Source: an uncultured Actinomycetes bacterium
GTDB lineage: Bacteria; Actinomycetota; Acidimicrobiia; Acidimicrobiales; RAAP-2
Direction: 5' to 3'
DNA: 64,000 bases
Assembly: GCA_903924205.1 (NCBI GenBank)
Contig: CAIYAP010000004.1
Span: 124,001 to 188,000, forward strand
Below are positions 1-64,000 of this stretch, piece by piece (position 1 is the stretch's first letter; every line of letters starts with the position of its first letter). The notes beneath the pieces are model-generated. The model was not told the DNA's origin, made no database searches, and was given only the letters and a program-made list of their open reading frames with translations. A program made the translations under genes and the position numbers.

Positions 1-702
1 ACCAGAGCGCAGCACGCCGAGATTCAGCGTGAGTCCAATTTCGACCTCGGGAACAATCTTCCGAGCGGCCTGCACACCCAAACCGTGTGCGAGAAGAAGG
101 TGATGCGTTGCCGACGCACCCGCGCCAATGTCCTCGCGACCAGGTGCGTGATGGCCATAGGCGTAGCCCAACCACGCACTGGTCCAGGGCTCATTGAAGG
201 TGGTCCATTTCGAGATGCCGTCGAGGCGCTCGAGAACCGTCGCGGCGTAGTCGGCAAAACGATAGGCAGTATCACGGTTCGTCCAGCCGCCGACGTCTTC
301 GAGCGACTGCGGCAGGTCCCAGTGATACATCGTCGGGAGCGGAATGATGTTGCGTTCGTGCAAACCTGCGATGAGGCGCTTGTAGAAATCAAGTCCCTTT
401 TCGTTCGCGGGGCCCGTCACGTCAGGGTGGATCCGGGGCCACGCGATGGAGAAGCGATATGCGGATACCCCGAGATCGGCGAGAAGATCGAGGTCTTCGG
501 CGTAGCGGTGGTAGTGGTCGCAGGCAATGTCACCGGTGTCGCCATTGAGAACGCGACCACTGTGATGACTGAACGTATCCCAAATGGATGGCGTACGGCC
601 GTCTTCGGCCACCGCTCCTTCGATTTGGTAGGCCGCAGTGGATGTTCCCCACATGAAACCTTCTGGGAAGCGGCGAGATGACGGGGCGGGCTGTACTGAC
701 AT
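1..702 (-). CDS. GH1 family beta-glucosidase, N-terminal part (runs off the window)
   Basis: The reverse strand is open from ATG at 702 to the window edge (234 codons, no stop), so the C-terminal half is missing. The start is supported by AGAGGA about 12 bases upstream. The N-terminus has the GH1 signature [15 protein letters not shown], then [19 protein letters not shown] and, near residue 170, TFNEPW, whose Glu is the catalytic acid/base of clan GH-A retaining glycosidases. The nucleophile motif lies outside the window. No signal peptide is visible, so it probably acts in the cytoplasm on beta-linked glucosides or oligosaccharides. Family assignment is firm; the substrate is not shown. Confidence 0.93.
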
Positions 703-815
703 AGCTAAAGATTCCTCTACGGATTTGAGCGGCGAACCATTATCGCAAATGGCAAGGCATTAACGAGGTTTTACCTTTGCTGTCACGTGAACGTGAGTGA
801 AGTGGGAATAGCAAA

Positions 816-857
816 ATCCCCCCTCGTTCACCGCGCGACGCGAGAACGAGGGGGGAT
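816..857 (-). terminator. Strong hairpin terminator after the repeat-rich secreted protein
   Basis: A perfect 14-bp inverted repeat (816-829 with 844-857) encloses a 14-base loop. The stem carries six consecutive C:G pairs. On the minus strand it is followed by a short TTTT run, as expected for intrinsic termination. It lies 14 bases after the stop of the 871-4158 gene and in front of the GH1 gene, so it separates the two minus-strand transcripts. Confidence 0.8.
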
Positions 858-870
858 GTGTTGCGACTAT

Positions 871-3245
871 TTAGGCAGGAATCACGATGATGTCCACCAG
901 GTCAGTGGCCTGGTTCACACTCTGGACGTAACTGCCGCCCGCGGTGATGACATCGGTGGTACTACCCACGGCACCGTTGGACGCAGGAAGACCACCATGC
1001 TCGGCGGGCGTGCCAATGACGAGCGCCATTCGCGTCCACGGGTTCGCACCTTCCGCGCCCAACGCTGTCCAGCCATCGCTGGTGTTATCCACCGCGCTGG
1101 CCGAGCTGTTGGTGTTGGTGATCGTGAAGGTGACATTACCGCTGGCGTCAGTCGTGCCGGTGATGTAGCCGCTGGCATCACCGCTCGAGCTCGACCAGTT
1201 GGCGGGGTTAGCCCCACCGAAGGTCGTGAGCAAGGTGACGGTGGTGTTGGCCAATGCATTGCCGTCATAACCGACCACGTGCCAGGTCTCCGTAAAGGTG
1301 GATCCCGCGGTCACGTAGGTGAAGTTCCAGTGGTCAGTGGCGGCGTAGTAGCTATTAATAAACCATTGGTCACCGTTCGACGTGAAGTCAATAGGCGTGG
1401 AATTCACCGTACCCGACACCCCGGTCATCGTGGCTACATCGGGCTGAGCGTGCGTCGGGCCCGTCGGCGGCGGCGGCGTGGAGCCACCGCTAGGGATAAC
1501 GATGAAGTCAACGAGGTCCGTGGCCTGATTGACGGACTTGATGTATGCCGCGCCGGCATTGATGACGTCCGTCGAACTACCGATGGCGCCACTGTCCTTG
1601 TCCAGACCAGCATTGTCAATTGGCGTCCCGATGACGAGAGCCATTCGGGTGAAAGGATTAGTTCCTTCGGCACCCAGAGCCGTCCAGCCATTCGTGGTGT
1701 CGCTCGGCGTCGTGCTCGGCGTTGTGTCCGTGTTCGTGATGGTGAAGGAGACATCTCCGTTCGAGTCAGTGGTGCCCGTCACGTGGCCGTTGGCGTCGAT
1801 ACCAGTCGCCGTCCAGTTCGCGTCGTTACCTGCGAAACCGGTGAGCAGGGTCACGGTGGTGTTGACCAACGGTGAACCGTCAAAGCCAACCACGTGCCAC
1901 GTCTCGGTGACGCTGGATCCCGCCGTGATGTACGTGAAGTTCCAACGGTCGCTCGGCGAGTAGTACGCGCGAATGAACCATTGGTCGCCTTGGGTCGTGA
2001 AGTCAATGGGCGTGGAATTCACCGCACCGCTAATAGAGGTCAAGGTGGCCACGTCCGGGTTGGAGTAGGTCGGAGTGGTTTGCGGTGCCGTCGGTGCGTT
2101 CGGGATCACCACGAAGTCCACGCGGTCAGTGCCCTGGTTGACCTGAGTCAATGGGTTACCCGAGTAGATATCGTTGCCGACCTGCAACATCATGTTCGTC
2201 CAGGAGAACGGACCTTCGTTGGCCTCGAGACCCGCCGTCGTCGTGGTGTCGGTCGGAGCCGTACCCACGTCGGTGTTGGTGTTCGTCAGGTTGAAGGTCA
2301 CGTTGCCGAGTGCGTCCGTCGTGCCGGTGAGAAGACCCTCCGCACCCGCGTTACAGCCGGGGTACACGTTCAAGCTGGCGGCGCTCCACGTCACGCCGGT
2401 GGCGCAGGCATAGCCCAGGTTGGCGTGCAGGGTGACGGGGGCGTTCGCAAAGGGCTTGCCGTTGTAGCCAGTGACGTGCCACGTCATGGTGATCGCGGCA
2501 CCCGTGTTGATGTAGTTGCCGTACCAGTGGTCGTGGGAGTTGTAGTACTGGTTGATGAAGTACGTCCGTCCGTTCGACGTGTCGTCGATACGGTTACCCG
2601 TCGTGCCGGTGGTACCGGTCAAGGCGGCAACGTCTGGATTCGCGACGGTTGGCTTGTCGACTGACGAACCATTACCGGTGGCCGGGATCACGATGAGGTC
2701 AACGCGGTCAGTCGCCTGGTTGACCTGAGTCGCCGGGTTACCCGTGAAGATGTCGCTGTTGACCTGCAAGAGCATGGCGGTCCAGGGGAAGGTACTGGCT
2801 TCGTTGCCATCGACACCCGCAGCGGTGGTCATGTTGGTCGGAGCCGAGCCACCCACGAGGTTGTTGTTGGTCACGGTGAAAGTCACGTTGCCGTTGACGT
2901 CGGTGGTACCGCTAATCGTGCCCGTCTGTCCACCGTTGCAACCGGGATAGACGTTGAGGCCCGAGGTCGTCCAGGTCACGCCCTGGGAGCAGGTGTACGG
3001 CAAGTTGCTGAGGAGAGTGACGTTCGCACCCACGAGCGGAAGTCCGTTCGAACCGTTGACGTGCCAGGTGATACCCACTGTCGCGCCGGCGGGAATGTAG
3101 TTGACATACCAGTGGTCGTGGGAGTTGTAGTACTGGTTGATGAAGTACGTCCGTCCGTTGGCCGTGTCATCAATCTGGTTTCCGACCTTGCCGGAGATGG
3201 ACGTCAAGGTCGCGACGTCAGGGTGCGCCACCGTCGGGTTCTCCA
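871..3245 (-). repeat. Four tandem coding repeats (A-A-B-B) in the secreted protein gene
   Basis: Repeat units start near 3226, 2638, 2062 and 1447 on the minus strand. Near-identity extends to DNA level: 53 bases at 2522-2574 are repeated exactly at 3107-3159. The pairs A1/A2 and B1/B2 are more alike than A is to B. This suggests two rounds of duplication, or gene conversion between neighbours. Confidence 0.8.
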
Positions 3246-4158
3246 CCGTGAATCCGAAGCTCACGGGAGTCGCGGTAGCCAGCTTCTTGCTCCCGGACAT
3301 GACGAATGCCGACACGACGCAGGTCGTTGCCTGGGTCGCGGACAACACACCTGTCGATGAGTTGATCGAGCAACCGGTGCCGGTTACCGAGAACGAGGTG
3401 GAGCCCACCGCGGTGCCACCCAGCGCTGACACCGTCAGCGGGGTTCCCACCGTTCCGGCGTGAACAAGGTTCACAATTTGGAAGGTAGTGGGAAGGAAGG
3501 CGAAGGACACTGATGCCGACGTAGCGCTGAGGTACGCACCCGCGCTGGCCTTCGTAGCCGTGACAATGCACGTGGTGTACGCCGTCGCGCTTAACACGGC
3601 GCCCTTGACGGCGCAGCTCGTACCAGACACCGTGTAACTCACGGCACCGGTGCCCGAGCCACCCGCAGTGGTCAAGGTGATGGTCTTGCTCACGAGTGCG
3701 GAGAGTGATTTGTTCGAGATAGTCAACGTGGCCTGCGCCGAACCCGTGAAGGAGAACGTGACCGGAGCGGAGTTAATCGCGCTGAAGGGACCGCTGGCCG
3801 CCTTGGTTGCCGTCACCACACATTGGCCGATCGCCGTGGAGCCCACGGTGCTCTTTGCCGCCGTGATGACGCAACCGGTGCCGGTCGCCTTAAAGGTCAC
3901 GACACCCGTGCCCGAACCACCGGTAGTGGTGATCTTGATGGCGGTACCCACTGGTGCGCTCAGCACCGTGTTGGTGATGTAGAGCGGGCCTTGCGGAGCA
4001 ACAGCACTCGCGGCCGGAACGAACGCAATCGATGCGAGGGTCGATGCGCTGAGTGCGGTACCGATGAACTTGGTCATTCGCACGCCCAGACGATGACGCC
4101 CCGAAACGAGAAGAGCGGCAAGTGCCACGGCACCCACCAACATGATGATCGCTGACAT
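871..4158 (-). CDS. Large secreted protein built of Ig-like and 190-residue tandem repeats
   Basis: This is a protein of 1095 residues. ATG at 4158 is chosen over an upstream in-frame start at 4308 because AAGGGGG sits just ahead of it. The N-terminus has two hydrophobic stretches and then AFVPAASA, a likely signal peptidase site near residue 50. Residues about 55-305 hold three Ser/Thr/Gly-rich repeats of about 85 residues, each with TTxGGSGTG and paired cysteines (such as GTGCxI and TTCVV). Residues about 310-1095 hold four repeats of about 190-205 residues. Each starts with PDVA(T/A)(L/M)T and ends with (V/L)DxIVIP. The first two share GRTYFINQYYNSHDHWY and the last two share STPIDF and WHVVGxDG, giving an A-A-B-B order. 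It resembles a surface, S-layer-like or adhesive protein; no enzymatic motif is visible. Function is inferred only from architecture. Confidence 0.8.
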   Translation of the reverse strand: MSAIIMLVGAVALAALLVSGRHRLGVRMTKFIGTALSASTLASIAFVPAASAVAPQGPLYITNTVLSAPVGTAIKITTTGGSGTGVVTFKATGTGCVITAAKSTVGSTAIGQCVVTATKAASGPFSAINSAPVTFSFTGSAQATLTISNKSLSALVSKTITLTTAGGSGTGAVSYTVSGTSCAVKGAVLSATAYTTCIVTATKASAGAYLSATSASVSFAFLPTTFQIVNLVHAGTVGTPLTVSALGGTAVGSTSFSVTGTGCSINSSTGVLSATQATTCVVSAFVMSGSKKLATATPVSFGFTVENPTVAHPDVATLTSISGKVGNQIDDTANGRTYFINQYYNSHDHWYVNYIPAGATVGITWHVNGSNGLPLVGANVTLLSNLPYTCSQGVTWTTSGLNVYPGCNGGQTGTISGTTDVNGNVTFTVTNNNLVGGSAPTNMTTAAGVDGNEASTFPWTAMLLQVNSDIFTGNPATQVNQATDRVDLIVIPATGNGSSVDKPTVANPDVAALTGTTGTTGNRIDDTSNGRTYFINQYYNSHDHWYGNYINTGAAITMTWHVTGYNGKPFANAPVTLHANLGYACATGVTWSAASLNVYPGCNAGAEGLLTGTTDALGNVTFNLTNTNTDVGTAPTDTTTTAGLEANEGPFSWTNMMLQVGNDIYSGNPLTQVNQGTDRVDFVVIPNAPTAPQTTPTYSNPDVATLTSISGAVNSTPIDFTTQGDQWFIRAYYSPSDRWNFTYITAGSSVTETWHVVGFDGSPLVNTTVTLLTGFAGNDANWTATGIDANGHVTGTTDSNGDVSFTITNTDTTPSTTPSDTTNGWTALGAEGTNPFTRMALVIGTPIDNAGLDKDSGAIGSSTDVINAGAAYIKSVNQATDLVDFIVIPSGGSTPPPPTGPTHAQPDVATMTGVSGTVNSTPIDFTSNGDQWFINSYYAATDHWNFTYVTAGSTFTETWHVVGYDGNALANTTVTLLTTFGGANPANWSSSSGDASGYITGTTDASGNVTFTITNTNSSASAVDNTSDGWTALGAEGANPWTRMALVIGTPAEHGGLPASNGAVGSTTDVITAGGSYVQSVNQATDLVDIIVIPA

Positions 4159-4384
4159 GAAATCCCCCTTTGGATTCACTAACTGCTGTGGTGAGATTAC
4201 ATAAATGTCACGGGTTCGTGACACGATAGAAATGCTTTTCGTTGACGGTCCGATGTCGGTCGAGCACCCGGCTACACCGAAATACCGATATTTTCGGGCA
4301 AAATGCAACCGAAAACGCTGTTATGCGCCGGTAGAGCGCTCAAAAGTTGAAAGAAGCCAGGAAACTTCCAAGAGTCAAACTTCT

Positions 4385-4825
4385 TCAGCGCAGAGCGCGG
4401 ACCGCATCGAGCGCATCATCGAGCGACCAGCACAAGGTGCCAATGCTCATGATGGCGCCGGCCACAAAGAGATTGAGCCCGCCGTGTTCGGCAACGGCGC
4501 GACTGCGCTTTTGTCGCAGATCCGTGCAGTACCCGACAATGCCGCGCTTGTCACCACTGCGAACCCACTCGCTAAAGATGCCGATTTCGACCGCGGTACC
4601 GTCATCGACGCTGGGCCCATCGAGCCACGCCAGCAAAACATCGCAGCTACGCATTCCCTCCCAGTCAACGGCGTAGATCTCCTGCGCCGATCCTGGCTCG
4701 GTGCCAGCGAAGACTTCGTGGGGAACAAAGCACTCAATACCGTCCGCACGAAGTTGCGCCGCCACGGCATCAAGCCAGCGACGTTCCGCTGCGGAAAACA
4801 ATGGTCCCGCGAGATATACCCTCAT
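4385..4825 (-). CDS. Nucleoside 2-deoxyribosyltransferase family protein
   Basis: This 146-residue protein begins at ATG 4825, preceded by GAAGGAG at good spacing; a longer in-frame start at 4951 has no such site. It starts MRVYLAGPLFSAAER, the typical first strand and loop of nucleoside 2-deoxyribosyltransferases. DVLLAWLDG and DDGTAVEIG follow, where the family places an Asp and the catalytic Glu (the E of VEIG). Enzymes of this family exchange or hydrolyse the N-glycosidic bond of deoxynucleosides for nucleobase salvage. The protein is close to the usual family length and stands alone between unrelated genes. The exact substrate cannot be read from the sequence. Confidence 0.85.
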   Translation of the reverse strand: MRVYLAGPLFSAAERRWLDAVAAQLRADGIECFVPHEVFAGTEPGSAQEIYAVDWEGMRSCDVLLAWLDGPSVDDGTAVEIGIFSEWVRSGDKRGIVGYCTDLRQKRSRAVAEHGGLNLFVAGAIMSIGTLCWSLDDALDAVRALR

Positions 4826-4923
4826 ATTGCTCCTTCGATGCTTTCTGGGTGAGACGGTAACAGTCATGCACCTGGGGCACGAGCGGATACGCCCACCAAG
4901 TTTTCCTCTGTAGATTTCACGAT

Positions 4924-5574
4924 GTGGCGGCGAACCACTTCGGCAAAACACTGGGTGCGATTCACTACGTGATCGCGGCCGTCAGTGGCCTCGCGATGCT
5001 GATCGCTTTCGGCGTTGTCGTAGGACGAAGCGTCTCACTTCCTCACCTTGACTGCGGTTATCGCGGTGCGCAGTGTGGTGTCCCTCAGTCATCCTCACCC
5101 GCGATGCTGGCTGTCGTGGGCATTGCGGTCGGCTTTGCTCTGCTCTACTTCTGCCTTCCCCCGGCGACCATTGCCCGCGTGGGCGTCATCACCTCGGCCA
5201 TGTTGCTACTGGTGCCATTACTCCACATTGCTTCTCACATGTTTGCGAGCGTGGCCTGCGGACTCAATGACGGCACCCAGGACTACAACGGCTGTGCCCA
5301 ACAGACCAACTCGCCAGTTGGCCTCACCATCATCGTCGCGCTGATCCTCGCGGGGCTCTCCACGATGACGTGGCGCCAGGTGCGCCGTGGCGCAACGTCG
5401 GCCCCCGCTCTCGCCTGTGCCTCCTGTAGCCAGTTCCTTGCTCTCGACGCGCGCTTCTGTCGTCACTGTGGCGCCTCGGCAATTACCGGTACGCCGATGC
5501 CGATCTGCACTCAGTGTGCGGCACCTTTGACCTTTGCGGCGAATTTCTGCCGCCAATGTGGCACTGCCCAGTAG
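4924..5574 (+). CDS. Membrane protein with C-terminal double zinc ribbon
   Basis: This is a 216-residue protein from a GTG start at 4924 with only a weak upstream ribosome site. About four hydrophobic segments occupy residues 10-150 (near 14-35, 60-80, 85-110 and 130-148). The cytosolic tail then carries two zinc ribbons: CASCSQFLALDARFCRHCG, and CTQC followed by FCRQCG. Such tails occur in many small membrane proteins of unknown role and may bind zinc or a partner. The loops between the first and second, and third and fourth, helices contain cysteines (DCGYRGAQCG, ACGL and NGCAQQ) that could form disulfides outside the membrane. No specific function is recognised. Confidence 0.7.
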   Translation: MAANHFGKTLGAIHYVIAAVSGLAMLIAFGVVVGRSVSLPHLDCGYRGAQCGVPQSSSPAMLAVVGIAVGFALLYFCLPPATIARVGVITSAMLLLVPLLHIASHMFASVACGLNDGTQDYNGCAQQTNSPVGLTIIVALILAGLSTMTWRQVRRGATSAPALACASCSQFLALDARFCRHCGASAITGTPMPICTQCAAPLTFAANFCRQCGTAQ

Positions 5575-5585
5575 GGCGATGCCCT

Positions 5586-7328
5586 TTACTTGTTGCCGTA
5601 GCCGTGAGGGTAGTGCCACACCCAGGCGCTGGCGACTTGACGTGGCTGACCCAAAATACCCACCATCCAGAGCGCAATGGTGAGTGGCGCTCGAGCGGCG
5701 CGTGACGTCGTCGGCCCCACGTCAAACGGAATAACCACGTCATTCACGTGCCAGTAGCGAAGAGCGGACTGGACTCGCTGAACTTGTTGCGCCGTCGGAT
5801 GCCACGACAAGTTTGGATACTGGCGCCCATTAGCCATGCGCCAGATGTCGGTATAGCCCGGTCGGGCAAACCCTTGACGACTCGCCAACCACTGCGGCGA
5901 CGTGCCACCCACCATGTCAAATCTCATGTCGTGGAGCGCCTGGACACTGAGGTAGTTGGCCGAGGTATTGAAGAACGGAAAGGCGAGAATAACGTCGTGC
6001 GCAGGGAGCCCTCCTGCTTCCTGGGCAAACCATTTCGGTTCCCACACTCGCTGCGCTTGGTAGGGCGCACCACTAGTGATGTTGGCGAGGTAGGGCGCGA
6101 GAACGGCCGCCAGTATCACGACAACGAGTGGACGGCGAATTCGTGTGAACCGACAGCTCAACACCCACTGCGTGACCAGTGCCACTAATAACGCGGCACC
6201 CATCATCTCGATGATCGCGAATCGTTCATTCACCAAACTGACCAAAGGTCCGATACGGCCAATCCAATGCCATGCCGAATACCAATAGTGCGACCCGAGG
6301 GCGAGCCAACTTCCGCCGAGGAGCAATCCGGTGGCCACCAATAGCGCGCGGCTTCGTGCTCGCCACCAGAGCACCACGCTCACTGCCAGCAATCCGGGGC
6401 TGAGGTAAGTGGGTGGCAAATACAAGAAGCGGTGGCGTGGCCACCACAGGGCGTAATGCGACGAGTGGAAGAAGTACCCCGCCACGCTGGCGGTCGACAA
6501 CGAACCTCCCCAAATAGCGCCGTGATACGAGCTAGGTCCGTAGAGGGCGTAATAGGTGGGAATGGCCAGCACGGCCATGAGCAGAACGACACCCGGAATC
6601 GCCGTTCGTGTGATCTCGCGCCCAGAAATTTTTGGTTCAGACCCTGCCGGCCAACTGAGCACCATGAACACGATGCTGGCGATGACACATATGGCGAAAA
6701 TTTCCGTCGACACGAAAAACTGCGCAATAAACCAGCCGGCGAGCACGAGCGATCCACGTCGCGAGGGTGCACGAAGGTAATCCCACCACGCAGTGGCTAT
6801 CAACGGCGGCCCCGCCAACACCACCATATTCAGGTGCCCGAGCGGCACGCTGTAGATAACCAGAGGGGCGAATCCGAAGAAGAGACCAGCAATCGCGGCG
6901 GCGCCGAAGGACGTCGTGAATCGACGGGCGTATCGAGTCATCGCGAGCGTGGTCACGGTGGGGCCAAGCACTAACCATGTGTTGAAGGTGGCCAGCGGAC
7001 CAAAAACTGCCGTCAAGGGCAACGACACCACACCAATCGCGAGGTAACCCGTATTGCTCAGCAAGTTGGTGCCCTGCGGGAAGAACATGGACCTCGAGAA
7101 CCAGATGGCATGGCCCTGGCGAATCGCTGCCCACGGCCACTCCAAGAACCACGTCGTCAGTGAGGTATCCGAGCACGAACAGGTAGTGGCATGTGTGGGC
7201 GACAAGGTCCACACGTGCACATTCAACGCCACGGCCCCCACGAGAGCGACGACGGTAAGGGCTACCCAGGGCCAGAAACGACGCGGGGCCAACGTTGCGT
7301 GCACGACGCGGATACTACTGAGACCCAT
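5586..7328 (-). CDS. Polytopic membrane protein, GT-C glycosyltransferase-like
   Basis: The protein has about 580 residues. ATG at 7328 is preferred over a TTG at 7343. It has a first hydrophobic helix near residues 20-40, a lumen-side acidic stretch, about a dozen membrane helices, and a soluble C-terminal domain from about residue 430. That domain (DVILAFPFFNTSANYLSVQALH, then MRFDMVGGTSPQWL) resembles the extracytoplasmic tail of actinobacterial proteins annotated as GT-C-like or YfhO-like membrane proteins. Those are thought to transfer sugars from polyprenyl-phosphate carriers on the outer face. No diagnostic catalytic motif is certain. It converges with the zinc-ribbon gene and lies 53 bases downstream of the dioxygenase gene on the same strand, so co-transcription is possible. 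Confidence 0.6.
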   Translation of the reverse strand: MGLSSIRVVHATLAPRRFWPWVALTVVALVGAVALNVHVWTLSPTHATTCSCSDTSLTTWFLEWPWAAIRQGHAIWFSRSMFFPQGTNLLSNTGYLAIGVVSLPLTAVFGPLATFNTWLVLGPTVTTLAMTRYARRFTTSFGAAAIAGLFFGFAPLVIYSVPLGHLNMVVLAGPPLIATAWWDYLRAPSRRGSLVLAGWFIAQFFVSTEIFAICVIASIVFMVLSWPAGSEPKISGREITRTAIPGVVLLMAVLAIPTYYALYGPSSYHGAIWGGSLSTASVAGYFFHSSHYALWWPRHRFLYLPPTYLSPGLLAVSVVLWWRARSRALLVATGLLLGGSWLALGSHYWYSAWHWIGRIGPLVSLVNERFAIIEMMGAALLVALVTQWVLSCRFTRIRRPLVVVILAAVLAPYLANITSGAPYQAQRVWEPKWFAQEAGGLPAHDVILAFPFFNTSANYLSVQALHDMRFDMVGGTSPQWLASRQGFARPGYTDIWRMANGRQYPNLSWHPTAQQVQRVQSALRYWHVNDVVIPFDVGPTTSRAARAPLTIALWMVGILGQPRQVASAWVWHYPHGYGNK

Positions 7329-7381
7329 CTCGCCAGACGTCAACGATGGCTGATGTGACGATTGCCCTCCGCGACCTCTAC

Positions 7382-8326
7382 TCAGAAGGGGCGCTCTCCG
7401 ACGATGCTCGCGCGTTCCATGACTCGTCGTTGCGGCCAGTAATCGCTAAGGGCAAAGTGCTGGACGGCTCGATTGTCCCAGAAGGCGACCGAATGCGGCT
7501 CCCACTGAAAGCGACACTGATACTCGAGGACGTTGGTTTGCGAACTCAAGAAATCGATGAGTTCGTTGCTCTCACCCTCGCTGAGTCCGACGATTGATTC
7601 GGTAAAGGCGCGGTTGACATAGATGAGCTTCTTTCCGGTCTCGCCATGGGTGCGAACAACGGGCTGAATGGTGGGCGGGTATTTCTCGTGCATTGCGGAT
7701 CGACTCTCGTCATCGAGGGTGTGGCCAAAGGCTTTCGTAAAGTCATTCACCGCCGTCAGATCGGCGATGCGCTCCTTCATCTTCTGGCTCAGTCCGTCGT
7801 ATGCGGCGTACATGTCACAAAATGCGGTGTCTCCGCCGACGGCGGGAATCTCGATACCGTGCAGCACCGCGGCCGCCGAAGGGATCTCACGCCACGGCAC
7901 GTCGGAGTGCCACACATTTTCAAATCCCCCGACCTTGGCCTCCTTTTCAAAACGGACGAGTTCCGGCTGCTCCGTGTTAGCGGGAATGAAGGGGTGAATC
8001 TCTAATTCCCCAAAGCGACGAGCGAATGCAACGTGTTGTGCTGCCGTCAGTGGCTGATTGCGAAAGAAAATCACTTTGAAGTCAAGGAGGCAACGACGAA
8101 GCTCGGCAACAACTTCGTCCTCGAGAGGCTGGGTGATATCGACACCTTCAACAATTCCGCCAATGGTCGCACCTAATTGGGTCACCGAAAATCCCGAAAA
8201 GGTCAATGTCGCGAGCCGCTCGCGCTCCTCGGCCAAGTGGGTGACGGGGCCGACCATCACTTTGAAAGGGTGCAACTTCACTCTCTGGGGCTTCACTATC
8301 GCTGCTGGATCAACAATCCCACCCAT
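7382..8326 (-). CDS. TauD/TfdA family Fe(II)/2-oxoglutarate dioxygenase
   Basis: This 314-residue protein begins at ATG 8326 after GGAGGAATTCA. Residues about 45-80 (GFSVTQLGATIGGIVEGVD) match the TauD N-terminal fold. WHSD near residue 140 supplies the HxD iron ligands. The distal His is in NRAVQHFALSDYWPQRR, followed by the Arg (MERASI region) that binds 2-oxoglutarate. Members hydroxylate taurine, alkyl sulfates, herbicides or other small acids with decarboxylation of 2-oxoglutarate. No transporter or sulfur gene lies next to it, so the substrate is unknown. Confidence 0.9.
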   Translation of the reverse strand: MGGIVDPAAIVKPQRVKLHPFKVMVGPVTHLAEERERLATLTFSGFSVTQLGATIGGIVEGVDITQPLEDEVVAELRRCLLDFKVIFFRNQPLTAAQHVAFARRFGELEIHPFIPANTEQPELVRFEKEAKVGGFENVWHSDVPWREIPSAAAVLHGIEIPAVGGDTAFCDMYAAYDGLSQKMKERIADLTAVNDFTKAFGHTLDDESRSAMHEKYPPTIQPVVRTHGETGKKLIYVNRAFTESIVGLSEGESNELIDFLSSQTNVLEYQCRFQWEPHSVAFWDNRAVQHFALSDYWPQRRVMERASIVGERPF

Positions 8327-8510
8327 TGAATTCCTCCTTCCGTCTTCGCGGAATCCTAGTGATGCCTTTCCCGGTAAGAGAATGGCGTACGTCAGTCACC
8401 CGCTCGATTATTGAAATTGTCTCAATGTCATGGTGCATATCAACGCCACCACGTTCTCTATCAACCGCCCTAACTCTCCTTGCGCCCACTGGATAGAGGA
8501 TGTGGGTCCG
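8327..8510. other. Intergenic stretch between dioxygenase and recombinase relic
   Basis: About 180 bases with no credible reading frame. Together with the relic and the left end of the element, 8327-8763 is a 437-base gap without an intact gene. The part near 8327-8345 carries the ribosome site of the dioxygenase on the minus strand. It may include decayed remains of an older element, because the recombinase relic begins directly after it. Confidence 0.5.
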
Positions 8511-8612
8511 TTTTGGTCCCCGATGACATTGGGTTCGACGATGGACGCGTACACGCACCACTTTCAATAGATGGCATAAGGGGAATGACAACTTTGCATG
8601 TTGACGAAAACG
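8511..8612 (+). pseudogene. Relic of the 3' end of a second serine recombinase gene
   Basis: Positions 8511-8586 match 19959-20034, the tail of the intact recombinase, at about 67 of 76 bases. The match includes 31 identical bases (8556-8586 and 20004-20034). Read in frame it encodes VLVPDDIGFDDGRVHAPLSI, against FLVPDGIGFENGRVRTPLSI in the intact gene. The copy has no upstream recombinase domains. It then loses one A in an A-run (8607-8610 against 20055-20059), which shifts the frame just before the tRNA-derived segment. It is therefore the fossil of a related integrase that once abutted the same target site. Confidence 0.85.
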
Positions 8613-8614
8613 TT

Positions 8615-8630
8615 TGGCACTCCCAACGGG
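8615..8630. other. Candidate attL: fragment of tRNA-Glu 3' end
   Basis: TGGCACTCCCAACGGG matches 20064-20079, the last bases of tRNA-Glu (antisense orientation), at 15 of 16 positions. The orientation is direct. Homology to the tRNA stops after this segment. This is the pattern left when an element integrates into a tRNA 3' end and duplicates a short core. Confidence 0.7.
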
Positions 8631-8763
8631 TTCTTCGTGGATTCGATGGGAGGCTTGAAGACGGAATTTCGTCTGAATGATGGGGACAAAACGCGAGTCG
8701 TGCCGCCGAGGTCGCAGGTCTCAGGGCAAGCGACGTCGGCCCCGGAGGACTAAAATATTGGTG

Positions 8764-8946
8764 ATGATTACTCCCGTTGTGTCGATTCGTCCGCTGCATG
8801 AGCAGCAGAGTGACTTGCAGTACTGGCTTGCGAAGAGCCCGTCAGAGCGCATCGCCGCCGTAGAAGTACTCCGCCGTCAAATGATCGGAGAGCCCAGTGG
8901 ATCTGGATCAAGACTTCAACGAGTTTGTTCAATTACTACTCGCTAA
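8764..8946 (+). CDS. Small partner protein of the nucleotidyltransferase
   Basis: This is a protein of 60 residues. ATG 8764 (or GTG 8761) lies 12-15 bases after GGAGG, somewhat far. The pattern RPLHEQQSDLQYWLAKSP, then ERIAAVEVLRRQM and a terminal RLQRV, recurs in small proteins encoded directly before nucleotidyltransferase-like genes in many bacteria. The gene overlaps the next one by 50 bases in another frame, which implies translational coupling. By arrangement it may be one half of a toxin-antitoxin-like pair; which half is toxic, if either, cannot be told. Confidence 0.7.
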   Translation: MITPVVSIRPLHEQQSDLQYWLAKSPSERIAAVEVLRRQMIGEPSGSGSRLQRVCSITTR

Positions 8947-9340
8947 CGACGTTCGATTTCTCATCATTGGGGGCTACGCCCTCGCCGCACATGGCGCCCC
9001 TCGCTACACCGGCGACCTCGACACTTGGCTCTGGGTTAACGACGACAACGCGAATCGCGTGCTTGTCGTTCTTGAAAGTTTTGGATTCGGCTCACTCAAT
9101 ATCACGCGTGAGGATCTTCTCAATCCCAACACCGTTATCCAGTTGGGTTATCCACCCCATCGAATCGACCTGCTCACGGGAATCGATGGGGTGGGTTTTG
9201 ATGAGGCGTGGAATCGGCGTGTGGAATTCGAAATAAATGGTCGGCGGGTCCCATTCATTAGTCGCGAAGACTTGATTACCAACAAGAGGGCGGTTGCTCG
9301 GCCTCAGGACTTGGCCGATGTGGCCAAGCTCGAGGAATAA
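8897..9340 (+). CDS. Nucleotidyltransferase-fold protein, possible toxin-antitoxin partner
   Basis: This 147-residue protein starts at GTG 8897 with GGAG six bases upstream. FLIIGGYALAAHG, then RYTGDLDTWL, is the GG and D-x-D core of the minimal nucleotidyltransferase fold. RIDLLTGI and ISREDLITNKRAVARPQDLADV are typical of the family of short nucleotidyltransferase-like proteins found on mobile elements and in plant-associated bacteria. Such proteins can add nucleotides to a target or serve as antitoxins. It forms a two-gene unit with the small upstream gene at the left end of the element, a usual place for stability or defence cargo. Confidence 0.75.
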   Translation: MDLDQDFNEFVQLLLANDVRFLIIGGYALAAHGAPRYTGDLDTWLWVNDDNANRVLVVLESFGFGSLNITREDLLNPNTVIQLGYPPHRIDLLTGIDGVGFDEAWNRRVEFEINGRRVPFISREDLITNKRAVARPQDLADVAKLEE

Positions 9341-9796
9341 GCGGCCGTCAACAATTTTGGCACCCCTGACGTTTGATGAGTGGAAAATTCTGGTGCGCTG
9401 GATGCACGCAGTGGAGCGTTTCCCTGACTTACTTTGAAAGAGCAATCCAAAATTGCTTTGCAACTCGATTTTTTGGCAATCCAAAATGTTGGCTCGGGGT
9501 CACAAGATGCAGACAGGGCCGCGCGTGAACCTATTGAAAATGAGACAGCTGTCGAATCATCCGTTGGCACGGTTTTAAGATCTTTGGTCTCCTATCGGTG
9601 CCCGGCATATGGATATCGCTCACTATTAACCCCAACTTTGGCCACATTTCTCTCCCGCCAGGGACTGCATCAGTAATCCTCAATTGTGAGGCTTCTCACT
9701 CCTCTAAATGTCACATTTGTGCTCTAAATTAGAGACGTTGGTTCCTCAATGATTCCTGTTAAACTTTCTGGCAGGCAATCGAACTGAGGTGTTGGT
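9341..9796. other. AT-richer noncoding stretch inside the element
   Basis: No convincing gene lies here; an 80-codon frame at 9434-9676 lacks a ribosome site and coding character. The stretch contains an exact 12-base direct repeat GCAATCCAAAAT (9442-9453 and 9476-9487), the first copy of which also forms the short hairpin GCAAT/ATTGC. There are two CTCTAAAT boxes near 9701 and 9721. It probably holds the promoter of the secreted protein gene. I see no RNA gene in it. Confidence 0.5.
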
Positions 9797-9840
9797 ATGT
9801 CACAATTCGGGCAGAAATTTAGATCTTTTCGCTCGTACCG

Positions 9841-12228
9841 ATGGCGGTTTCCATATTTATCCTTAGCGGACTCTCGATTCAAATAGTTTCAGGTGCTACC
9901 GCTGGCGCAACGACTACTCCCGGCCAGTTACTTCCCGATCAGGGCCAGTATCATCCGATCACCCCGACCGACGTTTTCGACACAGGGAATGGCACAGGTG
10001 GAGCTCCAGCTTTGATCATGCCGGGACAAACGTTCGTCGTGCCTATCGAAGGATTTACGCCGAGCAATGCCACGATGCCAATTATTCCTTCAGGCGGAGT
10101 GTCTGCGGTTTTCTTGAACATCCAGGTCTTCACGGCGAGCGGATCTGGATCACTGAGCGACTACGAGTCCGACATTTCGAATCCTGGGAACTCATCGGTG
10201 AGTTTTGCGGGCGGCCGTTCAACGAGCGGGTCAGATGTTGTGGCGGTTGCGCCCGACGGAACCAGCAATGCGGGAAATATTTCAATCACTCTCAGCGGAA
10301 ATGGAAACGTGACCTTGGCAGTTCAAGTTGAAGGGTACTTCTCAAGTGCAACTTCCGCTATAGCTGGCGATACCTTTGTTTCTACACCATGGACCCAGTT
10401 GATTGACACGCGGAGTGGATACGGTGGAACTCAAATTGGAGCCATTCAACCGGGTCAGGATCTGGCCCTGAATCCGATAGCACTGGGGATCGCGAACGGT
10501 GTAATCAATACGTCGGCCGCGAATGTTGACGCTGTTGAAATCGAGGTCGGAACGTTACTTCCGAGCGGTTCGGGGATGCTCCGGTTTGTCGGCGGTGGGA
10601 ACAAGTGTGTTGGCGGTCATTATCAAACATCTGCAGTTCGCCATATGTCATACACATCGGGATTGAAGTCCCGTCTGACTGACGTGCTAGAAGGTGAAAG
10701 TACTACTTGCGACCCTTCGGTCAATAATGGTCAGATAGACATCATTAACGCGGGCACGGTTCCAGTTCAAGTCATGGTTAATCTTCGCGGATACTTTATT
10801 TTGCCCAGCACAACAGATGTCGCTGGCTCCGAGTACACGCCTCTTGACGGCGGACCGGCGAAAATTTGTGACACCCGAATAGCGAGTACGTGTACGAGCA
10901 CAGATGGTACTTTTCGGGCTCCGGCGGTAATTCCAGCATACGCCACCATCTCCATCAAGGAAACTGGCCTGGTCGGTATACCTTCGTCGGGAGTCACCGC
11001 AGTCTCGGATCAAATCGACGTTTTGAACGCGACATCAACCGGATGGCTAAACGAATGGACAGGAACGGTTGCGCCTTCGTACGTGGCCCCAGTTGTAAAT
11101 TTCTCTGGAAGCGATTCGGGTGACAATACTCTTGACAACACACAAGTCGTCACGACACCATCGTCGGACGGAATCATCTCGATACAAAATGTCAGCAGCG
11201 GTACGGTCGATGTTGTCATATCCGCCAGGGGTTACTGGATACCTCCAACAGCTCCGGTCGCTCCCGATTCTGTGACTTCGAGCCTTAACGGCACTACCGC
11301 CACGGTGACCTGGGGGTCAGCTATCGACTGCGGAACGCCGATCGACTTCTTCACGATCCTTGACGTCACCAACGGCAATCAAGTGGAGGTTTCCGGAGGC
11401 ATAAATTTTGGCACGGTGCAAGCGAACGCGGCAACCGACGAGATTACTGTCAGCGCGACAAACCTGATCGGTCAGAGCTCTGCGTCTTACCCATCCTTTG
11501 CGGACAGCACCTCGCAAGGGTCGTACTCTACATTTACGCCAAGTGGTGCAGCCTCAACTGCGGATGTCGCTCAGGCAGTCTCTCTCGGCCTGCCCGCTAG
11601 TGTCGTACCTCAACCGGAAGCAGGAGCTGTTCAAGTGTCCGCCGGAACAATCGGCTCGACAAGCCTGGTGCAACTTTCAAACTATTCAATCGTTGAGTCA
11701 CTCCTTGCGAACTCGTCCAGTCTGTCTCCCGATCAACTCGCATTCCTCCAGACAGAACCGGATACGGCGACTTTGGTAACCAGCGCCATTGTGGGGTCAG
11801 TTAATAACACCTCGACGGGCGGAAGTCAACCTCATAGCTCCGGTACCATAAAAGGATGCGGACGCGGATCTGGAAACTGGAATTGCGTCTATACATTGAG
11901 TGAAAGTTGCAATGACCCTTGGTTCTTTGGCGGTACGGTCCAAACGCGTTTCACGACATATGAAGGTATGTCTGGCAATTATAAAACATTGACAAATGTA
12001 TCGTATCCAAACTGGAATTGGGACTGGCAGGTTGGTTGGTCGCCGGACGCACCAGCTCCGGACCTGTCAACGAGTCTGACGAATCATGGCACAGACGGTC
12101 AGATGCTGGCATCTGCATCATTTACGCTCGTGAAACTAACGCTCAAGAATGATTTTGCTTACAGACTCGACGTGAATCCGAAATCGAATGCCACATGGAG
12201 CATGAACATTTCCTGCGACAATTTGTGA
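9841..12228 (+). CDS. Secreted beta-rich protein with three jelly-like repeats and an FN3-like domain
   Basis: This is a frame of 795 residues with lower GC than its neighbours. A hydrophobic segment SIFILSGLSIQIVSGATAGA at the N-terminus is a signal peptide core. Three repeats of about 130-150 residues follow (near 35-170, 175-330 and 335-475). Each begins (Y/W)(H/T)P(I/L)xx..DT(G/R) and ends VxVxGY(F/W), a pattern common in secreted actinobacterial proteins. Residues about 478-560 resemble a fibronectin type III domain. The last 120 residues have several cysteines (CGRGSGNWNC, SESCND, ISCDNL) and Trp-rich YPNWNWDWQVGW. The ATG at 9841 has no ribosome site. An ATG at 9797 does have GAGGTG but is in another frame, so the 5' end may be frameshifted. 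Role unknown. Confidence 0.72.
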   Translation: MAVSIFILSGLSIQIVSGATAGATTTPGQLLPDQGQYHPITPTDVFDTGNGTGGAPALIMPGQTFVVPIEGFTPSNATMPIIPSGGVSAVFLNIQVFTASGSGSLSDYESDISNPGNSSVSFAGGRSTSGSDVVAVAPDGTSNAGNISITLSGNGNVTLAVQVEGYFSSATSAIAGDTFVSTPWTQLIDTRSGYGGTQIGAIQPGQDLALNPIALGIANGVINTSAANVDAVEIEVGTLLPSGSGMLRFVGGGNKCVGGHYQTSAVRHMSYTSGLKSRLTDVLEGESTTCDPSVNNGQIDIINAGTVPVQVMVNLRGYFILPSTTDVAGSEYTPLDGGPAKICDTRIASTCTSTDGTFRAPAVIPAYATISIKETGLVGIPSSGVTAVSDQIDVLNATSTGWLNEWTGTVAPSYVAPVVNFSGSDSGDNTLDNTQVVTTPSSDGIISIQNVSSGTVDVVISARGYWIPPTAPVAPDSVTSSLNGTTATVTWGSAIDCGTPIDFFTILDVTNGNQVEVSGGINFGTVQANAATDEITVSATNLIGQSSASYPSFADSTSQGSYSTFTPSGAASTADVAQAVSLGLPASVVPQPEAGAVQVSAGTIGSTSLVQLSNYSIVESLLANSSSLSPDQLAFLQTEPDTATLVTSAIVGSVNNTSTGGSQPHSSGTIKGCGRGSGNWNCVYTLSESCNDPWFFGGTVQTRFTTYEGMSGNYKTLTNVSYPNWNWDWQVGWSPDAPAPDLSTSLTNHGTDGQMLASASFTLVKLTLKNDFAYRLDVNPKSNATWSMNISCDNL

Positions 12229-12244
12229 GGAGACGGAGCATCAG

Positions 12245-12682
12245 ATGATTAGCCGATCTCGTCCTCTATTGGTCAACGTATTTACTGTGATCTTGCTCGA
12301 AGTTGGAATGCTCCTTTTCGGTATCGGATATCTCATTGGCCTGTGGCTTTTCATCACGTCTGATGCATGGTCGTTGCGTACCAAAATAGTTGGATTTGCA
12401 ATCGTGCCTGGAGGAGCGATCGGCGGATTTCTCTTGGTGTTATCCATCGGCTCCAGGAGTTCGGGACACGCGTGCGTTAGGGGCCTCGGTTCAGCTATTC
12501 ACACGTGTACGTCGACTCAGATTGGTTCGTCATCTTCCACCTTTGCATTAATTGTCCTGTTTGTCGGAGTATTGGCACCACTTGTAGTGGCAATGCGTCT
12601 CTTTCTTGACTCGGCTAAGAGACGTCCGGAACGTCAGCGAGACGAGGTCCGGCACCTTGCTGCACGCATTATGATTACGTGA
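12245..12682 (+). CDS. Small membrane protein, cargo of the element
   Basis: This is a 145-residue protein. ATG 12245 is preceded by GAGGAGACGGAG and lies 16 bases after the secreted protein gene, so the two are probably one transcript. Three hydrophobic segments are visible (about residues 9-35, 48-66 and 98-118). A cysteine-containing loop lies between the second and third, and a positively charged C-terminal tail follows (DSAKRRPERQRDEVRH). No family is recognised. Its low-GC codon use matches the preceding gene and differs from the transfer operon, suggesting the two entered together. Confidence 0.65.
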   Translation: MISRSRPLLVNVFTVILLEVGMLLFGIGYLIGLWLFITSDAWSLRTKIVGFAIVPGGAIGGFLLVLSIGSRSSGHACVRGLGSAIHTCTSTQIGSSSSTFALIVLFVGVLAPLVVAMRLFLDSAKRRPERQRDEVRHLAARIMIT

Positions 12683-12780
12683 AACCACTCGTTTATGATG
12701 ATCACCTCGGCCTCGATTGATGAATAGAAAGGTTACGACACCACTACGACATCTCGCCTAGGTCAGAGGCTCCGCCCCTG

Positions 12781-12815
12781 GGCCCCAGCGGGTGCGCAGC
12801 ACCCTGCTGGTGGCC
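12781..12815. repeat. Long imperfect palindrome before the transfer operon, possible origin or transfer site
   Basis: The stem pairs GGCC, CCAGC and GGGTGC (12781-12795) with GCACCC, GCTGG and GGCC (12799-12815), around a GCA loop. It has 15 pairs interrupted by two single bulged T residues on the right arm. No T-run follows on either side, which argues against a simple terminator. It lies in a 263-base noncoding stretch directly upstream of the operon with RepSA and TraB. In related elements, replication origins or clt transfer loci are extragenic hairpins or repeats near these genes; that role here is inferred. Confidence 0.5.
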
Positions 12816-12908
12816 ACATTGGCCGATCGACTCATCTCGAAATCTCGTCATCAAGAAGTTTTAAGAGAATTTTGTTCGAAAAGGGTCAAAAAGTTGGGCT
12901 TACTAAGT

Positions 12909-12929
12909 AGAGAGTGACCTTCGCTCTCT
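12909..12929 (+). promoter_or_regulatory. Leader hairpin just upstream of the operon's first ribosome site
   Basis: AGAGAGTG (12909-12916) pairs with CGCTCTCT (12922-12929) around a five-base loop, with one G:T pair. AAAGGAG follows at 12932-12938 and ATG at 12946. A hairpin this close to the ribosome site could tune translation of the transfer operon or bind a regulator as an operator (the arms are an inverted repeat in DNA too). Confidence 0.45.
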
Positions 12930-12945
12930 GCAAAGGAGCCCAATT

Positions 12946-13257
12946 ATGCGCTTACCCATTGACACCTCGACGGTGAAGTTTGCCGCCGCTGGTCCGGCTG
13001 AACCCGTTCTCGATTTCGAGACGCGTCAGCTCAAGACTGACGAACACGGTGTGCCGCTGTTTAACATCCCCGTCTTTGCCGCTGGATCTGGCGTCAAGGA
13101 CTCAATCACCATCAAAGTTGCCGGTGAAGTTAAGGGACTCAGCGAGTTCACCATCGTCAAGATCACGAACCTGATTGCCTCAACTTGGGAAGTTGGCAGC
13201 AACCACGGCGTCAGCTTCCGGGCTGATCGCATCGAGGTTCCAAAGGCTCAGGCCTAA
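12946..13257 (+). CDS. Small AICE-associated protein, probable nucleic-acid-binding fold
   Basis: This 103-residue protein starts at ATG 12946 with a strong AAAGGAG site. The pattern MRLPIDTSTVKF, then PVLDFETRQLKTDEHGVPLF and FRADRIE near the end, resembles short proteins that precede TraB genes on Streptomyces integrative elements. Some of these are annotated as replication/integration activators or single-strand-binding-like. The beta-strand-rich sequence would fit an OB-type fold. It is the first gene of the operon and ends in TAATGA, overlapping the next start by one base. Confidence 0.6.
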   Translation: MRLPIDTSTVKFAAAGPAEPVLDFETRQLKTDEHGVPLFNIPVFAAGSGVKDSITIKVAGEVKGLSEFTIVKITNLIASTWEVGSNHGVSFRADRIEVPKAQA

Positions 13258-13400
13258 TGAGAAAGCTCCTGTTCTTCGCACTGGCCGCAACAGTTCTCAA
13301 CGTCCTTGTTGTCTGGGTTCTCACCCACTTCCTCATCGTCGTACTCGGCGCTGCCAGCTGGGGATTTTGGAGCTTCTTCAGAGAGCGTCGCCATGACTAA
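13257..13400 (+). CDS. 47-residue membrane peptide, Spd-like
   Basis: ATG 13257 overlaps the stop of the preceding gene (TAATGA), and the frame ends at 13400, eight bases into the TraB gene. The peptide starts MRKLLFFALAATVLNVLVVW, continues as one long hydrophobic stretch to about residue 41 and ends in RERRHD. It may form one long or two short membrane helices. Tiny membrane (Spd) proteins encoded beside tra help spread plasmids through mycelium in Streptomyces; here the match is by position and size only. Overlaps at both ends support that it is translated. Confidence 0.65.
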   Translation: MRKLLFFALAATVLNVLVVWVLTHFLIVVLGAASWGFWSFFRERRHD

Positions 13401-14688
13401 GTCATCGACGCCGAGCCGTCACCCCTGGACCACTTCGGTGGTCTGGGGGTGGCGTCTCGAACTGCAACTCGGGCTCACTACGGCGTTCGTCATGACCTGT
13501 TCGCTCAACTTCGGCCCAGGTGGACCACTGGCAATCGGTACATTCATGGCAGTTGCACTGTGGCGCTCGCCACAACTGCGACGCACCTTTGAAATCACGA
13601 CCCAACGCAATCACCTCATTCAGTGCCTGCACTTCACGATGCTGCACTGCGGCCTCGTTAATGGACTCGGCCAGATCCCGACTGTGACGAAGTCCGAGAA
13701 CTTGACTGTCGGCTCTCGTCACCTCGTTCGCCTTCCCGTCGGAATTCATTTCGACGCAGTCGACGTCAAGGCTGGTGCGCTAGCCGCGGGACTAGGTATT
13801 CGGTCGGTGCGCGTTTCTCCCGTTCGCTCCAACGCACAGTTCGTGGAGCTAACGCTCATTTCGAGCAACCCCCTCACGGCAGTTCTCCCTATGCCCAAAC
13901 TGGTCGGAACTCGATGCAACCTTTGGGCGCCGCAGGCTCTCGGTATCGCCGACGACGGACGAGCCGTATCGATTCAATTGCCTGAGCACAATCTGTTGAT
14001 TGGTGGAGAACCAGGTTCGGGAAAGTCGGTAGCGCTCTCGTACTTCCTGACTCTCGCTTCCATGGACCCCACTGTCACCATCACGCTTCTTGATGGAAAA
14101 CAGGTCGAGCTCGCGGCATGGAAGTCACTGGCTGACCTCTTTGTGGGACCCAATCAAGACGAGGCAGTCAAAGCACTTCAGTATCTCCAAGGTCTGATGG
14201 ACACGCGATACGACCTCCTGCTCGCTGAGGGTAAGAGAAAGATTGAACCGTCTTCGGGCTTTGGACTGCACGTGGTGATGATTGATGAGTTGGCTTTCTA
14301 CCTCCGCGGGGGCAAGAAGGACTTACGTGAGGCCTTTGCGGAGAGCCTGCGAGACCTTGTAGCCCGTGGACGAGCAGCCGGCATCATTGTGATCGCCGCG
14401 ACCCAAAAGCCGAGCCACGAAGTTGTTCCCACGTGGATTCGCGACCTCTTCGCGTATCGGCTGGCCATGCGTTGCACCTCGAATGACGCTTCGGACACCA
14501 TTCTCGGCAGCGGCTGGGCTCAACGGGGTTTTTCTGCGACTTCGATTGATCCTGCAAATCGAGGCGTGGGTTACTTACTCGCCGAAGGCCATACCCCCGT
14601 TCTCATGAAGCTGCCTTCGATGAGTGATCACGACGTGCGTGAAGTCGTGACCCAAGCTCGCATCATCCGCGGACTGCATGAACGCTGA
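13393..14688 (+). CDS. TraB/FtsK-type DNA translocase of the element
   Basis: The protein has 431 residues starting MTKSSTPSRHPW. A longer frame to 13306 only covers the 47-residue gene in another phase. Two membrane helices lie near residues 25-60. The FtsK/SpoIIIE motor domain has a Walker A GEPGSGKS near 204 and a Walker B HVVMIDELAF near 296, followed by RAAGIIVIAATQKPS, the typical sensor strand. Such proteins form hexamers that pump double-stranded DNA from donor to recipient in actinobacterial conjugation. The C-terminus (HDVREVVTQARIIRG) ends without an obvious long gamma domain, so the DNA-recognition part may be reduced. The stop overlaps the RepSA start by 11 bases. Confidence 0.88.
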   Translation: MTKSSTPSRHPWTTSVVWGWRLELQLGLTTAFVMTCSLNFGPGGPLAIGTFMAVALWRSPQLRRTFEITTQRNHLIQCLHFTMLHCGLVNGLGQIPTVTKSENLTVGSRHLVRLPVGIHFDAVDVKAGALAAGLGIRSVRVSPVRSNAQFVELTLISSNPLTAVLPMPKLVGTRCNLWAPQALGIADDGRAVSIQLPEHNLLIGGEPGSGKSVALSYFLTLASMDPTVTITLLDGKQVELAAWKSLADLFVGPNQDEAVKALQYLQGLMDTRYDLLLAEGKRKIEPSSGFGLHVVMIDELAFYLRGGKKDLREAFAESLRDLVARGRAAGIIVIAATQKPSHEVVPTWIRDLFAYRLAMRCTSNDASDTILGSGWAQRGFSATSIDPANRGVGYLLAEGHTPVLMKLPSMSDHDVREVVTQARIIRGLHER

Positions 14689-15979
14689 TGATCGTCGAGC
14701 CGCGCTGGCCGAAGTGCGGCAAGCTAGCAATTGCTCGCACCCAATTCGCATCGCCGGCGAGATGGTCAACGTCATTACAGGAGAGGTCTTTCGCCGGGGT
14801 CTGACCGTGGCCTGCAAGGATCGCCGGCGCGCCATCTGTCCCGCGTGTTCGTATCTCTACAAAGCCGACGCCTACATCATGGCGGCGGCTGGCCTCATCG
14901 GCGGCAAGGGAATCGACGAGTCGGTACTTCTTCACCCTCGCCTCTTCGTGACGCTGACCGCACCGTCGTTTGGGGTAGTTCACCGAATCACCCACGGTCA
15001 GCAGTGTCACCCCCACCCTCGTGTTACACACTGCGTTCACGGACACTCGCTCGTTTGTCGCCTTCAACACCATCCCGGTGACGCAGTACTTGGCTCACCC
15101 ATATGCCCTCACTGTTTTGATTATGAGGGAGCAGTTCGCTGGAACGCCCACGCCAATCGACTGTGGAACGAGCTCGTGACCCGCCTCCGTCGGGAACTTG
15201 GCGCCTCACAGGGTCTGGTACGCCGTGAACTGCCGCATCACTTCACACTCAACTATTTCAAAGTCGCAGAATTCCAACTGCGCGGACTCGTGCACTTTCA
15301 CGTCGTCCTTCGCGTCGACGGACCAGGAGATCCCAACAACGCTCCGCCCCTCTGGGCAACCGCCGACTTACTCACGCAGGTAATCACCCACTCGGTCCGC
15401 CTGGAGCGTCTCATCCTTGAAACTGGCGACATCCTGACATGGGGTCGCCAGCTCCACATTGCGCAAGTTCACGAGGGACTCGCCGCCAAACGAGTTGCGG
15501 GGTATCTCGCCAAATACGCCGTGAAGACCACCGACGGATCTCTCGAACTGGCCCGACGTTTCACGTCACGCCAACAAGTTGATGATCTCAGAGACCCCCA
15601 CCAGCGCCGTCTGGCCCTCACGGCCTGGGACTTGGGCTTCACCCGCCACGCCCACGCCTTTGGCTACCCCGGCAACCTGATTACCAAGTCCCGCTCTTAC
15701 TCCACGACCTTTCGGGAAATGAGAGAGGAGCGGGCCGCCTACATGGCCCCAAACAACGATCTCGCCGTCATCCCCGGGACCTTCCTCTACGACGGTCGCG
15801 GCTACCTGCACCCTAAAGCCCAAGCCCTCGCCGAGCTCTTCTTCGCCATGGACGTGGAGCTTCGAAAAGAGGCGGCGCAGCGAAAAGTGAGTTCAGAAAT
15901 GAACCCCTCAGAGGATCAATCAATTTCTCAAACCGAAACCCCTGGCTCGCCAAATCCCCAACAAATACAGGAAAAGTGA
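14678..15979 (+). CDS. RepSA-like rolling-circle replication initiator
   Basis: This is a 433-residue protein. RepSA-family landmarks are in order: a Cys pair CPAC (54-57), FVTLTAPSFGVVH (90-102), CPHC (143-146), the metal-binding HUH motif in RGLVHFHVVLRVDG (HFH at 206-208), and AGYLAKYAVKTT (274-285) with the candidate nicking tyrosines. It would nick the element's double-strand origin and start replication of the excised circle. ATG 14678 overlaps the TraB gene by 11 bases, so the two are probably translated together. The last 30 residues are polar and likely disordered. Family match is strong by eye; activity is inferred. Confidence 0.88.
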   Translation: MNADDRRAALAEVRQASNCSHPIRIAGEMVNVITGEVFRRGLTVACKDRRRAICPACSYLYKADAYIMAAAGLIGGKGIDESVLLHPRLFVTLTAPSFGVVHRITHGQQCHPHPRVTHCVHGHSLVCRLQHHPGDAVLGSPICPHCFDYEGAVRWNAHANRLWNELVTRLRRELGASQGLVRRELPHHFTLNYFKVAEFQLRGLVHFHVVLRVDGPGDPNNAPPLWATADLLTQVITHSVRLERLILETGDILTWGRQLHIAQVHEGLAAKRVAGYLAKYAVKTTDGSLELARRFTSRQQVDDLRDPHQRRLALTAWDLGFTRHAHAFGYPGNLITKSRSYSTTFREMREERAAYMAPNNDLAVIPGTFLYDGRGYLHPKAQALAELFFAMDVELRKEAAQRKVSSEMNPSEDQSISQTETPGSPNPQQIQEK

Positions 15980-15985
15980 GGTCAC

Positions 15986-16738
15986 GTGAACCATGAGCCG
16001 AGAGATTCTATGAGTTCATGCGGGCTTGATGGGGCCATGAACACAACCCATGCATCCCTGTCCCTATTCACCCGCGATCTGGAGACGACGTTCCACGGCA
16101 CTGCCGGCATCCGTCTTCTCCGTGAGCTCGACGACCTCGGTCACTCAACGCTCGGGGCGTCGCGACCCCTTGACCTGGCGACCTGCCTCCAGACGCCAGG
16201 ACCAGAAACCGACCAGATCCTGACTCAGTTGGTTCGGCTGGCCCAAGGTCACCCTCGGCTGACGTCACTCGTCGTGGTCGCGCTGGCACCGGAGATCACT
16301 GCTGCCATCACCCGCAGCGGTGGCCAGTGGCTGACCCAGGAACGCTTTGGCGACCTCTACCTCGGGGCCCGCGCCGCCCTTGCGGAAGGAGACTTCACTT
16401 CCCGGACTGCCTTGGCGAATCGCATCGTGTCATTCGCCCGTCACGAGTCTCGCCAGCAAGACCGCTCACGGCGCCGCATTGAATCTCTGCCCGAGGACTT
16501 TGATGTTCCCGAAGAAATCGTCGAGGAGGACCCACGCCTCGAACTCCTCCTCGTGGCTGAGCAGCAACACGTAGTCTCCCACGAAGATTTCCGGCTCGTC
16601 GTCGACACTCGCACGCGAGGTAGTTCGCTGGCAGTTGCGGCCGAGAATCTGGGCATCACCTATGACGCAGCAAGGCTTCGTCGATCGCGCGCCGAAGCCA
16701 AGCTTCGGAACTTTGTGACTCAGGAACTTCAGCGATGA
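15986..16738 (+). CDS. Sigma-factor-like helix-turn-helix protein of the element
   Basis: The protein has 250 residues from GTG 15986 (AGTGAGG upstream); ATG 16037 (MNTTHASLSL) is a plausible alternative. Residues about 115-175 (GDLYLGARAALAEGDFTS, then ALANRIVSFARHESR) and the acidic linker EEIVEEDPRLELLL recall sigma-70 region 2 and its link to region 4. The end, LAVAAENLGITYDAARLRRS, is a helix-turn-helix like region 4. It lacks a clean canonical region 2, so it may be a derived sigma-like regulator rather than a working sigma factor. It is the last gene of the operon, six bases after the RepSA gene. Confidence 0.6.
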   Translation: MNHEPRDSMSSCGLDGAMNTTHASLSLFTRDLETTFHGTAGIRLLRELDDLGHSTLGASRPLDLATCLQTPGPETDQILTQLVRLAQGHPRLTSLVVVALAPEITAAITRSGGQWLTQERFGDLYLGARAALAEGDFTSRTALANRIVSFARHESRQQDRSRRRIESLPEDFDVPEEIVEEDPRLELLLVAEQQHVVSHEDFRLVVDTRTRGSSLAVAAENLGITYDAARLRRSRAEAKLRNFVTQELQR

Positions 16739-16743
16739 AGTAC

Positions 16744-18354
16744 TTAACCCTGAGCCCTCGCTCGCAGCGACCGCACCACGGCCGCGGACAACACGCTCTC
16801 AGCGTGTCGCCAGTGCTCGTCCATCAGAGACTGATCGTGGTGCTCGAGCATGACGTCGGTCAGTTGCTCCCAGAGCGAGGTCGAGGCTTCTGCGACCTTC
16901 AGTCCCCGGCGCAGGGTGGCTTCGGCTCCGGCCATGTCGTTGGCTCGAATCTGTTTGGACGAAAGGGCAAAGGCGAAGTCACTAATGACTCGCTGCATGT
17001 GCGCGATGATTCGTTCTTCGTGCGTCCACTCAAAGTGACGCGTCAGCTCAGCGGTGAAGGGTTGGTCGCGCACGAGAGCCATCGCTGCGACACCCGCGCG
17101 GATTTGTTCTTCGCCACTCGATTCCCCAAAGCGCTTAACCAGGCTCTGGAACTCGTCCCAATCGGTTGTGACGTTGACCAAGCGGTAGGCACCGTCTACG
17201 GCTTCGGGGAGGTGCGCCGCACCGATGGCCTTGCGAGCTTCACTGACATAGTTCAAAAACGTCGCGCGAGCCACGTCTTTGCCGTTGGCACCGAGGGGAT
17301 ACAGCGCCGTCTGGGCGTCATCGACACTGCGAGGGCGTTCAGTGTGAAGTGCCAAGTACACGAGAAAGGCCCGAGCGGGATCGCCGCACCGACCGAGGGG
17401 TGGATTGAACTCCACGTGACCGAGAACGTTGATGCGAACACCTGTCGAGACAGTCCGCGTATCCACTGCTTCCGGTTCGGGCTCACTCACAACGGTCGCT
17501 GGCGTCACTTGCGGCGACACAAATTGGTAGGTGCCGGTTACGGGAGTCTCGCTGACGGCCGCCTCATCAGTTGGACGCGTCCGTCGTCGGCGCCGACGTA
17601 CGAAGAACGCTGCAAAGCCAATCACCGACAGCAGAATCACCCACTGAACGAAGGGATTGAACCAATCGATCCACGTTGGAGGGACTTGCTGGCCGTGGGT
17701 GTTGTAGCTCGGGCTGATGTACTCCAAGCCCTTCGGAAAAGACACGGGAATCACCGTGGGGCCGCCCACGTTGAGGACGGTGTTGTCATTGGCTCCAGCC
17801 GGGCCAAAGAGGGCGCCGATGGTTCTACTCGGCAGTATCTCGACCGACCCCGACCGTTTACTTCGTGGAATCGTGAAGTAGTAGGTGGCATTCAGGAGGC
17901 CATCGTTCTGCGTAGCGTCACCAATCTGCGACGGGTCGATCGGATCCACCCGAGTCGAGGTGTATCGCGTGCCATCACTCGCCACGTACACAATCGACGA
18001 CGCCGGAAGGGGTGTCATGTTGGCGTAGAACACGTACCACAGCGGCGTGCCGTAGGCATGGGCCAGTGGGGCACTGCTCCACTTCAAGCTCAAGTAGATC
18101 GAGGATTTCGGAGCGTTCACGCCACTGCCGTCAGGTCGCCGAGTGTCGAGATTCGCCAAACGCACGAGCACCACGCTTTGGTAGGTGACTCCCGTCGAGG
18201 GATCGGTAATCGGCACGGTGTAGCGCTGAGAGATCTGCTGTTCCGACACGGCACGCCACTGAGAGACCGGCGGCAGCGACCAGGCGGGCGTGGTCGCCGT
18301 GACCAGCGTCCACGTCAGCGCCGCACCGGCAACGAGTCGAGATATGCGAGCCAC
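16744..18354 (-). CDS. Membrane-spanning SARP/BTAD-type transcription regulator
   Basis: The protein has about 536 residues from GTG 18354. The frame is open to 18600 but the upstream part looks non-coding. The N-terminus VARISRLVAGAALTWTLVTA ending PAWS is a signal peptide or anchor. Residues about 30-230 form an outside beta-rich domain. WVILLSVIGFAAFF followed by RRRRRR near residue 240 is a membrane helix with a cytoplasmic stop-transfer. From about 285 the inside part has a winged-helix-like segment (VRINVLGHVEF, LVYLALH, FLNYVSEARKAIG) and then an all-alpha bacterial transcriptional activator domain (WDEFQSLVKRF to the C-terminus). This is a ToxR-like layout with a SARP output. It faces the operon convergently. 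Confidence 0.7.
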   Translation of the reverse strand: MARISRLVAGAALTWTLVTATTPAWSLPPVSQWRAVSEQQISQRYTVPITDPSTGVTYQSVVLVRLANLDTRRPDGSGVNAPKSSIYLSLKWSSAPLAHAYGTPLWYVFYANMTPLPASSIVYVASDGTRYTSTRVDPIDPSQIGDATQNDGLLNATYYFTIPRSKRSGSVEILPSRTIGALFGPAGANDNTVLNVGGPTVIPVSFPKGLEYISPSYNTHGQQVPPTWIDWFNPFVQWVILLSVIGFAAFFVRRRRRRTRPTDEAAVSETPVTGTYQFVSPQVTPATVVSEPEPEAVDTRTVSTGVRINVLGHVEFNPPLGRCGDPARAFLVYLALHTERPRSVDDAQTALYPLGANGKDVARATFLNYVSEARKAIGAAHLPEAVDGAYRLVNVTTDWDEFQSLVKRFGESSGEEQIRAGVAAMALVRDQPFTAELTRHFEWTHEERIIAHMQRVISDFAFALSSKQIRANDMAGAEATLRRGLKVAEASTSLWEQLTDVMLEHHDQSLMDEHWRHAESVLSAAVVRSLRARAQG

Positions 18355-18401
18355 TGACTTGAAACGGTATCGAATGATGCGCGCTATTGGTTGGCACCAC
18401 G

Positions 18402-18701
18402 GTGAGCGGCGAGGACATTTTCGTGGTAACCATTGAAGAACTTCGTCGTGTCCTTGGAACCGACGTGGCGGCGAGTGATGATGACCTGCGCTTTTTACTC
18501 CTCCACCTCTATGGAATCGCTCGCCTCGCGTTGCAGCAAACCGAGATCCCCGCGACCGTTGTGAAAAGAGAAAAGGAGACGTTATGCCCCGGGCCGTCAT
18601 TTACGTTCGAGTCTCGACCGCCGATCAAGTCGACAACTACTCGCTTGAAACACAAGAATCCGAGTGCGCCAAATACTGTGAGCGGCAAGGCCTCGAAGTA
18701 G
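18402..18701 (+). CDS. Small acidic helical ORF preceding the recombinase
   Basis: GTG starts at 18402 or 18423 lead into VTIEELRRVLGTDVAASDDD followed by LRFLLLHLYGIARLALQQ. This reads like a real short helical protein of the type often encoded just before serine recombinase genes. The frame then runs 118 bases into the recombinase gene in another phase, where it looks like a shadow. A true protein might therefore have lost its stop. It could be a directionality factor or regulator, but there is no recognised family. Low certainty. Confidence 0.4.
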   Translation: MSGEDIFVVTIEELRRVLGTDVAASDDDLRFLLLHLYGIARLALQQTEIPATVVKREKETLCPGPSFTFESRPPIKSTTTRLKHKNPSAPNTVSGKASK

Positions 18702-20104
18702 ATCGAATCTTTCGTGAAGAAGGGGAGTCCGCCAAGACGATAAATCGCACAGCGCTCCAGGAAATGCTTCGCTACCTCACGAGCAGCGCGAAGAAGCGAG
18801 AAATCACTCATGTGGTGGTCTATCGAGTCGACCGTTTGGCACGAGAAGTCGGTGGGCATCACACCATTAAGGCCACGCTTTCAAAGCTGAACGTCACGCT
18901 CCATTCGGTTATGGAGCGATTCGACGAGACAGCCACGGGAAAACTCACTGAAAACCTGATGGCGGTCTTGGCGCAATTTGATAATGACTTGAGAAGTCAG
19001 CGCACCAAAGATGGAATGCGTGCGGCCATTGCCCACGGTCGCTGGGTGTGGGGTGCGCCGGTTGGCTACCTTCGAGGTCCCAAAGCTGCTCCAAGTCTGG
19101 TTATCGATCCGGTACTCGGTCCTGTCGTCCGGGAAATCTTTCAACGGGTGGCAAGCGGTGAACGAAAAGACGACGTACGTCTATGGGCGGCAGAACGAGG
19201 CGTATTGACGTCGAAAGGTACGACGCTTCACCCTCAGCAGTTTCATCGCCTGCTCATAAATCCCATCTATGTCGGTTTGGTGGTTGTTCCAAAATGGAAG
19301 GTCACGCATCAAGGTGACTTCGAGCCACTCGTCGACTTTGAGACATTTCGCCTCGCCAACCACACCATCCACTCTGGTGGTGGACGAGCGCGGGAGCGAG
19401 CTCTCAATAACCCGGACTTTCCCCTGCGGCGAGTGGTGCGATGTGGGGAATGCAGCTGGCCTCTCACCGGATCGTGGTCGACTGGAAAAGGCGGAACTCG
19501 TTACGCCTACTACCACTGCCGAAATCGAGACTGTCGAAAGACCCGTGTTCCTAAGGCTGAGTTAGAGGCCATTTTTGAGGAATGGCTCGATGAAACCTCC
19601 TTGCCACCGTCCTTTTTCGATGCACTGGACCTAGTCGTTAGGGATTTCGCTGAAGAGTCTCAGAAAAATAATGTGCGAGCCCGACAGCGCGTTCAAGAGT
19701 CACTCGACGCTCTGTCCGCAAAAGAGTCAAAGCTCATGGATACGTTCCTCTCGGGGGTCGGTATCAACGAAGAGACATTTACTCGCCACCTGCGCGCCAT
19801 TGAGGATGAGCGCATCTCACTGCAAGAAGAGATGGGCATCCTCCTCGTTGACCACATCGACTTCGATGCAGTGATTCAAAAAGCTCGTCAGATAATGGGC
19901 GATCTCAGAACGAGTTGGAACACCCTTGGACCCAATGAACGTAAGGTCTTTCTCCGGTTTTTGGTCCCAGATGGCATTGGGTTCGAAAATGGACGTGTTC
20001 GAACACCACTTTCAATAGATGGCATAAGGGGAATCGCCTCATTAGTAGGCGACGAAAAACGTTTGGCACTCCTAACGGGATTTGAACCCGTGTCGCCGCC
20101 GTGA
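18584..20104 (+). CDS. Large serine recombinase (integrase) of the element
   Basis: This 506-residue protein starts at ATG 18584 after AAAAGGAG. The resolvase domain begins AVIYVRVSTADQ with the nucleophilic Ser at residue 11, then VVVYRVDRLARE. A recombinase domain covers about 150-270. A zinc ribbon (RCGECSWPLT, then HCRNRDC) lies near 285-315, and a coiled coil covers about 365-430. The C-terminal tail ends LLTGFEPVSPP, and its last 41 bases are the antisense strand of tRNA-Glu. Serine integrases need no host factor for integration and a directionality protein for excision. Its place beside the target tRNA with a tRNA fragment at the far end identifies it as the element's integrase. Confidence 0.92.
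   Translation: MPRAVIYVRVSTADQVDNYSLETQESECAKYCERQGLEVDRIFREEGESAKTINRTALQEMLRYLTSSAKKREITHVVVYRVDRLAREVGGHHTIKATLSKLNVTLHSVMERFDETATGKLTENLMAVLAQFDNDLRSQRTKDGMRAAIAHGRWVWGAPVGYLRGPKAAPSLVIDPVLGPVVREIFQRVASGERKDDVRLWAAERGVLTSKGTTLHPQQFHRLLINPIYVGLVVVPKWKVTHQGDFEPLVDFETFRLANHTIHSGGGRARERALNNPDFPLRRVVRCGECSWPLTGSWSTGKGGTRYAYYHCRNRDCRKTRVPKAELEAIFEEWLDETSLPPSFFDALDLVVRDFAEESQKNNVRARQRVQESLDALSAKESKLMDTFLSGVGINEETFTRHLRAIEDERISLQEEMGILLVDHIDFDAVIQKARQIMGDLRTSWNTLGPNERKVFLRFLVPDGIGFENGRVRTPLSIDGIRGIASLVGDEKRLALLTGFEPVSPP
20064..20079. other. Candidate attR inside the tRNA-Glu 3' end
   Basis: TGGCACTCCTAACGGG is the direct partner of 8615-8630 with a single mismatch. It covers CCA, the discriminator, the 3' acceptor strand and the start of the T stem, so integration here restores a full tRNA. 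The exact two-base crossover cannot be placed. Confidence 0.7.
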
Positions 20105-20139
20105 GAGGGCGGTGTCCTAGGCCGCTAGACGATAGGAGC
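20064..20139 (-). tRNA. tRNA-Glu (anticodon CTC), target site of the element
   Basis: This is a 76-base cloverleaf including an encoded CCA (20064-20066). It has acceptor GCTCCTA/TAGGAGT, D arm with GTCT/GGAC, anticodon stem CCGCC/GGCGG with loop CTCTCAC, and T arm ACGGG TTCAAAT CCCGT. The discriminator is G. The 3' end points left into the element. The 3' 41 bases overlap the recombinase gene on the opposite strand. Confidence 0.97.
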
Positions 20140-20180
20140 GTGTAATGCGAAAAGCAATCATACCTGACCGCAACGCATCG

Positions 20181-20253
20181 CTCGGGGGGAAGGGCTCGAA
20201 CCTCCAACCTACGGATCCAGAATCCGCCGCTCTGCCAGTTGAGCTACCCCCGA
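20181..20253 (-). tRNA. tRNA-Gln (anticodon CTG)
   Basis: This is a 73-base cloverleaf with acceptor TCGGGGG/CCCCCGA, anticodon stem GCGGA/TCCGT with loop TTCTGGA (CTG at positions 34-36), T arm GGAGG TTCGAGC CCTTC and discriminator G. CCA is not encoded, unlike the neighbouring tRNA-Glu. It lies 41 bases upstream of tRNA-Glu on the same strand, so they are likely co-transcribed. Confidence 0.96.
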
Positions 20254-20283
20254 AAGGCTCTGTGAGTTTAGCCGGTCGGCGAA

Positions 20284-20937
20284 CTAGGCACCATGGTTGG
20301 GGTGAAAGGCGGCGACACCCGAGGTCCACGACGACAAGGTGCCGTATCCCACAATGCGCCCGACCGACACATCAAGGGCTTCCTTTAAGAAAAACTTCCA
20401 CGCCACCCCCGGTTGTATCCACGAATGCTGCGTCGGGGTCGCGAAGGGCGTGAGACCTTGAGCGGAACAATTAGCCATCGCCCGGTACTCGTGGAAGGGG
20501 TCAGTCACGACCAGGACGTCGGTGGCGTGAATCTTGGACAACAGCGGAATAGCCGTCTCGACGTTTTGCCACGTATCAGATCCACCGCCTAACAGGACGC
20601 GAGACCTCGGAACTCCGTGCTGCACGAGATACTGAGCCGACGCTTGGGCCTCGGTGTAGATATCCCCCGGGCGCTTCCCGCCGGTCACCACTATCCACGG
20701 TGCGCGCTTCTCGTCATACAAGGTGACGGCCTGATCGAGTCGCCGCGCCAAAGTCGGCGACGGTGTGAGCCCGTAGCTCGCTGTTCCGAACACGATGATG
20801 GCTTGACCCGAATGCGGCGAGTAATCACGACTCGTCAACCACACTTGACCAAGGCCGAAGAGGTAGTACACCAGCACCAGCGACACCAGTGCGCTCAGCA
20901 CCTTGACGACCAACTTGATCGGCCAGAGGAAAAACAT
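20284..20937 (-). CDS. SanA/YdcF-like DUF218 membrane protein
   Basis: The protein has 217 residues. An N-terminal membrane helix (about 5-32) is followed by the DUF218 domain: AIIVFGTASYG, LARRLDQAVTLY, WIVVTGGKRPGD, TEAQASAQYL, ETAIPLL and VLVVTDPFHEYRA. DUF218 proteins such as SanA are tied to cell-envelope integrity; their chemistry is poorly known. The start overlaps the gltX stop by one base (TGATG), so it is translationally coupled to gltX. It faces the two tRNAs downstream. Confidence 0.85.
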   Translation of the reverse strand: MFFLWPIKLVVKVLSALVSLVLVYYLFGLGQVWLTSRDYSPHSGQAIIVFGTASYGLTPSPTLARRLDQAVTLYDEKRAPWIVVTGGKRPGDIYTEAQASAQYLVQHGVPRSRVLLGGGSDTWQNVETAIPLLSKIHATDVLVVTDPFHEYRAMANCSAQGLTPFATPTQHSWIQPGVAWKFFLKEALDVSVGRIVGYGTLSSWTSGVAAFHPNHGA

Positions 20938-22385
20938 CAGCCAGCGCGCTCGAGGGCCATCGTCAGGCGCGCCACCACTTCATCGCGGCCCAAAACGTCG
21001 AGAGATTCGAAAAGTGGGGGTCCAATCAGGGCGCCCGTCACTGCGAGGCGAATGGGCGCTTGACTCTTACGTAAGTTCATACCGTGGTTTTCACCAATCT
21101 GGGCGACCAGGGCGTGCAGGTCCTCGCTCGTCCAACTGGTGCCAGCGTTCGCCGCGGCAATGACATCGGCGAGCACCGCCTTCGCCGCGTCGTTCGAGGC
21201 GATGATCTTGACGAAGTCGTTCTCCGCCATGTCCGGACGACGAAAGAAGAAGCCCACCATGGCGGGCACTTCGCTCAGGACCGTCACTCGCTCTTGGATC
21301 AACGGTGCCATGACGTCGAGAACCTGCGGTCGGAAGTCCTCCGATGCCCATGGCGTCTCGTAATCGGTGGGGTGCCAGTCGCTGATCTCGGGCTGTAGCC
21401 AGGGTTGGGCCGCGGTCAAGAATTCTTCCGTGCTGAGTCGCCGCACATACTCACCGTTGATGTGGCGCATCTTGGCCATGTCGAAGAAGGCGGGTGAATG
21501 CGTGACATCGGACAGTTCGAACTGGGCAATGAAGTTTTCAATGGGCTGGATTTCGTCGCCTTCGCGCGGACTCCAACCACAGAGCGAAAAGAAGTTGACC
21601 AGGGCCTGGGGCAGATACCCCTCATCGCGGTAGGACTCCACCGAGACGGGGTCTTTGCGCTTCGAGAGCTTCTTGCGCTGTTCGTTCACCAAGAGTGGCA
21701 GGTGCGCGTAGAGGGGAACCGGTACGCCACCGAAGTCCGGTGAACTGGCAAGTGCTTCCCACATCAAAATCTGCTTTGGCGTGGTCGGCAGCAAGTCTTC
21801 GCCACGAATGATGTGCGTCATGCCCGCATCGCGGTCATCGACGGCATTCGCCAAGGGGTAGAGCACTCCCCCGTTACTACGCAACACGACGAAGTCTTCA
21901 TAGTTCGCCAACTGAAATTCGATATCGCCACGAATCTGGTCGCGCACCACCACTGAGCCCTCGTCCGGCACGCGGAAACGTAGTGCGGTAGTGGGGCCAC
22001 GCTCGAGTTGGCGATCACGGCAGTGTCCGTCGTATCCCGGAATGGGGTTTCCCTTAGTGCGCTCCTGCACCAGCTCGGACGTGCAGTCACAGGCGTACAG
22101 ATGGCCGGCGGCCCACAGGGCTTCGGCCGCCTGCGCATGTCGCGGAGCATTGTGGCTTTGAAAGCTCGGACCCTCGTCATACGTGAGACCCAGCCAGTTC
22201 ATGGCCGAGATAATGCCGTCGGTCCACTCTTGACGACCGCGCGACACGTCCGTGTCTTCGATACGCAGAATGAATGTGCCCCCATGCCCGCGGGCGTAGA
22301 GGTAGTTAAAAAGGCTGGTGCGCGCCGAGCCGACGTGGAAGTACCCCGTGGGAGAGGGCGCGAAACGAACGCGAGGACCGGTCAC
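20937..22385 (-). CDS. gltX: Glutamyl-tRNA synthetase
   Basis: This 482-residue class I synthetase charges tRNA-Glu (and, in species without GlnRS, tRNA-Gln for later amidation). RFAPSPTGYFHVGSARTS carries the HIGH-type motif. LRIEDTDVSR and THIIRGEDLLP are the glutamate and ATP pocket segments, and KKLSKRKD near residue 245 is the KMSKS-type loop. The C-terminal anticodon-binding domain is full length. Its gene is followed by the DUF218 gene and lies 0.7 kb from tRNA-Glu(CTC) and tRNA-Gln(CTG), both cognate or misacylated substrates of this enzyme. Confidence 0.97.
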   Translation of the reverse strand: MTGPRVRFAPSPTGYFHVGSARTSLFNYLYARGHGGTFILRIEDTDVSRGRQEWTDGIISAMNWLGLTYDEGPSFQSHNAPRHAQAAEALWAAGHLYACDCTSELVQERTKGNPIPGYDGHCRDRQLERGPTTALRFRVPDEGSVVVRDQIRGDIEFQLANYEDFVVLRSNGGVLYPLANAVDDRDAGMTHIIRGEDLLPTTPKQILMWEALASSPDFGGVPVPLYAHLPLLVNEQRKKLSKRKDPVSVESYRDEGYLPQALVNFFSLCGWSPREGDEIQPIENFIAQFELSDVTHSPAFFDMAKMRHINGEYVRRLSTEEFLTAAQPWLQPEISDWHPTDYETPWASEDFRPQVLDVMAPLIQERVTVLSEVPAMVGFFFRRPDMAENDFVKIIASNDAAKAVLADVIAAANAGTSWTSEDLHALVAQIGENHGMNLRKSQAPIRLAVTGALIGPPLFESLDVLGRDEVVARLTMALERAG

Positions 22386-22388
22386 GAA

Positions 22389-22580
22389 TTATTCCGCGAG
22401 GGAAATGGCGCCCGTGGGGCAACCGTTCACCGCGTCACGCACAGCCTCTTCGAGTTCCGGACCGGGGTTCTCGTTCAAGATGTAGAGATAGCCGTCGTCG
22501 CGGACTTCAAAAACCTCGGGAGCCATGGCCATGCAAATCGCGTTGCTGGCGCACAAGTCAAAGTTCACCTGAATCTTCAT
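22389..22580 (-). CDS. [3Fe-4S]-type ferredoxin
   Basis: This 63-residue protein begins MKIQVNFDLCASNAICMAMA and ends GCPTGAISLAE. The three cysteines of CASNAIC and CPTGAI, with no Cys at the usual second position between them, fit a single 3Fe-4S cluster, as in ferredoxins serving P450s or oxygenases in actinobacteria. ATG 22580 follows an AGGAGG-like site. It lies four bases before gltX and is probably in one transcript with it. No P450 gene lies in the window, so its partner is elsewhere. Confidence 0.9.
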   Translation of the reverse strand: MKIQVNFDLCASNAICMAMAPEVFEVRDDGYLYILNENPGPELEEAVRDAVNGCPTGAISLAE

Positions 22581-22607
22581 AAGTCCTCCTGTGGTGTTAC
22601 TCGCAGG

Positions 22608-24089
22608 CTATTCGCTGGCGGGCAGATCGGGGATGTTCTGTCCCGCTTCTCGCAACAGTCGCACCAAGAAAGGCTTGTCCGACAAAATTGCCCGGTCAGC
22701 GAGGTATAGCCGTCCGTAACGCTCGAAGTACATGAGCTGCTTGCCCAGAAGAAAGTTTCCGCGGTCGAAGTCTGAGAAAATACCGCCACCTTCTTCGGCC
22801 AGTCGGTGAAGTCGACGCTGCACGCGAATGCGCTTCACGATCTCACGCCATGACGAGGCCTTCAGCGAGAACCCGTGCGCATTTTCGATTTGAATTTGCG
22901 TCACGTTCATCATGTCGGAAAAAGAAATTTGGCCAAAGGGCTTCAGCAGGATAGGAGTAATCATCATTTGGAGAAATTGAGCGAGCTGCTCGTCATTCAT
23001 GCCCATGGCTTCGCGTAATTGAGGCCCGTAGTGCCGCACGAGATAACTCGTGACATCCGCCCATCCCGTGTCGTCGCCACACACTGCCGACAGCATGCGG
23101 ACAAAGAACTGATGGGTATCTTCATCGAGCCGACCCACAATGCCCCAGTCGATGACTCCAATACGGCCATCCGGCATCAAGATCAAATTTCCGGCGTGGA
23201 TGTCACCGTGAAAAGTTCCACGCTTGATGGTCATCTCAAAAAAACCGCGAATCATCTGCTCGATGACGGGTCCCGGATTGAGACCGAGACGCTCGACATC
23301 GGCCAGATCGTCAATCGCCGTTCCCGGCAAGAAGTCCATGGTCAAGACGTTTTCGCCCGATAAATCGTGATGCACCGCGGGCACGACCACGAGGTCAAAT
23401 CCACCCTCGATGGTCAATTCACCGAAGTAGTCGAGGGCCCGCGCCTCATTGCGTAGGTCAATTTCTTCGCCGATCTGAAGGCGAAGACCGTCGAGTTGCT
23501 GGCGAGCCGCATTCACGAATTGGTCACCGGTTTGCTTGGCCAGAAAATTCGCCAGCGGCTCCATGACGGCGAGATCGGTAGCAACAATGCGATCGATGTC
23601 GGGGCGAACCACTTTGACGGCTACGTCGCGTCCATCATGACGCCGGGCGCGGTGCACCACGGCAATGGAAGCGCGACCAACCGGCACCGGGTCGAACTCG
23701 GCAAAAAGCTCGGAGAGGGGCCTCCCGAACTCACGCTCGATGACCGCCGCTACCTCGTCGATCGGCACCAAGGGGCCCGTATCGAGGCAACTGCGAAATT
23801 CGTTCGCCAAGAGTTCCCCGAAGATGCCCGGGGACGAGGCAATAACTTGGCCGAACTTGATGAAGGTGCCGCCCAGTTCTTCGAATGACTCACGTAACGG
23901 CCGAGCGAGTGGCTTCAGGTCAATAGCGTCCGCTCGGCGGTGGGCCAGCGCACGCACTACTCGAGGACCACATCGACGTGCAAAGACGGTACCCATCAGG
24001 GTCGCGCGAGCGGCCACTTCACGGCGGCCCGGGATAGGAAGTTCACGCGCCGTATAGATCAGGCGGGAATCGGGATTGAGGGTACTCAT
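22608..24089 (-). CDS. ABC1/UbiB family atypical kinase
   Basis: The protein has 493 residues. GGTFIKFGQVIASSPGIFG has the KxGQ-type motif that replaces the glycine-rich loop in ABC1 kinases. VGRASIAVVHRARRHDGRDVAVKVVRP supplies the ATP-binding Lys. GTFHGDIHAGNLILMPDGRIGVIDWG holds the catalytic and metal-binding acids. Members act in quinone or lipid metabolism by unclear ATPase/kinase activity. A hydrophobic tail is not obvious. It precedes the ferredoxin-gltX group on the same strand with a 27-base gap, and is divergent from the sulfolipid gene. Confidence 0.88.
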   Translation of the reverse strand: MSTLNPDSRLIYTARELPIPGRREVAARATLMGTVFARRCGPRVVRALAHRRADAIDLKPLARPLRESFEELGGTFIKFGQVIASSPGIFGELLANEFRSCLDTGPLVPIDEVAAVIEREFGRPLSELFAEFDPVPVGRASIAVVHRARRHDGRDVAVKVVRPDIDRIVATDLAVMEPLANFLAKQTGDQFVNAARQQLDGLRLQIGEEIDLRNEARALDYFGELTIEGGFDLVVVPAVHHDLSGENVLTMDFLPGTAIDDLADVERLGLNPGPVIEQMIRGFFEMTIKRGTFHGDIHAGNLILMPDGRIGVIDWGIVGRLDEDTHQFFVRMLSAVCGDDTGWADVTSYLVRHYGPQLREAMGMNDEQLAQFLQMMITPILLKPFGQISFSDMMNVTQIQIENAHGFSLKASSWREIVKRIRVQRRLHRLAEEGGGIFSDFDRGNFLLGKQLMYFERYGRLYLADRAILSDKPFLVRLLREAGQNIPDLPASE

Positions 24090-24185
24090 GTAGCCACGCT
24101 ACGAGCGAGGCGACGATGACGAAACCATGACAAAGGGCCGTTCAAGCGTCGGGGGTCGCTTTGGTAAGGTTCTCACACCAACAGA

Positions 24186-24197
24186 CACACGCGTGTG
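24186..24197. promoter_or_regulatory. 12-bp perfect palindrome in the sulfolipid gene leader
   Basis: CACACGCGTGTG lies 19 bases upstream of the sqdB-type ATG, between the divergent ABC1 kinase and sulfoquinovose synthase genes. Its place next to the ribosome site (GTGAGGAAAAA) suits an operator. No regulator is known from the sequence. Confidence 0.4.
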
Positions 24198-24216
24198 CGA
24201 TTTTCGTGAGGAAAAA

Positions 24217-25410
24217 ATGAAGGTTCTCGTTATTGGTGGCGACGGATTCTGCGGCTGGCCCACCGCTCTGCACCTCTCCGACCAGGGTCACGACGTCATC
24301 ATCGTGGATAACCTCTCACGTCGAAAGATTGATGTCGAACTGGGCGTCGACTCCCTCACCCCCATTGCCCCCATTGAGACCCGTCTCGCTGTGTGGAAGG
24401 AAGTCTCCGGTAAGACCATCGGCTTCGAGTACCTCGACGTCGCTCTCGAGTATCAGCGCTTCTTAGATCTTCTTCTGTCCGAGCGCCCCGACGCCATCGT
24501 GCACTTCGGTGAGCAGCGCGCCGCCCCGTACTCCATGCGCACTCCGGCCGCCAAGCGTTTCACCGTCGACAACAACGTGTCGGGCACTCACAACGTGCTG
24601 TGCGCAATTGTGGAGTCCGGCCAGGACATCCCGCTGGTCCACCTTGGCACCATGGGCGTGTATGGCTACGGCTGGTCCGGTTCGGCGCCGATTCCCGAGG
24701 GCTACCTCACCGTCAAGGTGCCGACTCCCGATGGCGACATCGACCGCGAAATCCTGCACCCCGCCAACCCGGGCTCGGTGTACCACATGACCAAGACTTT
24801 GGACCAGCTGCTCTTTGCCTTCTACGCCAAGAACGACGCCCTGCGCATTACCGACCTTCACCAGGGCATCGTGTGGGGCACCCAGACTCCACAGACGGAG
24901 CGCGACGAGCGCTTGATCAACCGCTTCGACTACGACGGTGACTACGGCACCGTTCTTAACCGCTTCCTCATGCAGGCAGCCATTGGACACCCCCTCACCG
25001 TGCACGGCACCGGTGGTCAGACCCGCGCGTTTATTCACGTGCGCGACACGGTGCGCTGCATCGAAATCGCCCTGTCGAACCCGCCGACCCGTGGTGAACA
25101 GGTCTCCGTCTTCAACCAGGTCACCGAGACCTACCGCGTCCGAGATCTCGCCGAACTCATCAGCAGCATTACCGGTGTCGAGGTTGCCAACCTGCCGAAC
25201 CCCCGCAAGGAAGCGGCCGAGAACGACCTCAACGTGACGCGCGATCGCTTCGTCGCACTGGGCCTCAACCCGACGACCTTGTCAGAGGGCTTGCTGAGTG
25301 AAGTTCGTGACATCGCCAATCGCTACAAGGACCGCGCCGACACCACGAAGATCATCGCCCGTTCCGTCTGGAACAAGGGCATGGAGACCTCGCCCGACCT
25401 CGTCAAGTAG
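24217..25410 (+). CDS. sqdB: UDP-sulfoquinovose synthase
   Basis: This 397-residue SDR enzyme converts UDP-glucose and sulfite to UDP-sulfoquinovose, the head-group donor of the sulfolipid SQDG. Start ATG 24217 has GTGAGG at good spacing, rather than an upstream ATG at 24127. MKVLVIGGDGFCGWPTALHL is the NAD-binding motif. TMGVYGYGWSG and YHMTK hold the Thr and the Tyr-x3-Lys catalytic residues. TDLHQGIVWGTQTPQT matches the SQD1-specific region that contacts substrate. Codon use is strongly biased (many NNC codons), suggesting high expression. The glycosyltransferase partner (sqdX) is not adjacent. Confidence 0.9.
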   Translation: MKVLVIGGDGFCGWPTALHLSDQGHDVIIVDNLSRRKIDVELGVDSLTPIAPIETRLAVWKEVSGKTIGFEYLDVALEYQRFLDLLLSERPDAIVHFGEQRAAPYSMRTPAAKRFTVDNNVSGTHNVLCAIVESGQDIPLVHLGTMGVYGYGWSGSAPIPEGYLTVKVPTPDGDIDREILHPANPGSVYHMTKTLDQLLFAFYAKNDALRITDLHQGIVWGTQTPQTERDERLINRFDYDGDYGTVLNRFLMQAAIGHPLTVHGTGGQTRAFIHVRDTVRCIEIALSNPPTRGEQVSVFNQVTETYRVRDLAELISSITGVEVANLPNPRKEAAENDLNVTRDRFVALGLNPTTLSEGLLSEVRDIANRYKDRADTTKIIARSVWNKGMETSPDLVK

Positions 25411-25443
25411 GCGGGTGGCGGCCATGCCGCCCCTCCCGCTGTG

Positions 25444-25474
25444 CCTGACCCCTTCCTATGCTGAGGGGGTCAGG
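25444..25474 (+). promoter_or_regulatory. Hairpin covering the aldo/keto reductase ribosome site
   Basis: CCTGACCCC (25444-25452) pairs with GGGGTCAGG (25466-25474). The right arm includes the first half of the AGGAGG site at 25472-25477. No T-run follows, so besides ending the sqdB transcript poorly it could mask translation of the next gene. Confidence 0.5.
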
Positions 25475-25485
25475 AGGTCGTGATG

Positions 25486-26409
25486 ATGCGACGCGCAATA
25501 GGTTCACTCGAGGTCTCTCTCGTCGGTATTGGCTGCAACAACTTCGGGGCTCGTCTCGATCAGGCCGAAACGTCGTCTGTCGTGCACGCCGCACTCGATG
25601 CGGGAATCAACTTCTTTGACACCGCCGACATCTATGGCAACACTGAGTCGGAGGTGCTTCTCGGGGTGGCGCTTCGCGAGCGTCGCGATGAGGCGGTGAT
25701 TGCGACCAAATTCGGCATGGGTACCGCCGGCAACGGCACCGAGTTCTCAGCCCGCCCGGAGTACATCCGCTTCGCGATCGAGGCGTCACTTCGCCGACTG
25801 AATATCGCTACCATCGACCTTTACCAATTACATTTTCCCGACGCACAGACTCCGCTGGAGGACACGTTGTCCACGTTGGCAGATCTTCGCGACGAGGGCA
25901 AGCTTCGCGAAATTGGTTGTTCAAATTTCGATGGATCCATGCTGCGGCACGCCGCGACATTGGCCACAGCCGGTATTCGCTTCCGTTCAGTGCAGAATCA
26001 ATACTCGCTACTGCATCGCACTCCCGAGCACGACGACACCTTGGCCGCGTGCACCGAGCTCACTATCGGTTTTCTGCCTTACTACCCGCTCGCCAACGGG
26101 TGGCTCACCGGAAAATTTGATCCTGATGCGCCTCTGGTGGAGGGCACCCGCCTGGCCAACATGCCGGCCGATCGCCAAGGGGTGTGGATGAGCGACAACA
26201 TTCGTGATCGCGTTCGTCGTCTTCGGGCAATCTCGCAGGAGACGTCTATTCCGTTGTTAACGCTGGCATTTTCGTGGCTGGCATCTCGACCCGACGTCTC
26301 TTCAGTTATCGCGGGTGCCTCAAACCCCCACCAGGTGCGCGCGAACGCTGCCGCCGTCATCGAGCTTGCTGACGACGTCCGCCAGCTGCTTGACGACGCG
26401 ACCGCCTAG
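25486..26409 (+). CDS. Aldo/keto reductase
   Basis: The protein has about 307 residues. Three starts are stacked (GTG 25480, ATG 25483, ATG 25486); the last has the best distance (8 bases) to AGGAGG. The TIM-barrel family residues are seen as FFDTADIYGN (Asp and Tyr), VIATKFG (Lys) and DLYQLHFPD (His). GCSNF and VIAGASNPHQV are the NADPH-binding segments. It reduces aldehydes or ketones with NAD(P)H; the physiological substrate is not visible. It lies 75 bases after sqdB. Confidence 0.9.
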   Translation: MRRAIGSLEVSLVGIGCNNFGARLDQAETSSVVHAALDAGINFFDTADIYGNTESEVLLGVALRERRDEAVIATKFGMGTAGNGTEFSARPEYIRFAIEASLRRLNIATIDLYQLHFPDAQTPLEDTLSTLADLRDEGKLREIGCSNFDGSMLRHAATLATAGIRFRSVQNQYSLLHRTPEHDDTLAACTELTIGFLPYYPLANGWLTGKFDPDAPLVEGTRLANMPADRQGVWMSDNIRDRVRRLRAISQETSIPLLTLAFSWLASRPDVSSVIAGASNPHQVRANAAAVIELADDVRQLLDDATA

Positions 26410-26622
26410 GGAATCGGTTGTCAGGTCGAAGGAGCTGCGGGCCGGTGCCGTGTGGCCAACCAGCCCCAAAAATCAACCTGGGCACTAACCGAGTTGCCGC
26501 GTCGATGATTACCACGGCCTCGAGACTGCCCACCCGAACGGGGTGAAGACCAGTATCAGGCTATTCACCAAATCTGCATCTGGACCGTCTACCCCACACT
26601 GCGATTGTTGCCATGTGATGGG

Positions 26623-28029
26623 CTAGCTAGCGGTCACCGAGGCCACGAGTTTGGCCAACGTGTCCTTCGCGTCGCCAAAGAGCAAAATCGTCTTGGGGTT
26701 GTAGAGGAGTTCGTTTTCGATGCCCGCAAACCCCGGTCGCATAGACCGCTTGAGGAAGACCACGTTGCTCGCGAGGTCGGCATGGATGATGGGCATCCCG
26801 AAAATGGGCGAGGTGGGATCATCGACGGCGGCGGGGTTCACCGTGTCGTTGGCACCCACGACTAATGCCACGTCGCAGGTGGACAACTCGGAATTAGCCT
26901 CGTCCATCTCGAGGAGCTTCTCATAGGGGACGTTGGCTTCCGCCAGCAACACGTTCATATGGCCGGGCATGCGTCCCGCCACCGGGTGGATGGCGTAGAA
27001 GACCTCGACGCCACGCTTTTCGAGTTCGTCGGCGAGCTCACGCACCGTGTGTTGCGCCTGGGCGACAGCCAGTCCATAACCGGGAATGATGGCGACCTTC
27101 TCGGCGTAGGCGAGGAGGACACCAATGTCATCGGGGGTTCCCGATCGAACGGGTCGTTCGGCACCGCCACCACCACCCGCCGTGCTGGGGGCAGCCGATC
27201 CGAATGCGGAGAACAGCACATTGGCGAGGGAGCGGCCCATGGCCTTGCTCATCAAACGGGTGAGCAAGATGCCGCTGGCACCCACCAAGGTGCCCGCCAC
27301 GATGAGGACGGTCGAGTGCAGAGTGAAGCCACTGGCGGCGACAGCCAGTCCGGTGAAGCTGTTGAGCAGTGAGATGAGAACCGGTACATCCGCACCACCA
27401 ATGGGCAACACGAAGGCCACACCCAGCACCGACGCGATCACGAGGAGCACCCACAACCAGAGCGTGTTGCCCGTCGAGACCACGAGAACCATGGCGGTCA
27501 ACGCCGCAATAGCGAAGACGGCGTTAATGACTTGCTGAGCAGGATAGGTAATGGGTCGACCCGTCATGAGTTCTTGCAACTTGGCGTAGGCAATGGCCGA
27601 ACCAGAGAACGACACGGTGCCAATCAGCACGCCGAGGAGCACTTCAATCGAGACGTAGATCGCGGGGTGCGCCCCTTCACTGCGCTGCGCAATCAGCTCC
27701 GCGATGGAGACCAGGGCGGCGGCGGCACCGCCCACACCATTAAAAATGGCCACGAGTTGAGGCATGGCCGTCATTTGTACAAATCGTGCGGCAGGTACTG
27801 CCACCACCGTGCCAATGACCATCGCGAGAACCATGAGTCCGATGTTGCCGAGTGAATGACCCGGCGTCGACTGATAAAAGAATGTCGCGCCCACGGCAAT
27901 GGCCATGCCGATCGCCGCTACCACATTGCCTTGGCGTGCCCGGCGTGGCGAACCGAGACCCTTCAACGCGACAAGAAACGTGGTCGCGGCCACGAGATAG
28001 AGAACGTCAATCACGGTGGCGCGGGTCAC
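26623..28029 (-). CDS. pntB: Proton-translocating NAD(P) transhydrogenase, beta subunit
   Basis: The protein has 468 residues. The N-terminal half has about nine membrane helices forming the proton channel. The C-terminal dIII domain binds NADP(H): IPGYGLAVAQAQHTVRELAD, FYAIHPVAGRMPGHMNVLLAEA, and DVALVVGANDTVNPAA. It couples hydride transfer from NADH to NADP+ with proton entry, supplying NADPH. The start overlaps the stop of pntA2 by four bases. Confidence 0.96.
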   Translation of the reverse strand: MTRATVIDVLYLVAATTFLVALKGLGSPRRARQGNVVAAIGMAIAVGATFFYQSTPGHSLGNIGLMVLAMVIGTVVAVPAARFVQMTAMPQLVAIFNGVGGAAAALVSIAELIAQRSEGAHPAIYVSIEVLLGVLIGTVSFSGSAIAYAKLQELMTGRPITYPAQQVINAVFAIAALTAMVLVVSTGNTLWLWVLLVIASVLGVAFVLPIGGADVPVLISLLNSFTGLAVAASGFTLHSTVLIVAGTLVGASGILLTRLMSKAMGRSLANVLFSAFGSAAPSTAGGGGGAERPVRSGTPDDIGVLLAYAEKVAIIPGYGLAVAQAQHTVRELADELEKRGVEVFYAIHPVAGRMPGHMNVLLAEANVPYEKLLEMDEANSELSTCDVALVVGANDTVNPAAVDDPTSPIFGMPIIHADLASNVVFLKRSMRPGFAGIENELLYNPKTILLFGDAKDTLAKLVASVTAS

Positions 28030-28331
28030 TTCTGTCCACCCTTTCGGTCGTTCTTCGACTTGAACATTTCGAGCATTCGGTCCGTGACGACAAATCCGCC
28101 CACCACGTTGAGAGTGGCCAAGATCACGGCGAGAAATCCGAGCACTCGCTCGGCCGGCGTCGTGGCGTTACCCAAGATGATCATGGACCCCACGAGGATG
28201 ACGCCGTGGATGGCGTTCGAGCCACTCATGAGTGGCGTGTGCAAGATGCTGGGCACCTTGGCAACGATTTCCACGCCGACGAAAATCGCCAGCACGAACA
28301 CCGTGATGTAGGCCAGTAGTCCGCTACCCAT
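28026..28331 (-). CDS. pntA2: NAD(P) transhydrogenase alpha subunit, membrane part
   Basis: This 101-residue protein with three membrane helices corresponds to the C-terminal (dII) section of PntA (TVFVLAIFVGVEIVAKVPSI, TPLMSGSNAIHGV, VVGGFVVTDRMLEMF). Its separation from the NAD-binding part gives the three-subunit form known from Rhodospirillum and many actinobacteria. The C-terminal KSKNDRKGGQK is cytoplasmic. It lies three bases after pntA1 and overlaps pntB. Confidence 0.95.
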   Translation of the reverse strand: MGSGLLAYITVFVLAIFVGVEIVAKVPSILHTPLMSGSNAIHGVILVGSMIILGNATTPAERVLGFLAVILATLNVVGGFVVTDRMLEMFKSKNDRKGGQK

Positions 28332-28334
28332 GAC

Positions 28335-29471
28335 TTACTCCTTTTCCGCCAATGGCTCGCACGCGAGGCCGAGGACATCGGCGGTCGCGGCGTGATGAAG
28401 CTTTCCGTGTGAGGTCACCGTGGCGCCGCGCACGATGTCGTCGTCCCACGCGGGGTCCACCTCGCCCTTCTGACCATAAAGCGCCAAGAGCTTGAGCACG
28501 TTGTTCGCGTACATCGAACTAGCTGATGAGCCCATGGCGGCGGGCGGATTGGCCATCCCAATCACGCGCACGCCGTTCACAACGACGGTCTGACCGGCGA
28601 CGGTTGCTTCGCAATTACCGCCGCCGTCGGCCGCCATGTCCACCACCAACGAACCCGGACGCATCTTGTCGAGCATGGTGCGGGTCACCAGAATGGGCGA
28701 CTTTCGACCCGGCACGGCGGCGGTGGTGATCACGATGTCCGCGGCGGCGACTTCGTCAACGAGCGCCGCCTGTTGAGCGGCTTTCTCGTCGTCCGTCAGT
28801 TCGCGGGCGTATCCGCCCGCGGCGTCAGCGGTCACCCCGAGCTGGACGAAAACGGCGCCAGCAGATTCGGCTTCTTCTTTCGCCGCGCTACGTACGTCGT
28901 ACGCCCGCACCTTCGCGCCGAGGCGCTTCGTGGTTGCGATGGCCTGCAGACCGGCCACACCCACACCCATGATCAACACGCGCGCGGGGCGAATGGTTCC
29001 TGCGGCCGTGGTGAGCAAGGGAAAGAAGCGATCGAATTCTGAGGCGGCGATGAGGGCAGCGCGGTAGCCCGACACCGTCGCCTGGCTAGACAGGGCGTCC
29101 ATGTACTGCGCACGCGTTGATCGCGGTACGAGGTCGAAGCTCACCACCGTGACCTTCTTAGCGACCAGAGCGGCAACGATATCGGTGGCGAGTAGCGGTG
29201 GCAGAAAGGAAAGATGCAGCGAGCCCTCGCGCAGCGAGGCGACTTCCGCCAGGGTGGGAGGGTTGACGCGGATGGTGACGTCACTGGCCTCTGCGGCCGC
29301 CACCGTTGCCCCGGCGTCGCGATACGCCTCGTCGGGGTAATTCGACAGTGCGCCGGCGCCGCCTTCAACGAGAACCTGCCAGCCCTCCGTGACCAAGATC
29401 TTCACCGCGTCGGGGGACAATGACACGCGAGTTTCGCCGGAGCGACTTTCGCGAGGAACGAGAATTCTCAT
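28335..29471 (-). CDS. pntA1: NAD(P) transhydrogenase alpha subunit, NAD-binding part
   Basis: This 378-residue soluble dI subunit is related to alanine dehydrogenase. It begins MRILVPRESRSGETRVSLSP. RVLIMGVGVAGLQAIATTKRLGA is the Rossmann NAD-binding motif, and PGRKSPILVTRTML with VVDMAADGGGNCE are family-typical. ATG 29471 follows GGAAGGAG. First gene of the pnt group; the TetR gene lies 41 bases upstream on the same strand, so some read-through from it is possible. Confidence 0.96.
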   Translation of the reverse strand: MRILVPRESRSGETRVSLSPDAVKILVTEGWQVLVEGGAGALSNYPDEAYRDAGATVAAAEASDVTIRVNPPTLAEVASLREGSLHLSFLPPLLATDIVAALVAKKVTVVSFDLVPRSTRAQYMDALSSQATVSGYRAALIAASEFDRFFPLLTTAAGTIRPARVLIMGVGVAGLQAIATTKRLGAKVRAYDVRSAAKEEAESAGAVFVQLGVTADAAGGYARELTDDEKAAQQAALVDEVAAADIVITTAAVPGRKSPILVTRTMLDKMRPGSLVVDMAADGGGNCEATVAGQTVVVNGVRVIGMANPPAAMGSSASSMYANNVLKLLALYGQKGEVDPAWDDDIVRGATVTSHGKLHHAATADVLGLACEPLAEKE

Positions 29472-29512
29472 GCTGTAGTTCTACTCCTTCCTGACGCTCG
29501 AGAACGGTGTTG

Positions 29513-30109
29513 CTACCGAAGACTGTGGGCCAAGCCCGCCATCATGGTGTCCAGCATCTGCTCGAAGGTTTTCTCCGCGTCGTCAGCGAACATCTGGTGA
29601 TTCATTTCCAGGGCCACGTAACCGTGCACCATGGCCCACACCAACTGCGCCGTACGTCGCGGATCAAGGGGCTCGAAGGCGCCGGTGTCGACGCATCGAG
29701 AGATGATGTCCACCAGGCGACCGTAGGCGCGGGCGGCCAGTTCTGCCGATTCCATCGACGGCTCGAAACCCTCGAAATGATGGAGGAACATCACCAAGTA
29801 GTGACCGCGATGCTCTAGTGCAAAGCGGCGATAGGCGTGGCCGGAGGCTCGAAGGGTGTCGACTGGATCATCAAGGTCAATGTCCATGGCTCGATGCAAG
29901 TCAGCGAATCCCTCGGCAAAAATTCTGTCGATCAATCCGTTCTTTCCGTGGAAGTGGTTGTATATCGCCATGGGGGCTACCCCGGCGCGCTGGGCGACGG
30001 CCCGCACCGTGAAGCCCTCGGGCCCGTCCTGCGTCAAAATCTGCAAGGCGGCGGCGCGCACCGCTCCTTCAACGAGATGCGACGACGTTCGAGTGGTGAC
30101 CACCCGCAC
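29513..30109 (-). CDS. TetR-family repressor
   Basis: The protein has 198 residues from GTG 30109. The helix-turn-helix is GFTVRAVAQRAGVAPMAIYNHFHGKNGLIDRI (residues about 32-63). The C-terminal ligand domain matches the TetR_C group with a WAMVHGYVALEMNHQ segment. It is divergent from an MFS exporter gene, with two matching operator-like palindromes in the 55-base gap. This makes it the likely repressor of that exporter and of itself, released by an exporter substrate. Confidence 0.92.
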   Translation of the reverse strand: MRVVTTRTSSHLVEGAVRAAALQILTQDGPEGFTVRAVAQRAGVAPMAIYNHFHGKNGLIDRIFAEGFADLHRAMDIDLDDPVDTLRASGHAYRRFALEHRGHYLVMFLHHFEGFEPSMESAELAARAYGRLVDIISRCVDTGAFEPLDPRRTAQLVWAMVHGYVALEMNHQMFADDAEKTFEQMLDTMMAGLAHSLR

Positions 30110-30116
30110 AGGTTAA

Positions 30117-30152
30117 TAGAACAACGTGCTACTATTGTGGAACATCGTTCTA
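30117..30152. promoter_or_regulatory. Paired TetR operators between repressor and exporter
   Basis: Two related 15-base imperfect palindromes occur: TAGAACAACGTGCTA (30117-30131) and TGGAACATCGTTCTA (30138-30152), 21 bases apart, two helical turns. The outer arms also form a larger inverted repeat, TTAATAGAAC (30113-30122) with GTTCTATTAA (30147-30156). A -10-like TACTAT lies between them, and AAGGAATCTC leads into the exporter ATG. Binding here would block both promoters. Confidence 0.75.
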
Positions 30153-30164
30153 TTAAGGAATCTC

Positions 30165-31691
30165 ATGTTGACGGATACTCACGCACGGCGCTGGCAGATT
30201 CTCGGCGTTCTCTCTCTGAGCGTCTTTCTCGTCGTGGTCGACAACACCGTCGTCAACGTGGCGTTGCCCAGCCTGGCGCGCGACTTTCACGCGTCCAACA
30301 CCGCATTGCAGTGGATTGTCGACGGATATTCGCTCCCCTTCGCCGCGCTGCTGCTTCTCGGAGGCGACACGGGCGACCGATTTGGACGCAAGCGCGTCAT
30401 TTTGACGGCCATGGCCTTCTTTTCCCTCTTTTCGCTCTTCGCGTCGTACACCCACTCAAGCGGTGAACTCATCATCGCGCGTGCACTGATGGGCGCCGCG
30501 GCGGCCTTCATCTTCCCCGCCACCTTGTCGCTGCTCACCGTGACCTTTACCGACCCGCGCGAACGCGCGGCGGCCTTCGGGATCTGGGGTGCCACCTCCG
30601 GCATCGCCGTGGCCGTGGGCCCCATTGTGGGTGGCGCACTCATCACCCACTTCTGGTTTGGATCAATATTCCTCATCAACTTGCCCATTGCCCTCGTAGC
30701 CATTGCTCTCGGCTGGTGGCTCTTGCCTGAAGCTCGTGGCGTCGCTAAGAAAATCGATGTGCCGGGCCTCGCACTGGGCACCATGGGAGTGACGACATTG
30801 ATCCTGGCCATCATCGAAGGACCCACGTGGCACTGGACCAGCCCTACCATCATCACACTGTTCGTCATCTCTTTCCTCGTGCTCATTGGCTTCATCTTGG
30901 TGGAACGACACCAACGGGAGCCGATGCTCGACGTACGAATTTTTCGTCACGCCGCGTTCTCGGCAGGCGCCGCATCCATCGCCATCAACTTCTTCGCCCT
31001 CTTTGGCTTCATCTTCTTGGTGACCCAGTACTTCCAATTTGTCCGTGGCTACTCAGCCTTCTCGTCGGGTCTTCACACCTTGCCTTTCGCCATTACCGCG
31101 GCCCTCGTCACTCCGCTCGCGTCCATCGTTGCGGCGCGCGTCGGACCTCGATACGTCGTACCTCTGGGGCTTCTTACCTTCGCCGGCGGCCTGTCATGGA
31201 TCGGCACACAAACCCCGACCTCGAGCTACTTCTGGGAGGTCGTGGGTTCCATGATCGTGATTTCCATTGGTTTTTCATTGGTGAACGCTCCGTCAACCAC
31301 CGCCGTGATGGGCTCACTGCCCGATGACCAGATTGGTGCGGGCGCGGCCGTCAACGAAACCACTCGTGAGCTCGGTGGCACCGTCGGCGTCGCCGTCGTC
31401 GGTTCCGTGTTCACGTCGCTCTTCACACCGGGAGTGCTGTCGGCCCTGCAGCCCGCACACCTCAGCTCCTCAGCGGCGGCCGAGGCCAGTTCGTCGATGC
31501 AGGCCGCACTCGCCACCACCTCTCACCTTCCCGCTGTTCTCGCCGCCCACGTGCATCCCGCGGTGACGTCTGCGTTTATGACGGCGTTTCACCGAGGGTG
31601 CTTTGTGGCCGCCGGAGTCACCGCCGCGATGGCGATCGTGGGCGCCCTCACGCTGCCCGCGACGCCAGTCGCGGCCGGTAACGCGCACTAA
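30165..31691 (+). CDS. MFS drug exporter, DHA2 (14-helix) type
   Basis: The protein has 508 residues. ATG 30165 has AAGGAATCTC upstream, in preference to an earlier start at 30126. LSVFLVVVDNTVVNVALPSL is motif D1 of the 14-TMS DHA2 family, and DRFGRKRVI is the loop 2-3 motif A. IWGATSGIAVAVGPIVGG is the antiporter motif C. It probably exports a toxic lipophilic compound in exchange for protons, under control of the divergent TetR. The 3' end overlaps the convergent FAD protein gene by four bases. Confidence 0.93.
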   Translation: MLTDTHARRWQILGVLSLSVFLVVVDNTVVNVALPSLARDFHASNTALQWIVDGYSLPFAALLLLGGDTGDRFGRKRVILTAMAFFSLFSLFASYTHSSGELIIARALMGAAAAFIFPATLSLLTVTFTDPRERAAAFGIWGATSGIAVAVGPIVGGALITHFWFGSIFLINLPIALVAIALGWWLLPEARGVAKKIDVPGLALGTMGVTTLILAIIEGPTWHWTSPTIITLFVISFLVLIGFILVERHQREPMLDVRIFRHAAFSAGAASIAINFFALFGFIFLVTQYFQFVRGYSAFSSGLHTLPFAITAALVTPLASIVAARVGPRYVVPLGLLTFAGGLSWIGTQTPTSSYFWEVVGSMIVISIGFSLVNAPSTTAVMGSLPDDQIGAGAAVNETTRELGGTVGVAVVGSVFTSLFTPGVLSALQPAHLSSSAAAEASSSMQAALATTSHLPAVLAAHVHPAVTSAFMTAFHRGCFVAAGVTAAMAIVGALTLPATPVAAGNAH

Positions 31692-32842
31692 ACCGCGAGA
31701 ACTCGTCGCGCCGCATCGGCACCACTGGCGAGCGCCCCTTGGATAGACGGCGTGGCGGTGGCGTCACCAGCCGTCACGATGCCGTTCACGACGCTCGATG
31801 CACGGCGCGGCACCGAGGTGCACCGTGGCAACGCGTGCTCGATGTCGTGGCGCACGACGAGCTCGATATCGCCCGTCGCGAGGCCGTAGAGGCGAGCCAC
31901 ATCCTCGCGGATGAGCTCGTCGTCATGTCGGCGCAGTGACGACGCCGCGATGAGACCGCGTGATCGTGGTGCGTAATTTGAGTTGACGGCCGCGAGATCC
32001 AACGCGTTAAGGAGGCGACTACCCACACCATCGAGCACGACGGTGCGGTCCGTGGTCGCGGGGGCCGCAAACCACCAGGTGCTCACGCGGTGAGTGGCAT
32101 TCGCCGTCGCAATGCTGCGTGCATCGATGACGACGTCGGCAGTGAACGTGCCCTGCGCGGTATGCACCGTCGTGGCGGTGACGTCCTCCACGGAGGTCGA
32201 CAAATAAAAGGTGGCGTCGGCGAGCCGTTCGCACATCGCGGCCGGCAGTGCGCCCATGCCTTGGGCGGGCACCCCGGGCTGAGCGCGAACCAAGGTGCGC
32301 AGCACCCACTGGGTATACGAATACGGCGTGTCGAGGTGCTCATCGAGGAGTACCCCTCGCAAAAAGGGCTCCATCACCTCACGGCGCAACGAGTCAGGCA
32401 AGGAACTGGCACCTAAGGCGATTGCCGTCGAACGGTGATCATCATGGCGGGGACGTCGAAACGCCCACTGAGACAACTGCGGCATCGCGCGAATACCCGT
32501 CGTTAGGTGACGAAGAACGGTCCGCGTGGATCGACTATCACTGAGGGGATTCCCCCACACCAGGGAACCCGATGGCTTCTCTATTCGCACCGCGGCCGCG
32601 GCGAGTCTCAGGTCGAGGGCCCTCATATCGACACAGTGTGCGAGTTGCGGGTACGCCGGATTGAGCAATTGAAAACCTCGATCGACCAGGAAGTCGCCAT
32701 GGCGGTCCGTCGCAATTCGCCCACCCACGCGATCGGCGGCATCGATGAGCGCGACGTCTCGACCGGTGGCGACCAGGCACTGTGCGGCACGTAATCCCGC
32801 CACGCCGGCACCCACAATGATGATGTCGTGGTGAGCGGTCAC
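31688..32842 (-). CDS. FAD-dependent amine-oxidase-like oxidoreductase
   Basis: The protein has 384 residues. DIIIVGAGVAGLRAAQCLV is the FAD-binding motif, followed by DAADRVGGRIATDRHGDFLVDRG, the GG-R signature of the amine oxidase/phytoene desaturase group. GIVTAGDATATPSIQGALASG is the C-terminal FAD segment. Proteins of this length are often annotated NAD(P)-binding or protoporphyrinogen oxidase-like; the substrate cannot be named. It begins 37 bases from the divergent alkyltransferase gene. Confidence 0.85.
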   Translation of the reverse strand: MTAHHDIIIVGAGVAGLRAAQCLVATGRDVALIDAADRVGGRIATDRHGDFLVDRGFQLLNPAYPQLAHCVDMRALDLRLAAAAVRIEKPSGSLVWGNPLSDSRSTRTVLRHLTTGIRAMPQLSQWAFRRPRHDDHRSTAIALGASSLPDSLRREVMEPFLRGVLLDEHLDTPYSYTQWVLRTLVRAQPGVPAQGMGALPAAMCERLADATFYLSTSVEDVTATTVHTAQGTFTADVVIDARSIATANATHRVSTWWFAAPATTDRTVVLDGVGSRLLNALDLAAVNSNYAPRSRGLIAASSLRRHDDELIREDVARLYGLATGDIELVVRHDIEHALPRCTSVPRRASSVVNGIVTAGDATATPSIQGALASGADAARRVLAV

Positions 32843-32879
32843 GTCGGCACTTTACGGGGCTCTGTGCTTGAATTCGCCT

Positions 32880-33344
32880 ATGAGTTTTCGTTTGCCGGTG
32901 CCATCGCCCGTGGGGCGATGGGTGGTCGAGGGCGATGAGAACGGCCTCTCGCACGTATGGTTTCCCGCCGACAAGAAGTCGTTGACACATAAAGGTGTCC
33001 CCGTACTCGTCGAAAACGCTGCCGCTCAGCTCGAGGAATACTTCGCCGGCGAGCGCATCTTCTTCGAGACCGACTTGCACGTTGACGGCACTGATTTTCA
33101 AATCGACGTGTGGCGTGCTCTCACACAGATTCCCTTTGGCGTCGTGGCCACGTATCGCGACGTCGCGACCGCCGTGGGTCGACCGGCCGCGGTGAGGGCG
33201 GTGGGTAACGCCAATGGCAAGAACCCCTTCCCGGTTATCGTTCCCTGCCACCGCGTCCTCGCGTCGAACGGATTAGGTGGCTACTCCGGAGGTCTCGAGA
33301 TCAAAGAATTCCTTCTCGAACTTGAGGGCTGGTCGGTTTTCTAA
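32880..33344 (+). CDS. ogt: Methylated-DNA--protein-cysteine methyltransferase
   Basis: This 154-residue protein begins at ATG 32880; a TTG at 32868 is also in frame. The C-terminal domain has FQIDVWRALTQIPFGVVATY, RAVGNANGKNPFPVIVPCHRVL with the acceptor Cys in PCHR, and GGYSGGLEIKEFLLELE. It repairs O6-alkylguanine by suicidal alkyl transfer. Full length for the Ogt group. It converges on the next gene with a four-base overlap. Confidence 0.95.
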   Translation: MSFRLPVPSPVGRWVVEGDENGLSHVWFPADKKSLTHKGVPVLVENAAAQLEEYFAGERIFFETDLHVDGTDFQIDVWRALTQIPFGVVATYRDVATAVGRPAAVRAVGNANGKNPFPVIVPCHRVLASNGLGGYSGGLEIKEFLLELEGWSVF

Positions 33345-33763
33345 TCCCCGTCCACCGTCGCGTGCCAGACGGACCGGCCCGTGGCGCCGTGACTCAAGAT
33401 TCGAAGTGCAGCCCGGGTGAGCACGATGGCGGCGGGAGCTTCCAGCACGAGCGCCACAATGAGCGCCCCTCGCAGTTCACCGTCTCGGGCCGTGACGCAG
33501 TCGAACCAACCGTCACAGACAAACAAGGTCGAGGTGACGACCGCAAAGACCACGGTGATGAGACGTTGCTTCAAAACGCCCCACGCGGTGAGGAGGAGAA
33601 AGGTGATTTCCGCAATGTCGAGGCCCACCCACGCGGCGTCCCAGTGTTGTGCGGAATAGTGGCGCGGCAGACCCACGCCCATCACGAAAGTCCACGCGGC
33701 TAGTCCCACACTGCCGAGGGCCACGTTCAGTGGGAACAGGCGGATGGGAACCGACAGCCTCAT
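33341..33763 (-). CDS. Four-helix membrane protein of unknown role
   Basis: This 140-residue protein has hydrophobic segments at about 14-32, 48-62, 66-85 and 98-116, and the conserved-looking stretch TSTLFVCDGWFDCVTA, seen in small actinobacterial integral membrane proteins of unknown function. Its start overlaps the stop of the 33760-34521 gene by four bases, so both are made from one message. Confidence 0.75.
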   Translation of the reverse strand: MRLSVPIRLFPLNVALGSVGLAAWTFVMGVGLPRHYSAQHWDAAWVGLDIAEITFLLLTAWGVLKQRLITVVFAVVTSTLFVCDGWFDCVTARDGELRGALIVALVLEAPAAIVLTRAALRILSHGATGRSVWHATVDGD

Positions 33764-34521
33764 TCGCCGACGGGCACCGGATCTTTCAGAGCGGCGAACA
33801 TCGCGGTTGATCCCGCGCGCAGGGCCTGACGATCGGAATCGTCAATCAGCATCAAGATCGTTTCCATCGCCTCGTGGGTGCGCACTTCGATATCGAGGCG
33901 CGTGGCTCGATGCTCCTCGGTGATCTCCGGGATGTCGTCGTCGCTGTAACCGTGCAGAGCGAAGTAGATGCCCTCACGGTCGAGAAAGCAACTGACGGCC
34001 GGTGACAGACCCGCCACCTTCACAATCTGGGTGTGAACTCCTCCACGCAATTCGCGCAAGTAAATCGCGGCTCGAAAGGCGCGCGCGGCAGCGTCGCTCG
34101 GCCACTCGAGGGCGAGATAGCCATCGGCGAGAGGTGCAATGTCGAGGGGTACTTGATCGGCGATGCGTCGCACGGCATCGGCGAATGACGTGAGAACGCC
34201 GTCGTCTATCGCGCCAAACGTTGCGCGAGCAAAGGCGTCAGCGGCCGCGGCGTGTTCACGAACCGCGACCGCGCGCCCCAATTGCACGATGCCATTCGAA
34301 TACATGCCCGACGCCATACCCGGCTTGAAGAAGTAAAAGGTCTCATCGACCTCGTCGGGATCTACCTCGCCGAGTACGCCTCCACGGCCGGCAAAATAAA
34401 ACGACACCACGTCGGTGCCCAGTTCCGTGGCACGCTGCGACGTGAGGGGCGAGAAGTAGTAGTACATGCCGATGCGACCAATGGGGTCAGTAAGTTCGTG
34501 GGCCAGGGTGATGGTGCTCAT
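33760..34521 (-). CDS. SCO6745-like conserved protein of unknown function
   Basis: This 253-residue soluble protein begins MSTITLAHELTDPIGRIGMYYYFSP. The pattern of an N-terminal 'P...Y(F)SP...' helical region, AGRGGVLG, and a long alpha-helical body resembles an actinobacterial family named after Streptomyces SCO6745. No catalytic motif is apparent. It is coupled to the small membrane protein gene after it and divergent from an alpha/beta hydrolase gene, 58 bases away. Confidence 0.55.
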   Translation of the reverse strand: MSTITLAHELTDPIGRIGMYYYFSPLTSQRATELGTDVVSFYFAGRGGVLGEVDPDEVDETFYFFKPGMASGMYSNGIVQLGRAVAVREHAAAADAFARATFGAIDDGVLTSFADAVRRIADQVPLDIAPLADGYLALEWPSDAAARAFRAAIYLRELRGGVHTQIVKVAGLSPAVSCFLDREGIYFALHGYSDDDIPEITEEHRATRLDIEVRTHEAMETILMLIDDSDRQALRAGSTAMFAALKDPVPVGE

Positions 34522-34579
34522 ACGGTCACACTATGCCCCGTTAGCCTGTAGCGCAGGACGCTCAACGAGGAGATCAACG

Positions 34580-35563
34580 GTGAACACTCGCGCCTATCGC
34601 GAGGCAGTGCAGGTGGCGTGGCGTACTTTCGCTGAGCCCCGACTGACCAACCATCACACTCGGGCCTACGGTGAGCGACACGCCACGGTGCAGTGGGACG
34701 TCATCAACGTTCCCCGCTCGGGGAAAAACTTTCGCTACCGCGTCACGCGCAACGACGGTCCCTGGGCCATCAATATTCATGGTTACTTCGCGGGGGGATC
34801 GATGTACGCCCGCGAATCACAGTGGCTCGCGGCCACCTTGGGCTGGAAAGTTGTCAATCCTTCGCTCCCCGCTTTCGGTGGCTCTGATCCTCTTGATAGT
34901 GAGGACATGGATATTGACCACATGGTCGAACACATCGAATACATCGTGGAGGAGCTCGGCATCGAGTCCCCCATCTTGGTGGGTCACTCCATGGGCGCGG
35001 CCGTAGCCATCGAATACGCTCGTCGCCACCACGATCAGGTGGCCGGGGTGATCTATCGAGATGGCATCGCCACTCCGCAGTGGTCAGTGCGTGACGGCGG
35101 TGCGGCTCGACTCGTGCGACCCTTTGCCCCGAGTGCTGCGCCCCTCGTGGACCTCCTGTCGGCGGTCGCGCTCGATGCGCCCGACTTGCTCATCGGACAT
35201 CTCACCCGCACTGTTCGTGCCGTCGTACCCGAATTGGCGGGCAACGTTCGTACGCTCATTCGCTCGTTCCCCTTCGCCGCGGGCCTCTTGCAGCTCGACC
35301 TCACGGCCGCCGTTCGAGACGTCGCTGCTGCGGGCATCCCCATCTACCCCATTTGGGGATGTTTCGACCGTGTCGTACCCCTCGAGACGGCCGAGGCCTT
35401 TGGCGACAGTGCGGGCGCCGAGGTTCAGTTCGTTCCCGGCGGACATTCGTGGATGTTGGCGCGACCCGCGGGCCTCACCGACCTGCTCACCGAAATGCCG
35501 AGTGGACTTGACTTCATGCAGCGCGCCACGGCTCGTCGTCGCGAGCTTTATTCCTTGATGTAG
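34580..35563 (+). CDS. Alpha/beta-hydrolase
   Basis: The protein has 327 residues from GTG 34580, which has GAGGAG upstream; the longer frame from 34466 reads through the neighbouring promoter region. INIHGYFAGGSMY forms the oxyanion loop. PILVGHSMGAAVAIEYARRH contains the nucleophile Ser of GHSMG. The acid is likely in the IYPIWGCFDRVVP region and the His in FVPGGHSWML. This is the classic Ser-Asp-His triad, fitting an esterase, lipase or related enzyme with unknown substrate. Its 3' end overlaps the convergent DoxX-Rieske gene by 16 bases. Confidence 0.88.
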   Translation: MNTRAYREAVQVAWRTFAEPRLTNHHTRAYGERHATVQWDVINVPRSGKNFRYRVTRNDGPWAINIHGYFAGGSMYARESQWLAATLGWKVVNPSLPAFGGSDPLDSEDMDIDHMVEHIEYIVEELGIESPILVGHSMGAAVAIEYARRHHDQVAGVIYRDGIATPQWSVRDGGAARLVRPFAPSAAPLVDLLSAVALDAPDLLIGHLTRTVRAVVPELAGNVRTLIRSFPFAAGLLQLDLTAAVRDVAAAGIPIYPIWGCFDRVVPLETAEAFGDSAGAEVQFVPGGHSWMLARPAGLTDLLTEMPSGLDFMQRATARRRELYSLM

Positions 35564-36552
35564 AGCTTGCCGTTGACATCAGTCACGGCGTACTTCACCA
35601 GCGGAGTGGGTGCTACTCCGCCGAGCACGTCGCCAGTAGCGACGGAGAACATCGAGCCGTGGCACGGGCAGACCAGCATGTTGTTACTGGCGTAGTAACT
35701 GACGGGGCATCCTGCGTGTGTGCAGGTGGCGTCATAGGCCTCAAATTGTCCGGAGACTGCCTGCACCACGATGCCGGGGTTTCCGTTTGTCAGGGTGAAG
35801 CTCGCGGCGCCCTTCACGGGAACTTGACTCGCCGCTCCAATTTCGGTTCCGAGGGCGGTGGTGGTGGTGCTGGTGGTGCCCCCGGCAGTCGTGGTCGTCG
35901 TCGACAATGCGCCGGTGGTCGTGGTGGTGTTCGAGTTCTTGCCCAGGGCACGGCCAATGATGGCCGAGAGGCCCGCCGACCCCGCCGAGAGCACGGCAGC
36001 CGCGCCCACGGCAGCACCGCTCACCACCACCCAGCGGCGCAGCGGATCCGAGTTAGTAGTCGCCGCGGCCGACCGGCGCGCAAGGTAACCATCCAACGTG
36101 TACTCGTGGCCCAGGCCGCCAAGAATGATGGGCGTCCACGCCAGGGCATAGATCAAGTCAGCTCCGGTGTAGTACGGCGTGGTGTGAAAAGTCACAGTGA
36201 GGTACAAGCCGAATGACAAGGCGAATCCGCCCAGCGCCGCGAGGCGGCTGTACAGTCCGAGAAGGGTGCCTACGCCAATCGCCACTTCGCCGAGAGCGAT
36301 CACTACCCCCATCAGGCTGGCGTGCTCCACCAGGTGACTGAGCAGAAAGGCAATGGGGCTGCGCTGCGAGTTGTTCTGCGTGTGCAGCAGTAATTGCTGA
36401 AAGATGGAGTTGGTGTCCTGCTTATTAAAAAATGCCGGGTTCGCGAACTTCTGAAGACCCGCGATAAGGAAGGTCACACCCAAAAAGAGGCGGAGCGGAG
36501 CGATTGCCCGCTCGTACGGTGCGGTGCGACGAAGAATGGCAAGAAATTTCAT
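35548..36552 (-). CDS. DoxX-like membrane protein fused to a Rieske [2Fe-2S] domain
   Basis: The protein has 334 residues from ATG 36552. Residues about 10-165 are a four-helix DoxX/TQO-type domain (RLFLGVTFLIAGLQKFANPAFF, GVVIALGEVAIGVGTLLGLYSR). A twin-charged helix, RRWVVVSGAAVGAAAVLSAG, and a Thr-rich linker follow. The C-terminal 100 residues form a Rieske domain with CTHAGCP and CPCHGSMF, which hold the two Cys and two His cluster ligands. DoxD/DoxX proteins link to quinone or thiol oxidation, so this may pass electrons between the quinone pool and an outside partner. The RRW before a helix might be a Tat-like or stop-transfer signal for the Rieske part. Confidence 0.88.
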   Translation of the reverse strand: MKFLAILRRTAPYERAIAPLRLFLGVTFLIAGLQKFANPAFFNKQDTNSIFQQLLLHTQNNSQRSPIAFLLSHLVEHASLMGVVIALGEVAIGVGTLLGLYSRLAALGGFALSFGLYLTVTFHTTPYYTGADLIYALAWTPIILGGLGHEYTLDGYLARRSAAATTNSDPLRRWVVVSGAAVGAAAVLSAGSAGLSAIIGRALGKNSNTTTTTGALSTTTTTAGGTTSTTTTALGTEIGAASQVPVKGAASFTLTNGNPGIVVQAVSGQFEAYDATCTHAGCPVSYYASNNMLVCPCHGSMFSVATGDVLGGVAPTPLVKYAVTDVNGKLYIKE

Positions 36553-36648
36553 ACCGTCATGATGCCACCTGGCCCTCGGCAATCGTGCCCTTCTCCATTC
36601 TTTTCTAAGATTCCGGTGCACCGAGGGGGCATCCGCCAAACTGTCGTC

Positions 36649-37272
36649 ATGACTCTCGCCCTCTTAAATATCTTGCATCTCTTAAAGTCGGTGTCACCCG
36701 TTGCGGTATACCTCATCGTGGCGTTCTTGGTATTCGGTGAGGCCGCACTCTTCATTGGCTTTGTCTTGCCCGCAGAGGCATCGGTCATCACGGCGGGCGT
36801 CATCGCGAAGACCGGGCACGTGCACATCATTCCTCTCCTCTTCATCGTGATTGTCGCCGCCATCATTGGCGACTCCACGGGTTATTTCGTGGGTGAGCGC
36901 TACGGCGACCGCCTGCTGCAGATCAAGGCCATCCAAAAGCGCCGCGCCCTCATCGATAAGACCATCGGGGAGTTGCAGCGTCGTGGCATGCTCTACGTCT
37001 TCATCGGTCGTTTCACTGCGTTCCTTCGTGCCGTCACCCCTGGCTTGGCCGGCATGAGCAAAATGCACTATCGGCGCTTTCTCATCGCGAACGCCATCGG
37101 CGGCATCGTGTGGGGTGGACTGTCCTGCGGACTGGGTTACGTGCTCGGCAACGTGGTGGAGAAGTACTTCTCCCGCTTTGGGTACGCGATCTTGAGCATT
37201 GTCGTGGTTGCGGCAGTTGCCCACCACGTCGTCGGCAAACGCCGGGAAGCGCGTGCCGAATCAGGCCAATAG
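36649..37272 (+). CDS. DedA-family membrane protein
   Basis: This 207-residue protein from ATG 36649 fits DedA length; the frame upstream to 36394 is antisense to the DoxX gene. FGEAALFIGFVLPAEASVITAG and GDSTGYFVGERYG are the conserved DedA loops, and RFTAFLRAVTPGLAGMSKMHYRRF carries the family's Arg and Pro residues. DedA proteins act in envelope maintenance, and some are undecaprenyl-phosphate or lipid flippases. The tail is basic (KRREARAES). It overlaps the convergent neighbour by 12 bases. Confidence 0.92.
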   Translation: MTLALLNILHLLKSVSPVAVYLIVAFLVFGEAALFIGFVLPAEASVITAGVIAKTGHVHIIPLLFIVIVAAIIGDSTGYFVGERYGDRLLQIKAIQKRRALIDKTIGELQRRGMLYVFIGRFTAFLRAVTPGLAGMSKMHYRRFLIANAIGGIVWGGLSCGLGYVLGNVVEKYFSRFGYAILSIVVVAAVAHHVVGKRREARAESGQ

Positions 37273-38016
37273 CTGGCGAACGCTGACGCCATCGGAGTTC
37301 AGAACACACAGTCCATCTCGAGAGTTGTCACTGAGGAGGGCGTCAATTGCCACGGGGCCACGAGTCGCGAGGGTCTGCGCCACGTCGGCAGTGCGGGTCG
37401 TCACCGGGATCACCGTGAGTTCGGTGCGCGCAATATGCGTGTCACATTGCGACAGGGTTTCCCGCCACATGTCACGAACTTCTTGAGCATCTCGACCAGC
37501 GCTTTTTCGAAACGGGGGACGTTGCCCCGTGATAAAGCCGTCACGAATGATCTCGTCCACCTCCGGCGCGATATCCCAGCTCGTCACGTCATCACCCAAC
37601 ATCTCGACGAGGGCCGCCACATGATCCACCAGTGCGTCGTGCGCCCAGGGCCATAACCAGCCCTCGCCACCGAGAAACGATGGCCACACGTCATCGATAA
37701 CGGCGACGTGCACGCTGAGGCCGCTGTGGCGCAGGTCACGGATTTCGCGGCGGTAATGCTCAACCACGTCGAGGTCGTAACGTCCAGGACGATCGGCCAG
37801 ACGTGCCCACTCGGGAGTCAATCGAATGCCCGAGAGTCCCGCGGTCAGTGCGGCGGTACCCAGTTCGAGGTAGCGACCCCATAAGGGCCGAGGGGATGAT
37901 GGTGCCGACACGTGCCCCAACGCCACCGACGACCGCCAACACGTGGGTGGGCCCAGGGGGGTGTCAAAGTCCCCCTCATGGGGGTAGGCGTGATAAATCC
38001 CGATGAGCTCGGCCAT
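37261..38016 (-). CDS. GH1-like TIM-barrel protein, divergent and shortened
   Basis: This is a protein of 251 residues. GLSGIRLTPEWARLADRPGRYDLDVVEHYRREIRDL follows the GH1 pattern 'G...R.S..W.R..P..G..D...L.HY...I..L', and GLSVHVAVIDDVWPSFLGGEGWLWP matches the next barrel strand. However, where GH1 enzymes have the NEP acid/base motif this protein has SWDIAPEVDEI, and at 251 residues it is about half the usual length. It may be a distant glycosidase with one remaining acid, or a non-catalytic relative. No signal peptide. Confidence 0.5.
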   Translation of the reverse strand: MAELIGIYHAYPHEGDFDTPLGPPTCWRSSVALGHVSAPSSPRPLWGRYLELGTAALTAGLSGIRLTPEWARLADRPGRYDLDVVEHYRREIRDLRHSGLSVHVAVIDDVWPSFLGGEGWLWPWAHDALVDHVAALVEMLGDDVTSWDIAPEVDEIIRDGFITGQRPPFRKSAGRDAQEVRDMWRETLSQCDTHIARTELTVIPVTTRTADVAQTLATRGPVAIDALLSDNSRDGLCVLNSDGVSVRQLLA

Positions 38017-38091
38017 AGGGTCAGTCTGCCAGTCACGACACCCTCGCCGTGGTGTGTAGCGTCTCTGGTGTCCGAAGGAAAGGTGACCATC

Positions 38092-38856
38092 ATGGCCGAC
38101 GAACTACTTATTGAGCAGCGTGGACACGTTGCGGTACTGACCATCAACCGCCCTGAGGCGCGTAACGCCATCAATCGCGCCACCGCGCTGGCTATTGACG
38201 CCGCACTCAACGACGCCGCGTCCAACGACAACATCTGGGTGGTCGTACTCACCGGTGCGGGGGACAAGGCCTTCTCGGCCGGCATGGACCTCAAGGCCTT
38301 CGCCACGGGTGAATTCCCCGTCACGGAGAATGGCTTCGGTGGCATCACCCAGCGCACCTTCCCTAAGCCCCTGATCGCCGCCGTGAACGGCTCCGCCCTC
38401 GCTGGTGGCTTTGAAATCATGATTAGCTGCGACATGGTGGTGGCCGCCGAACACGCCAACTTCGGTATTCCCGAAGCCAAGCGTGGCCTCATTGCCGGTG
38501 GCGGTGGCCTCATTCGCCTCGCAAAGCGCATCCCCCTCGCCATTGCGTACGAGATGGCGTTGACCGGTGACCCCGTGACCGCGGAGCGCGCCTTCAGCTT
38601 GGGCCTGGTGAATCAGGTCGTGCCGGCCGAGCAGTTACTCGACGCGGCTCTTGCTCTCGCCGAGCGCATCGCGGCGAACGCCCCCTTGGCGGTGCGCACC
38701 TCGAAGTCAGTGGTGCGTCAATCGCTCGAACTGACCGAGGCCGAAGCCTGGGAACTCAACAACGAGCAATTCGGCATGATTGGTCGCTCCGCCGATGCCA
38801 TGGAAGGCGCTATTGCCTTCGCCGAGAAGCGCGCGCCCAACTGGCAGGGTAAGTAA
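38092..38856 (+). CDS. Enoyl-CoA hydratase/isomerase (crotonase) family protein
   Basis: The protein has 254 residues; ATG 38092 follows AAAGGTGA. GDKAFSAGMDLKAFA and NGSALAGGFEIMISCDMVVA form the CoA-binding and oxyanion-hole segments. FGIPEAKRGLIAGGGGL holds the second catalytic Glu position, and APLAVRTSKSVV is the C-terminal signature. It likely hydrates enoyl-CoA thioesters in beta-oxidation or a related path. The next gene begins two bases after the stop, so the two are co-translated. Confidence 0.92.
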   Translation: MADELLIEQRGHVAVLTINRPEARNAINRATALAIDAALNDAASNDNIWVVVLTGAGDKAFSAGMDLKAFATGEFPVTENGFGGITQRTFPKPLIAAVNGSALAGGFEIMISCDMVVAAEHANFGIPEAKRGLIAGGGGLIRLAKRIPLAIAYEMALTGDPVTAERAFSLGLVNQVVPAEQLLDAALALAERIAANAPLAVRTSKSVVRQSLELTEAEAWELNNEQFGMIGRSADAMEGAIAFAEKRAPNWQGK

Positions 38857-38858
38857 CC

Positions 38859-39275
38859 ATGTCAAAGGCTCACCTCGCGGACTCCCTCACGATCGTTCGA
38901 CTTTCCCTGCACGTGCTCGGCGCCTCCCTCTGGATTGGCGGCCAAGCAGTGATGGCCGGGCTCGTCCCGGTACTTCGTGAGGGTGGCAATGACCTTCCCG
39001 CCAAGGCTGCACGCGTCTTTGGGCGCCTGGCGTGGCCGGCCTACGTGCTGTTACTCATCACGGGCTTTTGGAATATGGGAATGGCGAACAACTCCGGCAC
39101 GACGTGGGGTTGGCAGTTCGTGATGGGTCTCAAATTCCTTGCCGTGGTGGGTGCCGGTGCGGGAGCCTTCTTGCACACCCGCGCCACTACCGCGTCTCGC
39201 CGGGGAATGTTCGCGGGAATTGGCTTCCTGTTCTCGATCCTCGCCATGGTCCTGGGCGTGGCCCTCGCCGGTTAA
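38859..39275 (+). CDS. Four-helix CopD-like membrane protein
   Basis: This 138-residue protein has helices at about 12-32, 54-72, 85-103 and 115-136. RLSLHVLGASLWIGGQ places a His in the first helix and WIGG after it, as in CopD/DUF2269-like proteins that bind heme or copper. Function is unknown. It is tightly coupled to the crotonase gene and is followed by tatA 45 bases downstream. Confidence 0.65.
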   Translation: MSKAHLADSLTIVRLSLHVLGASLWIGGQAVMAGLVPVLREGGNDLPAKAARVFGRLAWPAYVLLLITGFWNMGMANNSGTTWGWQFVMGLKFLAVVGAGAGAFLHTRATTASRRGMFAGIGFLFSILAMVLGVALAG

Positions 39276-39320
39276 AAATTCGGACTACTGTTCACAACGT
39301 CATCGCCGACAGGGGGAAAT

Positions 39321-39518
39321 ATGTTTGCTGAAATCTTCGGACCCGATCTCATCATTGTCATCATCGTCATCGTGGTGGTGCTCTTTGGTGGCGCGGCGAT
39401 TCCCAAATTAGCCCGGAACTTAGGTTCGGCAAAGACCGAATTCGAAAAAGGTCTCAAGGCCGGCAAGACCCAAGCGGCTGATGCCGACATTACGAAGGAC
39501 TCAGACCCCACGGCCTAG
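39321..39518 (+). CDS. tatA: Sec-independent translocase protein TatA/TatE
   Basis: This 65-residue protein begins at ATG 39321 after AGGGGG. One N-terminal membrane helix (IIVIIVIVVVLFGGAAIPKL) with the FG-x-x-x-(L/I)P(K/E)L hinge is followed by an amphipathic helix (ARNLGSAKTEFEKGLK) and an acidic tail, the TatA layout. It forms the pore for folded proteins with TatC, which is not in the window. Rieske proteins such as QcrA are usual Tat clients. Confidence 0.92.
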   Translation: MFAEIFGPDLIIVIIVIVVVLFGGAAIPKLARNLGSAKTEFEKGLKAGKTQAADADITKDSDPTA

Positions 39519-39596
39519 GCCAATTCCTAGCGCAACGGTGAAGTATTCCCGTTGCGGCGTGCGGTGATACCTCGGTCTTTGACTAAGGTTTACACC

Positions 39597-40457
39597 GTGG
39601 AAGTACAGCCCTCTCCCCCCCAAGGAGCCGGTCCTCAGTCGACAAAGCATCGTCGTCGCTGGATCGCTGCTCTTATCCCCCTTACTGCTCTCGCCCTGTC
39701 GGGTTGCACGTTGCCGTCCTTCGGTGCGTATAAGTCCGACACGACGACTGGCCAAGACTCTTACCGCCTCTGGCAGTGGTTCTCGGTCGGTGCCGTGGTC
39801 ATCGGAACCTTCACGTTCCTGTTGATTGTCTGGGCAGTCCTGCGATACCGCCGCAAGGGTGACACCATCCCGAAGCAGTCGCAGTATCACATCCCCCTCG
39901 AGTTGCTCTACACCATCATTCCCGTGATCATCGTGGGCGTGCTGTTCTGGGGCACCGTGGTCGTTGAGAACAAGGTCGTCGCCATGCCGAAGACCAACGT
40001 CAGGATCCACGTCAACGCCTTCAAGTGGGGCTGGGGATTCACCTATCCCGGCCAGAACGCCGTCGTCGTCGGCAACACCACTCAAGAGCCCACCATGGTG
40101 ATGCCGGTGGGTACCGATGTGGCCGTCACCATCACCTCGACCGACGTGATGCATGGCTTCTACATCCCGCAGTTCAACTTCTCGCGTTACGCCCTCCCCG
40201 GCGTGACCAACGAAGTCACCTTCCACGCCGTGAAGACCGGCACCTTCACGGGCCAGTGTTCGCAGCTGTGTGGTCTTTACCACTCACTGATGTACTTCAA
40301 GGTCAAGGTCGTCACGGTGAAGCAGTACACCGAGTGGCTCCACGGCTTTGACACACCGGCCGGGAAACTGGCCGCCCAAGCCGCGGAGAACGCTCTCAAG
40401 ATTCAGATGTCCGCCGGCCTTCCTGTTGTTTCCGCCGTTACCGCTGGAGTGAACTAA
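39597..40457 (+). CDS. ctaC: Cytochrome c oxidase subunit II
   Basis: The protein has 286 residues from GTG 39597 (an upstream frame to 39552 lacks a ribosome site). The N-terminal lipobox LALSGC suggests a lipid anchor after cleavage. Two membrane helices follow (about 55-80 and 100-125). The cupredoxin domain has HVNAFKWGWGF, VMHGFYIPQFN and CSQLCGLYHSLM, giving the Cys, His and Met ligands of the dinuclear CuA centre. It accepts electrons from the bc complex. First gene of ctaC-ctaD-ctaF, with two bases to ctaD. Confidence 0.96.
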   Translation: MEVQPSPPQGAGPQSTKHRRRWIAALIPLTALALSGCTLPSFGAYKSDTTTGQDSYRLWQWFSVGAVVIGTFTFLLIVWAVLRYRRKGDTIPKQSQYHIPLELLYTIIPVIIVGVLFWGTVVVENKVVAMPKTNVRIHVNAFKWGWGFTYPGQNAVVVGNTTQEPTMVMPVGTDVAVTITSTDVMHGFYIPQFNFSRYALPGVTNEVTFHAVKTGTFTGQCSQLCGLYHSLMYFKVKVVTVKQYTEWLHGFDTPAGKLAAQAAENALKIQMSAGLPVVSAVTAGVN

Positions 40458-40459
40458 TC

Positions 40460-42133
40460 ATGACCGCAGTTATCTCGCCTGACACCCACCACGACGACGC
40501 GCACGAGGCGCACGACCACCACGGTCCGACCGGCGTTCTCAAGTGGCTGACGACGACGGACCACAAGATCATCGGCCTCTCGTACACGGTGACCGCCGTG
40601 TTGATGCTCGTGATTGGTGGATTCTTCGCCGAATTGATCCGTGTGCAGTTGTCCGCGCCGTACGAGCACTTCTTGAGCTTCGCGCAGTACAACGAAGTGT
40701 TCACGATGCACGGCTCGATCATGATCTACCTCTTCGCGGGGCCCATGGCCTTCGGTGCGTTGGCCAACATCATCGTGCCCATCCAGATCGGTGCGCCGGA
40801 CATGGCGTTCCCCCGTCTAAACGCCCTGTCGTATTGGCTGTACCTCACGGGATCTATCACCATGCTGTCGGGCTTCTTCGTCTCTGGTGGCGCCGCCAAC
40901 TTCGGGTGGGTCGGTTACGCCCCGCTGTCGAACGCGGCTAACTCCCCCGGAGCGGGTGCCGACCTCTGGATTGGCGCGCTGCTGCTGACCGGTTTCTCCG
41001 CCATCTTCACGGGCGTGAACATCTGCGCCACCGTTTTCTACCTGCGCGCGCCGGGCATGACCTTGTTCCGCATGCCAATCTTCACCTGGAACCTCTTGGT
41101 GACGTCCATCTTGATCTTGCTGGCCTTCCCGGTTCTCACCGCGGGCCTCATCATGCTGTACTGCGACCGTCACTTCGGCACCCACATCTTCTCGGTACAA
41201 GGAGGTGGCGTTCCCGTTCTCTGGCAACACATCTTCTGGTTCTGGGGACACCCCGAGGTATACATCTTGGCCCTGCCGTTCTTCGGCATGGTGACCGAGA
41301 TCATTCCCGTCTTCTCGCGTAAGCCGGTGTTCGGTTACAAGGGCATGGTGTTTGCGACCTTGACCATCGCGGCTCTCAGCCTGGGCGTGTGGGCGCACCA
41401 CATGTTCACCACCGGCGTGGTGCTGCTGCCCTTCTTCTCCATCATGTCGCTGCTGATTGCGGTGCCGACCGGTATCAAGCTCTTCAACTGGATTGGCTCG
41501 ATGTGGCGAGGGCAGATCTGGTTCTCGGCGGCCATGTTGTACGCCATTGGCTTCGTCGTGACCTTCCTGATTGGTGGCTTGACAGGTATCTACTTGGCCA
41601 GTCCGCCGCTGGACTTCTTCACGCACGACACCTACTTCGTAGTGGCCCACTTCCACTCCGTCGTGATGGCCTTGGTCATGGGTGGCATTGCCGGTCTGTA
41701 CTACTGGGGTCCGAAGATCACCGGTTACTTACTGAACGAGACCATCGGCAAGATTCAGTTCTGGTTCTTGTTCATTGGATCGCAGGTCTTCACCCTGCCC
41801 CTGTACATCTTGGGTCTTCGCGGTATGCCCCGTCGTATGGCCGTGTACCCGAACAACCCGGGTTGGCAGCACCTGAACGAGATCGCCACCATCGGTGCCG
41901 TGCTCATCGGTATTTCTACAGTGCTGTTGGTGGTCAACATCTTGGTCAGCTGGAAGAAGTACCCCGCGGGTGACAACCCCTGGGACGGCCACACCCTGGA
42001 GTGGTTCACTACCTCGCCCCCGCCGCACCACAACTTCTACCGCCTGCCGCAAATCCGCTCTGAGCGTCCGACGTGGGACTACAACCACCCCGAGGCTCCG
42101 GCCATCGCTCACGGTACTCACGAGGAGAAGTAG
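40460..42133 (+). CDS. ctaD: Cytochrome c oxidase subunit I
   Basis: This 557-residue aa3-type catalytic subunit has 12 membrane helices. An extended His-rich N-terminus (DTHHDDAHEAHDHHG) precedes KWLTTTDHK. FTMHGSIMIYLFAGP has a heme a ligand, and FWGHPEVYILALPFFG has the CuB His and cross-linked Tyr. HHMFTTG and THDTYFVVAHFHSVVMAL have the remaining CuB and heme ligands. It reduces O2 to water and pumps protons. The His-rich leader may bind copper; it is longer than in most homologues. Confidence 0.98.
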   Translation: MTAVISPDTHHDDAHEAHDHHGPTGVLKWLTTTDHKIIGLSYTVTAVLMLVIGGFFAELIRVQLSAPYEHFLSFAQYNEVFTMHGSIMIYLFAGPMAFGALANIIVPIQIGAPDMAFPRLNALSYWLYLTGSITMLSGFFVSGGAANFGWVGYAPLSNAANSPGAGADLWIGALLLTGFSAIFTGVNICATVFYLRAPGMTLFRMPIFTWNLLVTSILILLAFPVLTAGLIMLYCDRHFGTHIFSVQGGGVPVLWQHIFWFWGHPEVYILALPFFGMVTEIIPVFSRKPVFGYKGMVFATLTIAALSLGVWAHHMFTTGVVLLPFFSIMSLLIAVPTGIKLFNWIGSMWRGQIWFSAAMLYAIGFVVTFLIGGLTGIYLASPPLDFFTHDTYFVVAHFHSVVMALVMGGIAGLYYWGPKITGYLLNETIGKIQFWFLFIGSQVFTLPLYILGLRGMPRRMAVYPNNPGWQHLNEIATIGAVLIGISTVLLVVNILVSWKKYPAGDNPWDGHTLEWFTTSPPPHHNFYRLPQIRSERPTWDYNHPEAPAIAHGTHEEK

Positions 42134-42135
42134 TC

Positions 42136-42525
42136 ATGAAGATCGAAGCTCGCATCCTGCTCGTTCTGGGCCTGTTCTTCGCCCTCATGGGCACCGTGTA
42201 CTGGGTGTGGTCGGGTGAGAATGCTGGTGGCATGATGATCATCGCCGGTGGTCTGCTCGGATTTTTGCCCGGCTCCTACTACTGGTGGTGGTCACGCCGC
42301 ATGCCCGTTCGCCCCGAGGACCGCGACGGTGACGTCACGGAAGGCGCTGGTTTTGTCGGCGCGTTCCCGGGAACCTCAATCTTCCCCTTCACCTTGGGTG
42401 TCGGAGCTTTCTTTGCCGTGCTGTCTCTGGTCTTTGGCTTCTGGCTGATGGTGCCGGGACTGGGGCTTATCGTCTGGGCCGCCATCGGCGGTGTTGCTGA
42501 GAGCCGTCGAGGTGGCACTCAGTAG
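42136..42525 (+). CDS. ctaF: Actinobacterial cytochrome c oxidase subunit IV
   Basis: The protein has 129 residues from ATG 42136, two bases after ctaD. Four membrane helices are arranged in two hairpins (about 5-22, 28-46, 80-100 and 104-120), with GSYYWWWSRRMPVRPEDR between them; the pattern is typical of CtaF in actinobacteria. It packs against subunits I and III. A strong terminator follows. Confidence 0.92.
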   Translation: MKIEARILLVLGLFFALMGTVYWVWSGENAGGMMIIAGGLLGFLPGSYYWWWSRRMPVRPEDRDGDVTEGAGFVGAFPGTSIFPFTLGVGAFFAVLSLVFGFWLMVPGLGLIVWAAIGGVAESRRGGTQ

Positions 42526-42543
42526 TTTTTCCGTGTCACAGTC

Positions 42544-42580
42544 AACCCCCACACTGTGTCGGTGTGGGGGTTTTCTGTTT
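42544..42580 (+). terminator. Intrinsic terminator of ctaCDF
   Basis: An 11-bp perfect stem (42544-42554 with 42562-42572) with a 7-base loop is followed by TTTT and a T-rich stretch to 42580. It lies 19 bases after the ctaF stop and ends the oxidase operon before the zinc-ribbon protein gene. Confidence 0.93.
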
Positions 42581-42599
42581 CCCCCACCCGGGAGGACAC

Positions 42600-43052
42600 A
42601 TGAGCACCATCGTCGATCGCTACCGCTGCGAGCGTTGTCAGAGCATCAATTGCACTATCAGCCTGATCGGCTATCCCTCCAGCGATCTCTTCGCCTACGG
42701 GGACCTTCGGGCCCGACTCACGTTCCTGTGTAACGCCGAGGCCTTTGATTCGTCCCGCGGCTTCGCCGACGTGCCAGCTTCTCAGACCTATCGCGATGAC
42801 GGCCATCAGATTCCTGATGAATTTTGGACATGGTTCGACCCCGCTGCCGGTCGTGGGGAGATTCCCGCCGGCAACGACCTTGATCTTCTCGGCTGCGTCA
42901 TCATGGGCCCGATGTATGACGAGAACGGTATCGACATCGCTGGCGAGAGGATCTCGTGTCGTGACTGCGGCCACGTGGTGGCGCTCGTGGAGGATGAAGA
43001 GGATGACGAAGACGAGTTCCGCGACGATGAGGAACTGGACTTAGAGAGCTAA
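42600..43052 (+). CDS. Zinc-ribbon protein with acidic tail, unknown function
   Basis: This 150-residue protein from ATG 42600 has GGAGGA upstream. An N-terminal CERC pair (RYRCERCQSINC) and a C-terminal CRDC pair (ISCRDCGH) could bind one zinc across the chain. Between them is a mixed region, and the last 20 residues are almost all Asp and Glu (EDEEDDEDEFRDDEELD). The acidic tail suggests contact with a basic partner. No family is recognised. It converges with hutI, overlapping by 12 bases. Confidence 0.7.
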   Translation: MSTIVDRYRCERCQSINCTISLIGYPSSDLFAYGDLRARLTFLCNAEAFDSSRGFADVPASQTYRDDGHQIPDEFWTWFDPAAGRGEIPAGNDLDLLGCVIMGPMYDENGIDIAGERISCRDCGHVVALVEDEEDDEDEFRDDEELDLES

Positions 43053-44216
43053 GAGCGCATTCTCGCGAAGCACTGCTCGCAGTGGTTGACTCGACGCCTT
43101 GTACGCCACATCAACCGAATGGGGGCCCGCCAGGACGACCGCATCGGCGCGCTGACCGATAGCCAGCCCCCCGATGTCGTCGCGGCGCAGAGCACGCGCG
43201 CCGCCGGCGGTGAAGGCCCAGATTGCTTCGTCCACGGTGAAGTTCATCAAAGTGACGGCTAACTGGACAACAAGTGGGGCGTTCGTCACATAACTCGTCC
43301 CGGGGTTGCAATCGGTCGCGAGAGCGAGCGTGACACCCGCATCAAGGAATCGCCGCGCATTCGGAAATGGTGAGCGCGTACACAGTTCGGCAGTGGGCAG
43401 GAGGGTCGCCACGGTATCCGACCCAGCGAGCGCCTCGATGTCGTGGTCACTGACGTAGGTGCAATGGTCCACACTGGCGGCACCCAGTTCCACCGCGAGA
43501 CCCACCCCGCCGCTATCGGCCAATTGATTTCCGTGAAGTCGCAGTCCGAGCTGGAGATCGCGTGAGGCCGTCAGAATGTGGCGAGCTTCCTCGACGCTGA
43601 AAGCCCCTTCGTCGCAAAAGACGTCGGCCCATCGGGCATACGCCGACGCCTCCCTGAGCATCTCACCCGCCACCAACGAGACGTATCCGTCTCGATCGTG
43701 GCGATACTCGGCGGGGACGCTGTGGGCCCCGAGGAAAGTTGTTTCGACGGTCATGTCGCGAGCGAGGCGCAACAGCCGAGCTTCGCCGCTCACGGTCAAG
43801 TCGTAACCCGACTTAATTTCAACAGTGGTCACCCCGCTGCGCTGAAGTTCGGCGAGTCGCGCGAGGCTGGCGCGTCGAAGCTCATCATCGCTCGCCGCTC
43901 TGGTCGCGGCCACGGTGCGAGCAATGCCACCCCCGTCATAGCGTTCGCCCGCCATGCGGGCGGCGAACTCATCACCTCGCGATCCCGCAAAGACGAGGTG
44001 GGTATGTGAGTCGACGAAGCCCGGAACGACGGCGGCTCCCTCGCAGTCAATGACGTCGTCGCAGGCCGGCGCGTCATGTGCGGAACCCACCCATGACACC
44101 ACGCCATCGACACTGACGAGGGCCGCGTCATAAAGTCGACCCATCACGCTCTCGTCACCGAGCTCTGGTGAATTAGTTACTAGTTCACCGATATTCGTGA
44201 CCAGCACACTGCCCAT
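43041..44216 (-). CDS. hutI: Imidazolonepropionase
   Basis: This 391-residue amidohydrolase opens the imidazolone ring in the third step of histidine breakdown. VVPGFVDSHTHLVFAG has the metal-binding HTH. VEIKSGYDLTV, LGAHSVP, LRLHGNQLADSGG and LATDCNPGTSYVTNAPLV complete the active site with the catalytic Asp. Its start overlaps the hutU stop by one base (TAATG). Confidence 0.96.
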   Translation of the reverse strand: MGSVLVTNIGELVTNSPELGDESVMGRLYDAALVSVDGVVSWVGSAHDAPACDDVIDCEGAAVVPGFVDSHTHLVFAGSRGDEFAARMAGERYDGGGIARTVAATRAASDDELRRASLARLAELQRSGVTTVEIKSGYDLTVSGEARLLRLARDMTVETTFLGAHSVPAEYRHDRDGYVSLVAGEMLREASAYARWADVFCDEGAFSVEEARHILTASRDLQLGLRLHGNQLADSGGVGLAVELGAASVDHCTYVSDHDIEALAGSDTVATLLPTAELCTRSPFPNARRFLDAGVTLALATDCNPGTSYVTNAPLVVQLAVTLMNFTVDEAIWAFTAGGARALRRDDIGGLAIGQRADAVVLAGPHSVDVAYKASSQPLRAVLRENALLAL

Positions 44217-45871
44217 TAGTCCTCGCGCATCGGGATTCGTACGCCACGTTCCGTGGCGATGTCGTCGGCAATGTCGTATCCGGCGTCCACGTGGCGAATG
44301 ACGCCCATTCCGGGATCATTGCGCAGGACGCGGGCGATCTTTTCCCCCGCCAGAGCAGTGCCGTCAGCCACGGTGACCTGGCCCGCGTGAATGGAGCGTC
44401 CGATGCCCACGCCACCACCGTGGTGAATCGAGACCCACGACGCACCCGACGCCGTATTAACGAGGGCATTCAGCAGCGGCCAGTCGGCAATGGCGTCAGA
44501 ACCATCCAACATGGACTCGGTTTCACGATATGGCGACGCCACGGAACCCGCGTCGAGGTGGTCGCGGCCAATCACGATGGGAGCTGACACTTCACCGTTG
44601 GCGACGAGTCGATTGAACACCTCGCCCGCGCGGTCACGTTCGCCGTAACCCAACCAGCAGATGCGGGCGGGCAAACCCTGGAATGCGACCTTGTCCTGCG
44701 CCTTGCGGATCCAGCGCTGCAGGGGGTCGTTATCCGGGAAAAGCTCCATGATGGCCTGGTCGGTGCGGTAGATGTCTTTCGGGTCACCCGACAGAGCCAC
44801 CCAACGGAACGGGCCCTTACCCTCGCAAAACAGAGGTCGAATGTAGGCGGGGACGAATCCGGGGAATTCGAAAGCACGGGTGTACCCACCGAGCTGTGCC
44901 TCGCCACGAATGGAGTTGCCGTAGTCAAACACTTCCGCACCGTTGTCCTGAAAGCCCACCATGGCCTCCACGTGCTTCGCCATCGAGAGGCGAGCACGGT
45001 CAGTGAACTCGTCGGGCTTCTTCTCGCTGTATTCCGCCCACTCGCTGAGCGCAATACCTTCGGGGAGGTAACTCAAAGGGTCGTGCGCACTCGTCTGGTC
45101 CGTCACGATGTCGATCTCGACACCACGGCGCAGTAGTTCGGGAAAGATGGTGGCGGCGTTGCCGAGGAGGCCCACCGACAGGGGCACTCGGTCGCGCTTG
45201 GCCGCCAACACTCGAGAAATGGCGGTGTCAATATCACTGGTCCACTCGTCGAGATAGCGGTGATCCACGCGACGCTGCAGCCGAGAGGGATCGACGTCGA
45301 CGCAGAGGCACGCCCCCTCATTCATGGTGACCGCGAGGGGCTGAGCGCCACCCATGCCACCAACGCCGCCGGTGAGCGTCAAGGTGCCGGCCAGGGTCCC
45401 GCCGAACTTCTTGTTGGCCACGGCGGCAAAGGTCTCGTACGTGCCCTGCAGGATGCCCTGCGTGCCGATGTAGATCCACGACCCCGCCGTCATCTGCCCG
45501 TACATCGTGAGCCCAAGGGACTCTAGGCGGCGAAACTCGGGCCAGGTGGCCCAATCGCCGACGAGATTCGAGTTCGCGATGAGCACGCGGGGCGCCCACT
45601 CGTGCGTCTGAAAGACACCGACGGGGCGTCCTGACTGCACCAGCATGGTCTCGTCGCCCTTGAGGGTGGTGAGGGTGCGAACGAGGGCGTCAAAGCTGCG
45701 CCAGTCGCGCGCCGCGCGACCGGTGCCGCCGTACACGACGAGGTCATCGGGACGCTCGGCGACCTCGGGATCGAGATTGTTCTGCAGCATGCGCAGAGCA
45801 GCCTCTTGGGGCCACCCCTGTGCGGTGAGGTGGGTGCCGCGGGGTGATGAAACGGGACGTGCGCCGTGCAT
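44216..45871 (-). CDS. hutU: Urocanate hydratase
   Basis: The protein has 551 residues from ATG 45871 (AAGGAG upstream); an in-frame upstream start is not needed. It converts urocanate to imidazolonepropionate using tightly bound NAD+. [12 protein letters not shown] near the start, [15 protein letters not shown] (the NAD-binding motif), [10 protein letters not shown] and [16 protein letters not shown] are urocanase signatures. Full length; second enzyme of the pathway, placed between hutH and hutI. Confidence 0.97.
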
Positions 45872-45879
45872 GTTGCTCC

Positions 45880-47403
45880 TTAGTAGGTGAAGATGGACGA
45901 AGTGGGTTCGCGCCACGCCAGCGAGGCGCAGTACGCCTCGGCAGCCATGAGGTCGGGACTGAGATAGCGATCCGGACCGACACCACCCGCTACCGCCAAC
46001 ACGTCCGACGCCACCTGAGCCGTCGCGGCAGAGGCCGCCAGGGGGGCGCGTAAGGCCATCGCGCGTGACGCCGAGAGTAGTTCGATGGCGAGGACCTGCC
46101 GCAAGGCCACGAGCGAGCGACGTAGCTTTCGCGCCGCGTGCCAGCCGAGCGAGACGTGGTCTTCTTGCATGGCCGAGGAAGGAATGGAATCCACGCTCGC
46201 CGGCGTGGCCCAGCGCTTCATTTCAGTGACGAGCGCGGCCTGGGTGTACTGGGCAATCATGAAACCGGAATCAACACCGGGCTGATGCGCCAAAAAGGCG
46301 GGCAAGCCGTAATTGCGAGCGGGATCCATTAAACGGTCCGTCCGACGCTCGGCAATCGAGGCGAGGTCGGCCACGGCGATGGCGAGAAAATCGAGAACGT
46401 AGGCCACGGGGGCACCATGGAAGTTGCCGTTACTGGCGAGCTGGCCATCGGGCAAGATGCTCGGATTGTCGATGGCTGCGGATAATTCCACCTCCGCAAC
46501 GGACTGCGCGTAGGCGAAGGTGTCGCGAGCCGCGCCGTGCACTTGAGGCGCGCAACGCAAGGAATACGCGTCTTGCACCTGAGTCGGATCATCGGTGTGC
46601 GACGACACGATGGGTGAATTCTCGAGCAGTGCGAAGAGGTGAGCTGCGCTGGTCGCTTGCCCGCGGTGCGGACGAAGGTCCTGCAATGCCGCGCGAAAGG
46701 TCTGGTCCGTGCCGCGCAGTGCCTGCACCGAGAGCGCGGCGCTGAGGTCGGCGAGATCGAGCAGGTGCGCCCCGTCGTGCAGCGCGAGCGCCAACATGCC
46801 CAGCATGCCATCTGTTCCGTTAATGAGGGCCAAGCCCTCCTTTTCCGCGAGGATCACTGGTTCCAGATCCACCTCCGCCAGGGCCTGCGCGCCCGGAAGG
46901 ACACGTCCGTCACTGAGCGAAGCCTCACCCTCACCCATGAGAACCAGAGCAACGTGCGCGAGCGGTGCAAGATCACCCGAGCAACCGAGGGAGCCAAATT
47001 CGCGGACCACGGGGGTGACGCCTCGGTTGAGCAGTTCGGTGTAGGTCCAGGCCGTGTGGCGACGAACTCCCGAGACGCCAGAGACCAAGGTGGTGAGGCG
47101 GCTCAGCATCATGGCGCGCACTACTTCACGCTCGACAGGGTCACCCATACCGGCGGCATGTGAGCGAATGAGAGACGTTTGAAGGTCTCGACGTTGCTCC
47201 GGAGAGATAAAGGTGGTCGCCAGGGAGCCGAACCCCGTCGAGACGCCATAGACCGGCGTACCGGCCGACACCGCGGCGTCGATGGAGGCGCGCACCACAT
47301 CGAGTCTCTCGAGCGCCGACGAGCTGATGGTGACGGCCTCATCGTGGCGGGCCACGCGCACCAGCTCGTCAATGCTGAGGGGATGATTACCAACCTCGAT
47401 CAT
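45880..47403 (-). CDS. hutH: Histidine ammonia-lyase
   Basis: This 507-residue enzyme makes urocanate and ammonia from histidine. [14 protein letters not shown] carries the catalytic Tyr. [15 protein letters not shown] holds the tripeptide that cyclises to the MIO cofactor; here it is Cys-Ser-Gly instead of Ala-Ser-Gly, a variant I recall from actinobacterial enzymes. [14 protein letters not shown] is the conserved C-terminal loop. ATG 47403 overlaps the hutG stop by four bases. Confidence 0.97.
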
Positions 47404-48305
47404 GAATTCGTCCTTTCAGCCACTCCGGCCGCAAATTCGAGAAGGCACAGGGCCGCGAGCCGCACCGTGCGCTCGTCCGCGTCGTCACGCGCGGGATCAA
47501 TTTCGGTGAAGTCAATCGCCGCCACTCGGTGATCGCGACCACAGGCCCGCGAAATCTCCCGAAGGTCGTCGGCCGAGAGGCCACCCGGAGCGGCGGCGGG
47601 GCATCCGGGTACCACCGAGCGATCGGCCACGTCCATGTCGAGATCGACGTAAATGGGTCGGCCATCGGGACTCACCCGGTCGCAGGCCTCCGTGACCACG
47701 GCACTCATCGAGCGGCCACGCAGCGCCGCGCGCGGCACCACGGTGGATCCATAGTTCGCCACGCGAGCGGCGTAGGGACCTGAGTTGGAGAAATCTGCGA
47801 GTCCAATTTGGGTGAGGTTCGCCCCATCCAGTCCTGCGTCAACGAGTTGACGCACTGGGGAACCATTGGACACGCCATCGCGCACGTCAAGGTGCGCGTC
47901 AAAGGTGATGAGCGCCCACTGATCGAGGCGGTCACCGGACACCGCCCGTAGCGCGTGGTGGGTAGCGGCATTGTCGCCCCCGAGAACGATGAGGGGCGTG
48001 GGCGCACCTGCAAGGACGGTACTGAGGCGCCCGATGATGTCAGCGCCGTCAGGATCTTCTAGGTCACCGAGATCGACGAGCTGCACGAGGTCGGCGAGGT
48101 CGGCATCCAGCGAATACATGTACGTGGAGAAACGATCGAGGGCCGCCCGAATCGCCCGTGGCGCCGAACGATCCGATCGAGGGGTGAGAGAGGTGGCAAA
48201 GGTGGGTACACCGACGACGGAGATCGCTCGGCGCTCACCGAGCTCGTGGGAAGTGAAAAGGGATGAGGCAGGTTGCCACTGTGCGTCAAGAGCCATCACG
48301 ACCAT
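47400..48305 (-). CDS. hutG: Formimidoylglutamase-like arginase-fold hydrolase
   Basis: This 301-residue ureohydrolase (ATG 48296 is another possible start) most likely splits formimidoylglutamate, the last step of the hut pathway, given its place before hutH. TFDAHLDVRDG and YVDLDMDVADRSVVPGCPAA contain the manganese-binding Asp and His residues. In the first metal motif, GGDNAATHHA, the usual His of GGDH is Asn. This would remove one Mn ligand unless the Asn serves; the enzyme may hold one tight and one loose metal. Confidence 0.85.
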   Translation of the reverse strand: MVVMALDAQWQPASSLFTSHELGERRAISVVGVPTFATSLTPRSDRSAPRAIRAALDRFSTYMYSLDADLADLVQLVDLGDLEDPDGADIIGRLSTVLAGAPTPLIVLGGDNAATHHALRAVSGDRLDQWALITFDAHLDVRDGVSNGSPVRQLVDAGLDGANLTQIGLADFSNSGPYAARVANYGSTVVPRAALRGRSMSAVVTEACDRVSPDGRPIYVDLDMDVADRSVVPGCPAAAPGGLSADDLREISRACGRDHRVAAIDFTEIDPARDDADERTVRLAALCLLEFAAGVAERTNS

Positions 48306-48333
48306 GCTACGACCCGCCCTCGGGCGCCGTCGG

Positions 48334-49431
48334 CTACTTCACCGTGGTCGTGGACACTGGTGAGGTTGAGGTGGGCACGGGGCAATTGGACCCCGAGAGA
48401 CGGGTGACCTGCGGAACCGCGATGGTGCTGACTGAGGCCCAGCCGGCATACGAAATGTTGCAGGTCCACGCGTTAGGTTCAGCGATGACCGAAAAGAAGT
48501 CTCGCGTCCAGCCGTGGAAATACACCGTCGGCGAGTGTTTCGAACCGGGCAAAGTGAGCGGAAAGCCGCCCGCAGGAGTGAAGACTCGAGGACCCGCCCC
48601 CATGATGGGCCAATACGGGTTCATGTCGAGCTGCATGCCGGTCTGCACACCCGCCGCCACTTCCGCGCGGGCGACGTCCGCGGGCATCACCCCCGCCATC
48701 GTCGCGACGTAGATCGCATTTCCCGCCGCATCAACGCCAATTCCGGTTCGAGCTTGATGTGGCTGCGCGTGCAGGGGCGCGCCCCACACCCCCCACGAGG
48801 GTGACAGAGCGAGCGGCGTTGGTGCGCCATGGAGCACCAACAGGGGGAGATTTTGGCGGTACGCCACCGCATTACCCGGCGCCAAGGGGATGGCCCCGTG
48901 GCCCCACATACCGATGTGCAGTTTGCCCGCCGTATCGATGGCGATAGTCGCGTCATTGGCGGCGAGTCCCTCGAGCTTCAAACCATCGGCCAAGATGCCG
49001 CCCGCGTCGCTGCCGGCTTTAAACCCACCGTTGAAGACGCCGACAATGCCCGTGACGTTCTCGGTACCCCACGCAATGTGGCTTCCCGAGTCCGCCGGCA
49101 GGCCCGTCTGGTGCGGCGGGTCTTCGCTACCAACGTGCCAGTGGAGCGCGGTCGTCCTCTGCCTAAATCGAACGACGGTAAAGACGGCCCCCGACACAGT
49201 CACCTCGCGTCTATCAACCATGACCCCACGAGCGGAGGTGGCTACCACCGTCCAGCCGGTTTCGGCGGCTTCCGCGGGAACCGTGGTGGTGGTGGTCGAG
49301 GTCGTGGTGGTGCCCTGGTCAGCGGCCACCCAGACAGCCGTACCGCCCCCAAGAAAGATCACCGACGCGAGAAACACCGCGACCCCGGTGCGCCGTAGGG
49401 CACGCCGGGGTCGGGAGCGACGAATAGTCAT
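48334..49431 (-). CDS. Secreted phosphodiester glycosidase-like (NAGPA) protein
   Basis: The protein has about 365 residues. ATG 49431 lies seven bases after the qcrB stop, and a TTG at 49437 is in frame. A basic start followed by one helix (VAVFLASVIFLGGGTAVWV) anchors or exports it, then comes a Thr-rich linker. The main domain has VFNGGFKAGSDAGGI, ARTGIGVDAAGNAIYVAT, MQLDMNPYWP and a C-terminal Thr/Ser-rich tail. These match the NAGPA/DUF2233 fold found in N-acetylglucosamine-1-phosphodiester glycosidases and in sporulation proteins. It likely acts on cell-wall or exopolymer phosphodiesters. Confidence 0.78.
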   Translation of the reverse strand: MTIRRSRPRRALRRTGVAVFLASVIFLGGGTAVWVAADQGTTTTSTTTTTVPAEAAETGWTVVATSARGVMVDRREVTVSGAVFTVVRFRQRTTALHWHVGSEDPPHQTGLPADSGSHIAWGTENVTGIVGVFNGGFKAGSDAGGILADGLKLEGLAANDATIAIDTAGKLHIGMWGHGAIPLAPGNAVAYRQNLPLLVLHGAPTPLALSPSWGVWGAPLHAQPHQARTGIGVDAAGNAIYVATMAGVMPADVARAEVAAGVQTGMQLDMNPYWPIMGAGPRVFTPAGGFPLTLPGSKHSPTVYFHGWTRDFFSVIAEPNAWTCNISYAGWASVSTIAVPQVTRLSGSNCPVPTSTSPVSTTTVK

Positions 49432-49437
49432 AGGCAA

Positions 49438-50961
49438 TTATCGCTCGACCGTGCGCACTCCGGTGCTCGCCGACATGCTGTCCGCTTCCACCAGGAAGGT
49501 GGGCACCGCAATGGCCTCATCTTCATGGTGGGTGTCGTCTGCTTCCGGAGCCGAGACCGAGACGTACTCACCGTCGGCAGTACGGGTCACGAGGTTGACG
49601 GTCTTGCGAGCGCCCGCCTTTTCCCAGTTCTGCATTTCGATACATATGCGCTTCGCGATGGGGTACGTCACGAACGGTGCGATCGCCACGAGCACTCGCA
49701 TGGCCACCAACACCGAATTCAGTGTCGTGTGCAGATAATTGGCAATCACGTCCGTGGACGAAGCAATGAACATCATGAATACCAAGGCGAAGACCGAGGC
49801 ACCAAGCGCGGTGCGCGTCGCGTTATCGCGCGGGCGCTCGAGCAAGTGGTGCATGTCGTTGTCCTTGGTGAACTTTCGCTCGATCATCGGCCACACCATG
49901 ATGATGTTGAACAAGATGCCCGGGAAGACCACGGCCGGGATCGTCACTTCCAGCGGAATGGTGTGCCCAAAGGCCACGAACTCCCAGCTCGGCATAATGC
50001 GCAAGAATCCGTCAAGGAAGCCCATGTACCAGTCCGGCTGGACGGCGTAGCTAATACGAGCCGCCTCATATTGACCAAACTGCCAAATCGGGTTGATCTG
50101 GGTGAAGGCACCGAGGAGGGCAATCACTCCAGCCACGATGAACAAGAATCCCGTGGTCTTGAAGATGAAGACCGGGAACATGGGAGAGCCGACCACATTG
50201 CGTTCGCTGCGGCCCGGACCGGGGAACTGGGTGTGCTTTTGGCGAACCAGCAGGGCCAAGTGTCCACCCAGAAGACCCAAGATGAGGGCCGGGATCAGCA
50301 GGACGTGCAGCATGTAGAAGCGCGGGACCCACGCCGTACCGGGGAAGTTACCGCCGAACACGAAGAAGGCGAGGTAGGTACCGACAACTGGCACGGACTC
50401 CATGATGGAGTAAGCGATGCGAAGACCCGTACCCGAGACGAGGTCGTCGGGCAACGAGTATCCGAGGAAGCCGTTGGCGATGGCGAGGATCATGAGGTTG
50501 ACACCGACAAGCCAGTTCGTCTCACGTGGCTTGCGGAACGCCCCGGTAAAGAACACGCGCATCATGTGCACCACGATCGAACCCACGAAAATGTCGCAGG
50601 CCCAGTGGTGCATCTGACGCATGAGCAAACCGCCGCGCACGAAGAGCGAGAGGTCCACCGATGACGCGTAGGCCGCGGACACCTTGGTACCAAACAACGG
50701 CGCGAAGGCACCCTTGTAGGTCACCATTTCGCCGGAGGGGACGAAGTAGAGGGTGAGGAAGATGCCGGTGGCGAGCAACACCACGAAGGAATACAAGGCA
50801 ATCTCACCGAGCATGAATGACCAGTGGTCCGGGAAAATCTTGTCCATGAAGGTTCGGCCGCCCTTGGCGATACCGAGACGCTCATCGAGCTCGTTGATGG
50901 TTTGGCCGAGCTTGCCGTAGGGGCCGAGGGCCGCCTTTTGCTGACGCTTCGTCATAGCCAT
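49438..50961 (-). CDS. qcrB: Cytochrome bc complex cytochrome b subunit
   Basis: The protein has 507 residues. MRQMHHWACDIFVGSIVVHM and FYMLHVLLIPALILGLLGGH supply the four His heme ligands of the two b hemes. PDWYMGF replaces the classical PEWY of the quinol-oxidation site, usual in actinobacteria. The long cytosolic tail (residues about 430-507) with an acidic EADDTHHEDEA is also an actinobacterial feature. It oxidises menaquinol and sends electrons to the Rieske and diheme c subunits. Three bases separate it from qcrA. Confidence 0.97.
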   Translation of the reverse strand: MAMTKRQQKAALGPYGKLGQTINELDERLGIAKGGRTFMDKIFPDHWSFMLGEIALYSFVVLLATGIFLTLYFVPSGEMVTYKGAFAPLFGTKVSAAYASSVDLSLFVRGGLLMRQMHHWACDIFVGSIVVHMMRVFFTGAFRKPRETNWLVGVNLMILAIANGFLGYSLPDDLVSGTGLRIAYSIMESVPVVGTYLAFFVFGGNFPGTAWVPRFYMLHVLLIPALILGLLGGHLALLVRQKHTQFPGPGRSERNVVGSPMFPVFIFKTTGFLFIVAGVIALLGAFTQINPIWQFGQYEAARISYAVQPDWYMGFLDGFLRIMPSWEFVAFGHTIPLEVTIPAVVFPGILFNIIMVWPMIERKFTKDNDMHHLLERPRDNATRTALGASVFALVFMMFIASSTDVIANYLHTTLNSVLVAMRVLVAIAPFVTYPIAKRICIEMQNWEKAGARKTVNLVTRTADGEYVSVSAPEADDTHHEDEAIAVPTFLVEADSMSASTGVRTVER

Positions 50962-50964
50962 GAT

Positions 50965-51903
50965 TTAGCCACGCTCCCAGAATCCGGGGCCGACGGGCTC
51001 CGTGAAGTCACTTTGGCTTCGCAGGTAACCCTCGGCGTCGATGTACAGAGGAAGTTGCGGCAAAGGGCGAGGCGCTGGTCCGAAGATCTGCTGGGCACCG
51101 TCATTTACCGTGAACATGGATTGGTGGCACGGACAGACCAGCGTTTGTAGCTGCTGCTCGTAGAGGCCTACCGGGCAACCGAGGTGCGTGCACAGCTTCG
51201 AATACGCCACGTAGCCCTTCGGCGCCCACGTTTCGCGACCCTTTCGAGTCACGACATCAGTGGTCGAAATACGAATGACGACAACTTGGTCAACGGCTTG
51301 ACCATTGTCCGTGTCCTGGAAACCTTCGGGGTACACCGTGGCAATGCTGCCCACGAGGAGGTCGTCCTGGTGGACGCGACGGCCACTTTGGTCGACGACG
51401 TACGAGCCCTTACGCCAGTCAGTGTGAAACAAGGTCCCCTTCGGCAAGGGCCCGAGGCTGCGCAGTAGCGGGAATGCCGCCACGACGCCGAAGACGCCGA
51501 GGCCACCGCCGAGCAGGCCACCAAGGGCCTTACGACGACCGATGAGTCGAACGCCACGGTTCTGCAATGCGTCCGACATGGCGTCGCGCTCCGCGGCTGT
51601 CGAGGCGAGTGCGTGACGCTCTTCCACGAAGGGGCCTCGCGGCATGAGGTACTTACCCCACGCCACCATGCCGACACCGATGAGAAAGAGGCCAGAGCCG
51701 ATGGTGGCTCCCAAGGTCCACGGCTTCGCAATGATCCAGTACGCGTAGCCAAAGAGTCCGAAGCAGATCAGCCCGAGAACGAACAAGATGGCGATGACCG
51801 CTTCTACGCGCGCCGGATTCTGCGCGAGGGGCTGCATGTGCGGGTCGTCGGAGCGAGCCGTGGTGATGGAGACGGGAGTCTCCGTTTCGTGTGCGTTAGC
51901 CAT
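50965..51903 (-). CDS. qcrA: Rieske iron-sulfur subunit of the bc complex
   Basis: The protein has 312 residues from ATG 51903 (GGGAGAG upstream). Three membrane helices in the N-terminal half (about 38-60, 66-88 and 150-172) are typical of actinobacterial QcrA. IGRRKALGG precedes the third helix and recalls a Tat motif. The C-terminal Rieske domain has CTHLGCP and CPCHQSMF, the Cys and His ligands of the 2Fe-2S cluster. It overlaps the qcrC 3' end by eight bases. Confidence 0.97.
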   Translation of the reverse strand: MANAHETETPVSITTARSDDPHMQPLAQNPARVEAVIAILFVLGLICFGLFGYAYWIIAKPWTLGATIGSGLFLIGVGMVAWGKYLMPRGPFVEERHALASTAAERDAMSDALQNRGVRLIGRRKALGGLLGGGLGVFGVVAAFPLLRSLGPLPKGTLFHTDWRKGSYVVDQSGRRVHQDDLLVGSIATVYPEGFQDTDNGQAVDQVVVIRISTTDVVTRKGRETWAPKGYVAYSKLCTHLGCPVGLYEQQLQTLVCPCHQSMFTVNDGAQQIFGPAPRPLPQLPLYIDAEGYLRSQSDFTEPVGPGFWERG

Positions 51904-52807
51904 TGTTGCGCTCTCCCACCCAGAAGCCGAGAAGTGCCAAGACACCGACACCAATGGCTAGTCCAATAAATCCTTCGGCGACCGGACCGAGTCCTCCCAA
52001 GCCCAGACCACCATCATTTTGAGGGTGGGAGATGGGACCGGAGACGTAGGCCACGATGTCGCGGACCTGAGCGTCGCTCAAGTTGCCGGTGAACATCGGC
52101 ATGTTGCCCGGGCCCGTACGGATTGCCTCAACAACTTGGTTCTTCGGAATCTTGTGCAAGCTCGGCGCATACGTGCCGTCTGCCAAGGCATCGCCACCAC
52201 CGGTGATGGTGTGGCAAGCCGCACAGTTCAGTGCGAACAAGGCGGCGCCATTGGAGATGCTCGCGTTTGACAAGTTCACCTGCGGAACGAGCGGGTAGCC
52301 CGCCTGCAGCGAGTTCACCCATGCCGCGATGGCCAGCGCGTCGGCGTGAGAAAACACGGACTTGGCGCGCACGGCCTGCACAGTGGTCGGGTTAGCGGCC
52401 GGCATGCGACCGGACTCAATCCAAAAGTCCACAACTGCCGGTCCGAGGCCCACCAAGTTCGGGTACGCGCCTGGCGTACCCGCATAGGGAACACCGTTGG
52501 CAGCTTCGCCGTGACACGAGGAGCAGTTCTGCATGTACAGCGCCTTGCCCAAGTGCTCGAGCTGGGCCTGGGACACACCGAGCAATTGCGCGGGGGTCTG
52601 GTACGAGATCGACGACGAACCGTACTTAATGATTTGACCGGAGGAGTCGGTGACGACGCCAGAGTTCGGCGCACCTGAGTCCGGACGCGCCGTGGTCAAA
52701 CCATTATTGGGGTTGGGCTTAGAAGCCGAGGCCGTGCCGACATAGGCGGAGGCGGTGCCCAAGAACGCAACCGCGGTGGCGGCCAAAAGACGGGGAAAAT
52801 TCTTCAT
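51896..52807 (-). CDS. qcrC: Diheme cytochrome c subunit of the bc complex
   Basis: The protein has 303 residues from ATG 52807. A signal peptide (LLAATAVAFLGTASAYVGTA) leads to two class I cytochrome c domains with CSSCH near residue 95 and CAACH near 200. A C-terminal helix (FIGLAIGVGVLALLGFWVG) anchors the protein. The two hemes replace a soluble cytochrome c and pass electrons directly to CtaC in a bc-aa3 supercomplex. Five bases after ctaE. Confidence 0.96.
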   Translation of the reverse strand: MKNFPRLLAATAVAFLGTASAYVGTASASKPNPNNGLTTARPDSGAPNSGVVTDSSGQIIKYGSSSISYQTPAQLLGVSQAQLEHLGKALYMQNCSSCHGEAANGVPYAGTPGAYPNLVGLGPAVVDFWIESGRMPAANPTTVQAVRAKSVFSHADALAIAAWVNSLQAGYPLVPQVNLSNASISNGAALFALNCAACHTITGGGDALADGTYAPSLHKIPKNQVVEAIRTGPGNMPMFTGNLSDAQVRDIVAYVSGPISHPQNDGGLGLGGLGPVAEGFIGLAIGVGVLALLGFWVGERNNG

Positions 52808-52812
52808 ATGTC

Positions 52813-53451
52813 CTACTTGAGAAGGAAGAGGGCCGAGTACAGACCGACCCACACGACATCAACGAAGTGCCAGTAGTAACTGACACCTTGGAAGGCGGCG
52901 AGCTCGCCGGGGTCGCCCGTGCGGCCCTTCATGCGGAAAAGCAAGAAGCCCATGGCCACCAGACCGAGTACCACGTGCAGACCGTGAAGTCCGGTGGAAA
53001 TGTAGAAAATGGAACCAAAGGCGTTGGTGTGCCAACGAGTCTCCATGTGAATCCACTCGTACATCTGGTTGAGTACGAAGACGGCACCCATGGCGATGGT
53101 CCACCAGATCCAGCGACGCGCCTCGACGCGACGATTGTGCTCTTCGAGCCACACCGCGTACTGCATGGTGAAAGACGACGCGACGAGGATGATCGTGAAG
53201 ATGCCCGCCTGCAGAGTGTCTAGTTTGGTACCCGTGGGCGGCCATACGCCCAGGTTGGCTCGGATGGTAAATAGCGCGGCGAAGAGGCCGGAGAAGAACA
53301 TCAGCTCGGAACCGAGCCAAATCATCACGCCAATCGCCAACATCGGCGGTCGGTCGTGAACAATCTTTTCCTGCTTCGCCAGGCTCGGGAGGGAAGATGC
53401 CTGACTCACGGCTTCTATTTTTATCGCTTTTTCGTTCACGTCAGACACCAT
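52813..53451 (-). CDS. ctaE: Cytochrome c oxidase subunit III
   Basis: This 212-residue protein has five membrane helices. MIWLGSELMFFSGLFAALFTIR and YISTGLHGLHVVLGLVAM are subunit III signatures, and YYWHFVDVVWVGLYSALFL is its C-terminal helix. It stabilises subunit I and may guide oxygen. As in mycobacteria it sits just before qcrC, apart from ctaC and ctaD. Confidence 0.95.
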   Translation of the reverse strand: MVSDVNEKAIKIEAVSQASSLPSLAKQEKIVHDRPPMLAIGVMIWLGSELMFFSGLFAALFTIRANLGVWPPTGTKLDTLQAGIFTIILVASSFTMQYAVWLEEHNRRVEARRWIWWTIAMGAVFVLNQMYEWIHMETRWHTNAFGSIFYISTGLHGLHVVLGLVAMGFLLFRMKGRTGDPGELAAFQGVSYYWHFVDVVWVGLYSALFLLK

Positions 53452-53458
53452 CTCTCAA

Positions 53459-55753
53459 TTAGGCCGGAATTGTCGGTGGAAGGGGCTCGCGATGCACGAG
53501 CGTCAGTCGCTTGGTCGGACGGGTCATCGCCACATACAAGGTCCGAAGTCCGCGTGACGTGAGTTCGCCCGAACCGCCACGGCGGGCAATTTCACGCGGC
53601 TCGATGACCACAACCCCGTCGAATTCCAGACCGTTCGAGCCTTCGGCGGCCACGACCGCCAAGGGGGCCGAGAGGGCATCGCCACCGGAGGTGGAGGCAT
53701 TCAGGGCCACGAGACCCGCCGCCGTGAGGAGGTCACACATCTCCCCCACGCGAGAGGCAGTCACGACGACCGCAATGCGACCGGGCGCAACTTGCTCGGT
53801 CATCTGACGAACTTCATCCACGACGGCCTCGGCAAAATTCGCGGCGGCGGCACGGACCACGGGTGCGTAACCGACTTCGCGGACCGGTTGCGGCGGCTCG
53901 AGGTCGGGCGTCGCGGCGCGCAAGGTGGGCGCGGCAAAGTCGAGCACTTCACGCGGGGTGCGATAGCTGACGCTGAGGTCAACGCGCATTACCGCACGAC
54001 GAGGCTCCAGGACTTCAATCACGGTGTCCCACGAGGCAGATGAGGCGGCCGTGGTGGCTTGGCCCATGTCGCCAACAATGGTCATGGAGCCCGAAAGGTC
54101 GCGGCGCTTCACGACGCGCAACTGCATGGGTGAGAGATCTTGCGCCTCGTCGATGACGATGTGGCCGTATGTCTGAAACTCCGCTTCGTCACGATCGAGA
54201 TACATCGTGGGCGCCAAACGTGTGGCTTCTCGTACCGCGGCCGCGCGCACATCCGGCGCGTACGCGTCGAGGTCCAGTCCGTCGAGAACATTCTCGCCAC
54301 GTGCCACCGCACGGGGACGGCGACGCGGTCCGAGCACCACGCGTGCCTCGTCAATTAATGCCGCGTCGGCGTCGGTCCAGCGCACATCATCAAGATCGCC
54401 ACTGCGTTCTCGCACCAAGAGGGCGCACTCGTCTTCCGTCAAAATGCCCGCACCAGCGGCGCGAATGAGTGCCGGCGCACCAAAGAGGTCGTGGAGCAAT
54501 TCTTGTCCTGACAAGCGGGGCCACATACGCGCCATGGCCGCCTTGAACTCGGGAGTGCGACGGATACGGTCGTCAATGTCGTCCGCGGCTCCATCTTCAT
54601 CGTGTTGCTCGAGGCGATAGCGAGCGCGATAATCAGCGGCCAATTTGCTGGCGAGTTCACGACCCAGCGCACTTCGACGCGAGTTGTGGTTTCCCGGACG
54701 GCGCCGAGCGCGCTCCACCGCCTCCTCGCTCATGGCCACTGTCAAGGTCACGTTGCCACGGCCGAAGGAGATGGCCACGTCCTGGCGAAGGGCGCGTTGG
54801 CGAGTTCGCACCGCTCGCGTGATCACGCGGGCCATGCGCAGGTCACCCTTGATCGCCGCAATCTCGTCGGCCTCGACTCCGCGAACCGGGACATTCACGA
54901 TCAGCTGCGAAATCGTCGACAGCGTGACCCCAGACTCACCGAGGGATGGCAAGACGTTTTCGATGTAGTTGAGAAAGAGGGGGTTCGGGCCGACGACTAA
55001 CACGCCTTGGCGCTCCAAGGTGACGCGGTGAGTGAAGAGGAGATAGGCCGAGCGGTGCAGCGCCACGGCAGTCTTGCCGGTTCCTGGGCCCCCCTGCACG
55101 ATCAAGATGCCCGGAAGTGGTGAGCGGATAATCAGGTCCTGCTCACCTTGGATGGTGGCAACGATGTCGCCCATGCGGCCGGTGCGCGCGCGCCCTAACG
55201 CGGCGAGGAGAGCACCCGCACCACCCAGAGCGAGACCGCCATCGAGGAGGCCGTCCGCGGTCAGGTCAGCGGCATCTCCCTCCGAGAGAGAAATGTTGCC
55301 GTCGCTGTCGGCGAAGTATTCGTCTTCTACCGACTGGACGGAGTTGTTCACGATCGAAATATGGCGTCGACGTGCCAGACCCAAAGGTTCGACACCAGTG
55401 GCTCGGTAAAAGCCTTCGGCAATAGGCGCTCGCCAATCGACCACGAGAGGTTCGAGCTCTTCGTCGGTCACCGCCAAACGCCCCACGTGGTAGCTCGCAC
55501 CCGACTCCGGACCGCCCTGGCCATAGTCAATACGACCGAAAAAGAGTGGGGCATCGCCAATGGCGAGCTGGTCAAGGCGCTGCAACGCCGTGTTCATCAC
55601 CACGTCGCGTTGCACGAGATCGCCGGCTTCGTTCATGTGTGCCACGGCAGCCTGGTCGCGTAGGTAACGCGCTTCGTCTCGCATGTGGTCAAGAGCCGCG
55701 AGGGCTCGCGCCAGGAAGGCTTGTTCCTCGGCAATGTCGCGTTCGTGCATCAC
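53459..55753 (-). CDS. helD: HelD-type superfamily I helicase
   Basis: The protein has 764 residues. A long N-terminal coiled coil (about 5-60) is followed by LVVDWRAPIAEGFYRA, typical of HelD. GGPGTGKTAVALHRSAYLL is the Walker A, HIVIDEAQDLSPMQLRVVKR the Walker B/motif II, and LYVAMTRPTKRLTLVH the C-terminal motif VI. Known HelD proteins bind RNA polymerase and free it from stalled DNA, and some actinobacterial members confer rifampicin tolerance. Seven bases before ctaE on the same strand, divergent from hemE. Confidence 0.93.
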   Translation of the reverse strand: MMHERDIAEEQAFLARALAALDHMRDEARYLRDQAAVAHMNEAGDLVQRDVVMNTALQRLDQLAIGDAPLFFGRIDYGQGGPESGASYHVGRLAVTDEELEPLVVDWRAPIAEGFYRATGVEPLGLARRRHISIVNNSVQSVEDEYFADSDGNISLSEGDAADLTADGLLDGGLALGGAGALLAALGRARTGRMGDIVATIQGEQDLIIRSPLPGILIVQGGPGTGKTAVALHRSAYLLFTHRVTLERQGVLVVGPNPLFLNYIENVLPSLGESGVTLSTISQLIVNVPVRGVEADEIAAIKGDLRMARVITRAVRTRQRALRQDVAISFGRGNVTLTVAMSEEAVERARRRPGNHNSRRSALGRELASKLAADYRARYRLEQHDEDGAADDIDDRIRRTPEFKAAMARMWPRLSGQELLHDLFGAPALIRAAGAGILTEDECALLVRERSGDLDDVRWTDADAALIDEARVVLGPRRRPRAVARGENVLDGLDLDAYAPDVRAAAVREATRLAPTMYLDRDEAEFQTYGHIVIDEAQDLSPMQLRVVKRRDLSGSMTIVGDMGQATTAASSASWDTVIEVLEPRRAVMRVDLSVSYRTPREVLDFAAPTLRAATPDLEPPQPVREVGYAPVVRAAAANFAEAVVDEVRQMTEQVAPGRIAVVVTASRVGEMCDLLTAAGLVALNASTSGGDALSAPLAVVAAEGSNGLEFDGVVVIEPREIARRGGSGELTSRGLRTLYVAMTRPTKRLTLVHREPLPPTIPA

Positions 55754-55854
55754 GGCGACCTTTCGTCAGCGGACGAGCCAGTTTAGGTCACTTCCGCATG
55801 GTCGCCGATGGCCCATCGCGCCCTACCATGGAACCCAGAACAAAGGGGTATCTC

Positions 55855-56892
55855 GTGGCCGAACCAGTCTTCTTACGTGCCTGTCGAGGCGAGAGTGTCG
55901 AGCACGTCCCGGTGTGGTTCATGCGCCAGGCGGGGCGCTCACTCCCGGAATATCGCGCCCTGCGTGGCACGGGGTCCATTTTGGACGCCCTGGCCGATCC
56001 CGACTTGGCCTGCGAAGTGACTCTGCAGCCGGTGCGGCGATACGGCGTCGACGCCGCCATCTTGTTCTCGGACATCGTGGTGCCCGCCCACTCAGTGGGA
56101 TTTGGCGTTGATGTCGTGCCCGGTCGTGGCCCAGTCATCGCCGAGCCCTTCCGCTCCGCGGCCGACCTGGAGCGACTTCGCGAGCTCACGCTGGAGGACG
56201 TTCGACACGTCACCGACACCGTGGACAAGGTCATCGTCGCCTTGGCCGAGACCAACACCCCGCTGATTGGCTTCGCCGGTGCCCCCTTCACGGTGGCGAG
56301 CTACCTCGTCGAGGGCGCCCCCACGCGCACCTTCGGCATCATCAAAGGCCTCATGCACAGCGACCCGGTTCTCTACCACTCGTTGATGGACCGCCTCGTG
56401 CAGATGACGATTACCTTTCTCCGCGCCCAGGTTGACCACGGTGCTCGCGCACTGCAACTCTTTGACTCGTGGGCTGGTTCACTCACGCGCGACGAATACG
56501 TCCGCTTCGCCCTCCCCGCCACTCAGCAAGTCTTGGCCGGTATTGCCGACCTCGACGTCCCCACCATCTTGTTCGGCGTCGGCACTGGCGAAATCCTCGA
56601 TCTCATGGCGACGGCCGGCACCGACGTGATGGGCATTGACTGGCACGTCGACCTCGATGACGGTCGCCGTCGCGTGGGTGGCCGCCCGGTGCAGGGCAAC
56701 CTCGACCCCGCTCGCTGTCTCAACGGCGCCGACCTCGCCATCACCGCCACTCGCGACGTGCTGGCCAAGGCCGGCACGCAGCCGGGCCACATTTTCAATC
56801 TGGGTCACGGCGTGTTACCCGAGACTGATCCCGACGTCCTTACCCAGGTCGTTCGCGTCGTCCACGAAGAAGGAAAGGCTGGTGTGCGATGA
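55855..56892 (+). CDS. hemE: Uroporphyrinogen decarboxylase
   Basis: The protein has 345 residues. GTG 55855 is preferred over ATG 55828 because AAAGGGG lies just before it and the length then fits the family. VWFMRQAGRSLPEYRALRG is the N-terminal active-site motif. DAAILFSDIVVPAHSVG and GFAGAPFTVASYL are also conserved. It turns uroporphyrinogen III into coproporphyrinogen III. It overlaps hemH by four bases. Confidence 0.97.
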   Translation: MAEPVFLRACRGESVEHVPVWFMRQAGRSLPEYRALRGTGSILDALADPDLACEVTLQPVRRYGVDAAILFSDIVVPAHSVGFGVDVVPGRGPVIAEPFRSAADLERLRELTLEDVRHVTDTVDKVIVALAETNTPLIGFAGAPFTVASYLVEGAPTRTFGIIKGLMHSDPVLYHSLMDRLVQMTITFLRAQVDHGARALQLFDSWAGSLTRDEYVRFALPATQQVLAGIADLDVPTILFGVGTGEILDLMATAGTDVMGIDWHVDLDDGRRRVGGRPVQGNLDPARCLNGADLAITATRDVLAKAGTQPGHIFNLGHGVLPETDPDVLTQVVRVVHEEGKAGVR

Positions 56893-57800
56893 GCGCCATT
56901 GGTGTATTGATTATGGCGTACGGCACCCCGAGGTCCCCCGAGGGCATCGGTCCGTACTACACCCGAATTCGTCACGGCCGCCCGCCGACGGACGAACTTC
57001 TGGCCGACCTTACGCGTCGCTACAGCGCCATCGGTGGTCTGTCACCTTTGAATGAAGTGACCGATGCCCAAGTCGATGGCATCACGACCGCCCTGAACGA
57101 GTTGGACCCTGGCACGTACCTGGTCGCCTTCGGCTCGAAGTACGAAGCACCCTTCATCGAAGATGCCGCCGTCACCTTGCGCGAGGCGGGTTGCACGACG
57201 GTCGTCTGCGTCGCCCTCGCGCCGCACTCCGCCTCCATGTCGACGGGTCAATACATGTCGCGCGCTATCGCCGCTCTCGGCGAGGGTGTCGAGGCGTCGA
57301 TCATTGAGTCCTGGTGGGAAGAGCCCGGATTCTTGAACCTCGTGGCCGGCCGCGTACGTGAGGCGTTGGCACAGATCCCAACTGAGCGTCACGCCACCAC
57401 GCGCGTTATCTTCTCGGCGCACTCCTTGCCGGAAAAGATTTTGGCCCTGGGTGACAATTATCCCGACCAGCTCCTCGAGAGCGCGCGTCTCGTTGCCGAA
57501 CTCGCCGACGTTCCTTCCTGGATGATTGCGTGGCAGTCAGCCGGTCGTACCGCTGACCCCTGGATCGGTCCGGACATCTTGGAGGTGCTGCGCACCTTGC
57601 CCGCTGAGGGCATAACGGACATCGTGTCGTGCCCCATTGGCTTCGTCGCCGACCATCTTGAAGTTCTGTTCGATATCGACGTTGAGGCCCTCACCACCGC
57701 CACCGAGTGCGGCATGAACCTCGTACGTACGCGGTCACTGAACGCCGATCCTGAACTGTGCCGAGTCTTGGCGCATCGCGTGGCGACCACCGCGTCATGA
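56889..57800 (+). CDS. hemH: Ferrochelatase (coproporphyrin type)
   Basis: The protein has 303 residues. VLIMAYGTPRSPEGIGPYYT, RYSAIGGLSPLNEVT and VIFSAHSLPEKI (with the metal-binding His) are ferrochelatase signatures, and the final Glu site is in CPIGFVADHLEVLFDID. In actinobacteria this enzyme inserts iron into coproporphyrin III rather than protoporphyrin. The gene order with hemE and hemY fits that route, although hemQ is not in the window. Confidence 0.95.
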   Translation: MSAIGVLIMAYGTPRSPEGIGPYYTRIRHGRPPTDELLADLTRRYSAIGGLSPLNEVTDAQVDGITTALNELDPGTYLVAFGSKYEAPFIEDAAVTLREAGCTTVVCVALAPHSASMSTGQYMSRAIAALGEGVEASIIESWWEEPGFLNLVAGRVREALAQIPTERHATTRVIFSAHSLPEKILALGDNYPDQLLESARLVAELADVPSWMIAWQSAGRTADPWIGPDILEVLRTLPAEGITDIVSCPIGFVADHLEVLFDIDVEALTTATECGMNLVRTRSLNADPELCRVLAHRVATTAS

Positions 57801-59203
57801 CCACGTCGGTCGTCATCGTGGGCGGCGGCATCGCCGCGGCGGCGGCGGCCTTCGAGCTCACCACGTCACATCGAGATGACCTACGTATCGACGTCATCAC
57901 CGGACCGTCACTCGGCGGCGCATTGCAGTCAACCTCCGTGGACGATCGTCACTTCGACCTCGGTGCGGATGGCTTCTTGGCCAAGCGCCCCGAAGCACGA
58001 GATTTCATTTGCGATCTCGGCCTCGGGAATGAGTTAGTCGACATTGCGGCGTCGGGCGCCTGGATTTACCTCGACGGACAGCTGAATGCGATTCCCACCG
58101 GGATGGTGCTGGGCGTACCCACCTCGCTCGCGCAACTGCGAGCCGTACCCGCGCTATCTCGGGCGGCGATGCGCGAAGCCTGGCGTGATCGTTTCCTGCC
58201 TCGCCGCCTCTCACTTCCCGACGGCGACGTGGCCATCGGTCAGATTTTGCGGCACAAGTTCGGTGATCACCTGACTCACGAACTTATTGAGCCCATGCTG
58301 GGGGGGATTCATGCCGGCCGCGTCGATGAACTAAGTGCCGCCACCGTGTTCCCGCAACTCCTAACGGCAGCGCGCGCCGGCGGCTCCTTGATGGCGGCCA
58401 TCGCTCCCCCGGCGACACCGGCATCACCGGGTCCCGCGTTCCAAACTCTCCGCGGCACCATGGGGTCACTCGCACCACGAGCGTTCGAGATTCTCGAAGG
58501 TCGTGGCGTTAGCGTTCGCCGTGGAGTCATCGCCACCAAGGTGCGGCGAACGACGGCCGCCACTCGCCCTTTCGAAGTGGACACCGAGGAGACCGCCACT
58601 CCCGCCGATGCGGTCGTGGTGGCCCTGGGACCTCGCCCTCTCGGGCAGGTCGCCGGTCATCTTCACCCCCACGTGGCGCGCTTAGCCGACACTCCGAGTG
58701 CCTCGGTGGCCATGGTGACCTTCATCGTGCCGGCGGCCGACGTCAACCTTCCCGAGTCCGGCACGGGCGTGCTCATCCCCCTCCTCACCCCTCATCGCGA
58801 GTCGAGGGATTCCTTCATCTCCACGGCGGTGACTTTCCTCGACCGCAAGTGGCCCCATGTGGCTCGCCCGCACAGCTTGCTGGTGCGGGTGCACTGTGGT
58901 CGCATCGACGACAGTCGCATCGCGGGGTTGAGCGATGACGAACTCACCCGACGAGTCGAGAGTGAGATGGCACAGCTCTTCGGTGCATGGCCCCGGGGCA
59001 GCGCGGTGACGGTCCAGCGCTGGACCGACGCGTTACCGCAATATCGAGTGGGGCACGGCGATCTCGTGGCGGCGGCACGCGCGGCCGTTCAGCCGGAGGG
59101 TATTTTTCTCGCCGGCATGCTGTACGACGGGGTGGGCATTCCCGCATCCATTGGCTCGGGACGACGGGCGGCCCGCGAGTTACTTGCCCGCCTGCCGCAG
59201 TAG
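57797..59203 (+). CDS. hemY: Coproporphyrinogen/protoporphyrinogen oxidase
   Basis: The protein has 468 residues from ATG 57797, overlapping hemH by four bases; the longer frame only repeats hemH coding sequence. SVVIVGGGIAAAAAAFEL binds FAD. GADGFLAKRPEARDFICDLGLG, FLPRRLSLPDGD and GMLYDGVGIPASIGSGRRAA are HemY signatures. It oxidises the porphyrinogen macrocycle, most likely coproporphyrinogen III here. Confidence 0.93.
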   Translation: MTTSVVIVGGGIAAAAAAFELTTSHRDDLRIDVITGPSLGGALQSTSVDDRHFDLGADGFLAKRPEARDFICDLGLGNELVDIAASGAWIYLDGQLNAIPTGMVLGVPTSLAQLRAVPALSRAAMREAWRDRFLPRRLSLPDGDVAIGQILRHKFGDHLTHELIEPMLGGIHAGRVDELSAATVFPQLLTAARAGGSLMAAIAPPATPASPGPAFQTLRGTMGSLAPRAFEILEGRGVSVRRGVIATKVRRTTAATRPFEVDTEETATPADAVVVALGPRPLGQVAGHLHPHVARLADTPSASVAMVTFIVPAADVNLPESGTGVLIPLLTPHRESRDSFISTAVTFLDRKWPHVARPHSLLVRVHCGRIDDSRIAGLSDDELTRRVESEMAQLFGAWPRGSAVTVQRWTDALPQYRVGHGDLVAAARAAVQPEGIFLAGMLYDGVGIPASIGSGRRAARELLARLPQ

Positions 59204-59239
59204 CGTTTTCCTCGCCGAGCGACCTGCGAGACTGTCGAC

Positions 59240-62224
59240 GTGACGGACCTTGATGCTCTGGTGGTAACCGTCGCGCACGGCCAGCGATTGGCCGTCATGA
59301 GCGATCTCGATCTCCATGAACTCAGTCAGGCCACCGACCCGGGAGTGGTGACTCTGACCCGATTGCTGCGCGACGGGGACGACGCTCTCTGCATCGTGCT
59401 CGCGGGCAACCTCTTTCGCCCGTCCCCGACGACGGACCTAGCGCGCCTCATCGATCTCATTGCCCAGCGTCTCCCCGACCTGACCACGGCCTTGGCGGCA
59501 TTCCGGCAGCGAGCGGGGTCGCGCATCATTGCGCTTCCCGGTTCTCGCGATCATGACGTCCTCGCAGTGCCCGCCGCGCGCGCCGCACTCGAGCGGTGGC
59601 ATGTCGAGGTGGCCCCATCAGTGCAGGCATGGATTGACACCCCGACGGGCACTCGTGCCTTGCGTATCGTGGCCGGACTCTCCCACCGTGATCTATCTGG
59701 GGTCACCGCTACCGACCTCACGGACGCCGAGCGCCTCGGCTCCCCCGAAGATTTGGGCCTCTTTCTCTCCTCACGCTCGCTGTATCGCCGCTACGCGGTC
59801 GGGGTCTGGCTTCCGGTGGTTGCCCTTCTCGCCGGTTATCTGGCGGCCGGTGCATCGGCAGTGATCTCGCACTATTCGCATCGTCCCGTTCGCATCTGGC
59901 GCAATCATCACCTTCACATTTTGGGTAACGCGCAGGGACCCTGGACCACGTTGCTCGTTGCCCTTATCGCCTTTGCGTTCATCGAATCACTGGTCGCACT
60001 CTTTGCCGGTTGGCAAGTGCGACGTCACTTTGGTCGATCAGATGCGGCGGGTCGAGATGCCCTCGGCGACACCCACGTCGATGGCGTGGCGGCCATCAGC
60101 GTGGCGAGAGAGGTCGCCGGTAGTGGAGGTATGGGGGTCATTGTCGGTGGAGCACCGAGTGCCGCCACCATCTTCCTGGATCGTGGCGTCTGTGCCGCGC
60201 CGGGGCCATCTCGTGCCGTCACCACGAAGCTCACGAGCCGCTTTGGCTTGCCGCCCGTTTTTGCCACGGCCCCCGTGGTGGGTGTGGTCGAAGTCATCGC
60301 CGGCACCTCCGCGCACCTGCGTCTCTCAGTTCGCGAAAGCGTGGCTCGGGGAGCCACCGTCTTAGAGCGTCTCGTCTCGTTGGCCGGCACCGCACACAAT
60401 CTTGAACCTCACGCCACCGTGGTGAGTAGTTGGCCTACCGGAAACCCCTGGCCACCCAGCCGAACCGACGCCGGTGACCTCCTGCGTCGACGCCAAGCCC
60501 GGCGCGCCGCGTCGTTCGCACTCTTCATCACCGGCGTACTCAACCTGGTGGCCGCCCTCACACCACCCCTGCACTCTCGCCTTCAAGATCTCCTCACGAT
60601 CGTGCCTCTCGGGGTGGCGCAATCAGCCCAAGCCATCACAGCCATCGCGGGCGTGGCGCTCATCATGCTGGCCCGCAGCTTGCGGCGGGGGCAACGACGC
60701 GCCTGGCGCTGGTCCAGTGGCATCTTGGCCCTCACCGTTTTTACCCATCTCGCTCGAGGTGAGGCCATTGCATCCACGCTGATTTCACTCGCCGTGCTGG
60801 TGTTGCTGGTGTTGCGTCGCCACGACTTTGAGGCGACGGGTGATGGAGACGGGACTCGCCACGTGTGGCCCCGAGCACTGGCTCTCGCCGCAGTGGGCGT
60901 CGCCACCTCCGTCGTGTCCGTGGAAGTCTCCTCCCCTCGTCATCTCCTCCCCTCCACGTGGCGGGTGATCCAAGCCTGCACCGAGCGCTTAGTGGGCGTG
61001 AACTCCATCGCCCTCCCCGACAACGTGAACGATTTCGTGCAGCCCAGCCTGTTCGCCCTGGGCATCGTTCTCATCGTGATTCTCCTGTACAACGTGACAC
61101 GACCCGTGGTAGACCGTCGACTGAGCGAGCACGCCACGAGTCGTGAGCGCCGCCTGATTGAGCTTCGTGCGCGTGACATCGTGAAGCGATACGGACGCGG
61201 CACGTTGGACTATTTCGCTCTGCGCGACGACAAGCAGTTCTTCTTCTTTCGTGACTCTTTAGTGGCGTACGCGGTGTACGGCGGAGTCGCCTTAATCTCC
61301 CCTGACCCCATTGGCCCCCCGACCGACCGTGCGGACGTGTTTGCCGCTTTCCGGGACTTTGCGGAATCGCGCGGCTGGACCACGGCCATCGTGGGTGCCG
61401 GTGATGAGTGGTTGCCCACCTACCGCAGCGCCGGCTATCACCACATCTACGTGGGCGATGAAGCTCTCGTGGACTGCACCACCTTTTCCCTCGAGGGCGG
61501 CAAGATGAAGAGCCTGCGCCAAGCGGTGGGTCGACTATCCAAGAAGGGCTACACCGTCGAGTTCATCGACCCGGCGCACATTGACCCCGCCAAAGTCCCC
61601 CCCTTGTTAGCACTCATTGCCATGTTGCGTCGTGGAGATGGAGAGCGCGGTTTTTCCATGATGCTGGGCCGACTCTTCCACGACAAAGACCAAGGACTCC
61701 TTCTCACCGTCGTCTACGGCCCCGATGGCACACCGGCGGCATGCTGCCAATTCGTCCCCACGCCCGCGACCGGGGGATTCTCGCTCGACCTCATGCGCCG
61801 TGACCCGGGCGATCATCCCAACGGACTCATTGACTACGCCCTGTGCGAAACCATTCGTCACCTCGGCGAGCGCGGCGTGACCCGGCTATCACTCAACTTC
61901 GCGGCCTTCCGCTCCGTGTTGGATGGCGAAAAGGGAGACGGCGTCTGGATGAAGGTAGAGCGCTGGGCGTTGCGTCGCCTCTCGGGCATCTTGCCGATTG
62001 AAACTCTCTGGAGTTTCAATAACAAGTACCAACCGTCGTGGAACCCGCGCTATCTCGTCTACCCCGCGGTGGAATCCTTCGTGCCCGTGGTGGCCGCCGT
62101 GCTGCGCGCCGAGAGCCTGACCGAAATTCCGGTCATTGGTCGCCTGCTGGCCAACGATCCTTCGAACCGACCGGGCACCGTCGTGCCCGATGACGTCTTA
62201 GAACGCGCGACGCAGACGAACTAG
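59240..62224 (+). CDS. Phosphoesterase-like / MprF-like (DUF2156) membrane fusion protein
   Basis: The protein has 994 residues from GTG 59240. Residues about 1-165 and 265-360 resemble a split metallophosphoesterase (MSDLDLHEL, LAGNLF, LPGSRDHD), but several metal ligands are changed. Two membrane helices lie between them (about 188-260). About six to eight helices follow (410-620). The C-terminal 370 residues form a DUF2156 aminoacyl-transfer domain: FFFRDSLVAYAVYGGVALIS, SLRQAVGRLSKKGYTVEF, YALCETIRHLGERGVTRLSL and FNNKYQPSWNPRYLVYP. Such domains transfer amino acids, often lysine, from tRNA to phosphatidylglycerol. The role of the phosphoesterase-like half is unknown. Confidence 0.82.
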   Translation: MTDLDALVVTVAHGQRLAVMSDLDLHELSQATDPGVVTLTRLLRDGDDALCIVLAGNLFRPSPTTDLARLIDLIAQRLPDLTTALAAFRQRAGSRIIALPGSRDHDVLAVPAARAALERWHVEVAPSVQAWIDTPTGTRALRIVAGLSHRDLSGVTATDLTDAERLGSPEDLGLFLSSRSLYRRYAVGVWLPVVALLAGYLAAGASAVISHYSHRPVRIWRNHHLHILGNAQGPWTTLLVALIAFAFIESLVALFAGWQVRRHFGRSDAAGRDALGDTHVDGVAAISVAREVAGSGGMGVIVGGAPSAATIFLDRGVCAAPGPSRAVTTKLTSRFGLPPVFATAPVVGVVEVIAGTSAHLRLSVRESVARGATVLERLVSLAGTAHNLEPHATVVSSWPTGNPWPPSRTDAGDLLRRRQARRAASFALFITGVLNLVAALTPPLHSRLQDLLTIVPLGVAQSAQAITAIAGVALIMLARSLRRGQRRAWRWSSGILALTVFTHLARGEAIASTLISLAVLVLLVLRRHDFEATGDGDGTRHVWPRALALAAVGVATSVVSVEVSSPRHLLPSTWRVIQACTERLVGVNSIALPDNVNDFVQPSLFALGIVLIVILLYNVTRPVVDRRLSEHATSRERRLIELRARDIVKRYGRGTLDYFALRDDKQFFFFRDSLVAYAVYGGVALISPDPIGPPTDRADVFAAFRDFAESRGWTTAIVGAGDEWLPTYRSAGYHHIYVGDEALVDCTTFSLEGGKMKSLRQAVGRLSKKGYTVEFIDPAHIDPAKVPPLLALIAMLRRGDGERGFSMMLGRLFHDKDQGLLLTVVYGPDGTPAACCQFVPTPATGGFSLDLMRRDPGDHPNGLIDYALCETIRHLGERGVTRLSLNFAAFRSVLDGEKGDGVWMKVERWALRRLSGILPIETLWSFNNKYQPSWNPRYLVYPAVESFVPVVAAVLRAESLTEIPVIGRLLANDPSNRPGTVVPDDVLERATQTN

Positions 62225-63066
62225 CGCGCGACGCGCCGAGAGATGGCCTGCACGAGGGCATCCACACAGGTGGGCGAAAAGGTCAGAAACAGCGAGGGCT
62301 CGGTGAGCTCGAGTTCCATGAGCAACCACTGGCCCTGATGTCGAACGAGGTCGACGCGCGCATACAGCAGATCGGTGGCCTGTGCGGCGCGAAGCGCCAT
62401 CTGCGCCACCGCCAGAGCGGCGGGTTCAATGTCGGCGTTCGCCATCTGCTCACGGCGATACAGCGCGGTGCGATCGAGTTCGTTGACGTTGAGCATGGCG
62501 CCCTTATTCATCGCGTGCACCACGTCACCATCAATAAAGATGAGGGCCAATTCGCCCTCGTCGTCGATCTCCTCGATATAGGGCTGCACAATGGCGTCTC
62601 GACCCTCACGGTGCAGTTGCGCCACGTGAGCGCGAGCCGCATCCCATTCGGCCGCCAGGAAACGATCAGCACCGAGCGATCCGGCACCGACGGTGGGCTT
62701 CACCACAAAGGGAGTATTCGGAAAGAGGCCCGAGGTGCCGCGATCGATGAAGGTGGTGGGAATAATCGGCACCCCCGCCGCGGCCAACCGACCGAGGTAG
62801 TGCTTATCGGTATTCCACTCGATCACGGAGACCGGATTGTTGAGACGTGGCACGCGGCGCGCCCAGAGAAGAAACTCGTCACGACGAGGTGCGTAGTCCC
62901 AGGTGGAACGAATCACTGGAAGGCGAAAGTTTGACCAGACGACAGTGGGGTCATCCCAGACGACCACCTCAGCGGTGAGTCCGTCGGCCCGCAGAGCGTC
63001 ACGTAGAAGCGGGGTGTCAACATCGACGTCGTCACCCGCGCAGGTGATAACCGCGACGTCAATCAC
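62221..63066 (-). CDS. ATP-grasp protein of unknown substrate
   Basis: The protein has 281 residues from GTG 63066, overlapping the nuoN stop by four bases. Upstream frame to 63117 is not needed. LPVIRSTWDYAPRRDEFL and VIEWNTDKHYLGRLAAAGVP begin the ATP-grasp fold. FVVKPTVGAGSLGADRFLA is the nucleotide loop, and LLMELELTEPSLFL carries the metal-binding acids. Relatives form peptide-like bonds (RimK or glutathione synthetase-like). The partner and product are not visible. It overlaps the MprF-like gene end by four bases. Confidence 0.85.
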   Translation of the reverse strand: MIDVAVITCAGDDVDVDTPLLRDALRADGLTAEVVVWDDPTVVWSNFRLPVIRSTWDYAPRRDEFLLWARRVPRLNNPVSVIEWNTDKHYLGRLAAAGVPIIPTTFIDRGTSGLFPNTPFVVKPTVGAGSLGADRFLAAEWDAARAHVAQLHREGRDAIVQPYIEEIDDEGELALIFIDGDVVHAMNKGAMLNVNELDRTALYRREQMANADIEPAALAVAQMALRAAQATDLLYARVDLVRHQGQWLLMELELTEPSLFLTFSPTCVDALVQAISRRVAR

Positions 63067-64000
63067 GGCAGCAGCAAAGTGGCGTGGTGCGCGAGCGCGA
63101 CCAGCGGGCCCGTCCACACACCAAAAATCACCGCCGAGCTCGCGCCCAGGGCGATCACGCTGGCGCTACCCACCGGCACCGCCACGGGTTCGCCGAAGGG
63201 GTCGTCTGCGGCGAAGAGAGACAAAACGGTACGCAAGTAGTAGTAACCAGCGGCGGCAGCGGCGGCCATGGCAATCACCGATATCACGACGCCACCATCA
63301 GCCACGGCGGCGGTGATGACCGAGAGCTTCGCAAAGAATCCCGTGGTGAACGGCGCACCCGCTTGCACGAGCAGCAGCAGCGCCAAGGTGCCACCAAGAA
63401 CAGGCTGGCGACGAGCAAGACCGCGATACGCGTTCAGGTCGTGGGTGGCGTCACCGCGACCGCCCACCACCGTCACGATGGCAAAGGTGGCGATGACGAC
63501 GGGCACGTAGGTCATGAGGTAGTAGAGCGAACCCTGGACGCCGCGCGCGCCACCGGCAAAGAGGCCGAGGAGAATAAATCCCGCGTGGTTGATGGAGGAG
63601 TACGCGAGGAGGCGCTTGATGTTGCGCTGCACCAGACCGACCAGCGAGCCGACCACCAAGGTGGCAATCACGATGACGTAGAGCACCGGGTGCCACAGGT
63701 CGGTCTGCGTCGGCAGCGACATGAGGAAGAGACGCAACAAGACGGCCACTGCGCCGACCTTCACGATGGCCGCCATGAAGCCAGTGACCGGCGTCGGTGC
63801 ACCCTCGTAGGTGTCGGGCGACCACATGTGGAAGGGGGCGGCGGCGACCTTAAAGGCCAAGGCGACGAGCAGCAAAATGGCGCCTGCCGCCAGAAGGCCG
63901 GGACGCAGCACCGCATTGGCGCTCAAGAAATAAGAGATGCCCGTGAGCGAGGTTGTTCCAGTGGCGCCATAGAGCAGCGCCGCACCATAAATGAAGAGTG
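63063..64000 (-). CDS. nuoN: NADH-quinone oxidoreductase subunit N, C-terminal part (runs off the window)
   Basis: The frame stays open to the window edge: beyond the first internal Met at 63926 it continues as LFIYGAALLYGATGTTSLTG, a NuoN signature, so the true start is outside. KVAAAPFHMWSPDTYEGAPTPVTGFMA carries the conserved Lys and His of the antiporter-like subunits, and RNIKRLLAYSSINHAGFILLG the second Lys region. It is a proton-pumping membrane subunit of complex I, and being followed by an unrelated ATP-grasp gene it is likely the last gene of the nuo operon, as in other bacteria. Confidence 0.96.
   Translation of the reverse strand, partial: LFIYGAALLYGATGTTSLTGISYFLSANAVLRPGLLAAGAILLLVALAFKVAAAPFHMWSPDTYEGAPTPVTGFMAAIVKVGAVAVLLRLFLMSLPTQTDLWHPVLYVIVIATLVVGSLVGLVQRNIKRLLAYSSINHAGFILLGLFAGGARGVQGSLYYLMTYVPVVIATFAIVTVVGGRGDATHDLNAYRGLARRQPVLGGTLALLLLVQAGAPFTTGFFAKLSVITAAVADGGVVISVIAMAAAAAAGYYYLRTVLSLFAADDPFGEPVAVPVGSASVIALGASSAVIFGVWTGPLVALAHHATLLLP

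Follow-up and report, generated by a model that had tools for sequence, protein, structure and literature searches.

What left the end of a recombinase gene beside a fragment of tRNA, far from the intact gene that it resembles? We addressed this question in a stretch of 64,000 nucleotides from an uncultured actinobacterium (the window), where the segment 8511-8630 had been initially annotated as a decayed recombinase tail left by successive integrations at one tRNA. The intact gene belongs to a resident element and encodes a large serine recombinase (LSR) of 506 aa (18584-20104, forward strand, as are all features below except the tRNA; PF00239, PF07508, PF13408). The protein has the Resolvase and Recombinase domains and the zinc ribbon, and the coiled coil is represented by a long helix at residues 342-389 in a low-confidence model; the AlphaFold model in question (three sequences; mean pLDDT 50, residues 454-506 unresolved) is uninformative on the tail because of this poor quality. 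The last 13 residues (LALLTGFEPVSPP) are encoded by the att core and the antisense strand of the target gene, tRNA-Glu(CTC) (20064-20139, reverse strand; ARAGORN), the ORF stopping at tRNA position 39. Together with the att cores at 9357 and 20062, a pSAM2-type RepSA replication initiator (14678-15979; PF20199, E 2.8e-101) and a TraB-like FtsK/SpoIIIE transfer protein (13306-14688; PF01580), this recombinase would make the resident element AICE-like, as judged here from its genes. The genome carries a second same-clade recombinase (66% aa identity) at tRNA-Glu(TTC) on contig C5, where IS3-family ORFs separate it from the tRNA (L043 9469-10693) and the recombinase ends at about codon 488.

We compared 7501-9700 with 18001-21000 by BLASTN and found a single strong match, 8511-8630 against 19959-20079 (99/121 identical, 82%; one gap; E = 5e-29). 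The initial annotation was thus right about a recombinase-tail copy left of the core, but the 88% identity that it gave for about 100 bases is confined to the first 76 nt of the match (contig coordinates 143959-144034); without the core, the fossil gene end (8511-8612, the last ~102 nt of an LSR gene) is identical to 19959-20061 at 82/102 nt (80%). The recombinase frame is retained in the fossil over 34 codons (65% aa identity, E 2.8e-7 in a whole-genome search), and the one-base frameshift that had been noted is a deletion around 8607 (AAAA vs AAAAA), just 5' of the att core at 8613 (core1). The nearest relative of the fossil is the resident recombinase (80%), other recombinases reaching 42-60%.

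Relative-rate tests placed most of the change on the fossil side: 13 fossil-only vs. 1 resident-only changes with G118 as the outgroup (p = 0.0009), 12 vs. 1 and 11 vs. 1 with two further outgroups (p = 0.0009-0.003 over the three), and a weaker excess with two more distant outgroups (9:2 and 8:3; p = 0.03 and 0.11). Third codon positions hold 11 of the 20 differences between fossil and resident (p = 0.04), which suggests that part of the divergence predates decay and arose while the sequence was still coding; note that the divergence estimate is rough, since the fossil is short. These sequence comparisons fit a decayed sibling of the resident LSR whose function was lost later, and the excess of fossil-side changes after the split from the resident recombinase agrees with the proposed decay of a related element. 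That the fossil element was the older of the two, as had also been proposed, we do not retain: the sequence data give no order of arrival.

The att core, TTTGGCACTCC[C/T]AACGGG, lies at both 8613-8630 and 20062-20079, and the 1.66-Mb assembly holds three copies: core1 (TTTGGCACTCCCAACGGG, 8613-8630), the tRNA-side core or attR at tRNA-Glu(CTC) (core3, 20062-20079, also delimited by the BLASTN match), and one at tRNA-Glu(TTC) on C5. On reading the flanks we noticed a further core, TTTGGCACCCCTGACG at 9357, which a core scan delimited as core2 (TTTGGCACCCCTGACGTT, 9357-9374); the same site occurs in G013:C73, and core2 is the probable attL of the AICE. The recombinase-to-tRNA junction, which had been described as the same at the fossil, is repeated in part: the tRNA 3' end at core1 is limited to 16 nt (8615-8630), and what lies beyond is not tRNA but a decayed orphan recombinase tail or P' arm, ALPTGSSWIRWEA followed by a stop (8617-8658), recognised by the pattern GCACYCCYRRYR-N9-TGGA and its in-frame peptide. 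Core2 is likewise joined to an orphan native C-terminal tail, APLTFDEWKILVRWMHAVERFPDLL followed by a stop (9360-9437), whose frame continues that of the recombinase through the core, so that the sequence 3' of each left core is an in-frame LSR C-terminal tail, not tRNA body. Because a decayed LSR tail follows core1, the fossil junction is attP-like.

Between core1 and core2 lies a nucleotidyltransferase module alone, with no recombinase (8677-9340, including a small ORF in front; the gene itself at 8897-9340, DUF6036/DUF2204 by Pfam). With att cores on both sides and its own recombinase absent, the unit 8613-9374 has the make-up of a CIME, and its content is probably toxin-antitoxin-type cargo. 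Homologs of the module (84-90%) are found in G013, G016, G019, G114, and G122, some of them beside tRNA-Glu or att cores; in G013 the module directly adjoins tRNA-Glu(TTC), and a separate contig of that genome, C73, begins at a core2-like site and continues with HipBA and then tRNA-Glu(TTC). To the left of the core1-module junction, the flank is different in each of this genome (G000), G013, and G016, and core1 is therefore a true insertion boundary. As read from the window, the array runs fossil, core1, nucleotidyltransferase module, core2, AICE, tRNA. Core1 had been the initial candidate for attL; with the module in between, core2 is the more likely left end of the present AICE.

Reading the recombinase frame across core2 gives the tail APLTFDEWKILVRWMHAVERFPDLL, and the G013 counterpart is APLTFDAWKILVRWTRSVERFPDLP, each ending in a stop; 9 of the 14 base changes between these native tails fall at third codon positions (p 0.017). 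The motif GCACYCCYRRYR-N9-TGGA has 16 matches in 99 genomes, vs. 4 for the reversed control, and 12 of the 16 carry a related tail or a decayed form of it (A[LP]PTV.SWN.L..W); the motif was built from six sites, all among the 12, so that six are independent. Tails were found in G000, G013, G016, G031, G081, G083, G110, G111, and G118, with orphan tail pieces at att cores in seven genomes besides this one. Ten of the 12 tails lack an upstream recombinase (among the sites G013:C73 starts 17 bases before its core, the upstream sequence lying outside the contig), the exceptions being the fossil at core1 of the window and G111:C29, in which an open recombinase frame, aligned over 167 residues, runs through the core into a native tail as one ORF, at a single tandem-like or circular junction. 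Recombinases that adjoin tRNA-Glu end instead in PTGFEPV[LSP]PP or LTGFEPVSPP (eight integrated copies, seven genomes). The simplest reading of the orphan tails and of the G111:C29 ORF is that attP would lie inside the LSR gene, and the tails could be conserved partly as DNA-binding arms. A bolder reading, which we consider somewhat less likely than not, is that attP in the 3' coding region allows a tail of ~20-40 residues to be swapped, on integration into tRNA-Glu, for one of 13 as an integration/excision switch of directionality or activity, the severed tails at attL recording past insertions.

We searched same-genus relatives for fossil-like sequence downstream of tRNA-Glu(CTC) genes that have no adjoining recombinase and found no match. 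Since it is absent at these element-free sites, 8511-8612 is not conserved chromosome, and the initial view that recombinase sequence has no place in a plain chromosomal flank withstood, among these relatives, the comparison that had been named as able to overturn it. G118, at 97% identity over the tRNA locus, carries another recombinase allele (66% in the tail); on the left, its synteny with the window stops at 7324, and we found no match in its assembly to the TauD gene of the window (7382-8326). G016 has both a TauD homolog and the sequence from 8617 on (90%), ~11 kb apart, with no recombinase end found left of its core. On its contig C27, TauD and the att core are separated by the gene for a secreted repeat protein of 3041 aa (L080 2263-11388).

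Same-clade recombinases adjoin tRNA-Glu(CTC) or tRNA-Glu(TTC) in all seven genomes checked for this junction (G000, G071, G079, G081, G110, G111, and G118), and those at tRNA-Glu share the frame and stop at tRNA position 39, except for the IS-broken copy on G000:C5. These junctions support the use of tRNA-Glu(CTC) by several elements, that is, repeated integration at one tRNA, as was originally suggested. The closest relatives are mostly fragmented MAGs, and the contigs of G016, G013, and G118 break off within the hotspot. Contigs G005:C40, G007:C4, G013:C31, G017:C51 and C73, G023:C56, and G036:C28 likewise end at, or a few dozen bases from, tRNA-Glu, and such repeated contig ends suggest strain variation at the site.

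We consider it quite probable (roughly 80%) that 8511-8612 is the surviving end of a second LSR element that once stood in tandem with the present one at tRNA-Glu(CTC). Instead of entering in two site-specific steps, the tandem could have come from a dimer that integrated, or from a circular element that recombined homologously with a resident sibling; the fossil junction would then be a former attP between two copies, the left of which was later deleted. The junction of recombinase end, core, and recombinase tail has exactly the make-up of an attP, and no recombinase is nearer to the fossil than the resident one; against this, the decayed tail after core1 is not of the type that the resident element has at core2, and core1 with its module has other left flanks in G013 and G016. 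Two tandem copies would thus not have been identical, and we regard this origin as unlikely. That the best match of the fossil is the resident recombinase would equally be expected if imprecise excision or a local duplication had left behind the recombinase end of the present element itself; however, a 20% divergence with a partly coding pattern requires a long separate history, and the decayed tail after core1 is again unlike that of core2, which makes such an origin improbable.

In some elements the attP arms are similar to attB flanks, and ordinary chromosome downstream of the tRNA, captured by the recombinase as an attB-like arm, might on that ground be considered. Nothing similar, however, lies downstream of tRNA-Glu(CTC) in element-free relatives, and a recombinase reading frame held over 34 codons is hard to reconcile with captured chromosome, which we hold to be very improbable. 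An assembly artefact might come to mind where MAG contigs of the genus so often end at tRNA-Glu, but a copy that is 80% identical is not a collapsed or duplicated repeat, and the segment lies inside a 228.8-kb contig; an artefact is barely credible.

On the preferred reading, of a second tandem LSR element, the body of the lost element would have been deleted, leaving ~102 nt from the end of its recombinase gene beside an att core. The recombinase would join attP, located in the 3' part of its own coding sequence, to the tRNA-Glu 3' end, and integration would restore the tRNA. The main part of the recombinase gene would come to lie beside the tRNA and take its new terminus from 13 codons of core and antisense tRNA, and the native tail of about 20-40 codons would stay behind at the far end (attL). 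Newcomers would enter at the regenerated tRNA end and older elements would be lost by deletion, so that the site would have filled in at least three units: the fossil recombinase end, the nucleotidyltransferase module (core1-core2), and the AICE (core2-tRNA). The order of events, excision, and any effect of the tail exchange are what we infer from the sequences, frames, and comparative junctions given above. A search of 7300-8600 revealed no further trace of the lost element.

Tandem accretion through entry at the tRNA-proximal att site has already been described (PMC5704250) and is an established process at tRNA genes, so that the fossil, taken by itself, documents repeated visits well but is nothing out of the ordinary. 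As in CIME/ICE accretion, there is a decayed neighbour, att cores stand between the units, and the newest element lies beside the restored target; the present site differs in having a serine-family recombinase and a neighbour reduced to a recombinase end (PMC5704250). A CIME keeps both att sites, whereas the fossil has lost its genes and its left att core was not found in 7300-8600, in the rest of the left part of the window, or in 20 kb further left (L044). The RepSA initiator, the FtsK-type transfer protein, and site-specific integration are shared with pSAM2-type AICEs (PMC3218068). The survey of these elements places AICEs in Actinomycetales only and has the serine recombinases of Mycobacterium AICEs using tRNA-Leu (PMC3218068); here, by contrast, the target is tRNA-Glu, the lineage is seemingly another actinobacterial one, and the recombinase ORF runs across the att core. 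At tRNA genes, serine recombinases have been described as unknown (PMC4383910) or, in the AICE survey, as rare, with tRNA-Leu in Mycobacterium AICEs and phiRSM1 named (PMC3218068).

Should the tail exchange prove real and functional, it would offer an easy way to test how integration can be signalled to a serine recombinase, and orphan tails would provide a sequence signature of old insertions that lack a recombinase. IntP of phage Mx8 is a tyrosine recombinase. Its gene is cited as spanning attP (PMC4383910), and in this and in the archaeal SSV-type 'suicidal' integrases attP lies in the integrase gene, which integration alters or splits, much as proposed here (PMC4383910; PMC8371274). Self-disrupting recombinases have been described as archaeal only; the SSV-type enzymes are tyrosine recombinases that are split into Int(N) and Int(C), with the catalytic part separated, whereas here only a C-terminal tail of ~20-40 residues would be exchanged (PMC8371274). 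The resident enzyme is a serine recombinase that keeps all known LSR domains, and so differs from a suicidal integrase of the SSV type. In mycobacteriophage integration-dependent immunity attP also lies within a gene whose product has its C-terminus changed by integration, but that gene is a repressor and not a recombinase (PMC8092301). In the open-access literature searched, no bacterial serine recombinase was found to exchange its own tail on entering a tRNA, which suggests that such an exchange would be new for the family.

Single-sequence scans of genome contigs and viral contigs with the recombinase found no relatives. Alignment-based searches returned just two MAG copies, both already known, from the genome contigs and, from the viral contigs, a 35% relative that ends in tRNA-Arg, along with others more distant; in phage and plasmid collections, recombinase relatives were all <28% among the matches listed. 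The 35% relative (L194 9977-11551; IMG/VR UViG_3300026223_000008) reads in frame through tRNA-Arg(CCG), and an ORF crossing into the target tRNA may therefore extend beyond the genus; a second att core of this tRNA-Arg element was sought and not found.

Several smaller features were also seen. Small TA modules (HipBA, FitA/PIN, Gp49/HTH, YefM/ParE, AbiEii, or nucleotidyltransferase) lie beside att cores, often at tRNA-Glu(TTC), as in G031:C58 (L182 2174-4783), G083:C73 (L185 335-1032), G013:C73 (L116 285-1768), G110:C50 (L183 6330-7684), and G118:C164 (L184 2675-4236), a pattern that looks like insertion sites shrinking to an orphan tail and a TA module. In G112:C151 (L121 2517-3625), tRNA-Glu(CTC) has an extra tRNA-Glu(TTC) as its neighbour, and a nucleotidyltransferase module and a longer fragment of tRNA-Glu come next. 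The motif CCCACTAAACGGGGCATAG lies 5' of the core at several tRNA-Glu(TTC) sites (G013:C31 and C73, and C5 of this genome at 10690-10710, L043); we considered it as an IS end and rejected this, as it is found without an IS in G013. Finally, the acceptor stem of tRNA-Glu(CTC) in this genome and G118 carries a compensated C-to-T change relative to other relatives, and core1 retains the C (20073 vs. 8624).
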